DNA of 64,000 nucleotides. It comes from Xestospongia bergquistia (Eukaryota; Porifera; Demospongiae; Haplosclerida; Petrosiidae). This document shows positions 1 to 64,000 of the stretch, piece by piece (position 1 is the stretch's first letter; every line of letters begins with the position of its first letter). Below the pieces are notes generated by a model. The model saw only the letters and a list, made by a program, of their open reading frames with translations. It did not search any database and was not told the DNA's origin. The DNA lies in the NCBI GenBank assembly GCA_963965975.1, contig OZ014419.1, positions 620,001 to 684,000 of the forward strand, written 5' to 3'. Made by a program: the position numbers and the translations under genes.

Positions 1-204
1 ACTGTAAAAACATTGTCTGACAAACAACCACTGTTTTTGAACTTTCTTCTGAACTGGTTGAGGTGGAGTACAACCACATGACTCCCTCAATATGTTATAT
101 TAAAATGTGGTTATGTCATTGATAGCTCCTGATTTATTTTATTATGTCGTTCTCTGTACTGTTTATCATACTCTTAAAATATATCTGTCTTCTCTCTATA
201 TTAG
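1..204. other. Left-edge stretch, probably a RECK intron
   Basis: No convincing coding exon is visible before the acceptor that opens the short exon at 205. The stretch is AT-rich and is probably the end of an intron of the RECK-like gene. Confidence 0.4.
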
Positions 205-3200
205 GGCAACCTAACAAGATGTCTTAATGATGGTAAGTAATTGATGACACACAAATGTTGCATATGCAGACATAAATTTTCTAACTCTACAAAATATGAT
301 TATGTTAATAAGATTTCTTTAAAAGAGAATTTTATTTTGAGGTTGGTAAAGCCATAAGAATGAAATAAATGAATATTTAACTGATGATATAATGACATTA
401 TAATAAAGATAATATACACTTTATTACATGTTATTATATTAGTTATTACATGTTATTATATTGTGTCCCATAGTTAATACAAGCTGTACATTGGGATGTT
501 CTGGTCTGACATTCTGTAAAAATTTAAATAACAGGTTAAAAATAAAATTAATCCATTTCACTATTCATCCATCCATCCACCTATCCATCCATCCATCCAT
601 CCATTCATTCATCCATCTATCCATTCATTCATCTGTTTGTCTATCAATCCATCCATTTTATCTATTTATGCAGACCACTTACTATGTTCAGACAATGCAA
701 AGCACTTAGTGACACAGCTGCTAAGTTGGACTATACCACTTGGAAGAATCGGCAGATAATATATCATCCTTTAATAACTATTTATACACTAAATCTGGAG
801 ACTTGTTATCCAGATTGGTGGAAGGCAGCCGCATGTGTCTTTCAAATTCAACCCTGTCAACCTAACACCCACACATCATTACTATGCAAGTAAGCCTCCA
901 TCCATCCATCTATCCATCCATTTATCCTTTCAATATAGAGATGACTGTCTATTCATGATGAGGGCCTGCAGTACTACACCTAACAAAACACCAGAAGAAA
1001 TATGTGAAATTTTATCTCCTTCACATCTTCAAGAGGATTGTATATCACTGGGAAATTACTTAAGTATGAAACAAATCCCTAAATATGATAACTTGAATAG
1101 ACTGTTTGATATACATGATATTGATGTAATTATATTATTGTAGTAGCTTGTCTCGCATTGTTTGGTCTCGTTGATAAATTAACCCAATTTTCCTAGAATT
1201 TTACTGGTTGAAAAACAACTAGATAAATTTGCACTTTCATTCCTTCTCTTTAGATGAATCCACCTACACACCTGATGATTTAACAGATATCACAACACCT
1301 TGTACATCAAATCCTTGTGTTGATGGGAAGTGTATCATTAATCATGGTTGTACAGACTCCAAGGATCAGACGTGTGTTCCATATTTATGTGTGCCTGAAT
1401 GTGAACTAGGCAACAGTCCAAAGCTAGTGTTAGGGGAACTAGATGTTGTCAATGTAGCTACATTACCTAATATTGGAAAGGAATGCTATGGTTATGTTAA
1501 TAGGACGAGTGGTACTCGTGTGTTTGGTCAACAAACTAAAGATCTTAGACATGAATATTGTATCAATCTGAGCAGCTGTAGCTATAAAGGAACAAACTAT
1601 AGTAAGTGGTCTATATATTATCTGTATGTCTGTCTGTATGTTGTCTGTATGTATGTCTGTCTGTCTGTCTGACTGTATGTTTTAATCTATAACTACACAG
1701 CTCATGGTGAGGTCTTTAGTGACAGTTGCAACCTGTGTACTTGTCAGTCGGGTCATGTGACATGCACACGTCATGTTTGTCCTAGGACAACAGAAGATTT
1801 ATGTTCCGTTCTATCATGTAATTGTCCAGCCTTGTATAATCCAGTATGCACCAATAATGGAAGAACATTACCAAATGTATTTTTTGCTAAGTAAGTTAAT
1901 AATATATATATACCAAGTTTTATTTATTTTATATTTATAGATGCCTTGGTTACACTGCTAATCAACAAACTAGTGGGTCTTGTACTAAGGATACTGATCC
2001 TTGTGACCCCTCCCCTTGTCCCTCTAATGCTAAATGTATCCCTTATCGTCATGTGTGTATATCAGAGAGTAACACTACTATACAACATTGTCCACAATAT
2101 AGATGTGGTGAGAAGATATGAGTATGAATGAGACTGTAGTATGAGTATGAGTCTATGGTATGGATTGAGACTGTAGTATGGGTACGAGTCTATGGTATGG
2201 GTATGAGAGGGTTTTAGTTATGGAATATTTTCTTTTCACACAGAGACAGCAAAAACTTGTAGTAAAAACAGGAATACATTAATTTGTGATCAGTCTGGAC
2301 AACAACACAATTTATTATGTAATTTTATTAATACTGAAGAAAAAGTTGACTATTATGGATATTGTCAGGTATAGTTGGATAGATTGATGGATAGATAGAT
2401 GGATGAATGGATAGATGGCTAAATAAATGGTCATACAAACACACACAGGATGAATGCTCTCAAGAAGAAAGGTTCTCAGTATGTGCTATTAATGGGGAAA
2501 CATATGTCAGTAAATGTCATGCGGAAGGAGCTGGCATGGCTGTAGATTATATTAGAGATTGTCGAGATGTACCAGCTGGACAATGTAAGTATTATAAACA
2601 CACATATATAGATGATGATATTCTAATTTATTTCAGATGGGTGTGAGCAAATAAAATGTCCCGGTTTACCATATGTTAGTTCATATGAGCAATGTGTTGG
2701 ACCTACTCCACCTGGAGCCTGCTGCCGACAATGTGGTATGTTATACTAACACATATTACAGCTTCTATAGATGCTAAAATATAGTTAGGTTAAAATCTCT
2801 TTAAAAGAGAATGTCACTATTACCCTGTCTTGTTCTAGGTGCAATGGTACGTGTCATCATCAGTCAACAACAGCTGTCACGGAACAGACAAGCAATGGGT
2901 GTGGCCAGTATTGATTCCACTGAGATAGTAACTCGATTAAGATTACATATTGCTATAGTGAGTGTACAATATTGTTATTTTATAAAATTAACTATTAAAT
3001 TTTCCAGCTGCAATGTAAATTGGTGGGCTATCAAGCATTTGATGGAACTTTTATCTTTTTATTACTACCATCAAATACATCATCCTATCTAAATGTAAGA
3101 GATATATGTGTAGATGGACGGATGAATGTTAATTGTCACATCTCTTAGATCCAAGCCTGTAATGTTGAGGCTACTCGCTTATCAGTACTAATCAACACAG

Positions 3201-3391
3201 GTAGTCCTCTCGTAGTATCCGATCCATATCTCTCCTTCTTTGTTGCTGCTGACCACACCCATGCTCGTAAACTCTTAGCAGTTGATAATATAACTAGTGC
3301 TCCTATTTTACCAAGTGGGCGTGGTGAAGTCAATTCCTCCAGCTTCTATTCAATGTTACTAATACTGTATGTATTTATTTTGTTATTATAA
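205..3391 (+). CDS. RECK: RECK-like GPI-anchored Kazal protein, 3' portion (5' end outside window)
   Basis: Thirteen exons follow the order of vertebrate RECK, a GPI-anchored cell-surface glycoprotein that restrains matrix metalloproteases and, in vertebrates, assists Wnt7 signalling. Exons read as about 205-231, 474-534, 674-889, 939-1063, 1254-1601, 1701-1890, 1941-2106, 2244-2368, 2449-2584, 2637-2735, 2839-2957, 3008-3094 and 3149-3391. Visible motifs include LGCSGLTFC, ICEILSP, a TPCTSNPC segment, Kazal-like repeats (NPVCTNNGRT; FSVCAINGETY...AVDYIRDC) and the PPGACCRQCG lead into the conserved C-terminal domain (VRVIISQQQL...LRLHI). The protein ends in a short hydrophobic tail (MLLILYVFILLL) directly before TAA, as a GPI-attachment signal should. 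Introns carry ATCC and TCTG simple repeats. The true start lies left of the window. Recognised from family memory; exon borders are read from GT-AG sites. Confidence 0.9.
565..660 (+). repeat. ATCC-type simple repeat in RECK intron
   Basis: Tandem ATCC units with some ATTC and TATC interruptions fill the intron between the RECK exons ending at 534 and starting at 674. A shorter ATCC tract follows at about 893-927 in the next intron. The open frames rich in HPSI through these tracts are repeat artefacts. Confidence 0.85.
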
Positions 3392-3742
3392 CCAAATGTT
3401 GTAATGATGTCATAATCATCTCATATCATAATTTGTTATCCGTCAACAATGTAAATTAATTGTATAATGTTTTGGGCCAACATTTACAAAAGACAACAAA
3501 TATTTCTTAACCCTTAATCCTCCATGTGTCAATTACCCATTACAAATATGTAATAGCCATGTTTATGACCATTAACACAATTGACACAGCTACTTCAAGT
3601 AGAGGTTTCCATAGTAACAAAAACATATCGTACTTAACAATGTTAGGGGCTGTAATAATTACTAGATAATAATAAAAAGTAATACTAGATAACATACAAC
3701 ATTTATAAAACACATTGAGTACATGTACATAATGTAATTGAA
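3392..3742. other. Tail-to-tail intergenic spacer RECK / OSR1
   Basis: About 350 bp between two convergent stop codons. It is AT-rich, holds AATAAA-like signals on both strands (for example around 3670) and a TGTACAT palindrome near 3720. I see no gene. Confidence 0.5.
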
Positions 3743-6700
3743 TTATTTGTTATCAGAAACTACATAAAGTTGAGCATAACCTATCAACTTTTTATCGTCC
3801 AATAATTCTGGAGCCACATTCCCCTGTCATAGAGAGAAAAAAAATACAATATTTACAACCTTCATAAGAGAGCTTGATATACATGTACATGTTGAGAGTT
3901 AGAAGGCGTGGCTATGTCTTGTTAACTTACCACTTGAAATGTCAATTTTTGACCAGGATGTTCTACTAATTTTTGTATATTTGCTGCAACTGGACAAAAA
4001 AATATGAATGGACAATTGATGTATGAAAGGATGAGGAACAATATAATATTTTAAATAGACACACCTACAACAAGTTCTCTTCCTTCCACAAGTCCAGCTG
4101 ATAATAAATCCTTAGCAATAGCATCTGCACTGTCTACAAGACAAATGCATATCACATGACCATCACATGACTGAATAACCTACCAGTTCCAAGTACAAAC
4201 TCAAATTTAATATCTTTCAATTGATTCTGTTCTGTCCTAAAAAATCAAAGAAATAAAGGATTAGGTTTGAGTCTGGATGAATTCACTGTATGGGTTTGAG
4301 TCTGAGAAGTAACAAATCTGACCTCTTTCTTAATGCTATTTTCAAGACCTTTTTCTCTGACTCTGTTTGTCCTTTGCTGTCTCCATGTGTTGAGACAGAG
4401 GAGAGGTCCTGGGACATAGAAAAGGAGATATATCTATACAAAGAAGAGTTCTGAGACTTACATGTTGTCCTGTGGTTTGTAACTGTTGAATTTGTACAGC
4501 AATTTGTTGTTGTTGGAAGTTTAATTGTTGTTGTTTTCTTTCCTTCTCTTGTCGCTGTAAGAAGTAATTAATAATTACAATAAACAGACAACACTCCATT
4601 TGTCTCTCCCAACACATCAAACAACAACAATACAACAAACAATAACAATAGATATAACACAATAACAATAGATATAACACAATAACAATAGATATAACAC
4701 AATAACAACAATACAACAAACAATAACAATATATACAACACAACAATATATGTCAATAATACCTGATTCAACAAGTTCATAGCTTTCTTTTGATGATCTG
4801 GAGTAGTCATTAATTCTATATAGTGGATATAATATAATGTCACAATATATTAATGTATAATTATTAATTGTCTCACTTGGATTTTGTATTTGTTCTGTCA
4901 TCAACTCTTGTTCTTTATCTCTTATTTTTGAAATCTGCTCTTGAAGGCTTTTCATCTCTTGTCCGATCTGTTGTAATCGGGACTGGAGAGAGGTGAGAGG
5001 TGAGGGAGCTGTCGAAGATCCTGTGTTTGTTGAAGAGGTACCAAGTGATGTAGTGGATGGAATACGTAAATTAGAGGGGTTGTCCTAAGATGGAAAAAAC
5101 AAACAAACAATACGTCAGACTTGAAACTTTAGCAGTAATCAAGTAATTACTTCTTTTCTTTGAGAGGATTCTGACAATTTTTCAGCTTGTGCTTCCTAAA
5201 GATTCCATTATTGAAATATTTGATAATGGAGAAAAAACTTACTCCATCTTCTTTGTATTCTTCTCTCAATTCGTCATCTGACCACACCCATCCACCATCC
5301 TCTGTCCGGTGAAGACGTCCGCTAGTACCAGCTACTCTTTTGACCTGTTCATGTTACATGTAAAGATACATGAAATGATGTCTATTGGTACCTTTTTAGC
5401 TCGTGAAGCTAGAGTAGGAGCATTTCCTAAAACAACTTCCTTAACAAATTCCTTATCCTGTAATTAATTCATAAATAATTCATAATTAAATGGGTGTGGT
5501 CTTTATAAATCGAACCTTTGCCTTTTTGAAAAATGGATGTTTTAATAGTTCAGTTGCTGTAGGTCTAAAAATAAGTAGATAATCAGTTTAAAATTTTATA
5601 GATTTTATTCAGACCTCTTAGCTGGGTCTTTACAAAGACATTTTTCAACCATTTTCTGAAACATCTTGGAATAGTTCTTGCGATAGTCTTCTCCATTTAT
5701 TTCAGAACAAGTGTCCAAAGTCGGGGATGGATTTTCCATAGTTAACATTAATACCTATACCATATGACCATATAAGGATATAGTCATAACGTGTATCAGA
5801 ACCTTCATAGGAGGGAATTTAGCATAAGGAGCACTACCAGTTGCTAATTCAAGAGCAGTGATACCAAAACTCCAGATATCAGCTTTAGCATCATAACCCA
5901 CACTTTGGTCCATTACTTCAGGTGCCATCCAACATGGTGTTCCTACAAAGGTGTAGCGTGGGTTTCGCTTCTTACCACCACCAGCCTCCCCATATAACCA
6001 ACTACTGACTCCAAAATCTGAGATAGAGAGAGAGAACATCAGACAGACAGACACACATATCTATTACCTGCCAGTTGAACTGATCCATCTTCTCCTATAA
6101 GAATATTGCCAGCTTTTATATCTCTAAACAAATACCAGTTATTAAAAGTTATTAAATTATTTATCACACTGACCTATGTATTTGACCATTTCCATGAAAG
6201 TACTCCAATCCTTGAAGAACCTCTCGCAAAATAGTTGCTATAACAACCTCATCAAGAACCCCACCTTTATTACCCTTATCCATGACATGTTTTATAATAT
6301 CCAAAAGTGACCCTAATATATAACATATCACATGATTCTCACATGATGTTCCACTCACCTCCAGACATAAGTTTCATAACTAGCCATAGTTCAGATTTGA
6401 CCACAAAAGAGGTGTGATAGTTAGTGACATTAGGATGATTACAATTACACATTAAATTGATCTCTTTCTATGAAAGGGAAAAGGAGGTAATGGAGAAAGA
6501 GTTGACGAAAGACGGAAAAAAGGAGAGGGGGAGTAGGATCCAAAGGAAAATGAGAGGACAAAAAAAATTGTAACAGTTAACTTTTAAATCTCAATTATCA
6601 TATTCTTTTATACATAATTAATATTTTGTGTAATTATGTTATTGACAAGAATTAGATATTAATACCTGCAGTTCTTCTATAGACGATTTGTATTGTTCTA

Positions 6701-7006
6701 AATCGATGCGTTTAATGGCCACTTTCTCTTTACGTGGCAAACACATAGCTGTTTGTACCACAGCTGTAGCTCCACTACCTATATTGTATATAGAGATCAT
6801 ATGATTGTCATAAACACGTGGACATGGATTAAAAAAGATTTATAATCTAGTTGTTGGCAGGAATAGAGCAGTTTATTTTTACCTATAACTTCTAGGAGCT
6901 CGTAGTCTTCTTTTCTATTAGGCCACGGTAATGGTGGCGACTTTGAGACAGTGGGTTCAGAGGAGTCCACTTCAGTAGTTGAAGAAATTGTATCACCAGT
7001 AGCCAT
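3743..7006 (-). CDS. OXSR1: OSR1/SPAK-type Ste20 kinase (WNK effector)
   Basis: Serine/threonine kinase of the germinal-centre-kinase VI group, which WNK kinases activate to phosphorylate cation-chloride cotransporters. The start at 7006 ([11 protein letters not shown]) precedes [15 protein letters not shown] at the kinase entry. Further exons give [11 protein letters not shown] (catalytic Lys), an HRD loop split between exons ([13 protein letters not shown]), DFGVSSWL, and the activation loop [17 protein letters not shown], whose Thr matches the WNK-phosphorylated residue of OSR1/SPAK. After the kinase come a conserved linker ([16 protein letters not shown]), a Gln-rich coiled stretch ([19 protein letters not shown]) and the C-terminal CCT/PF2 domain ([29 protein letters not shown]), which in the family docks RFxV/I peptides. 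The CDS ends ...QLYVVSDNK at TAA 3743-3745. One gene here probably represents both vertebrate OXSR1 and STK39. Confidence 0.93.
4621..4740. repeat. 20-nt tandem repeat in OSR1 intron
   Basis: Three perfect copies of a 20-nt unit (AATAACAATAGATATAACAC) occupy 4641-4700, flanked on both sides by related AACAACAATACAAC sequence. The unit lies in an intron of the kinase gene. The CYIYCYC-rich open frames on the minus strand here come from the repeat. Confidence 0.85.
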
Positions 7007-7185
7007 GGTTAGGGCAGAAACTAAACCACACCCACAGGTGGGGTAATTATTATTCATGAATAATAAAACTATTGACTTAATTATTAAGTATATTTTCATG
7101 AATAACTTATTATTATTATAAATTTTTACCCTGCAGCTCTCAATTTAAGTTGCAGCTGTTAAATATTAACTTTAGCGTGCCTTGA

Positions 7186-8602
7186 TCAATCAGAATCACT
7201 TTCGCTCAATTCTAGATCATGTCTTAACATTGACATTGTGCGAGGCCTCACGTCAGTAACTGTAGTACTATGGGCAGCTGTGACAATAGGATGAGAAAGT
7301 GCAGTTTCCTAGAAAAAAGGTTACAAAAATGAAACATCTAATTTGTCCATACCTTTCCAGACGTGTCAGATGAGGAACTGCCTTCATCATCGCTGCTATC
7401 AGATGAACTACTTGAATCACTCAAATTGGCTTCCCCTTCTCCTTTAGACACAGTACCTACTGTTTGTCCCATACTTGTAGTCATGTGACTGGTCATGTGA
7501 CTTCCATGTATGACAGCTGGTACATCCACATTGACAGGAGGTACAGAAGTGAATTGTGGCATGGAAGGAAATGAGGCTGGGGGAGGTTTTTGAACTGCAG
7601 TGAATTCCACGTCTAAGTCACTACTGTCAGAATCAGACGAGCTACTTGATGCATTTGAGGGAGAGGATTCTGTTCGTACTTTTTTTGATGGAGGAGGTGG
7701 GATGAGTAGTGGAGGTTCTGGGGTGGGATTATTGGAACGAAGTGGAGATATGGACTCAGGGAGACTTGGCATTGTAAGTAGGGAGGTACTACTTGTAGTA
7801 GGAGGAACTAATGCAGCCTGAGAAGATGTAGGTACAGCTTTATTAGTTGACTTGGGATCTTTAGTTTTCCCTTTTTTATCTGGTTTCTTGGGCTGTTTTG
7901 TTTTCTTTTTAGTGGCAGCAGCTGTACAATCATTGGTCATATAGTTAGGTTTGGTGGATATCATACCAGGTTTAGAAGGTGTCATAGTACTAGTTGTTGT
8001 AGATTTGATTTGAGGTGGTAGAGGGGAGACTGAACGTGGTTGTTTTTTCTTTTTCGGGTCTCTAAATGAAATGAGAAGAACATCTTATAGCAAGGACAGT
8101 ATTAAGGAGACTGACCTTACTCCTTTTAGCTGGACACTATTGCTTATTTTTTCTAAGACTGCCTCCTAAATTAAGTAATAAAAATAAGCGTCACATTGAG
8201 TATCAACAAGGCATACCCCTGTCAATGTATTAATAATTAAAATGCATTCTTTTGTACAGGTCCTTTTTGCACCTTTGAAAAGAACAACATCATCAGCTGA
8301 TTCTGCCTATATAATATGAAACAGAGATTGACCACAACTTAAGTCATTTATTACCTGCATTGTAGGTAGCGATACAGACACCTCTTCTCCGTTCACTTTC
8401 ATTCTGCCAAGCTTTGAGGAATCAACTGACTTAGGTTTAAAATCATCTGTAAATATCACTGTGGATTAAATGTCTATGGTTAGTATTACATACATTTTAT
8501 AGTGTGGAAAGAATTCTCCTTAGGAAAAGTAAAGCTTCTTCCTAACTTTACTCGATATTCCTGGTCTAATGAAACAGGGAGTTGGAAAGAGCTCTCGGCC
8601 AT
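7186..8602 (-). CDS. EAF1: ELL-associated factor (EAF1/EAF2 family)
   Basis: EAF proteins bind ELL and stimulate RNA polymerase II elongation as part of super/little elongation complexes. The start at 8602 gives MAESSFQLPVSLDQEYRVKLG, followed by the EAF core over several short exons: SFHTIKC, DFKPKSVDSSKLG, VNGEEVSVSLP, VVLFKGAKRTCTKECILIIN, VLEKISNSVQLKG. The long 3' exon (about 7355-8060) is Lys/Pro-rich and then Ser/Asp-rich (NASSSSSDSDSSDLD; SDSSSSSDSSDDEGSSSSD), like the transactivating half of vertebrate EAFs. The last exon ends LRHDLELSESDSD then TGA, nearly identical to the vertebrate EAF C-terminus. It is head-to-head with the penta-EF-hand gene, 65 bp between start codons. EAF1 and EAF2 are not distinguishable; the ancestral single gene is likely. 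Confidence 0.93.
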
Positions 8603-8667
8603 TGTGGACAAGCCACACCCCTCACATTGGACCCACATAATTATTAGAGGCGAAGATCACAAGTGCA
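8603..8667. promoter_or_regulatory. 65-bp divergent promoter EAF / PEF protein
   Basis: Only 65 bp separate the two divergent ATGs, so both 5' UTRs and any shared core promoter must fit here or extend into the first exons or introns. It contains CCACACCCCTC, a GC-box-like element. No TATA box is evident and no CACGTG. Confidence 0.5.
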
Positions 8668-9570
8668 ATGGCGTATTATCCAGGGCAAGGCTATCCAGGT
8701 TATCCTCAGGTAGAATTGATATCAACATAACTAGAAGTCATTAAGTATTTTCTAGCAAGGACAACCAGATCCTTTGTGGGGATATTTTTCATCAGTGGCT
8801 GGACACGATGGACAAATTGATCCTGAAGAGCTTCAACGTTGCTTGACTAGCTCTGGTATTTCTGGTGGCTATCAACGTAAGTAGAAAAGGGTTAGTTAAT
8901 ATATTATATTAAGTTAGGAGTGCATGTGGTATTGATATAATGTTTTAGAAGTCTCATTCTCAGGTAGTTTGGGAATGAGACTTATTATGAATGTAATTAT
9001 TATTATAGCGTGTTCTAATCTCCAGAATTTAGTAAGGAGACATGTCGTATTATGATTGCTATGTTGGATCGAGATCATAGTGGCAAAATGGGTTTCAATG
9101 AGTTTAAAGAGCTTTGGGCTGCGCTTAACCAATGGAAGGTTAGTATTAATGTAACAAAATTTGAATGGATTATCATTCTAAAATTTTAGACTACATTCAT
9201 GACTTTTGATGCTGATCGCAGTGGTACTGTTGAAACACATGAGTTCCAGCGTGCTTTGTCTACTTTTGGGTACAACCTACAACCGCAAACAATTTCTATT
9301 CTCGTGAGAAGGTACTCAAATGAGGGCAGAATTGGATTTGATGACTTTGTCTCATGTTGTGTGAAGCTAAGAGCATTAACAAGTAATAAAGATCTCTTTA
9401 TTTTCTTAGTAAAATTTTTTAAAACAATATTAGGTCACTTTCAAGCTCGTGATACTATGAGAAATGGAACAGCAACTTTCCGATTTGATGATGTAAGTGT
9501 TGTCTCCATTAGGGGTTAAATATTATGATGTCTATTTTATTAGTTCTTGCAAGTTGCCATGGGTATATAA
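8668..9570 (+). CDS. Penta-EF-hand protein (sorcin/grancalcin/ALG-2 family)
   Basis: Six exons (8668-8709, 8756-8876, 9026-9138, 9190-9382, 9434-9492, 9544-9570). A short Gly/Pro/Tyr N-terminus ([14 protein letters not shown]) leads into five EF-hand-like segments, including [14 protein letters not shown] and [14 protein letters not shown], both with complete Ca2+-coordinating loops. A degenerate later hand ([12 protein letters not shown]) and a final dimerisation hand ending FLQVAMGI then TAA complete it. The G-rich N-terminus and the terminal hydrophobic segment fit sorcin or grancalcin best; peflin would have a longer Gly/Pro tail. Family function: Ca2+-dependent membrane or partner binding as dimers. 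The exact orthologue is not certain. Confidence 0.9.
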
Positions 9571-9724
9571 AGATTTTAAAGACAGACCCCCATACTTAAT
9601 AGGTTTAACTAATTAGTTAGTTTTATAAACTATACTGTCTTAACTTTTTGAGCTTAGAGAGAGCAAGATAAAACATTATATATATATATATATATGAGAG
9701 AGAAATAGAGAGGGAAGAGAGAAG

Positions 9725-12700
9725 TTAGTTCAAGTTAGTTGTGTGAGCTCGCTTTTGCTGTCGAGCAATGTAAATATCATTAGAAGGAGGAGCAGGTCCT
9801 CCATCTTCACTATTCTCCTCTCCATCTTCCCTCCGTCTTTTTTGAGCCACTCCTCCAATAGTATTGGACTGAGAACTTAGAGTATCTGGAACAGGACTAC
9901 GAACTATCAACTCTATCAGTTCATCTATGTGAACAAAGGGACCCTAGATAATGGAATGGGTTAAAAATAAAATCATATACAAATTATATATACATGAAAA
10001 GAAGTAGGGGGAGGTAAGAGAGACATTAATTGGATAACAGCAGAGGGAAGAGGAAAATGGCCTCCAGGAACAGCATTCATACCAACACCTAACAAGTAAG
10101 TCAATCATTCTGCCATTATTATATACTAGATACCATTTATAATGCTAGGTTTAAATGACAACATTTGGGTAACATCAGGTTTTGAAAATTGCATCTCATC
10201 ATCAGTGGAAGAAACATTAGGCTTGAGAGAAACAGTTGTACTGGATACAGGAGTACCTTTGCTAACAGACTATTAGGAAAATAGAGAGATAGAGATGTAC
10301 ATCCATACACACACAGACATATACCGGATGTCCTATGTTTTTTAGGTCCAAAGAAGTACAAGGATACAAGTCTAAATACTTGTATCTATCAACTAATAAT
10401 ATTGAGTCAACACTTTCAGTATCCTAAAATATACAAAACTAATGTTTATTTTTTGAAAGAATGTTAACAAGTTACTTTTTCTACTTGCAATTTCAAAATA
10501 GTCCCTCGTCTCTTCTCTACTTTCAAAACACTTGATAAGTCACCCACTGTTGATTCAAATGACATGAATTGTTCCCATAACTTACTAAACTTTGCTAAAT
10601 ACATTACAAGAAAACAATTGTCTTCTTACCTTGAATCTTCTGAAGATACAGATGAAATAGCCTTCTCAAATAAAACACGAGTGTTATTATCCTCTTTAAG
10701 AACAAACAACAAATCAATCTGTAGTGATGGCAGCAGTCATTCCACTAACCATTTAAATGAGACAGATAATCAACATAAGCTAAAAGAAATCCAACATTGT
10801 TTGAAAACTTTTTCATTCCCAGTTCAAATATTCTAAATGCTATGTCTTTGTCCTGCAATATGGATAACCATGTGATAATCACATGACTTTAACAAATACA
10901 GCACCTTTGTAATGTAGTACTCCATCAGTGCAGCTGCAACATATGCCTGTTAAATAAAACCAATAATTTCATTCCATGCTTGGACATGAGTCTATTGGCT
11001 CACATGATAGCCACAATTGCCATCTTCTCGTGCTCTTTTAAATATAGTACGAGCACCTTTAATACCTGAGGTTCTCCGACTGAAGTTCATATATTGAACA
11101 TATATCTAAGAAACAGTTAAGATCAGGATATCAATGAGATGATGTGTACTTACTAAGGTACAGTCTGTCTCTTTATTTGTCAGTAACCGGTTATAGACTG
11201 CCTCTGCTTTATCATAATGTTGAAGAGATTCCTCAAAATCGGCATAAGCAAAATTAATTAAAAGGTTATTAGCTAGGGGCCCAGCAATAGCACGTGTATA
11301 CATTGCAATGGCTTCATCAGCCCACTGTTGAGAGAGGGGTGTGTCCTAATCAATAAGAGAGACATATATGCAACTGTACGTAATCAGACATACTCTAGTG
11401 TCACTGGCTCTCTGGAGATATAGTGCTGCTTCATACCACACATCAGGACAATGACCAAAACACAAAAGAAATTGATTGTATGCATAGATCACTGGTAAAA
11501 CAAGTTCATAAAACTTGTACAACAGGTTTTCATTACAAGTTGTACCTCTTTTCACTATAGTGGGTCTGTCTTCAGTCCTCAGTGGATTCTGTTTCTCCCA
11601 CGTTAAATAACGTCGCCATATTTGTAGCTATGGTGAACAAAAAGTTATCAGTAGTGTGTCCACATGTGAACACACCTGTTGTGTTTCTTGTACAGTTCCT
11701 TGTGGCGGTATGGAGGTGCCACCCCTTATTAGTCCTCTAGTGACATTCTCATATTCATGTGCCGCTCGCTTAGCACATATATAACCTCGACTTTGTGCCT
11801 CTGTTAACTTTTTAGCTGCAGCTTTGTTGACATTCTATTGTTAATATTCACAAAGTGAATTATGTACAAGAAATTTGTAATAGTCCACCTGCTCAAATGT
11901 ATTATAGTCCCGCCAAATTTGCTCAATAGCTATTTTGGGAGAACTGATGGCTTGTTGGTATGCTTTTCTTAATGATTGTATTTTGAGGTTCTCTGCGAAG
12001 GATCCTTGAGCATTTCTAGATCAAGAGACAAATGTTACACAAGTAATCTCCCTAACAATAAGCAAGGACCACCCCTAATCCATGCAGCCCCACATACTCT
12101 TGATGCAGAAATTCTATATACTCCATCCAAATAGGAGAAGAGTGAAAATCCAGTCCCATATGCTCCAGTGTGAATTCATATGCATTATGAAGTTTCTCTC
12201 TGGAGAGAGAATGCACATAATTAATTATCAAATGTTTCCCCAAAACTATCGACTATTTACAGGCACCTGTAATTTGGTAATGGTGCTTTTGTCTCTCTAA
12301 TGTAAGTAATATATAACTTCCAGAGATCAATATGAAGAATATCCATCAGACATCGTTGAAACAGCTGGAGAAGAATGAAAATAGCCTCTTTATCAGTCAC
12401 ATTCAGTTGCTATGCTAACCTACCTTCTCTACATCTTCAAAACAGTGGTGTTTCATCTATGAGACACAAAGAAGGACGTAGACTGTAAATTGATTTAGTT
12501 GTTACACGTGAACAAATTAAGTAGCCATGTCAGGTAATGTGACTCATTTCAAGAGGTTTTAGATGGTCATTATAATCTGGTAGTAATTATTATAATATGT
12601 TCTTTTTATCACTTATCAAGGTACAGTTATTACAGACTTTTTGAAATGTTTTAGTGTATTTTTGGCTAAGTTTTAATTTTGTTTGAGTTAACTTGACAAG

Positions 12701-13214
12701 ATTCACAGGTTTCATCATACCAATAGAGGTACAAGTAAGAAAAGGGTTAAAAATTAAAACCACACCTACTAATCCTAAACCTGACACACTTAATTGTACA
12801 AGTAATGTAAAACATAGGTTAACTATAGCTTCTAAGAATACCTCCTGTTCAATATAAACCCTCCAATATCGAGCTGATGTCGGGAACTGGGTGACCAGCC
12901 GTTCATATAACATTCTTGATCGAACAGGTGCTGTTGACTGCATAATTATACAATGTATTATATCAGTCTCATTGCAAGAACAGAAAAGCTCTAATCAATT
13001 TACACAACATACCTGTGCTTCTCTTAACAAGATAGCCCAGCTATCCAGATCGTAAGGATTATTTTTTATCTTCATTTCAGCTCTCTTGCCATGATCAGTA
13101 AGTGCCCAAGGTCCTGAGGCTAAACCAACTTCCTAAAATATTACATAGAGACATAGTCAGTGTTAGCTACTGACGTACCACCGACTCAGTTGTGTGTCTA
13201 TTATCTTCACTCAT
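9725..13214 (-). CDS. CSTF3: Cleavage stimulation factor subunit 3 (CstF-77 / Rna14)
   Basis: Scaffold of the CstF complex in pre-mRNA 3' end cleavage and polyadenylation. The start is at 13214 ([12 protein letters not shown]). Successive exons encode HAT repeats: [104 protein letters not shown]. The C-terminal tail keeps the CstF-77 signature: a [13 protein letters not shown] segment, an acidic/Lys-Arg stretch ([16 protein letters not shown]) and [12 protein letters not shown] before the stop at 9725. At least fifteen exons are separated by short introns. It converges on the PEF gene (about 155 bp between stops) and diverges from the TIR gene (89 bp between starts). Confidence 0.94.
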
Positions 13215-13303
13215 TTTCCTCCACGTGTTGTTAAGTAATTTAGTGGATCACGTGAAAAAAACTTTGCAAACCAGCCACGCCTATAAACAAGGGGCTCTTT
13301 CTG
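13215..13303. promoter_or_regulatory. 89-bp divergent promoter CSTF3 / TIR-SLOG with two CACGTG boxes
   Basis: The 89-bp spacer between divergent ATGs contains CACGTG at 13222-13227 and again at 13249-13254, the latter within the 8-bp palindrome TCACGTGA. E-boxes of this type bind bHLH-zip factors such as USF, MITF/TFEB or Myc in animals. No TATA box is clear, though CTATAAAC sits near 13280. Confidence 0.5.
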
Positions 13304-15688
13304 ATGGCGACTGAAGATTTAATAGCAGTCTACTTAACTAAAGACACCTGCTCTGAGCCATGTCAACAAATTAGTTCTTTATTACTTCCTTCTATTAATC
13401 AACCAGTCAGTGTTCTCCGACAGACAATACTTGCTAAGTGTTCCTCTTTCTTCAGTGAACGACAGTCTTTTGCGTTTGTCACTCCTCGTGGATGGGAAAT
13501 CGATGAAAGTTTGGAACAGACCGTTAAAATTAGCAGTCTCATTAACGAGGAATCGATAGTGAGACTCAGAATGAAATACTCCATGATACGAGTTGGTTTA
13601 GTCTTTGGAGGACAGGCAGTAGGCTTTATTTACCTCGATAGTCTCGCATGTTCGCTGCTCGAGTTACGAAGTATACTACAAGATCAACATCCACATTTGT
13701 TTACTGTTATGACTGATGAGAATGCACTGTTTAAAGATAACAATGGTTGGCCTATTTTAAGCAGTCAAGAAAAACAGTTTAATGTTTTAAATGTTCTTCA
13801 AAGCAATACAATTTATTTGACTAAGTCAATGTTTGTTACACTATCACCAACTCCTTCAGATCACAAAGCAACTCAAGTTTATGGAAAGAGTTTGCAGCAT
13901 GAAGTAAACAAATCTTCACTTGATCAACCCAAAGAACCAGAAAATTCGTCTCAAATGAATGAAATGATTGTTCATAATCCTCTCATTCATCAACCTCGTA
14001 GTCCTGCACAATCGCGAAAGTCTTATCAACCATTGGAAATCATGATTAGTTACGTACATAAAGAATCTGCCAAACATGCTAAATTGTTGAGCACTGAACT
14101 AAACAGGTTGGGCTACTCGGTATTTCTAGATATGGTTCACATCAAGCCAGGTGATGACTGGCAAGATGCTCTCAATGAAGCTGTGTGTAACTGTAATCTT
14201 TTCATACCATTGGTTACTTCACTCTACGGACTAACAGATTGGACCAACAAAGAAGTCAAATTAGCTGATACTCTGTCAAAGTTCATTATTCCTGTCAATT
14301 TCTTGTTGACATGGCCACCTATGTGTTTGGCCATCCAGTTTGCCACCACTCAATACATTTCCATGCATATGAACAACCAGCTGGGGTTAGATGCGTTAGT
14401 GAGTAAAGTTGCTGCAGAAATAGCTGACCAGTACAAGACTATGCAGGCATTAATAAAAGAAAGAGAAGAAGTAATTGAAGAAAGTAAAAATGAAGAGATA
14501 GAAGAAGAGGCACCATCTCCATTGAAAAAAGGGCTAGGATCTAAAGGTTCTCTTCCTCGTTCATTACCTGATATGATTCGTAAATCCATCTTCAAGCCTC
14601 GTATGGGTAAGTCCCTGGTTGTTATTAGTTATCACCCAGCACAATTAGAATGTGTTGAAGCAATAAGAAACCATTTGGAATCACGAGGGTACGATGCTTG
14701 GGCAAGTATGGCTGGAGATGATCTTCAGAAACGTGAAGTCTTTAAGAAGAAAGTCAATACTGCAGGTGTTGTCATTTTTGTTCTCTCTGAAGAATACGCT
14801 ACCAGTCAATCCTGTGAACAGGAAGTGTATTACTGTGAGGGCAGGAAACGTTTGATCCCCGTCGTTGTCAATTCTTTCCAGATTCCTGGATGGCTGTCTA
14901 CGTTGATTGGAACAGATACATTCTTGGATTATCGTGCTACCAACTTTGAGGAGTCACTCCTGGAAGAGGTGGAATGTGCTACTGTACCTGCAAAAGCTGA
15001 AGTCCGTCTACGTAAACTTGTAGAACAGAAGACACAGCTTCATCGTATGTGCTCAGACCTCAAAAAAAATCTACCTAATGGACAATTAGTTTATGTAACT
15101 GGGAGTACCAAAATCTTATATAAAAATACTATAGCTATTTGTCAGAAATTTGGTGAATTATTAGCTCAGCAGATGGACTGTTTCCTAGTCACTGGTGGGT
15201 TTTATGGTGTCGGAGAGACTGTTGGCCAAAGTTTTTACAAAGAACGTCAGAAACTAGGAGGACAAAGTGACAGTGTTATTCACATACATGCCAAGAAAGA
15301 TGCCCAAGATCACTCCATGCAGGCCCAACAAAACCCAGACGGTACATTTCAGGAGATGTCTTATGGCAAAACCTTATTTTACAGTGATAGCGTACGACAA
15401 CGAGAAATGCTGACGCCTAAAGTAATTGATTTATGTATTTTAATTGAAGGAGGACCAGGGGCAGCTTTTGAAGCCCACCAGTTCTCATGGAGTGCACACA
15501 CTGTAATACCTGTTCAAGTGACTGGTGGAGCAGCCAGTGGTAAATTTAATGTTCCTCCTGCCATTTTCATGAAACCAGATCCAGTCCAAGAATCTGATTG
15601 GTCAATACTATCAGATGTAGGTGCTAAACCTGAGGAAATAGCAGTCGCACTTGTGAACATTGTGAATTCTATTAAACCACCTCATTAA
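13304..15688 (+). CDS. Single-exon TIR-TIR-SLOG protein (794 aa)
   Basis: One uninterrupted 794-residue frame in a region where nearly every other gene has many introns. Residues 1-175 look like two beta-grasp (ubiquitin-like or PB1-like) units in tandem. A first TIR domain spans about 244-380: IMISYVHKESAKHAKLL box 1, YSVFLDMVHIKPGDDW, and WTNKEV with Glu317 where SARM1-type TIRs carry the NADase glutamate. An acidic linker (385-410) precedes a second TIR at about 435-555 (LVVISYHPAQLECVEAI; CEQEV with Glu507 or Glu505 at the equivalent site). Residues 594-790 are a Rossmann-like SLOG/LOG-type domain with LVYVTGST (595-602), FLVTGGFYGVGE (627-638) and ILIEGGPGAAFEAHQF (712-727), the Gly-rich nucleotide-binding signatures of that family. 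SLOG domains bind NAD-derived nucleotides in bacterial Thoeris ThsA and occur in TRPM channels. Enzymatic activity here is inference. No signal peptide or membrane segment is seen. Confidence 0.85.
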   Translation: MATEDLIAVYLTKDTCSEPCQQISSLLLPSINQPVSVLRQTILAKCSSFFSERQSFAFVTPRGWEIDESLEQTVKISSLINEESIVRLRMKYSMIRVGLVFGGQAVGFIYLDSLACSLLELRSILQDQHPHLFTVMTDENALFKDNNGWPILSSQEKQFNVLNVLQSNTIYLTKSMFVTLSPTPSDHKATQVYGKSLQHEVNKSSLDQPKEPENSSQMNEMIVHNPLIHQPRSPAQSRKSYQPLEIMISYVHKESAKHAKLLSTELNRLGYSVFLDMVHIKPGDDWQDALNEAVCNCNLFIPLVTSLYGLTDWTNKEVKLADTLSKFIIPVNFLLTWPPMCLAIQFATTQYISMHMNNQLGLDALVSKVAAEIADQYKTMQALIKEREEVIEESKNEEIEEEAPSPLKKGLGSKGSLPRSLPDMIRKSIFKPRMGKSLVVISYHPAQLECVEAIRNHLESRGYDAWASMAGDDLQKREVFKKKVNTAGVVIFVLSEEYATSQSCEQEVYYCEGRKRLIPVVVNSFQIPGWLSTLIGTDTFLDYRATNFEESLLEEVECATVPAKAEVRLRKLVEQKTQLHRMCSDLKKNLPNGQLVYVTGSTKILYKNTIAICQKFGELLAQQMDCFLVTGGFYGVGETVGQSFYKERQKLGGQSDSVIHIHAKKDAQDHSMQAQQNPDGTFQEMSYGKTLFYSDSVRQREMLTPKVIDLCILIEGGPGAAFEAHQFSWSAHTVIPVQVTGGAASGKFNVPPAIFMKPDPVQESDWSILSDVGAKPEEIAVALVNIVNSIKPPH

Positions 15689-15900
15689 GATAATTAATAA
15701 AACAATGTGTGCTTTTTAGATAATTAAATATTTTACTACCTGTTACAATAGTTCATAAATTTTTTGAAGGATAAATGTAGTTATGTTTCCATGACAACCA
15801 ACAAAAAATAAATTTTAACACAAATACAAAAGAGTATACTGAGAAGAAATTGTCTAAAATTTATTACATGCAATATAAATAAAATAATACAATAATGGAA
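15689..15900. terminator. Shared 3' spacer TIR-SLOG / LIN9 with polyadenylation-like signals
   Basis: About 210 bp between convergent stops. AATAAA lies just downstream of the TIR stop (near 15697), and TTTATT-type (reverse AATAAA) sites lie near the LIN9 stop. No gene is seen. Confidence 0.4.
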
Positions 15901-18733
15901 TTAAGACTTTGAACCTTTTGTTCTATGAGGGATTTTAGTTACAGACACTGAAAAAGGATGAAGACTCTCTGATGGGTCCATACCAGATTGGATAAGTGCT
16001 AGCGGTGTTTCTATGTGCTTTTGAAATACTCTAAAAGACAAAACTTATATAACTAGAAGACTTGATAGTTTCACATTGTTGTACTTTACTATAATCTGTT
16101 ATCATAAGGTTTGTTAGTAACCTGTAATTTTCACTGTGGATGTTTGATGCCACTTCATTTATTGAGCTCTGTAATCCTGACAGATCATGTGATCGACCTT
16201 CTTGAGAGAGCATCTACAGAACATACAGAAACAGCATAAATGTTATTTTATCAGTGACAGCTACCTCAACTTGAAGAAGAATACCAGTTAATTTAGCTAT
16301 TAATGTTAAGATTCTTTGATCTTTGACTTCACTAGATACAAAAATTAATGATATAAGACTACATACACAATGTATGGTGTTCACCTTCCTGAAGCACGCA
16401 ATCTGATGTTTGAGAGATCAGTAATGACAGTGGCATGTTCCATACATTCTTGTATACTGGACATAGGTTGAGGCTCATCCTGATACCCAAGCTATATGAG
16501 AGTGGGTATGAGTCTATGCAATTTCAAACTCAACTAACCTCATGGGTATATTTCTTAATTGATTCTGATCTAAGATTAAGTTGCTGTAACAGAAGCAATA
16601 TCATTTAAGTGTAGTTGTTAAAAGATCAACATACTCTATTAATATCATCTAAATCAATCACAATTGTTGCATAGCGTTTTTGGAAGTCAGATGAAAGTGG
16701 AATATGTCTTGCTTGCTGCAGAGAGAGAGAGAGACAGAGAGAGAGAGAGACAGAGAGGAAGGAAATAAGGTGATGGTGTTTTTAGGCCATAGAAATTGAA
16801 TTAAATAAAGGAGGGTTGTGGGTTGATGTATCAACTTGTAGGAGTGGTTATCAGGGCTCTTACCATTTTTTCAGCATCAGTGTTCAAAACAGACAGTCGT
16901 CGTAGTCTGTCCTGTTTTAAACTTAACAACTTAGACATCTGAACCTAAATACAAGAAATCAAAAAAATAATCTCAGTTAACTATCCTTTACAATTTGTCT
17001 TAAGAAGTTAGTTGGAAAACCGCCTAGACTATGAGAATGATGAGGATCATTGATTTTTCGAGAAGCTGGTGATGATGCTAATAGAGGATCAACAACCTGA
17101 AAAGGCAATTCATTATAATAATTACAATAGTTTCCTCTATAATATACCTCTGAGTTAACAGGTAATTTATGTGATTCACTGGTGACCAAAGTAGAAGTTT
17201 GAGGACTAAGTTAGCAATCATGATAACTTTTAATAATATTAATATAATTACATACAGATTAGAAGGAATGGAGAGATGTTGTCTGTTAGTGTGCGTGGCC
17301 TCCAATGAACTAAGACTGATAGATTCAGTGGGAAACATACTCTAAAGATATGACAAATATCTATAATATATACACACTTACGTTTACCTTTATATCAGAA
17401 TCAAGTACCGAGTGTTTCCCTATACCTATAAAGAAATACATCAATTCCTTTACATGTCGTATATAACTGCCTACCATGTTTATCAAATGTGACCCAATAT
17501 TTATGCCCGTCTAAGTCAACAGCTTCAACAGTTCCACTATAGAAACCTTTTTCTTTCTCCGTGTTCAACCAGGCTATAACAATGGCGTTAACTGAGACTA
17601 AGTGGGTGGAGCTTGTTGTGTACCTGTTACTCTTGTACCAACAGTTAATACTGCAGGAACAGTCTCTGGTAGATCACGAAAATTATTAAAATCACTTGTC
17701 GAAAGTTGCTATCAAAATAAACAAGATGAATAGAAAATTGGGAAAGTTCACTGGCTTACCATGCCTTGATGGACTTTGTGTTGAAGCTCTCTTACTTTCT
17801 TTCTTCTCTCAGATAAAATCATTCTCTCTTCTGCAAAAAAGGTTGCTGAGCATCGTCTTGGCTTCCCAATCATTCGTCTAAGGATACGCCATTGAGCTGG
17901 AGTGAGTTGTCGAGTTTTTAAATTAGGAAACATTTCGTCTAAACACTGGCAAAAATCGTTTTCACCTCCAAAGAAGGGCCTAAAAGAGATTATATTTAAA
18001 ACTTAACATTCATGTACATACCGGTCAATATCAGAACAAAACCACTCATAACGACACCACGTAAGTGCTTTGGGTAGACGAAGGAATGTTCTCATTTGTT
18101 TTATCCAAGGTTGTTGAGGGAAACCATCTACACTCTGCAAAAACTATGATATCCAAATATGGTCACATGATATATAGTACCTCTAGCCTCTTGGAACTAT
18201 TGTGGGCTGTACCTCTCCTACTAATACATGTAAAATATGTAATAAAATGTCCAAATTTACCTTCTCTTTGGCATAACAGGAACATCTACCTAACAGAGAC
18301 AGAGTGATGCTTAATACACACATACAAAATTTGTGAGCTTACTTCGTCTCCTTCACTACCATCGCTTGTCCAAACAACTTTCTCATCTTCAGACTGTGTT
18401 TTATAATTCTACAGAGAAGAAACAAAATATTGATCACGTCCTTTAAATGAAATCCCTACATTAAAGCTTTGTTTCAAAGGATCAGCATGGGAATTATATG
18501 TTTTACGCTTCCGTGGAGACACTGCAGTGACATTTCTTCGTCGAGCAGATTCTAATATAAATATATATTTTAATCACTAATATTCTAATATTCTGTCTTT
18601 GTAAATAAAATTAATTAATAACAAGTAACACTTAACCTTTAAGATCAATTAAAACTTCAGCTGCTGGAACTGGCGTATCTAAATAAGTAAAAAGTTTCTC
18701 TCTCACACAATACACAAAATGAAAGCTAGCCAT
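15901..18733 (-). CDS. LIN9: LIN9 / Aly / Mip130, DREAM-MuvB subunit
   Basis: Core MuvB scaffold controlling cell-cycle genes. The DIRP domain is explicit: RLPKALTWCRYEWFCSDIDR, FFGGENDFCQCL, FPNLKTRQLTPAQWRILRRM, IGKPRRCSATFFAEERMILSERR. Downstream exons give a Tudor-like segment (VDLDGHKYWVTFDKHG-type) and the HSLGGFPTNFLRQIVK motif, matching the ETLGGFPVEFLIQV motif of vertebrate LIN9. Coiled-coil helices follow, and the last exon ends PHRTKGSKS then TAA at 15901. N-terminal exons include SARRRNVTAVSPRKRKTYN. The ATG at 18733 (MASFHFVYCV) is the first in this exon, but its frame stays open upstream to a possible acceptor (CCACAGGTAGAACAT). A better start may be the minus-strand ATG at 19099 (MAESSSLASRQLLFDLDG, donor after 19045), 111 bp from the WDR12 start; I could not join it in frame with certainty. 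Confidence 0.92.
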
Positions 18734-19210
18734 TTTATGTTCTACCTGTGGCTATAAATATAACAAAAATAAGCAATTCTACTCTATTATTACACAGCAT
18801 TATCTATTAATTATTGAGCTCTATGTAGCGTCTGTTGATCTACCTACAGACGAGGAAATACTCTCTCGGTGAGATGTTGCTTTTCCTCTCTGGCGTCTCT
18901 TTAGTCACTAGGTTACTAAAGCGTCCACCCCATTTATTCATTCCTTACAAATTCAGCAATGAGATGATAGCATCAGTTAATGACAATCTCAAAATTATAT
19001 TAATTATCATTTTTTGTAATTCTCAATTGCTAATGTCTCCTTACCTCCATCCAGGTCGAAGAGAAGCTGGCGACTTGCCAACGAACTGCTCTCCGCCATT
19101 TTTCATATTCTCCCGGAATGTCAAGGAAACTGATGCGCATGCGTTATTAGAAATTCAAATTTTAAAACGACAACCTTTTAAATTTTTAACATTTACCCAC
19201 GTGTTGAGAT
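18734..19210. promoter_or_regulatory. Divergent spacer LIN9 / WDR12, with candidate LIN9 5' exons and CACGTG
   Basis: On the minus strand an ATG at 19099 in good context opens MAESSSLASRQLLFDLDG and meets a GTAAGG donor. A second minus-strand open stretch at about 18835-18935 reads GMNKWGGRFSNLVTKETPER. These may be LIN9 5' exons. CACGTG lies at 19198-19203, immediately upstream of the WDR12 ATG. The plus-strand frame through 18835-19227 is probably spurious. Confidence 0.45.
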
Positions 19211-21181
19211 ATGGCTGCATCCAGTGAGGAAGTGTTCATACAAGCTTCATTTTACACGAATGAAAAAAGGTAGCAAACCATACATCACAATGTCGTCATG
19301 TTATTACTATTAGAAATGTTGTGAAAGACACATCCTTTTCTCTTCCCCTTTCGGCATCCCGTGATGATCTCACTCAACTCTTATGTCAACTGATCACAGA
19401 AAAAAGTAATCTCCTTTGTGTGCTTTTTAAACTATTTGTTGTTACATTAGCTAAACATGAAGAAACATGTGCTAAAAAGGAGTTTGATTTCTTAATAAAC
19501 AGTACTTTACTTCGTAAAACATTAGGTGATTTGATCAAAGATCTATCAATAACAACAGTAAGTAATGTCAAACGCTTTCTATCCCTTCTTCTTGACCATT
19601 AGGAAAATGTAATAGAGATTGAATATATTGAACGTAACCCTCCACCCTCCTTAGATCAGGAGTTCCCCCATAATGATTGGGTCTCTGCTATTCATTGTAA
19701 TGATCAATAGTGAGTCATTTGTTACTATGGCAACATGCGTAAATACATTTTTGTATAGTATTCTCAGTGGTTGCTATGACTACTATATTAGACTGTGGAA
19801 ACACTCTGGTGATCTGGTTGTTAAATGTCCAGGACATGAAAGAGAAATCACTGATGTTGCTTGGTTACCTCAGTCTTTGTCATATGACAAACAAATGGCA
19901 TTTCTTAGTTCATCACATGATCAGCATGTCCATATTTGGAAGTTAGACTGTGAAACAGATGAGGTAACTTTGGTCCACATTTGTAAAGGCCATAGTCGAT
20001 CTGTTGAAGCGATTGCTGTTAGTCCTACAGGAGAAAAGGTGATCCATAGAGGATTTATTAAACATGTGATATCCATGTAATGAACATGTGTCTCTTATAT
20101 TTAGTTCTGTAGCGGAGGGTATGACAAACACATCAAAATTTGGTCATCAGGTAATATAATACATGTACATTTACATGTAATATTAATTTTGTTTGCACTA
20201 TAAATTCTATAATTAGAGCACATGCCATATGTGTTATTAAGTATGAACATTTATTATAACTATATGTACATGTACTATAATTACATGTATTATAATTACA
20301 TGTACTATATGTACATGTACATGTCATAACTATAGCATTGGATGACAAGACATCAAATGAAGAGTTAGAGGAAGAGAGTCTAGCTAAACGATCTCATTTC
20401 TTATCAAACCACACTTCCAAACCAACCAGTAGGGTATGTACTATTGCTTGTTATGTAATTGAAATAAATATTATCCTCAGGTTCCCATAGCAACTCTTGC
20501 AGGTCACACCCACCCTATTACATGTGTTGTATGGAGTGATGAGAGTGAATTCTTCTCAGCGGGATATGATCATTGTATTAGAATATGGGATGTACCCACG
20601 GGTGTCAATAAAAACACACTGGTATGATAAAATAATGAAGGCATGAAGGTGTTGACATTTTATTTGGTTTTAGAATGGCTCCAAAGTATTTTTGGACATT
20701 GATAAGAAAGGAGATGTGTTAGTCTCTGGTCATACAGACAGACATGTGAGAATATGGGATACCAGAACATCAGGTATTAAATACCAGTAAATCAAGTTTT
20801 GACTTTTTCCTGTCACAATAGCATCAGTCCTTGTCACACGTACTCTTACTTCTCATCACGGTTGGGTTAAAAGAACAAGATGGTCACCAACATCAGAACA
20901 TCAACTTGTCTCTGGTTGCTATGACAACACAGCTAAATTATGGGACATAAGAAGGTAAGTACATAACATTTCCTAGATCTACCTTACTCTAATTATAGCC
21001 CCAAAGTCCCCCTGTATACAATAGCTGCACACGAAGATAAGCTATTATGTTTAGACTGGTCTCTGTCTCAAGTAGGTGGTATAATGGTCATGTGATAATC
21101 ATGTGACAATATACATACGTACAGGTAATAGTAACTGGAGGTGCTGACAACACAATGAGAACTTATAGCTTGAAATATTAA
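19211..21181 (+). CDS. WDR12: WDR12 / Ytm1, PeBoW ribosome-biogenesis WD40 protein
   Basis: Nucleolar component of the PES1-BOP1-WDR12 complex needed for 60S subunit maturation. The start at 19211 (MAASSEEVFIQASFYTNEK) leads into the N-terminal NLE/ubiquitin-like domain (KEFDFLINSTLLRKTLGDLIKD; VIEIEYIERNPPPSLDQEF). Seven WD40 blades follow: DWVSAIHCND, ILSGCYDYYIRLWKHSG, GHEREITDVAWLP, CKGHSRSVEAIAVSPTGEK, GHTHPITCVVWSDESEFFS, SGHTDRHVRIWDTRTS, TSHHGWVKRTRWSPTSEHQLVSGCYDNTAKLWDIRR, AAHEDKLLCLDWS. It ends VTGGADNTMRTYSLKY then TAA. Introns are short, but one near 20150-20335 is packed with ACATGTA palindromes. It converges on the MYO10 gene (186 bp between stops). Confidence 0.94.
20150..20335. 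repeat. ACATGTA palindrome-rich WDR12 intron
   Basis: The intron holds repeated TACATGTA, TGTACATGTA and ACATGTAC units, several of them self-complementary. The same short palindrome recurs elsewhere (about 3720, 3885, 30720, 53190). Function unknown; it may be a simple-sequence cluster. Confidence 0.6.
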
Positions 21182-21366
21182 TTAATTAAAATTATTATTA
21201 ATAATTATTACAAAATAAACTAATAATGATGAATGAAAAAAAGTGACAACCGCTAGAAATATTAAATAGTTTGACTGAATTCATTTTAAATTAAACTATT
21301 ACTTCATTTGACAAAACCTGATGATATGGTTGTTTACAAACACTCGAGAGAGAAATAAATATCTAG

Positions 21367-24300
21367 TTAGTTATTGATGTACGAAATATATGCCTTCATT
21401 AGCTTGGCTATCTCAGCTACCTAGAAACAAAGATATTAAGTTGATATAAAAGTACTACCCTTATGTCACATGACTTACTTTATTAGTCTGAAGGGATATT
21501 GGATTCTGACCTTCAACTACCAACATGTAAATATTTTGAACCGGAGCACCAAAACTAGAAATCCTATACAAGTATTGAGAATATATGATATACATATAAC
21601 CACACCCATTACATTTCGTATGGGAAAAACTTCAAAGGAGTACTTTCTCCTTTATGATAGAAGGACACGCCTCTAGCTCCAACACCGAAAAGTAGATCCC
21701 TTGGAAATCGCTGATCTGGTGTTCCATACTATAAGAGGTCATATGATAATTGCATGATAATCATATGATTACAAACCTCTACTTGGAAGAAAGTGTAGCC
21801 AAAAGCAGGGTTTGACATGACCATCTCCATATACTTCTGTTGTGCTATGGAAGCAGAGACACCCTGTCAAATGATAATCATGTGACATTCATGTGACAAC
21901 ATGTGATTTCATACTCTTAGTCGTTTCCAAAATTCAGTCATTTCAATACGAATCTTTTGCATTTCCACTTGCACAGCTGCTTCCGCTTTCTCCTTATCAC
22001 CAATCTCAGGTAATTTGAACTTCTTACTAAGAGTACCAACGTTCTTGGATCTCAGAGTTTTCTATACAAAATAATTCTATAACACTAGACATCACACAGT
22101 AGTAGTATTACCTGATAATAGGTTTCATGGAGATCACCAGATACCAATACATCCTGATGACTTCTAGCTCGATTTACAATAACAGACAAAGGATATACTT
22201 CATCCACATCTTTACTAGAAGAAGAGAAATAAAGCTAATCTTACCATCTGTTTGATGTCTGTGTATACTTACAGGAATGAACCAGTCTCAAAATCACCCT
22301 GTAACACTTGCATACGCAGTGCTCCCATTTTCAACATGACTTCATGAGCTAGTGGTAATCGACCCATTGCAATATCATCAGCAATCTGAGAATTGAGAAA
22401 AAATTACTAAATTTCTTAGATTGGATTATTGTACAGTTCTATTTCAATGGATAAATATACAAGCTAAAACTAATGCAAGCTGGTTAGGCCGTATGTCACA
22501 TAAACACACCTGTTCAAACATGAAGCTAGCCTCAATACTGTCGTTCGTGACACTCTCGGGATGTATGTAACAAAACAATTTGAAAAAAAGAACTGTTTTC
22601 TTAGGAATACCACCTTGAGGTTTCTTTCTCTCCTCTTCCATTAGCCTATATAGCAAGCAATATATGTCATGTGACAATCATGTGATATGCAGTTTCTACC
22701 TTTCAAATTTAGCAAGCACATCTGCTAGAATAGTTCGGTCATCGATAACACGATATTCACCATCTTGTGCTTCAAAAAGAGCAAAACGATTATTATCACT
22801 TCCAATTTGTAGACCCAAACTTAATTTCTGTACCACCTACAGAGGCAGACAAACAAGATATATACTTACAAAATATATTGTACTTACATCACCAGCTGTT
22901 GTAGCTGTGTTGAGTTCGATATTACAAGCTCCGCCCCCATAACAATATACAACAGCCTTCAAATCTCGACGACCCTGAGTAATTAAAAAATTAACAGCTA
23001 AATGAATGAATGGCTGAATAAATGGACAGCTGTATAATCAAAATATGTGGCTCTTACCAAACACGCAATAACTTCATCTCTTGATGGAATAAAGTCCCTA
23101 AACAAAAATGGACAGATGCTATCATAAATAAAGATGTATCAACTTTGAATATCTGACCTCTTTCTTGTCCTCTCTAAGTTCATATTGCAATATTCTGCAA
23201 ATTTGGCCATCTCTGTGTCTGGATATCTCTCAATTGATCTACAGAATTCACAGGTCATTATACAATTACTAAACCACGCCCACTCACTTCTTTAAATGCA
23301 TTGTCAGATATCGTTTAATGGCTCTCTCTGGTACAAATGTACAACACATACATGCTAGAGTCTAAGAGCAAATACTTCATGTGATTGTAATGTGATTGTC
23401 ATGTGATACCTGCCAACAAGAAAGTACCCCAGGAGTGTCATACTCTTTCTCGTTGAGACCAGAAGTTTGTTTAACCAGCTGACAAAATACCTACACAAGC
23501 ACACATCAATAAAGTATATCAAGAGCAGTCTTCCTTTCTTACCTCTGACTGAAGATCAGAAATATTAAAACAAGTTGATAAAATGTTTTGCACTAACTTT
23601 ATTGGGTCAGCTAGCGTCTCTTGTGAGAGCAGATTATTAAATATTTTAACAGCCTCTTGATGACGTGTTCCATACTCCATGTCTTTTTCCTCTGTGTAGT
23701 GGTAACCATGGCAATTATCAATGAATTTATAATAAGTCATATAACCATAGTGATATTCAATGAATAAATTACTAGTCCTCACTTGGTAATTTAGGTTTCC
23801 CATAAGGGAGGGCTAATAGAGGTGACTTAATAGGTTCATTTGTACGTAATAAAATCTTATGTCGGCCATAGATATTGTCCCAATCTGGTTGGCGGGATTT
23901 CTGGTAGGAAAATGTAATATTAATTGTACAATAGTAATATGTTTACATACTATAATCTCCAATACCAGACGTTCTGTCATAGTTTGAATGGGCATGCAGC
24001 TGTCAATGGCCTATTGAATAAGTATTATATGACAGTCACATGAATAACACATGACCTACATATTGCAATGAAACAATCCATTCATTTGCTTCATCAGCAG
24101 TTTTAGCTGTGAGGAAATATGTCGTTTTGCGGCTATGTAACCGAAATGTGTAATGACCTAAATACTAACATTAGAAAACAAGTTTGACTAGTTACAAACG
24201 GGTCTGACCAGTTTCTTTGACTTCGTCATCATCATATGGATCAATGGCGCAGAGACAGTTCAGCAAAATAGTACCGGACACAGGTTGTCGTGTATCATCT

Positions 24301-27300
24301 GTTTTAAAATATTGGACCTGATTATTCTCTGTGAGAACAAAGAATCTTCTGCGACGAATTTTGCCTTCCTTTACTAACCAGCCTGAGATAAATGGATCAA
24401 TGAATGATACAAATGAATCAATAAAACAAGCACCTTTATGTTGACAACTACTGAGGATGTCTAGATCTCCAACAGTGTATTTCTTTGGGGAGAGTGCTAT
24501 TAATAGAACAATATTCTACTGTTTTTTCATTGAAAGTTGTATACTGACCTCCAATCCATTGATGCATAGCAGATGGACTCTCTGCCACCAAATTATATAA
24601 ACGTCCTACTGTAACAACAGCAAATGAATTAGGTCTAGAGAAAAGGAAGGAATAAATGAAGTGAATGTGGCTTAAATGAGAAAACCAAACCTTCTTTCTT
24701 GATCTCCAGCAGTTACAGATTCAATAGAGTCAACATCAAAGGTACCCTCAGCATTACGAGGATCTATCTCGTGTGACAAAAGACTTTTCACTTTGGCTTC
24801 TGGCATCCCACGTACTCGTCGTATAAGCTCCACCCACTCACTAAAACAAAAGATGTTGCAAAGTGTCTCATTATGATTAATGTCAAGTTACCGTCTGTCA
24901 GCATCTGTGTCAGCTGTTAAATGATAAGTTCTGGCTTGTGTGATAAGTCCAAATGCATGCTCTCTTGAACCTCCTTCTTCAATAATCCCTCTGTATGTAT
25001 AGATATCATGTGACCAAAGTCATATGATTGGTTGTTGCTCACGTGACATCGGTAAGTTCAATTACTCCCAATGGCTTAGCACTCTCTAAGTCATCTTCAC
25101 CATAATAGGTTAGTGTCTTACCACGTAGAACAAAGTAACGTTTCTTCCAGTTACGTCTGGATTGATAGATGAATGGACAGATGAATGGATGAAGAGATTA
25201 GATTAATGATTCCAACTACATGTGTGTGATACTTACCTGCCAAGTGTTCCTGTACCACTCCCTTTTTTCAACAACCAGCCTTGTTTGATTGCATCCTAAT
25301 TAAGCGAATAGTTAAAAAAAGAAAAATTGAAACATTACAATACTTGTTTAGTGTTGAAGAACATGAATAGATCATCCTTAATTATGCACCAATAACGTTT
25401 CCAACCCTCTCGTTTGTTGCCCTTCATTAAAAGATATCCTTCAATAGTTTGATCATCATCATATCTAAATTGAATGGGTTATCAGTCAAAAATTAGACAC
25501 ACAAAACCAAATTTACATACGTCATCAGTTGTCCTTCTGGTTTAAACTTTCGAGAGTGAGGATCTTGTTCTGTCTCTTCATCACTCTTCATTTCTTCAAA
25601 TCCACTTTCATATTCATCATCATCTTCATATATTTCAGTTTCATCTAATCCCAATGCACCCTATAATTAACAACAATAGATTTGATATATTACTAATAAG
25701 TAGCAGCTGTTTATCTATCTGACTCTCTGTCTGTCTGTCCATTCAATTGTTTGTAAGTCCATTATCTTTCTAATCATCTATCCATTATACCTGGAAAGCT
25801 TTCAATGCAAAATCAAGATCCCCTATAATAGCATAAGCATCTTCAGCCTCTTGTCTCAGTCTCATATCTTCATCTTCTATCTCACGAGCAGCTCTCTCAG
25901 CTTCTGCTTGTAACTTTTCCAACTCTTCTCTCTTTTTACGTTCTTCTTCTTCTAATCGACGTTCTTCTTCTTCCCTACGCTTTCGTTCCTGCTCTTGAAA
26001 TCTTCTCTCATCTTCCAGTCGTTGCTGAACGCAAATAAAATGATTTTTATAACAACAGGAGACACACTCACTAGCTCCATAGCTTTAGCAATAGCAGCTT
26101 GTTTCTCTTCCTCTTCTTTTCTCTTTCGAGCCTCTTCAGCTTCTTTACGTTGTCTTTCTTCTTCCTCCAGCTGTGTATTCAAGCATAAAGGTCAAAGTGC
26201 ACAGAAGTAATCTAGTAACTGACCCGTCGTCTCATCTCCTCAGCTTCTCTTTCTTTCCTTTCTCTCTCAAGACGTTCCAATTCACTATTTTAAAAGAAGG
26301 TATTAATAGATGATGATATAATCTATGTTCATACCGTTTCCTTTCTTCTTCTCTTCTTCTCTCTTCCTCACGTCTTCTTTCTTCTTCAATTCTCTTTTGT
26401 TCCAAGAGGTAAGCATATAATATTCTTGCTTGACGTGCTCTCTCATACTAAAAGTCCACAAGTAACGATCATTAATTAATAATATTATTAATGGTTAAGT
26501 AACAATCATTAATTAATTAATAATATTATTAATGGTTATTAAGTAACAATCATTCATTCATTGTCTTAGTATAGTATCTTACTTTTTGGATAACAATAGC
26601 AGCCCAACGCAATTTTTGATATCTTCTCCAAAAAATAAAACCCTAACACAAAGATCATGTGATTGTCATATGAGAATCACATGATTATCCTACCTTGCAG
26701 TATTTTTGAATTTGAACAATAAGCACTTTAGTCCTGAGGTATCGTTTTCTAAAGAGACACTACAATGATGTTCAACTATCTTAGTTACTAACCTGGTAAT
26801 GTACATTAGTACAACATAATATATTATTTCATAAACAGATCTCAATTCTTCATCACGTTTCCTTTCTAACTGGCGCTCTAGATTTTCCCGGTAGAATACC
26901 TACAAAATCATATGACAATGAAGCAAGTACATGAATCTATCACATGACTGTCATGAGACCATATACTGACTTTTGTCTTGCCCATCTGCCAGTCTCTCTG
27001 TGCAGTATTATCATCGTAGTGTTTCATAATAGTAACACAGCAGTCAAAAGTCCCTTTACCATCAAGACCAAGATTACGTCCAAGTACATTATAACGAGAC
27101 AAAAAGTCTTCAAAACTTCGTCGAACAGGGTATCCAGCACGTCTGATACGAACAGTTTCCATCATACCAGAGTACTTTAGTTGATTGAGAACCATTTGAG
27201 GTATAAAGTTATCAGCTGTCTTGGCTCCATTAGGTTTTATACAGCGGACAAAATAAGGATTGGCTTGACCCAGTTCAGTCATGAGAGAATGGAGAGACGT

Positions 27301-30300
27301 CTGAAAAGTACCAGAAAATATCCTGAAATTTACTGAGGTTGTTCAGTAACGCAAACCTTAAATTGAGAGCTGACAGTGGCTTTCTTCTTTGCCCCAGCAC
27401 GACGATCCATTTTAAAGGCACGCCCACCTGATGCTCCACCCTCTTCATCAAGTGTCATGTGAGCAAACAAATCATAAACATAGTCAGACCTTGAAAAGTC
27501 AGGAAATTATTAGTATATTATTAGTAAGTATATACTTTGTATCCTTGAGAACTTTGAGCATGTCGTCACGAAAACTGTCTCTGTTCTTTTCTAATAGACC
27601 TTCAACATCATAAAAAACCTCTCCAGCATAATGGCGGATACCAAACTTGAGGTTGTTAACTTTAGGTTTGATGTAAAAGGCATTGTCCTGTAGGTCATGT
27701 GTTTCAAAAACTTGTCATGTGATTTTCATGTGATCACCTTATGTCCATTGTGTAGCTTTTCCAGTAAACTCTTATCAGTTCCTTTGGGAAATCGACTCTC
27801 TTCATTTAACAGATCCAAAATACCTAGTTTCTATGGCAACAAGAGATGTTAACATCAATTAATTATTCATTATTACTCTTTCAATGAGATTCAGACATTC
27901 AGCATTATCAACCCAATCTATATCTGCCCAGTCAATGCCTTCTCTAAAGGTCAGAGGTCAAAGGTCAGGTGTACAACTAAGTGACCTTGTCTTACTTGCT
28001 ATATTCATGTTGTTCCAGTGAAAAAATATGTTTGTTGAAATACTCTTGAAGTTTCTCATTAGCAAAGTTAATGTTGAACTGTTCAAAACGATTTACCTAT
28101 GTATAACATAGATATTACTTAATAACTAGTCATTAACTACTTAATAACTACTTACTAGCTAGTTACTTTAATAACAAACCTCAAAATTTTCAAATCCAAA
28201 GATATCCAAAACTCCGACAGTAGCAAAAGGTTTCTTTCCACGAATACGAACATTGATCTTTTCCAGAATCCATCGGAAGGTGTTTGCATATAAAGACATA
28301 GACAAAGAATCCCGAGAGTCAACAGCCTATAACATTGATAAAATATCTTATCTTAGTACTACAGCTTTACTTGTTCCAATGTAAGGGGTGTGGTTATCTC
28401 CTCCCCTCTTAGTTTCATGAACTTTTGTGTCAAAGCATCTCCAAGACGATAAGCATCAAGACCAAGAAGTGAAGCAGCTGATTCAAGAACTAGAGGAGAG
28501 AAATAAAGTATAGATCAGACAAGAAGTATGTCTTTTACTTGACTTGTCTGATATCTGTGCACCACCTGCTGTAGCAAAAGAAATGTTACCAATTTTTAAG
28601 ATTCCCGCTAAAACAGACAGCATCTCTTGAAACGATTCCGATGGCACTTTCATAATATCAAATGCTTCCTAAAGTAACACAGCATAATGTTGTAAGTATG
28701 TACAATTATTGTGAACACAATATATGTACCTTCATTCGGGCAAAATCATTTTGATCATTAATGGTAGGGTCACTTGTACATCCACTTTGATTAAGATAAT
28801 GATATGCCTCAGGACTTGATAAATGATATTTCTCTAAAAAAATAATAAGATACCGCAATCTGTTTGTTCATTTTTTCATCTATCCATCCATCCATCCATC
28901 CATCCTTCCATCCATCCATCTATCCATCCATCCATCCATCCATCCATCTATCCATCCATCTATCCATCCATCCATCCATCCATCCATCCATCCATCCATA
29001 CCTTTGTCTGTATCGGAAGTCCCAGCTAACATTGCATAAAAAACATGAAAATTTCTTTCCATAGGATTCTGACGGACAACACGATTCTTTTCCAAGAGAT
29101 CTGATCACACAAAGTTAAGGATATATCACATGACAAACACATGATCACATTCAACTTATATCAAAAAGGATACAATCAGTTATTTGTCCACCAATAATGT
29201 TGCCTTCTGGGGCAAAACTCAACAGTATAAACTTCCCAAATCGACTACTATTGTTATTGTAAACAGTCTTAGCATTGCCAAATGCTTCAAGAATGGGACT
29301 GAAAATGAAACAATATTGAAATCACTAACATTAAATAACTTGTTAGAACATACCTGCTCTGCAATATAGCCTCCTCTACAGCATATCTACCAGCTGCTGA
29401 TGGACACGCCTGTTGACTCATAGCCGATAAATATCCCAAAATAAACTTTGTTGATTCCGTCTTTCCAGCACCACTTTCACCACTAACAATATACCAAACA
29501 GTAACATCTCCATTTCTATTTGTTACTTACCTGATCAATACACATTGGTTTTCTTTTTTCCGCCACATCGACTCATATACTTCATTGGCAATAGCATAAA
29601 TGTGAGGAGGGAGATCCCCTAGTTGTCTCTTCATGTATCTCTCCATTGTATCAATACCATAAACACCATCAATTAATTTGTATGGATTGACAGCGGACAA
29701 TATAGAGCCAATGTAGGTCTGTGTATGAAGGGGTTAATAATTGACAGGGTTACTATTGGTTACGATGCTTACATAAATGATATCATTCTGGTATCTCTGA
29801 TAAATGTTATATAAAATGGAGGCCTCATGAAGATCACCAAGAGATGCCATGTCCTCAACACTCTCTATGCTAGTTTCATGCATTGGAGTAACATTATCAT
29901 GAGTGAGTGAGGAACGTGGGTAGGTACATTGCTATGTGGGTTGTGTATGAGGGAGAGAGAGAATGAGAATTATAATTATAATATAGTTGTATCTAATTCA
30001 CCTCTCCATATTTGCTCACAAAAGTGACCTCATTGGCTGTGACATTACTTATGGTAGCAGGAACCCATTGTTTATTAACAACAACCCACACATGATTACC
30101 CTATAGTTGATATAAAAATAATAACATCACGATATGATACGATACGATATGATTGATTTATCTTGAGCAACTGTAACTTAATAGGAAGTCCTTTGTCCTC
30201 AGAGACATAACATTCTATAGTTACTAACATTATATACTATGTAAGTATCTATTTGTCATATATTTTAATATATTATATTAATGATGAGGCCAAATATTAA

Positions 30301-31163
30301 CAGAACACAAAATATTACATCATTAACAACAATAAATAAATATTTATTATATTATATAATATCAACACTTAAATCATAATATTATAATATAACCTACTAT
30401 AATAATTCATAACAATTATATCATAGTAGTAATAATAAATTAAATATTTGTATTAAGACAACAAGCAAATAACAAGTTGTCTTAGATCTGTTACAAACTA
30501 ATATTTCCACTAACTACTTCATTAACCATCTGTGGACATATCGATTATATTACACATAACTTACTATATAAATTGATATGTCATGTAACTAATATTGTTC
30601 AATATAATGTATATTAATATGGAACATGTGTAATTTATATAGGTTGAGTGTCTTAATTCAATTATAATATCACCTTATAAAAATTGACATGAAAGGTTAA
30701 TTAAATATATGAATAATAAATACATGTACATGTATTTACCATTAATAGCAATACTACTAATATGGTCATATTACACATCACCACATGTAAAAGATAACTC
30801 TATATACTGTGGTTACTGGTGAGTAGCCACTGAAGATATTGAAACACTTACAATTATCTATTAAGACAAAAATCAACAAGATATATTTATCGTTTTCTAT
30901 ATAGTATAATCTGTTATAGTGTGATATGATTACCAACAAATGACATAATTTGTTAAAACATACTTGAACTGAAATTGAAAATGATCCTTCCAGTGTGAAT
31001 TAATCAAAATAATACTATATGCAATAATATTTTAAATAGTATAATGAACTATGAAGTAATATATAGCTAGTAGAGGGAGCTATATGACATGTATAATATT
31101 GAGGGAGGGAGCTAAATGTACTATCATTATTGAACTCACAGTTTGCCAGACTGCAGTTGCCAT
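21367..31163 (-). CDS. MYO10: Myosin X (unconventional myosin, PH-MyTH4-FERM tail)
   Basis: Filopodial actin motor. The start is a 24-nt first exon at 31140-31163 (MATAVWQT), separated by a 1-kb intron from [19 protein letters not shown]. The motor domain shows the P-loop [11 protein letters not shown] (near 29460), [16 protein letters not shown], the actin-binding region [12 protein letters not shown] and [22 protein letters not shown] (near 27150). IQ motifs follow around 26450-26760. A Glu/Arg/Lys-rich helical stretch ([17 protein letters not shown]) resembles the single-alpha-helix of myosin X. Next are acidic linker and PH-domain exons (about 23800-25650), MyTH4 (near 23100-23800) and FERM ([27 protein letters not shown]). 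The tail ends [15 protein letters not shown] then TAA; vertebrate MYO10 has almost the same KLMKAYIS motif. The gene spans 9.8 kb with about forty short introns. The domain order is complete, so I consider this a full-length orthologue. Confidence 0.95.
26461..26560. repeat. Two-copy AT-rich direct repeat with palindromic core in MYO10 intron
   Basis: A unit of about 45-50 nt (AACAATCATTAATTAATAAT.../...TATTATTAATGGTT) occurs twice in tandem. Each copy contains the palindrome ATTAATAATATTATTAAT. A third partial AACAATCATT follows. Confidence 0.7.
28877..29000 (+). repeat. ATCC microsatellite abutting a MYO10 splice donor
   Basis: About 120 bp of ATCC (GGAT on the transcribed sense) fill a MYO10 intron. 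On the minus strand the exon ends ...GACAAAG and the donor GTATGG runs directly into the GGAT array. The same array type is in RECK introns. WMDGWMDG and HPSIHPSI frames are artefacts. Confidence 0.9.
30101..31139 (-). other. MYO10 intron 1 (about 1 kb, AT-rich)
   Basis: The largest intron I can define in the window. It is very AT-rich and holds scattered TATAAT/ATTATA repeats, a GATACGATAC microrepeat near 30130 and an ACATGTACATGTATT palindrome near 30720. No coding exon is seen. As a first intron it may hold regulatory sites. Confidence 0.5.
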
Positions 31164-31392
31164 GTTTAGTAATAGAAATATCTTCTCCTAACTTGTGCCT
31201 GTTTTTGTCTAAGATGCCATGGATTTCACAAATCTGAAAGGCAGTTTACAGATTGTATTCAATTCGCACTACAGTTGTGTGATATGCCTCTAGCAAGAAG
31301 AAGGATGGTCATTCACCAATTAACAACTAATGAATATTAATTAGATGAATATCTAATAGATTACTGGGTTGGGCTTCTCCGCTTCACACAAT
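31164..31392. promoter_or_regulatory. 229-bp divergent spacer MYO10 / SNF8
   Basis: Head-to-head spacer between the MYO10 and SNF8 start codons. It has no CACGTG and no evident TATA box. It contains ATTAATTAGATGAATATC-type AT-rich sequence and a CTTCTCCGCTTC pyrimidine stretch close to the SNF8 start. Confidence 0.4.
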
Positions 31393-32561
31393 ATGGCTGC
31401 TAGGAGAAGAGGAATTGGAGCTATTAACAAAGGAAAGATAGACAAGGTTTTTTTATAAAGTAAATACTTCCTATGTACTTGTTTCTTAGGAAAAATTTGC
31501 CGCTAAGAAAACTGAAATAGCTGATTTACAAATCACTCATGTAATGTTGTCGCTACTCTGCCCACACTGTTTAATTTTTTATTACATCATCTAGATAGCC
31601 GGTCAATTGGACACATTTAAGAAACACTTGGAGGAGTTTGCAACAAAACACAAAAATGAGATTCGTAAAAATCCTGAGTTTAGAAACCACTTTCAACAAA
31701 TGTGTGCTCGTATTGGTGTAGATCCTCTAGCATGTAAGTCATGTGACCGTCATGTGAATATAATGTGATTCCTTCACAGCTAGTAAAGGATTTTGGGCTC
31801 AAACATTGGGAGTGGGTGACTTTTACTATGAGGTATTTATAATTAAGTTTTATTAAAGGATTCTTACTCTTATAACTGGTTAGTTAGGTATTCAAATCAT
31901 TGAAATATGCTTAGCAACCAGAGAAAGAAATGGAGGTTAGTATTTTATTTAATTCTTTGTCTCTGTGTTCAACTCTTATTCTCAAGGTCTGATGACATTC
32001 GAAGAACTTAGAAAACGTGTGTTGGCATCTAGTGGTAAAACGCGACAGGATGTGAGCGAGTAAGTCCCTTTACATATTTAATTAAGATAAGGTGTGCCCT
32101 TTTTTGTTAATAGAGACGATTTAGCACGTGCAATTAAAAAACTCAGAGTTTTAGGAGGTGGATTTACTGTTGTCCCTGTAGGTGGGCGTCGGCTAGTCCA
32201 GTCCGTTCCAGGAGAATTAAATATGGACCACACTGCTGTCTTACAGAAAGCTGAGGTTTAATGGACTTTAATAATATAATTAATTATTGTCTCCACCCAC
32301 AATTGATAGGCTACTGCATATGTTTCTGTGTCGTCATTAGTTAATGATCTTGGATGGACTGAAATTAGAGTTAAAAATGTTTTGGTAAGTGTGGTTTGTG
32401 TGATGGCTGTATGACCACACCCACAATGCATGTAGGAACACTTAATTAGAGAGGGAATGGCATGGGTAGATGACCAAGCAGAGGACAATGAGAGATGGTA
32501 TTGGTTTCCAGGGTTATTTGGAAGTGATGTCATGATGATGTCATCTTTAAAGTTAAAGTAA
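31393..32561 (+). CDS. SNF8: SNF8 / VPS22 / EAP30, ESCRT-II subunit
   Basis: ESCRT-II core subunit for sorting ubiquitinated membrane proteins into multivesicular bodies. The start at 31393 (MAARRRGIGAINKGKI) matches the conserved RRGxG N-terminus of the family. Exons then give QLDTFKKHLEEFATKHKNEI, FRNHFQQMCARIGVDPLAS, KGFWAQTLGVGDFYYEVG, QIIEICLATRERNGGLMTF, LARAIKKLRVLGGGFTVVPV, winged-helix 2 (SVSSLVNDLGWTEIRVKNVL) and EHLIREGMAWVDDQ...WYWFPGLF near the end. It stops after SSLKLK. About 255 aa, the normal family length. Confidence 0.95.
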
Positions 32562-32859
32562 ATCAACTTTCTTAAATCAATACTTTTAAATTTTTTGTAA
32601 ATTAACAATTATAATATTATGTTGCTAAAATTTGAATACATTTCATTGGATCAAGAGCTTTCTCTGTTATCAAGTGGTTTGTAACCTAGTTCTTGGTTCA
32701 ATTGCTTTTATTTAGTAATTGAAAGACACTTTTAGAAGTAGAAGAATCATACATATGAAAATAACTCAACAAAAAATATATATATTTCAATGAAATGGAA
32801 TAAAAACTAATTTACAAAATGATAATTTGATTAAGGGGAGAATATAATTTGTTTGTGTT

Positions 32860-34251
32860 CTAAATTGATTCATATAATTTTATCAAGGTGTTTAATCCAA
32901 GCATATAACCTTCATCTGGTCCGTCATATCTTACAGGATCATTGACAAAACCACTATGAGTTAGGTTAGCAAAATCTATCATTCTCACGTCGACAAGTGG
33001 TGGTATAGAATCTAATGTTTGTGCTGTAGGAGTTGGGTTAGTACCATCCAAATTTGTTGTCAATATAGGAACAGTGTTTTGAGAGATACCAGTGTCCTGA
33101 TTTAGTGGGTTGTCTTCTTCACCTTCATATAATATTAACAATGAACTAGAAAAAAATCGATAAGTATTCAGTTTACTAATAACATTTTTTAATTTGGTAA
33201 GTTTCTTGGTAATTTCCTGTGCGACATCCAGTCTGTGTGTTTGGCCATTGAAGACAAACATTTTCAAATTATCAAATAAAGCTTGCTCAGTGAAGCCATT
33301 TCCATAATATTTGGCATAACAATGGTAGCTTTTCTTTAAAGTGTTATAAACCTAATGGAAAAAGTATCAAAATTTCGAAATAAAATTACTATTGTTGTCT
33401 TACGTGCATGCCTCCAAGACGTATACCTAACTTCAGTGATGTTGTAGAAGCTGACCTATCCATATGTTCTTGTCTCTTATTGGCACTCATAACATCAGTG
33501 TAAGATCGAGTTCCTACTTTTAAATCAAGAATACAAGGACATCGATATTTACCAGTTAGATTTTCAAGAACAATGTACTCTGAAGGGTGAGAGAGGAAGA
33601 ATAAAAGAAACTGTTAAATGACCTTTAAACTCTACCATGCATTTCTGAGTCTTGTTTTTCCAGTCCTTTAGAAAACACACCTAAACGAACTTGAGTCCAA
33701 GGACTAGGGAAACCATCTCCTATTGAAAGTTACATGTTGTGCTAGAGGTGGTAATTAAATGTTTACCGTCACTAGGTGTGAATGGTATCTCATGACATTC
33801 TGTTCGGGTAGGATCATTCCTCATGGAACATTTCAAGACTTGCAATCTTTCAAGTTCCTCCTCTTCTGATACTGTTATTCCCACACTGGCCTCACAGACT
33901 GTCTTGCTGGGAGCTAATGATCTAGGATGGCTGTTATAAGGGTATGCAATGTATTGGAGCTCTCCTGTGTCACCTTTTGTAAATTGAACTAGGATGGCAC
34001 CTAAAATTATGAATGAAGGATACCACTGTCAAACTCTATACTACTTGTTAAGGACTTGTATTATATGGACGATTCTTACCATGATATTGTGGAGCAAATT
34101 CTTTCAGGTCTTCCGGAATCGTATCATAGAACAATTTCTCTCGACTAACCAGTGGCTTGCAAATGAGATCTTTGTTGATCTCCAGGACAAGAAAATGGCC
34201 CCCTACTTGATGGTTAAATGGACGTAACAAAAGCGATGAAAAATCTTCCAT
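32860..34251 (-). CDS. IP6K: Inositol hexakisphosphate kinase (IP6K)
   Basis: Makes the pyrophosphate 5-IP7 from IP6. The start at 34251 (MEDFSSLLLRPFNHQVGGH) matches the LEPFVHQVGGH start of vertebrate IP6Ks, with CKPLVSREKLFYDTIPEDLKEFAPQYHG next. The hallmark PxxxDxKxG motif is PCILDLKVGTR (near 33530). KLGIRLGGMHVYN, the YRFFSSSLLILYEG segment (SSLL motif) and VDVRMIDFANLTH (IDF catalytic motif, with DFAN instead of the common DFAH) follow. It ends GLNTLIKLYESI at 32860. A longer frame upstream of MEDF exists, but MEDF fits the family start. It is head-to-head with ZSWIM2 (207 bp). Confidence 0.93.
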
Positions 34252-34458
34252 CGTGCAAAAAAATGCAAAAGTCACTCTACAACAACAATGAACAAAATTT
34301 CTCTTCCTGTCACGTGATGACCGTGTTGCCATGGTTACAAACATATGGCGTCTTTTACGAACTGTCACGTAGTTTATTACAAATAATTATTGTTCCTCTA
34401 AAACTTTAGCTCTCTCTATATAGCAGCACGCCTTTATTTCACAAGTAACTCTGCGAAA
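34252..34458. promoter_or_regulatory. Divergent promoter IP6K / ZSWIM2 with TCACGTGA
   Basis: A 207-bp spacer. CACGTG lies at 34311-34316 within TCACGTGA, preceded by an ETS-like CTTCCTG, and a related GTCACGTAG lies near 34365. This arrangement suggests a shared E-box promoter. Confidence 0.5.
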
Positions 34459-36846
34459 ATGTCGCGCAGTGTGTCATGGAGACGATTGTGTACTGACTTA
34501 GTCAGTAAGAGAATACAAGAAGCACTCCAATCCATTGTGTATATACTCCACCAGACAGGACCAACTGGTTATGTTATAAAGAAAGAAGGAGAAGATAAAA
34601 AACATAAGGTAACACAACAACAGACGATGATGGCTCATTTATACTCCTAACTGACATAGGTTTTTCTCGGAGATCCACATACTTGCACATGTTCTGTTTA
34701 TAAGAAAGAAAAAGAGTTGTGTATACATATATTATGGTAAAATAACTATACTACAACTGATACTATATTTATACTAAAATTAGGCTGCTTCTCAAGAAGT
34801 TCAGAATTCCTAAAGACCATCCTGGTAGGTACAATTGCTAAAATATAATTGAGAGTATCTGAGAGACTATGTCTAATAGTATATACTGTCTAAATGTCTA
34901 AAGTGTTAATATTAATACTTTATGTGCATCAAAGTGCATATCTCACTTATGTGAGTACATGTATCATCTTATTATGTATATGCAGTCATTTTTCAACTTG
35001 GATTGGTTGAACGAGAGATAAATGAAGTCCTCCTTGGATACTTGACACGACAAAATCCCAATGAAAAAGATGGTACTAATAAAATTCCCTCTTGTGGATC
35101 ATGTGATCAACGACCCATTGCTTCTGATGACATGTGTCCCATTTGTCAAGATGAGTTACTGAAAATACCTCAAAGACTCAGCTACTGCAGGTAAGAAGAG
35201 TTAACCAAGAGATGTTATATTGTGTACTTAGATATGGATGTGGAAAAAGCATTCACTTGAAGTGCATTAAAGTATGGGCTGAACATCAAAAGTCCCAAGG
35301 AGAAACAGAGATCATCTGTCCTCTTTGCAGAGAAAAGTTCTGTTCATTTAAGGTTTGTTCATTACAATATTAGAATCACTAAGATGGCTGTTCTATTACA
35401 TTATATAGGAACTGAGTCATGAATTACACAGCAGGACAAAAAGAACAGGCACAAAAGCAGGAAGAGAATCACTCCATTTTGGAAATGCATGCAACCAATG
35501 TCAAGTTTGTCCTATAGCTGGCAAATGTTACAAGTACATGAGAAATGATCATATATAAAGTGACAACCTGGAACATTTTGTAGGTGCACTTCCTGTCCTA
35601 ATTTCTATCTATGTCACCCGTGTTTTGCAGCTAATCATCATCCAACTCATTCTTTCCATTTTAAACAAGTAAAACATTGATTCATAACTTTGCATGCATT
35701 AAAAATTTTTATAGCACCCAAGTCATCCTGGGCGTCCAGCAGTACGTCCAACACTACTTTCCTCTTTTCCTCAATCTTTCATTGATAACATTCAAACAAG
35801 AGATCTCACTGAGAATGATTATGATCTTCTTTTACAGTTGGACAACCCTCATCATTCTTCATTAATGATAGGAGCTCCCTCTTCATCCTCCTCCATTTCT
35901 CAACATATCCTGAACTCATTCAATACAGAACCATTGGATCATAATAGTCTGCTAATAACATCCGGAGCCACATGTCAGATCTGCTCAGAGCCATTCCAAC
36001 GAGGAGAATGGATCAGAAAATTGCCTTGCAAACACAAGGTACACTAGTAAATGTATAGTTTAATACATTTACTAATGTTTTAAACTTTTAGTTTCACAGA
36101 GAATGTATTGACAGTATAATTAGAAATGAAGGATGTACTGCTTGTCCTATTGATGGAAGAACCCTCTTTCTTTCTGAGGCTCAAAGCATGAGACAATCCA
36201 GGATCAACAGTACGACCAACCGTCAAGGTCATCATCATAGGACAGGTCATCTTCTCTCTAGTCAAGAACATCAACCGCTAGTTGAAGATATCAGTATCTC
36301 AGTATCAGGTCATGGACTTTGTGATATCAATGGAAGCAGGAGACAACAACAGTCTAGGTACATACATAAATAAAATACTTGATCAATGCTACTGTATAAA
36401 TTTCTAATAGAACTCATCTTCCAGCCATTACTTCACAAGCTAAATCCTCCTCTGCTATTTGTCGAGGAAGTGTTCTTAATACTCCAGAGCATTTGCCTTC
36501 AAGAGAATCCCAATTTACAGCAGATTTCAGTCTACAAGTCACTTCATTGTCCTCCAGCAGTTCCAATAGCCAGTCTCCAAGTATATCGTCTTCAAACAAA
36601 AGAAGAGCAAGTCAAGGTGACAAAATGGACACTTTAGACAGAAGAGGACATAGAACACGACGACATCACAGCTTCCAGACAGTAAGTCTTGTAGCTAAAG
36701 CATGTGAGAAATCAAGGAAAGAAGAAAAGGAGAGATTACCAAAAATTATGCCTGAGATAAAGACAATACATTCAACATTACATGTATCAAGTCTACACTG
36801 TTTACCACCTATCAATAACAGTACAGAGTTAATGAATACAAGTTAA
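34459..36846 (+). CDS. ZSWIM2: ZSWIM2-like SWIM/RING/ZZ E3 ubiquitin ligase
   Basis: Architecture and order match ZSWIM2 (MEX), an E3 ligase known from mammalian testis. The start at 34459 (MSRSVSWRRLCTDLVSKRI) is followed by a SWIM zinc finger with CTCSVYKKEKELCIH (CxCxnCxH). Next come a first RING (CPICQDELL...YCRYGCGKSIHLKCIKVW...CPLCREKF), a ZZ finger (CNQCQVCPIAGKCYKCTSCP...CHPCF...HPTHSF) and a second RING-H2 (CQICSEPFQRGEWIRKLPC...FHRECI...CPIDG). The Ser-rich C-terminal third (residues encoded about 36420-36846) lacks recognisable domains and ends INNSTELMNTS. It is tail-to-tail with the DEX1-like gene, 118 bp apart. Confidence 0.92.
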
Positions 36847-36964
36847 TAATTATATTTATAATTTATAATTCCCTTCAATCAACTTTACATTGACTAAGTG
36901 TAACATATGTACACAAACTATTGAAAAATAAAATTAAAAAATTAAATGGGGCTATTTGCAGTCA

Positions 36965-39754
36965 TTATAATCTTTTTTGAGGTTCATAGACAGTGGGTAG
37001 CGAGATATCACTCTCATTGCGTAGGAGCCAAAGATAAGCTGCAACCAATGCTAAAAATGGCAGTGCTAAACACCAACAGAGATTCTCTTGAAATAAAAGA
37101 TTAAAACGGACATTAAAAGAGACAGAGTCACATTGTCTGTACTCGTTACATACTTCTAATACCATCATAGCACGAACTGGAATGGGTGGAGTCACAGCAT
37201 TTAAATTAATAAACTCAGTCATATGAGTGACTTTTAATGACTCATTGAGGAGAATATATTTTCTGCCTACACTTAACACAGCTGTATAATGATGTGGGGT
37301 CTTTTCCGAAGCCTTTCTGTCATGAATTTCAAATGAAAAGGAAAATGACTTTCCATGTGCATCTCGGGGACTAAGACTGCGACCACAGACTAGAACAAAG
37401 GTACTCTCTTTATGTGTAAATCCATTTCCTCCTAATGTATCAGATGGCCATGTTTCTACACTTATCTCATAGTCTGTTGGATGGACAGTACCAGTTGAAA
37501 AACATACTAATTCCCCTGATAGACTTGTTGCCAGTATTTCCAGACCTGGATTAAAAGGATCTATGTGATCAGATTGTAGTGTGTGAGGTATAAAATCGTG
37601 TTCAGTAGTAACATGGTCCACACATCCAGCATACAAGTCGACAATGTATACACCACTTAAAGATGGAACGATAGCAGACAAATGATATCCACCTTTAGGA
37701 GAAGACAAGTGTATAAGAAGAGGTGAAGAATGGACAATTGTATTTAAACTCATCGGTGTTGACATGGTAGGTTTTCCTGTTGTACCATTAATAATCCACA
37801 GGTCACCAAATTTAGACAACAAAATAACTTCCATGGAACTGTCTGCATGAAAATTGGCAAATCTTGCACTCAATTCTATAGGCATTTTAACATTATACTC
37901 CCAGAGTTGTTTCCCAGTTTTATCGACACAGATAATGTTACCACTTTTATCCCCGACGACTAATTCTAGATTCCCATCCCCTGTGAGATCTTCAACAGCA
38001 ACTTGTGCTATAATGGAATCTGCTGTGACAGGAAAACCAGGAGCATCTTGAAGTTCAAGACCTTGAAGAACATGCAACTGGCCTGCAGTTGAACCTATTA
38101 TAATACTTAATGGGTCGCCTTTACTGAGTCGTACTACAGTGGGTGAACCCAGTAAATATGAAGGTTGGTCTGATGACAATTTCGTCAAACTAAGCAATCG
38201 TTGTTTAATAATTTGTTTTGTTTTAAGACTTATAATTATTATACCAGATGCTCCATAATTGATTAATTCCTCCTGTCTAAGTCCAGTTTTGATCAAATTA
38301 GAACTCGATCCGTATTGATGCTTGTCAAAGTAATAGCTTACAGGAACAATCATTTCATCTTCTTCCCCATCTTCGTTAATATCAATAATTACAGGGGTTG
38401 CCAATACATGAGGATCAACAAAAACATACATGTTGTCATTGGGATCCAAACCAACTGGTCTCTCTCCGGGTTGGTGCCGAGAGAAAAGAGTATCTGCATC
38501 GTGACCGAAATACGAATCAAACTTAGAAAACTGGTCTGAATCAGACAGCTGTGGTTCTTGTTGAATAGGTTTGTAGGATGGATTCTACAAGTAAAAATAT
38601 AGATAAATAAGTATGTGTAATCATATGCCATATAGCAGGGAATCTTTGTGGACAAAATATTGGTAAGTAGATTATAATACTAGTAAAATTAAGTTTGATA
38701 CATATGATGACAAACTTAATGAAAAATGTCTCTTCAAAAAACCAGGAAGTTTGTTGTTCTTTTAAAATATTTTGTAAAGTGTAAATGACAACCGAGAGTA
38801 AAAAGTTAGAAAGCATACTCACTACTTGCTCCACCCACTACCACACCCCACTTGCTCCACCCACTACTACCACACCCCAAATAAAACATTGGAGGATAAA
38901 AGTTTGACAAACGAAACACGATTTGCCAATTTTTCTTCCTCCAAATTTACCCACTATATGGTACATAATAATTACTGGATTGAACTTGAAGCGATTTCCT
39001 ACTTGTTTTGTCATTTCTGCTGCTAATCTCTCTATATAATCTTTCTCCAAGCTGTACCAATCTCTTCTCACTCGTAATGGAGGAATCTAACAGAAAAAGA
39101 GGAGACAAGAGACAGATGAAGCAAGATGAAAGCATAGCTTAGTAAACCTTTATTGTGTCTCCATGGAATAAAGTGTTATTGACTCGGAGAAATAAAACTT
39201 CAGCATCAGTAGTAGTCAATACTATATCAAGTTGTCCATTTCTGTCAACATCATACTGAAAATATATAAAGAGGTTGACCCTGTTATAATAATATCTTGA
39301 TTAATAAAATAACATACAGCTAATGGACTTGCAAAAAAAGCTCGATCTTCTACATAAAAGGGCCAGTTGTCAACAATGTGTCCATTTTCTCCATGAATAG
39401 CCCAAACTTCACCTGAATAGGAGGGAGCGATTATGTCACGTAAACTATCACCGTCCACATCAATTAAAAGGGGTGTGGCCATAAGTGGTGATTCTCGAAG
39501 ACGAGATGTCCATAATGTCTTGAGATTGAATTGAGAGCAACTGTAGATGTGTAATAAATAACTAATCAATAATTATAATTATAATTATTAATTCTCAATA
39601 TTAATTAAGATTAATTTTTCAAGCTAATTAATTAATGGTGCCAAAAATTTAGTGTATTTTACCTTTCTCTTTGCTTTTTGGTGTCCTCTTCGCTAGAGCA
39701 TTCCTGTATTGTTAACAATAGAACAGTAACTAGAACCAGATGCAACGAGCTCAT
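36965..39754 (-). CDS. DEX1-like FG-GAP type I membrane protein
   Basis: Homologous along its length to plant DEFECTIVE IN EXINE FORMATION 1. The start at 39754 gives a signal peptide (MSSLHLVLVTVLLLTIQ). Next come repeated beta-propeller/FG-GAP units: LWTSRLRESPLMATPLLIDV, DGDSLRDIIAPSYSGEVWAI, WPFYVEDRAFFASPLAV, VLFLRV-type, and later ATPVIIDINEDGEEDEMIVPVSYYFD, GSPTVVRLSKGDPLSIIIG, DLTGDGNLELVVGDKSGNI. The DxDGDG/DxNEDG loops are possible Ca2+ sites as in integrin alpha propellers. The last large exon (36965-38449 and beyond) carries one transmembrane helix (WCLALPFLALVAAYLWLL) and a short cytosolic tail. In plants the protein acts in pollen-wall patterning; its animal role is unknown to me. 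Confidence 0.87.
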
Positions 39755-39956
39755 ATCCTTTCAGTTCTTAGCACCACCCCTTCACGTGTTGAATAGGTAG
39801 GCGTGGCAGACGACTCGTAGTACAATTACGTATCACTGCAGTTTACTGCATGATATCTTTGCTTACTACAACAGATACTCTCCTCCTTCTTTTCACTAAA
39901 GCTACATTGCTGACGATCCTCTTCTGCAATCGATTACACTCACGATTCAGTGTGTC
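39755..39956. promoter_or_regulatory. Divergent promoter DEX1-like / FAM117-like with CACGTG
   Basis: A 202-bp spacer between divergent ATGs with CACGTG at 39783-39788 (TTCACGTGTTG), close to the DEX1-like start. GGCGTGGCAGACGACTCG nearby is locally GC-richer than the surroundings. Confidence 0.5.
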
Positions 39957-41563
39957 ATGTCGACTCCAACTATAACTTCTCGTTACCCCAGACCTCTCAA
40001 AGCAACACAGACTTTCCAACACCAGGCTATGCCTTCCTCTTCTTCCTCTTTAATTAAGTCTCAACCAAGTTCTCCTGCCTACTCTACTTCGGGAAACAGT
40101 AGAAACGGGTTCAACCCACCTCCTGATCTCACTTCTCATCTCCCAGTATCTGATAACAGGAGAGGTCAGTACTACATTGTTTACAATAGTATAGTTCTCT
40201 CTGTTAATACTCCCTTTTTTTGTCCTCCATTTTTAGACTGTCAACAACCACATCCATCAAGTAAAGAGTTTGTTGATCGTGCCAGTCTTTCTTCTCTACT
40301 TTCAATGGTGGCCCCGAGACGTGCTAATTCCCTTGACTCGTTGGACAATGCCAGTAGTTACCTCAGTGTGGCAGCTTGGCCGGTGAGATATTCACTGACA
40401 TCTTACATTTACAAAAGCCCAATGTTGTGAGAGGTAGTAGTAACCAGCGCTAACTGACTATAAACCGAATGTTGTTTTTTCAAATAAGAGTATGTTTATC
40501 ACTAAGACTTAAAAGATATCACATTCAAACTCCTGTTTTGGGAGACAAGCATCCCTCCCTTATCCAAATTAACAACCAGTGACAGCCAATTGTGGGCAGC
40601 ACCTGTTCACATGAAGAGGTGTCACACAAATTGGGATTTATTTGTATACAGCACCTGGAGTGAACCCCTTTGTAGTTGATTTATAATTTGTTCGTCTTCT
40701 CCTTTAGTCTGTTAGTCAAAAAGAGGATATGTGGAATGAATGTTCACATAAACGATCCAATTCTTGCTCCAGTGCTGACAGAATTAATAATGTAAGTATT
40801 TTTTGTCTGCTCATATAATTAATGATATTCATAGTTTATAATTAGTCTTGCATACTGGTCATAGTATCAAGTAGTTTATTAAATAATATTAAAAGTAATT
40901 TATCATTACATGCATTGTTTAAATTGTGTCAAAGAACATTATTTATGTTCTTTAGTTTCAACGTCACTGTAGCAAAACTAGTCACTATTCACGAAAAAGT
41001 GTTGAAGGACTTAATCAAGAGATCTCGGCTGTTTTGGAAGGAAAGTCCTTTGATTATGTCGTAAGTTTCAACTCTTTAAAGAACACTGTAGTTGTAGTTT
41101 TGTTTAAATAGCACTCTCATCCCGATGGCCATATAGCACCAGTTCACGAACTTCTTACTCAAGTCAGTTTTCAAACCCCTCCCACCCATTCCTCTCCCTC
41201 TCTCTCTCTTCCTTCGTCTCCTCATGAGCTCACTCCCTCTCCTTTCCAAAGAGACAGTCCCATCATTATTGATGTTTATTCATCTTCTCATCCACCTCTT
41301 CCTAAAGCTGCATTTGGTCGCGAGCCTCCTGATAGTGCAGAGAAATGTACTATTGTACAGGATAACTTGTAAGTCCACCATTAATAACTGTTAATAATGT
41401 TATCAAGCAATAACCACAGACTGTATCATTATTGAATGTGTGTGTGTGTGACATGTATAAATTAGGATGTACTAATTGGTTGTCATTGCAACAAAGGCTG
41501 TTCCTGTGATAATCATAAATGCTTTGTGTGAACATAAATTGCTGTTCATTTCTGTTTTATTAA

Positions 41564-41594
<31 letters not shown>

Positions 41595-41723
41595 GGTAGA
41601 TGTCTCTCTGAGAATTATATACCACGAGCACCTGACAAGTCAAAAGCTAACATTGTTTTTAAAGGAACTGTATTTGCTCCTTTATTACCTTCTCATAATT
41701 TGAAGACTGTAGCTATTATATAA
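39957..41723 (+). CDS. FAM117 / GLCCI1-family protein
   Basis: Seven exons (39957-40164, 40237-40382, 40708-40791, 40956-41060, 41112-41368, 41600-41723, with small uncertainty). No enzyme domain is present; the protein is Ser/Pro-rich. It shares spaced motifs with vertebrate FAM117A/B and GLCCI1: RRANSLDSLDNASSYLSVAAW (family: RRTSSLDAITGPYLTGQWP), an SxKTSHYSRKSVEGLNQEI helix, KAAFGREPPDSAEKCTIVQD (family: FKREPPEGCEKVKVFE) and APDKSKANIVFKGTVFAPL (family: CPDKNKVNFIPTGSAF). Molecular function is poorly known; GLCCI1 was found as a glucocorticoid-induced transcript. The last intron ends in a (TC)n tract directly at the acceptor. It is followed in tandem by PSMD11, 181 bp downstream. Confidence 0.8.
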
Positions 41724-41904
41724 CGCTGGTATATACCAGTGTAGAGCTAATGTCAGTGTCTGCTTACTAATTTTTTTCCACCTCGTATAATAATTATAAA
41801 AATGCAATAAAATAGGGCGGGGCTGAGCTGCGTGGGTGGGCTGAAATAATTCTTGCACAGTATTAAAGTTATATTCTAATTATAAGTAATCTCAATAATT
41901 CAAG

Positions 41905-44442
41905 ATGGCTACCTTGACGGAGCAATTCGAAATGGCAGAGCAGTTACTATTTAAGAAATCAGTCAATGAAGCTATTGATGTATTAAATAAGATAGGTAAA
42001 AATCTACTAGCTATAATTATAAGTATATTTAAAAAATAAATGTTAGACCTCGTGGCTTCATCCTGCAGTTATTAAATATGTATATTTTATTGATAGTATC
42101 TGCTCCCAATGAAGACGATAAAGAAGAAGCTATTAAGTTAAAAGAAATAGCAATTTTAAAACTGGGGGAGACTTTGGCGAAACATCAAATGGCAGAAGGT
42201 TTCAAATTTTGTGGGTGTGGTTATCGATATCATTGCATATTGTAGAGTTAGGCAGCCTAATAGAACAAACAAGAGCGTCCATTGCTGTCTTCTCTAAAGC
42301 TAAAGCTGCCAAGTTAATTCGTGCTTTGGTAGATTTATTTTTAGACATGAAAGTATCTACAGGACACGAGGTCAAAGTTCAATTTATTCATTGAACCTAA
42401 TTATAAAAATGGCACAATTTTAACTGTTATTAATATTGTAGGTATCACTTTGTAAGCAGTGTATTGATTGGGCTAAAAATGAAAACAGAGTCTATTTGCG
42501 ACAGGCACTAGAGGTAATCTCCTTTGACCTTTGACCTTTCGACCTTTATTTTTGTTAGGCTCGGCTAATAGCTGTCTATATGGACCAACAAAGTTATAGT
42601 GATGCCTTATTGATAGGTATAATGACAAGCTTTGTTAAATGTAATTCTTGTTTTCTGTCTTATCTATAGCATCTTCGTTGTTAAGGGAGTTAAAAAAAAT
42701 AGATGACAAAGCACTACTGGTTGAAGTAAGTACATGTAAAACTATGTGTCCATTTATATAACTATGTATCCATACATAAAACTATCTGTCCATTCTAGAC
42801 ACATGCATCCATTCACTCAATTATGCATATAGAAAAGTGTATTCATCTATTTATTCTATATTTAAATACAGGTCCAGCTGCTGGAAAGCAGAGCTTATCA
42901 AAAACTAGGCAACATCAACAAAGCACGGTAGTATATTAATATGTTAATTATATTTTAATATTTTGACTTTAGAGCTGCATTAACATCAGCTAAGACAACA
43001 GCTAATGGCATCTACTGCCCACCAAAACTACAGGTAATATTATCACATCTCATGTTAGCCAACCTGTCTCTGTACTCCGATGGACACACATATTTAATAT
43101 AGATACAATTCCCAAAAGTTGTCTTGTATTAGCGACAACTGTATGTCGTTTTTATTATAAATTTTTGTTTAGATTAAAGACTCGAGTGAAGTTCTCCATA
43201 TATGTACAATTTGTTTATATTGTGACTATACAGTTGTTAATAGTCATTGGATAAATTCCCCAATAAAGGCTTGTTTACTTATATACAATAGTATATTGTA
43301 CAATGAGAATATTAATTGTTATGGGACTTTGAACCTTGAGGCAAATAAGGCATAAAATATGAATGTTATTTGTACATGTAAGACAATCTTATAATGGAAT
43401 TATTAGTTTGTTATTGTTGTGTTTGTTGTAATGTTCTTTTGTTCATTTTTAGGCATCTTTAGATCTTCAATCTGGTATTGTTACTACATTTTATAATGAT
43501 ATTGTTCTACATAGCAGACAGGTATTCTTCATGCTGAAGAGAAAGATTTCAAGACGGCTTACTCTTACTTTTATGAAGCCTTTGAGGTACATGTTAATAA
43601 TTGGATATATTAGGATATGATCAGTATATTGTCAGTATAGTTTAGGAATATGATCAGTATATCATCAGGATACGTTAGGATATGACTAGTATATCATCAG
43701 GATATTTTAGGATATGGTCAGTATGCTAGTTCGTGGTTAAGATAGATTAGGATATGAGTCTGTTTATCACTATTCTTTTGGTTTCCTTTTTAATGAGACA
43801 AAAATAATTTGTGGGCAATAGAGACATTGTTATGGCTATTACCTAGAAGTGGGTGGGGGATAGACTGGTTCCTTTTTCACTTTCTGCCTTTTTTCTCAGA
43901 ACTATGATTCCATTGATCATCCACAAGCTGTCATTGCTCTCAAGTACATGTTATTATGTAAAATTATGCTCAACCAGTAAGTTTTAAACTTGATAATGTG
44001 ATTAGAAATACTCTTTGCCTACTTTCTTTTCAGACCTGAAGATGTCCAATCTATAATTACTGGTAAGTTAGCATTGAGGTATACTGGGCCACAGGTAAGA
44101 GGGTGTGGTCTATAATTACACTGTGTTAACGTTATCATTTGTAGTTAGTGGCTATGCAAAATATTGCTAAAGCTAGTCAAAATCGATCTGTTGCTGAATT
44201 TGAAAAGGTAAATATAATTTATGTACAACAATATTCATTCTTCTTTGTGTTGTTATTAGACAGTCAAATTGCATTGTGAATACATTTCAGATGACCCAAT
44301 TGTTAAGGTACGTTGATTATCTTATCAATTGTTATTTAACGGGAACATCTTTAATTAGTCTCATCTGGACAGTCTCTATGACACCTTACTGGAACAAAAT
44401 TTATTACGAATTATAGAGCCATTCTCAAGAGTAGAGGTAGGA

Positions 44443-44474
<32 letters not shown>

Positions 44475-45678
44475 GTGTGTGTGTGTGTCTGTGTGTACAT
44501 GTAAGAAGAAGAAAGAGAACTTACTAATTGTCAATTACTAGTGGTCACTTTAAAGTACATTCAAGGTGTAGTAAGAAGACTACACAAGTTAATTTGTAAA
44601 TTAGTACAAACACTAAATTTGACACAGCATGTTTGGCACAATTCATTGTCATTCTAAACCATATCATGACATAGGACAACTAATACTATAAATAGTATAC
44701 ACTAGCTGTTAGCTGTGGTTATTAGAGTAGTAGAACAGAGTCAACAAAGTGCTTTTCCTCTTTTTGAAATGTCTATGTACTCACTAACATCATACAGCTG
44801 TGACTTTATCAACACATGATCAATATTATAGTGACTTGATTTATGATCATGATTGTCACATGATTGTCACATGATTTTACCATAGTTGACTATTGTTTAC
44901 ATGAGGTTTTTTATTTTTAGGTTGATCACGTAGCTTCTCTGATTAATTTAAGACAAGTAAGTATATAAGATATATATCTTGTTTGTATTACTCATTATAG
45001 GATCTTGTAGAAAGGAAATTATCACAAATGATATTGGACAAAACACTACATGGTGAGTCTTTGACAGTTTTTATGGGGTTAGCCCCTGTCATTAAGATAA
45101 TAATTAACTAAGGTATAGCTTTCTAATTATGATGCGATTATATTAGTTAATTTGTTACTTCCCAATCACTTCCAATTACTTCCCCGTCACTTTCCGTGTT
45201 ATAAATTAATTACAATATTATAATTACTGTGGTAGGTTGTTATGTAACTCTAGAAAATGGCAATATTCAACGAATTCTCTGTTTGTATATTTGAAGATTG
45301 GGCAGCTGTAAATATTTAGCTATTATTGTATTGATACATAGAAATTGGTTTCATGCTAGTTTGTTTTGAGGTAGCTTAGTAATGACATACCTACATTGAC
45401 TCTCCCCCATCAGTGAAGGGATGCATGAAAGAATGAACAAATGATGGATAAAAAAGATACCTGTCTTAATAGATTTAATAAATCATGTGACATGGATGTT
45501 GTGGGTTTATTACAAGCTTCTTCCTTTCCACATAGGTATCTTGGATCAAGGCAAAGGAATTCTTGTTGTTTTTGAAGATAGTACTGTTGATCAGACATAT
45601 ACAGCTGCTCTTGATACCATTGGACAACTTGGAAAGGTTGTTGATTCTCTTTACCAAAAAGCAAAATCTGTCCAATAA
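41905..45678 (+). CDS. PSMD11: PSMD11 / Rpn6, 26S proteasome lid subunit
   Basis: Non-ATPase lid subunit that clamps the 20S core to the 19S particle. The start at 41905 ([15 protein letters not shown]) and the exons follow the family: [162 protein letters not shown], then the PCI domain ([60 protein letters not shown]). It ends [16 protein letters not shown]. One intron (about 43472-43518) is only 47 nt. About 420 aa in all, normal for Rpn6. Confidence 0.95.
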
Positions 45679-46954
45679 CAAAATACAATACAACTTGTAT
45701 AATTGATGCATGTTCACAGTGTATTTAATAAAAAAAATTGATAAACAAAATAAGTATTCTTTGCGCATCAAATTTTTAAGGAGACAAAAAAAATTGAACA
45801 GTTAGAAAAAATACAATTTCTCCATTTTTCCTTTTAACCTTAACTAATCTCCTCTCTTGGGGATGTCCCACTTTCAATAGTTATGGCCTCTTCATTTTGA
45901 CCTTGTCATTATGACATAATGCTCATGTAATTTACAGATAGGATATGTTTCAAGTATTTTGTCATAAAACATTTCACTGACTTGTTTGAAAATATTCAGT
46001 CTCCTAATAATTCTGTCAATTTATTCAGTATAACATACAGTTAATATTACTTAATACTACATATTATATCTATAGTATATATATTAATGTCATATTACTG
46101 AATTACTCATAAACCTTCCTTGTAACGCATGAGTAACCAGGTATTGATATACCTGGTTAGCTAAACAAGAAATACCTGCCAAGCATTAGAAGTAGCTTAA
46201 TTGTTGTTCATAATACCAGAACATTTCAAATTCTAACAGTCTCTCTACATTATTAACAGACACAATCATAACACATACTCTATAATTATATAAATTATAT
46301 TAAAAATTATTTTATTCTCGAAAAGATTGAAGCCATCTATCATCCTTAGATCAGTTTTGGGTGTGTGTTAAGTCTTTAAACAATATACTAAGAATCCATT
46401 ACTTTATTGATATAATACTTGACATTGTTTAGACAGATGTATAGATCAGGTATTGGCATGAGATAAAAGACTGCCAGATGTTTAGTTTATGAACAGCCCA
46501 TCATCATTTACCAATATTTTACTCATAATGATGTCAGCTGGACTTTAAGGAAACATTCTCACCTCCCTACCCTCTCCTCTCCACAAAGGGGAAACGTGTA
46601 CACACTAAAATGCAATGAGTAAAATTGGATTATTGTAATTAGTTATAATTGATCTATGGTCAATTATAACTAGTGGTTTATTAAGAAAATATGTTTAGTA
46701 TGCAATTAAAATAATGAATTTAATTTTCTGCTGCTTTTATAGTGTCAGCAAAAATATATTAGATCATCTATTGTAATTTTAATAACCATATTTCAAAAAA
46801 ACATTTCAATTAAAAGTGAAGGAATTATATAAAATAAAAGAATAGTTTAAAAGAGAGGTTTAAAAATAATATAATAATAACACTGTACAATAGGAATAAA
46901 GTGAAGTGATACAGACCATCATATCATCCATAAAAATATAATAGTTGTCATATG
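45679..46954. other. 1.3-kb convergent intergenic region with two perfect hairpins
   Basis: Largest gene-free stretch in the window, AT-rich and without a convincing frame. It contains a 10-bp inverted repeat with a 4-nt loop (AACCAGGTAT at 46135-46144 / ATACCTGGTT at 46149-46158) and a 13-bp inverted repeat with a 7-nt loop (TAGTTATAATTGA at 46640-46652 / TCAATTATAACTA at 46660-46672). These could be remnants of miniature transposons or structured 3' RNA. AATAAA signals for PSMD11 lie just after its stop (about 45726). Confidence 0.6.
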
Positions 46955-48937
<1,983 letters not shown>

Positions 48938-49114
48938 AGCTCTTCTCTTCTTTTTTTGAACGCCACCAATCGGGCAATCAAATTTATAAGTCCTTGTCAG
49001 CTACTTATCAGAAATTATTAATTAATTAATTAATTGATTTGTAAAAATAGTTAAAGTAGCCGGCGAGTGGGTTGAGCTAACAATAATTATGACATGTATA
49101 GTACAAACTAATTC

Positions 49115-49199
<85 letters not shown>

Positions 49200-49435
49200 A
49201 AACTCAAAATGTTAATATAATTTATAGAAGAAAGTAAAAAATTGTGCAATTTCTTGTAAGTTTCCCAAAAATTTTAATTTATAAGTGTTTATTTGGTAGG
49301 TGTAGTTAGTGAAACAATAAACATTATATTGTAAATAATTGTAATATATTAATTTTGTATAACATATATATACAGACACACACACACACAATTAATCATT
49401 AAGTGTAGAGAGTTAAACAATGACATCATCGCCTT
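48938..49435. other. Intergenic spacer with (GA)n array
   Basis: Tandem-gene spacer upstream of the receptor-like gene. It holds a second (GA)n array at 49119-49194, an (ATTA)n stretch near 49018-49035 and a (CA)n run near 49376-49390. No gene is seen. Confidence 0.6.
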
Positions 49436-50402
49436 TTATGTGGTCTTGTGTTTGTTGACTGGTTTGTGTGGAGTTGGATATAATGCTGAGTGGAGTGTCA
49501 TTCCTGGAGTACCTCGAGCCTGATGTCTGTAATTAATAGGTTGAGAGGGAGTACCTAAAATGATAGACAGAACTAAAGAAGAGATTAAGATTACCAGCTA
49601 CATAGTTAACTGCACATGATAACAGGAGAGAGAGACACATATTAGGAGGAATCTATACAATAAATGATATTTTGTCTATAACTAAAATGAAGAAATCTTT
49701 ATACAAAACATAATTTCATAAAAATATGATGACAGACATATTCAATTTATGATTGCAAAAATACAACAATAAGTCAAGAATATCACACTTAGTGACTCTA
49801 ATTATCAGAATACATGTTGAAAACTAACATTCCTATCAATTAAGCCATTGAACAAAACTGTCTTTGTGCCAAATACCACTAAACTACTAACAACTATTAC
49901 AAGAATCACTCTTGACTGTATTAGGTCAGATCATATTGCCATACCTATAATGCCAGCATCTTGAAGTACTGCTTCATTCAATTCTTTCACAGCACTTACT
50001 AGGTTGCTCATTACAGAGTTCTCCGTCAAACCACTGTTCAGTACAAGCATGTAATATAAAATAATATTGAATTCTTACCGTCTACTAATGGGTTCTTTAC
50101 ATAACGGACATTTTGGTTTTTTATTACTTGATAATACTGTACCAATACATTTCCTATTGTGACATGATAACAATTGGAGGATAGTTACAACACGTCTCAT
50201 ACTTGCAAAACTGGTGAAGACAACGCGTTTTACAAGGTTCGTCCAAAAGTTCTAAACTGTAATGAGTGGGTGGAGTTGAGGGAGAAGTCAATCTCTTCAA
50301 AATTTCTTACCATATAGGACACTCTAGACACTTTTTCAAATTTCTTACAGTCTCTCTGACTTCAAATACATTATCTTCTGCTGGAACTTCTTCTGTAGAC
50401 AT
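49436..50402 (-). CDS. Small BRCA1-type RING protein without BRCT
   Basis: The start at 50402 gives MSTEEVPAEDNVFEVRETV, then the RING over three exons: NLKKCLECPIC / LELLDEPCKTRCLHQFC / KKCIGTVLSSNKKPKCPLCK. The RING is C3HC4 and most like BRCA1 (ILECPICLELIKEP...FCKFC...QCPLCKNDITKR). The next exon (GLTENSVMSNLVSAVKELNE) corresponds to the BRCA1 helix after the RING (SLQESTRFSQLVEELLKI) used for BARD1 pairing. The last exon is short (TPSQPINYRHQARGTPGMTL) and stops at 49436. A 15-nt microexon (near 49592-49606, inserting VNYVA) would keep the frame. Total only about 140 aa: no serine-rich middle and no BRCT, and the next gene begins 500 bp downstream. It could be a BRCA1 RING paralogue or a truncated BRCA1; another RING family is less likely. 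Confidence 0.75.
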
Positions 50403-54448
<4,046 letters not shown>

Positions 54449-54891
54449 TGGAAACTAAAAATTTTATTGACTTCTATTTTATTTTAGTATTTGGAGAATA
54501 CAAGATTCTTATATGTACAAACTCTTTTATTGAATATAACTATCATCATCATTCTAATATTAATTATATAAAATTAATCAATGTTAAAAACGAATATAGC
54601 AGTGTTGTTCTGGTTTGTTTAAATGGGACTAATTTTATTCTTGGCTCTTAAAAATTTATAATAAATTGACTAAAACATTTACAATACACAATTAAAACTA
54701 AAACATTTACAATACACAATTAAAACTAAAACATTTACAATACACAATTAAAAACTAAAACATTTACAATACACAATTAAAAACTGAACACAAAAACAGA
54801 ATGATTATTAATGTTATGATGATTCATGAAAATAATCATAAATTAATTGTTATTAATTAACTTTGTAGACTGTTCTAAAAAGAGATTGGTC
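54449..54891. other. Convergent spacer ZAK / HECW with 28-nt tandem repeat
   Basis: About 440 bp between convergent stops. A unit of 27-28 nt (CTAAAACATTTACAATACAC + AATTAAAA) is repeated four times in tandem at about 54669-54785. The rest is AT-rich. The short frame at 54448-54651 is not supported by anything else. Confidence 0.7.
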
Positions 54892-59867
<4,976 letters not shown>

Positions 59868-60575
59868 AGTAATCCACTGTAATGAAATGAAATAGGGCTA
59901 CTAATTTACATTGTAACTATTAGATTATATTACAACAAAAGTCATATTGTGTATTGTTTTTAATAACAGCTGTTAGTGGAGAATTTTTCACTGGTCCAAG
60001 AGTTGAGGGTCATGTATTAGAACATGTGATCTCTTCCTATCATTATTTAACTCGTATAATTATAACAATATATCACCAAAAGGAACTCATCTCATTAACC
60101 ACAATTTGGACATGTACCAACTATAACAGCCAGTGATATAAAATATAGTAATTAATTGTATAGAACTAGTCAGTACTACATATTAACGTGAGCTAATTAT
60201 AATACCGTTTATATTATGATTTCACTAAAATATATTATAATATACAATACTTCGTTACATTAGAAATTTATCGATATTATTGTAATACAGATTAGCTTTA
60301 CCTTTAACTCGAGTGTCTGTCTAACAACAAACTGACTGGGTTTCAGCTGCTCGTATATAAATTCATAGGACAGAACAAACTGGAACTGTTTGCTTTATAT
60401 CCCACGAGAGCAAGTCAACTTTCAAATTACTTTCTTTCTTAATTATAAGAATATTTACGGTATAGGTAATAGTAAAAGACTAAATTTAATAATTACATGT
60501 AATGAGTAAATAAAAGAAAAGGGGGAACTATTATAAGCAAAATGACGTAATATAGAATGAAATGAAGTAAGAACA
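59868..60575. other. Tandem spacer NKTR-like to HECW; HECW upstream region
   Basis: About 710 bp upstream of HECW and downstream of the NKTR-like stop. It is AT-rich. A slightly GC-richer patch at about 60300-60420 (CAACAAACTGACTGGGTTTCAGCTGC) contains an E-box CAGCTG and may be the HECW promoter or 5' UTR exon. No coding exon is recognised, including no C2 domain. Confidence 0.45.
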
Positions 60576-62970
60576 TCAATCATTGAACAAATCATTAATA
60601 CCAAATTGCTGTTCAGCTAATGTTTGTTCAACCTTTTGATATGCTTCTTCTAGCTCTCCATCAGCATCAGAGCTATCGTCATCATGTCTCTCCCATTTAG
60701 TACGAGGCCTTCTTTCATTGCTTTGTCTAAAATCCTTTCTATCTTCATCTGGTGAGTAGTAATGAAGATCATCTTTAGTGCCATGTTGTGAGGCTTTCCT
60801 TCTTTCATTAGACACAGTTGGGTGTTCCTCTTTCTTATCAGAGCGTTGAATTCTTTGATCTTTATTATTATCTTCTGATTCTCTTAGGGGACTTTTGGAC
60901 TTAGGGTGCCTTGTATGATTGTTAACAGGAGATTTCTCATGTCTCTGTCTCCCTCTATCTGATGACCTTTGCCTGTCTCTCTCAGTGGATCTCCTTCTCT
61001 CAGGAGGAGATTGTTCCTTTGATTGTCTCCATCTTCTACTTCTACGTTCTCGGCTATCACTCCTCGAACGAGATCTTCTGTTGCGTCTCCTGTATGGTGG
61101 TGAGGGTGATTGATTTCTTCTATCTTCTCTCCAGGTGCTTCTCAATGCATTATCTTGATTGCTGAATGGAGGAGGGGTGTGATATTTCTGGACAAAAATT
61201 AGTAGTTATGAAATACACATAATCGAGTGCTTACTGACCATCATTCCTCTTCCCTTCAGTTTTCTGCCTGATCGAGACACCTAGATAGAGAACTTGTCAA
61301 TAAAAATTAAGATCATTTTTAATTACTGCTTGTTCTCTAGATGAAAAGTGCTCTTCTTTTTGTTGTGGTCTGTTGTTGATATCAGATGTGAGAGAGAGAG
61401 AGAGAAAGAGAAAGAGAGAGAAAAAGAGAGAGAGAGAGCATCTTTAACTACTTTTTAAAAAATACCTTTTCTTTTCTTCATTTTTTGGACTTGGACTGCG
61501 ACTTGTACGATATAGCCAGGACCGTCGATTTGAGGAGATCTCTGGAGGCAGAGATCCTTCTTCAGGCTTTTCAGGTAGAGCAGATGGTTCCAAATTTTCT
61601 TCTTCAACTTCTTCTGAGTTAGATTCAGAACTTGGACTAAAACATTACAAGTATTAACAGAGGATAAAAGATTATAATTACCTCTTCTCTTTTTTATCAT
61701 TTTTATTTCTCTTTTTCTTTCTTTTCCTTTTTCTCGTTTTTTTCTTCTTTATAGCTTCCTCTTTCATCTGTCAGTACCAAATGTATCCACAAAGCAACTT
61801 TTAAAGATCTTACCTGCTTCTTTTTTCCTCTTTTCCTTTTGGATTTCCTTTCTTTTTGTGTCTCTTCTTCACTCTCTGATTCCTCATCATCACTGGACGA
61901 GGAAGACTCTTCTGACTCAGAAGTAGATTCTACCTTAGCTCTCTTACTTTGAACAGCTTTGCCTTCTACAAAGAAATATAAAGAGTTTAAAAATAAATGT
62001 ACATATTATTAATGTATCCTAATATACAATAATACTAGTGTTACTTCTAATTGTTTTATATATTTTGTTATTCTATTTTAACTCACTTTTCATGAGGATT
62101 AGCTCCCCACAGTTAGAAATACGTATATCAGCATATGGACGACTTTTGGTATCCACTTTTTGGTTCTCCATTTCTGTTACAAACTGTTGTCCACTAACCA
62201 CACAACCAAATACAACATGTATTCTAAGAGACAAACGAGAGTGACTTTCTCCATCTCTTCCTTATCTTACCCATCTAAATGAGGAGCAGGCCGAGTTGTA
62301 CTGTAAAGGGAAAAGGTGAATTGTGACTTGATTGGTGGGTGTGGTCAACTTTATGTACATACATGAAGAATTGTGATCCATTTGTGTTGGGTCCTTTGTT
62401 TGCCATAGACAATAGAAATGGTTGATCATGTTTTAACTTGAGGTTTTCATCTAAACATTAACCAAGAAACACCAATGATGACAGAACTACTCCGTTTTTC
62501 ACAGTGACTATAGCTTATGTCCCACAAGTAACTACATATGTATTATCACCTTTAAACAGCCCACCATATATGGATTCGCCACCACTTCCATCGCCTAATT
62601 ATAAGAAATTTTTATTTCTCATTTTGGATAATTAGAATAGTTTGTACCCTTTGCAAAGTCCCCGCCTTGTATTATAAATCCCTTCACAATACGATGGATA
62701 GGTGTGCCTTTGTAATGCAATGGCTTAAACGTTGTTTTTCCTTCCCCTTTCTCTCCTATTAACTAATTACATGACAAGAATAACACCTGCCCTATGTACC
62801 TGTACAGAGACAACGAAAGTTTTCACAAGTTTTAGGGCACGCATCCGTGAATAGTTCAAACACAATTCTACCACCTATAAATAAATTTATAGTCTACTAA
62901 ATAGTAGTGGATTATACTTACTCGGTACTCCATTAATAGAAATATCAAAGAAACACCTCGGAAGAGGCAT
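60576..62970 (-). CDS. PPIG: NKTR/PPIG-type nuclear cyclophilin with RS tail
   Basis: Peptidyl-prolyl isomerase joined to an Arg/Ser splicing-type tail. The start at 62970 ([20 protein letters not shown]) and cyclophilin exons give [40 protein letters not shown] (catalytic Arg in HRIVKGF), [17 protein letters not shown] and HLDGIHVVFG. In the last motif His replaces the Trp that makes cyclophilin A cyclosporin-sensitive, as is typical of this subfamily. Then follow Lys/Glu/Ser-rich nuclear segments ([35 protein letters not shown]), the [16 protein letters not shown] motif shared with NKTR, and the RS domain ([20 protein letters not shown]). The C-terminal exon ends [16 protein letters not shown] and PPIG cannot be separated here. 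CACGTG lies at 62990-62995, just upstream of the start. Confidence 0.88.
61389..61438. repeat. (GA)n tract in NKTR/PPIG intron
   Basis: GA and GAAA dinucleotide-type tract, CT-rich on the transcribed sense, in an intron of the cyclophilin gene. Confidence 0.8.
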
Positions 62971-63091
62971 CCTTCATTTACTTTAAACACACGTGTTGGC
63001 CGGACACACCCACTCATAATAATACATATTATTAACTGTTTACAAAAATTCCACCCCACCCATTTAATTACAAAACATTATGATAGTGTTG

Positions 63092-64000
63092 TTATTCTGG
63101 CAGAAGACTTTCCATCTGTTGCAGCTGATTCAGTAAATTCTGAATACCACGTTCATCAGCTTGTTCATTACCTAATACTTCAAGTGTCTGATTGACATAT
63201 TTACAGCCAAACATCATCCATAATATGATCTAAATGAAGGAACAGAAAAAAAATATTTAAAAAGACTTGATTTAGAGGGTTTGCTTTAATTACTAGGGGT
63301 TACCTCTCTACTTGTATTTTTGGATGGAGATGACATAACACATTGAGAATGATTTGCAATGTGTTGAATTAGTTTAACACAAGATGTATATAAAACAGAG
63401 GCAAGTTTCTCAGATTGAGGGAGTACCGTAATTAGACCTAATTATCTGAATATTAGAACAGCAAAATAAATAATTTGAATTTACCTGATGTCCGTGCTTG
63501 ACTAGTTAAATACGTCTTCTTAATAATCGACTGTAACAATGAGTTGATCTTTAGGACACCTTCAAAATGTTCACATACAATCTGATAAAGATTGAATAAA
63601 TAGTTATTAATGTAATACTTTGTTTACCTGACGTTTAGAGCAATGAATATGACCATCATATTCCTTAATACAAATAGCAATGTAAGTTGTAGATAGTACA
63701 GCAGCTTGAACTAGCAGTCCATGTACACATACACTACAATATGTAGTAGTGTTATAATCAGTACATAATGTACATTGTGATAGAGGAGAAGAGATCAAAC
63801 AGTTAGCAAGTAATATCAATCCTTCCTTTAGTTTCTCTTTAAGCTAAAGTGGAAGTAAATCCTTATTGAAATAGTCTCATACTACAACTTACCTTTGTTA
63901 GTCGAGTTGATTTCACTGCACACACAATACCATCAATTTTTCCTCCTTCTTCAGTAACTATGACAGTAAAACGTGATACCAACTGACCAAGGTATTCTTG
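63092..64000 (-). CDS. Unrecognised helical protein, 3' part (5' end outside window)
   Basis: At least five minus-strand exons with clean GT-AG borders and a stop at 63092. Readable segments from N to C: QEYLGQLVSRFTVIVTEEGG, then LKEGLILLANCLISSPLSQC with a Cys cluster (CTLCTDYNTTTYCSVCVHGL), LVQAAVLSTTYIAICIKEYD, IVCEHFEGVLKINSLLQSII, TVLPQSEKLASVLYTSCVKL, REIILWMMFGCKYVNQTLEV and the end GIQNLLNQLQQMESLLPE. The alternation of amphipathic helices suggests a HEAT/ARM-like scaffold. I do not recognise the family. The gene starts beyond the right edge; its stop is 121 bp upstream of the cyclophilin start. Confidence 0.6.

What the first reader, a model, noticed from the sequence alone, without database searches (positions are those of the whole stretch)
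13304..15688. TIR-TIR-SLOG protein: an animal counterpart of bacterial TIR/SLOG nucleotide signalling?
Seen: two TIR-like domains followed by a C-terminal Rossmann domain with VTGGFYGVGE and ILIEGGPGAAFEAHQF. Known: bacterial Thoeris uses a TIR enzyme to make a cyclic ADP-ribose isomer that a SLOG domain (ThsA) binds, and TRPM2's N-terminal SLOG-type region binds ADP-ribose. Inference: one polypeptide here may both make and sense an NAD-derived signal, or the SLOG may regulate the TIRs. I know of no described animal system with this arrangement.
Basis: partly seen in the sequence, partly recalled or inferred. Interest (0 to 1): 0.92.

Follow-up and report, generated by a model that had tools for sequence, protein, structure and literature searches.

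The report
Ancient animal TIR–TIR–SLOG signalling protein
A probable sponge gene encodes one protein that joins a likely NAD-consuming TIR enzyme, a second TIR domain, a nucleotide-binding-type SLOG domain and two ubiquitin-like domains; relatives in many invertebrates suggest an unstudied animal counterpart of bacterial and neuronal NAD-based alarm systems.

Summary
Window 13304-15688 (+) is one 794-codon ORF, the only match in its 146 Mb genome, with two TIR domains and a C-terminal SLOG domain. It is no sponge oddity: relatives occur in sponges, echinoderms, hemichordates, molluscs, annelids, nemerteans, a priapulid and chelicerates (and, divergent, a flatworm).

Best reading: a TIR NADase coupled to a SLOG nucleotide sensor in one chain, assembled by TIR2 and the ubiquitin-like domains. 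Catalysis, ligand and control are inferred. It is not Thoeris. My searches found no description, but the key 2015 SLOG survey was not readable.

The parts
13304..15688 (+). Whole gene: uninterrupted ORF, 794 aa, Ubl-Ubl-TIR1-TIR2-SLOG
   Evidence: ORF; only match in G000; homologues; 115 of the 120 listed align over 90% or more of the query
13310..13579 (+). Ubiquitin-like domain 1 (residues about 3-92)
13583..13837 (+). Ubiquitin-like domain 2 (residues about 94-178)
13832..14017 (+). Low-confidence linker (residues 177-238)
   Evidence: pLDDT under 50
14030..14446 (+). TIR1, SARM1-like (residues 243-381)
14252..14254 (+). E317, at the position of the SARM1 catalytic Glu (number E642 recalled)
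   Evidence: aligned; Glu in 154 of 156 rows with a letter
14612..14983 (+). TIR2, scaffold-like (residues 437-560)
   Evidence: second TIR_2 stretch; profile best matches TLR/MyD88 TIRs, weakly
14822..14824 (+). E507 of TIR2, position equivalent to the catalytic Glu; not conserved in the family
   Evidence: Q in 115, E in 23 of 157 rows with a letter
15083..15673 (+). SLOG domain (residues 594-790)
15401..15403 (+). R700, aligned with the Arg of the LOG motif
   Evidence: alignments to 2a33 and to the phosphoribohydrolase 9us2; R in 146 of 155 rows with a letter
15470..15472 (+). E723, aligned with the Glu of the LOG GGxGTxxE motif
   Evidence: E in 140 of 153 rows with a letter

Best explanation
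An intracellular animal NAD-signalling protein. TIR1 is a SARM1-type NADase (inferred from fold and residues). TIR2 has lost the catalytic signature in most members and serves TIR-TIR assembly. The C-terminal SLOG domain binds an adenine nucleotide, most likely NAD-derived (ADPR, a cADPR isomer or a breakdown product), and gates TIR1 in the same assembly, much as the ARM domain of SARM1 reads NMN/NAD (recalled) or the SLOG of ThsA reads 3'cADPR. The two ubiquitin-like domains couple it to an upstream signal or hold it in a complex. Shown by computation: the domains, their folds, the conserved residues and the spread over animal phyla. Inferred: catalysis, ligand identity, the direction of control, the place in the cell and any role in immunity or cell death.
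Against: No activity, ligand or expression was measured. In most members the SLOG keeps both LOG Arg and Glu, so hydrolysis is not excluded. Of 13 rows that lost the SLOG Glu (all with TIR1 Glu kept), 8 also lost the GG motif; altogether 12 of 153 rows lack that motif (bivalves, mites, Priapulus, Physella and others): there the SLOG looks decayed, so TIR1 does not everywhere need it. The animal-only SLOG profile A2 gave no hit better than E 0.026, and the PDB lists of A3 and A9 also hold unrelated proteins at E 0.04 and worse. The model's pTM is 0.42, so no SLOG-TIR contact can be claimed. The ThsA ligand residues (R371, K388, E403; PMC10022894 passages) were not mapped onto this SLOG. Two of 156 rows have Lys at the TIR1 Glu position (P0155 in an intact motif; P0188 in a disrupted one).
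Confidence: 0.45

Rival explanations
1. Self-limiting switch: TIR1 makes an ADPR-type signal and the SLOG, as a LOG-like N-glycosidase, destroys it, so signal and antidote sit in one chain.
Against: The LOG Thr of GGxGT is Ala in most members; Glu is lost in 13 of 153 rows, among them Crassostrea, Mizuhopecten, Priapulus, Tachypleus and mites, while TIR1 Glu stays, so hydrolysis is not indispensable to the protein.
Confidence: 0.25
2. Pure scaffold or adaptor: both TIRs and the SLOG act only in protein assembly, as in MyD88; catalytic residues are relics.
For: TIR2 looks scaffold-like; tandem ubiquitin-like domains suit recruitment; the SLOG motif decays in 12 of 153 rows.
Against: Near-invariant TIR1 Glu and Trp (154 of 156 rows each) and SARM1 as nearest solved TIR argue against a relic.
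Confidence: 0.15
3. The signal acts in trans: the TIR1 product is read elsewhere (for example by TRPM2-type channels), and the SLOG senses an unrelated metabolite such as AMP or NMN, or nothing in some lineages.
For: The MHR1/2 (SLOG) region of TRPM2 is reported to bind ADPR (PMC13143021, passages); SARM1 is gated by a metabolite other than its product (recalled); TIR1 is kept where the SLOG decays.
Against: Fusion of TIR and SLOG in one chain, kept in most lineages, favours coupling, but does not say which ligand.
Confidence: 0.2

Closest known systems
Bacterial Thoeris (ThsB TIR + ThsA SIR2-SLOG)
   Same: Catalytic-type TIR and a SLOG of the ThsA fold; TIR and SLOG are functionally paired in Thoeris (PMC10022894 passages)
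   Different: Here fused in one chain, with a second TIR and two Ubl domains; no SIR2, macro or TM effector domain matched in the chain; animal genome
SARM1 / C. elegans TIR-1
   Same: Closest solved TIR to TIR1 by sequence and fold; same Glu and Trp positions
   Different: No ARM or SAM domain matched; SLOG, second TIR and Ubl pair instead
TRPM2 N-terminal SLOG (MHR1/2)
   Same: Profile match over 172-359 and shared EGGPG motif; animal SLOG reported to bind ADPR (passages)
   Different: No channel domain matched; TRPM2 has Thr where this family has the LOG Glu (alignments)
LOG phosphoribohydrolases, PpnN, TM1055
   Different: EGGPGAA(F/H)E instead of PGGxGTxxE; fused to TIRs
Uncharacterised eukaryotic TIR clades of Culbertson et al. 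2026 (PMC13142454, preprint)
   Same: That atlas reports uncharacterised TIR clades common in non-model animals (section 5 read)
   Different: 'slog' is counted 0 times there in the listing, and 'lysine decarboxylase' and 'Rossmann' 0 times in the main text; I could not tell whether this family is in one of those clades

Membership tests
TIR domain (PF13676) | Profile match over the curated cut-off | tested here: met
   110.5 bits vs 28, two stretches; in the six-frame search each TIR alone exceeds it, 60.7 and 58.4 bits
SARM1-type catalytic TIR | Catalytic Glu and neighbouring Trp at the SARM1 positions (TIR1) | tested here: met
   aligned; 154 of 156 rows each
SARM1-type catalytic TIR | Conserved catalytic Glu in TIR2 | tested here: not met
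   present in the window's own TIR2 (E507) but E in only 23 of 157 rows, Q in 115
SARM1-type catalytic TIR | NAD+ cleavage | not testable with these tools
   needs biochemistry
SARM1 proper | ARM and SAM domains | tested here: not met
   none matched in Pfam at E <= 1
SLOG superfamily | SLOG fold | tested here: met
SLOG superfamily | Profile match to a SLOG family | tested here: met
   window protein alone 21.8 bits, below the 26.3 cut-off; 30 of 30 rows of A1 at E <= 0.01
ThsA-type sensor | 3'cADPR-contact residues (R371, K388, E403 of BcThsA) | not tested
   no residue-level alignment to ThsA was obtained; residues known from PMC10022894 passages
Thoeris system | Separate ThsB and a ThsA effector with SIR2, macro or TM domain | tested here: not met
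   no such domain matched in the protein; fused architecture. PADLOC hits are to TIR parts such as ThsB, E 3.3e-7. The rest of the genome was not searched for an effector
LOG phosphoribohydrolase | Arg plus PGGxGTxxE motif | tested here: inconclusive
   Arg and last Glu kept, first Pro and Thr changed
Tandem ubiquitin-like module | Two beta-grasp domains in tandem | tested here: met
TRPM channels | Channel domain | tested here: not met
   none matched in Pfam at E <= 1

The most novel reading that the evidence does not exclude
The common ancestor of animals had a self-contained TIR-to-SLOG nucleotide signalling protein, a one-chain counterpart of Thoeris, kept in sponges, ambulacrarians, lophotrochozoans and chelicerates and perhaps lost in the usual model animals, so that a cyclic-ADPR-type messenger read by a SLOG operates in animals.
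Probability: 0.3. Interest if true: 0.9.

Novelty: new variant of a known kind. Interest (0 to 1): 0.76.

Why it matters
TIR enzymes and SLOG readers are paired in bacterial immunity, and TIR products signal in plants; the studied NADase TIR of animals is SARM1 (recalled). An animal protein family that fuses both halves makes it directly testable whether animals use TIR-made nucleotide messengers, in tractable species such as sea urchin, starfish, Capitella or sponges. Lineages in which the SLOG decays while TIR1 stays offer natural experiments on what the SLOG does.

Tried and rejected
Thoeris membership: rejected (no effector domain matched in the chain). Bacterial contamination: rejected; the window lies in a 21-contig, 146 Mb assembly, the neighbour at 12590-12943 has a Suppressor-of-forked match (E 5.5e-5, 22.3 bits, below the cut-off of 24.7) and the nearest named relatives are animals. 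Chance motif: rejected by profile and fold. SLOG donor: standalone relatives P0146, P0148, P0149, P0150 carry no named organism, so a bacterial origin is inferred. One locus in GTDB, a Verrucomicrobia MAG (L002; 41 stretches matched a pattern, 1 confirmed), shows no TIR-like gene that I recognised by eye among its listed ORFs, which were not scanned with profiles; the two query patterns were narrow, so this is a lower bound. PF18185 in the own genome: no match, but the control rang nowhere, so uninformative. P0148 against plasmids: no match. A single-sequence phmmer of the SLOG against PDB found nothing credible, and the profile of 12 animal SLOGs only borderline hits (TRPM2 0.026, LOG 0.097); the clear hits came with standalone relatives added. 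Profile A9 no longer listed ThsA. No named vertebrate, insect, nematode or cnidarian is in the listed hits, but one search lists 120 of 203 and both searches scored only about 8000 candidates, so absence is not shown. The only named rotifer hit, Rotaria (P0189), covers 15% of the query and was left out.

Literature: nine searches gave no paper that I recognised, from the titles and abstract starts shown, as describing an animal TIR-SLOG protein; four of these lists were cut (20 of 161, 20 of 22, 20 of 33 and 40 of 708 papers shown). Seen: PMC13142454 (outline, section 5, word counts); PMC9503650, PMC10022894, PMC11204291, PMC13143021, PMC7075850 (passages); the rest only in listings. Burroughs et al. 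2015, the SLOG survey most likely to mention such fusions, was not found under a DOI that I recalled, nor among the 40 listed, and remains unread.

Full report
What is there. The ORF 13304-15688 (+) is real and uninterrupted: 794 codons, ATG to TAA. The protein has one match at E <= 0.001 in the 146.5 Mb, 21-contig genome that holds the window, the gene itself (15 candidates scored). The genome carries at least 34 TIR_2 matches, two of them in this gene.

Spread. A database search found 203 relatives, of which 120 were listed; 115 of these 120 align over 90% or more of the query. A profile search added more divergent ones, several aligning over a smaller part. Named members are from Porifera (Amphimedon, Corticium, Oscarella), Echinodermata, Hemichordata, Mollusca, Annelida, Nemertea, Priapulida, Chelicerata and Platyhelminthes. 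A quick tree of 60 proteins holds together the three named sponges with the window and 18 unnamed rows (99), echinoderms with hemichordates (98), the 14 molluscs (97) and the 7 chelicerates (95). It is not clean: the two annelids are apart, one beside the long-branched flatworm, and nemerteans fall beside the ambulacrarians (84). The root is a midpoint, for drawing only. I read this as inheritance from an early animal ancestor, an inference that a rooted tree should test. Some unnamed contigs seem to hold two members each (P0067 and P0075 share contig length 193008, P0068 and P0076 248218), which suggests local duplication.

Residues. In an alignment of 158 rows (window plus P0001-P0120 and P0152-P0188; P0121-P0151, SLOG pieces and standalone SLOGs, and P0189, a weak hit covering 15% of the query, left out), the SARM1 Glu position in TIR1 is Glu in 154 of 156 rows with a letter, while the equivalent TIR2 position is Glu in 23 of 157 and Gln in 115. 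Of the two TIR1 exceptions, P0155 reads WTNRK in an intact motif and P0188 is disrupted there. The TIR1 profile's best solved match is SARM1, E 1.5e-10; the TIR2 profile's best are TLR and MyD88 TIRs, E about 0.001-0.007. The window's own TIR2 has Glu; the TLR entry aligned also has Glu there, so this does not show catalysis. In the SLOG, R700 aligns with the LOG Arg and E723 with the LOG Glu in HMMER alignments (to 2a33, whose identity as a LOG is recalled; to the named phosphoribohydrolase 9us2). They are kept in 146 of 155 and 140 of 153 rows; TRPM2 has Thr at the Glu position.

Decay of the SLOG in some lineages. Thirteen rows lost the Glu: P0085, P0088, P0157 (Priapulus), P0159 (Tachypleus), P0169, P0170, P0172 (Halotydeus), P0173 (Crassostrea), P0177 (Dinothrombium), P0178 (Mizuhopecten), P0181 (Leptotrombidium), P0182, P0185; all keep TIR1 Glu, and 12 keep the SLOG Arg. 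In 5 of the 13 a GG pair is intact, as expected of a binding rather than catalytic SLOG; in 8 it is gone. Altogether 12 of 153 rows lack it. So TIR1 is the conserved core, and the SLOG pocket is dispensable in some lineages. This tells against a universal make-and-sense loop and led me to lower the main confidence from 0.5 to 0.45.

Origin of the SLOG. Standalone relatives P0146, P0148 and P0150 have comparable TGG, EGGPG and (T/S)GG blocks at 27-34% identity to the window's SLOG. Their organisms are not named. The one related locus found in GTDB is a Verrucomicrobia MAG (L002), beside ORFs that I read by eye as PAAR-like and protein-kinase-like; I saw no TIR there. The animal-only SLOG profile reached the PDB only at borderline E (TRPM2 0.026); with standalone relatives added it reached TM1055 at 7.4e-7, a LOG at 0.0017, TRPM2 at 0.002 and ThsA at 0.013, with unrelated proteins from 0.045.

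Mechanism. The best-supported reading is a TIR NADase tied to a SLOG nucleotide sensor in the same chain, with TIR2 and the Ubl pair for assembly. The main rival is a LOG-like hydrolase that ends the signal. A scaffold-only role is less likely given TIR1 conservation. None of the enzymatic or binding steps is shown.

Known or new. By its parts it is a TIR-SLOG NAD-signalling protein, a known kind in bacteria. The fused, Ubl-bearing animal form is a new variant as far as my searches show (named under Tried and rejected), but Burroughs et al. 2015 could not be read. Culbertson et al. 2026 report uncharacterised TIR clades in non-model animals (section 5), which may include this family.

Noticed in passing
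L003 1288-2706 (-) and L004 (G000:C14:5757671-5760227): In the same genome, a 472-aa ORF that reads by eye as an adenosine-deaminase-like domain fused to a LOG-type (LDcluster4, 57.3 bits) domain; a second LDcluster4 match in a frame of the same length lies about 2.2 kb away.
   Followed up: no
L002 1-8467: Verrucomicrobia MAG: standalone SLOG (5995-6651) beside ORFs that look PAAR-like and protein-kinase-like; possibly a toxin or secretion neighbourhood (by eye).
   Followed up: no
window 36965-38449 (-): ORF with a DEX1 beta-sandwich match (36.9 bits, cut-off 27); FG-GAP-like matches stay below their cut-offs.
   Followed up: no
window 12590-12943 (-): Exon-like ORF with a Suppressor-of-forked match slightly below its cut-off, directly upstream on the other strand.
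   Followed up: no
G000:C4:6012662-6019696: Tandem array of TIR_2 matches about 1.2-1.5 kb apart: five of identical score and a sixth slightly lower.
   Followed up: no
Homologues P0157, P0161, P0169-P0171, P0173, P0177-P0179, P0181, P0182, P0188: The SLOG GG motif is missing in these 12 of 153 rows, while only one of them (P0188, Lys) has another letter at the TIR1 Glu position.
   Followed up: partly
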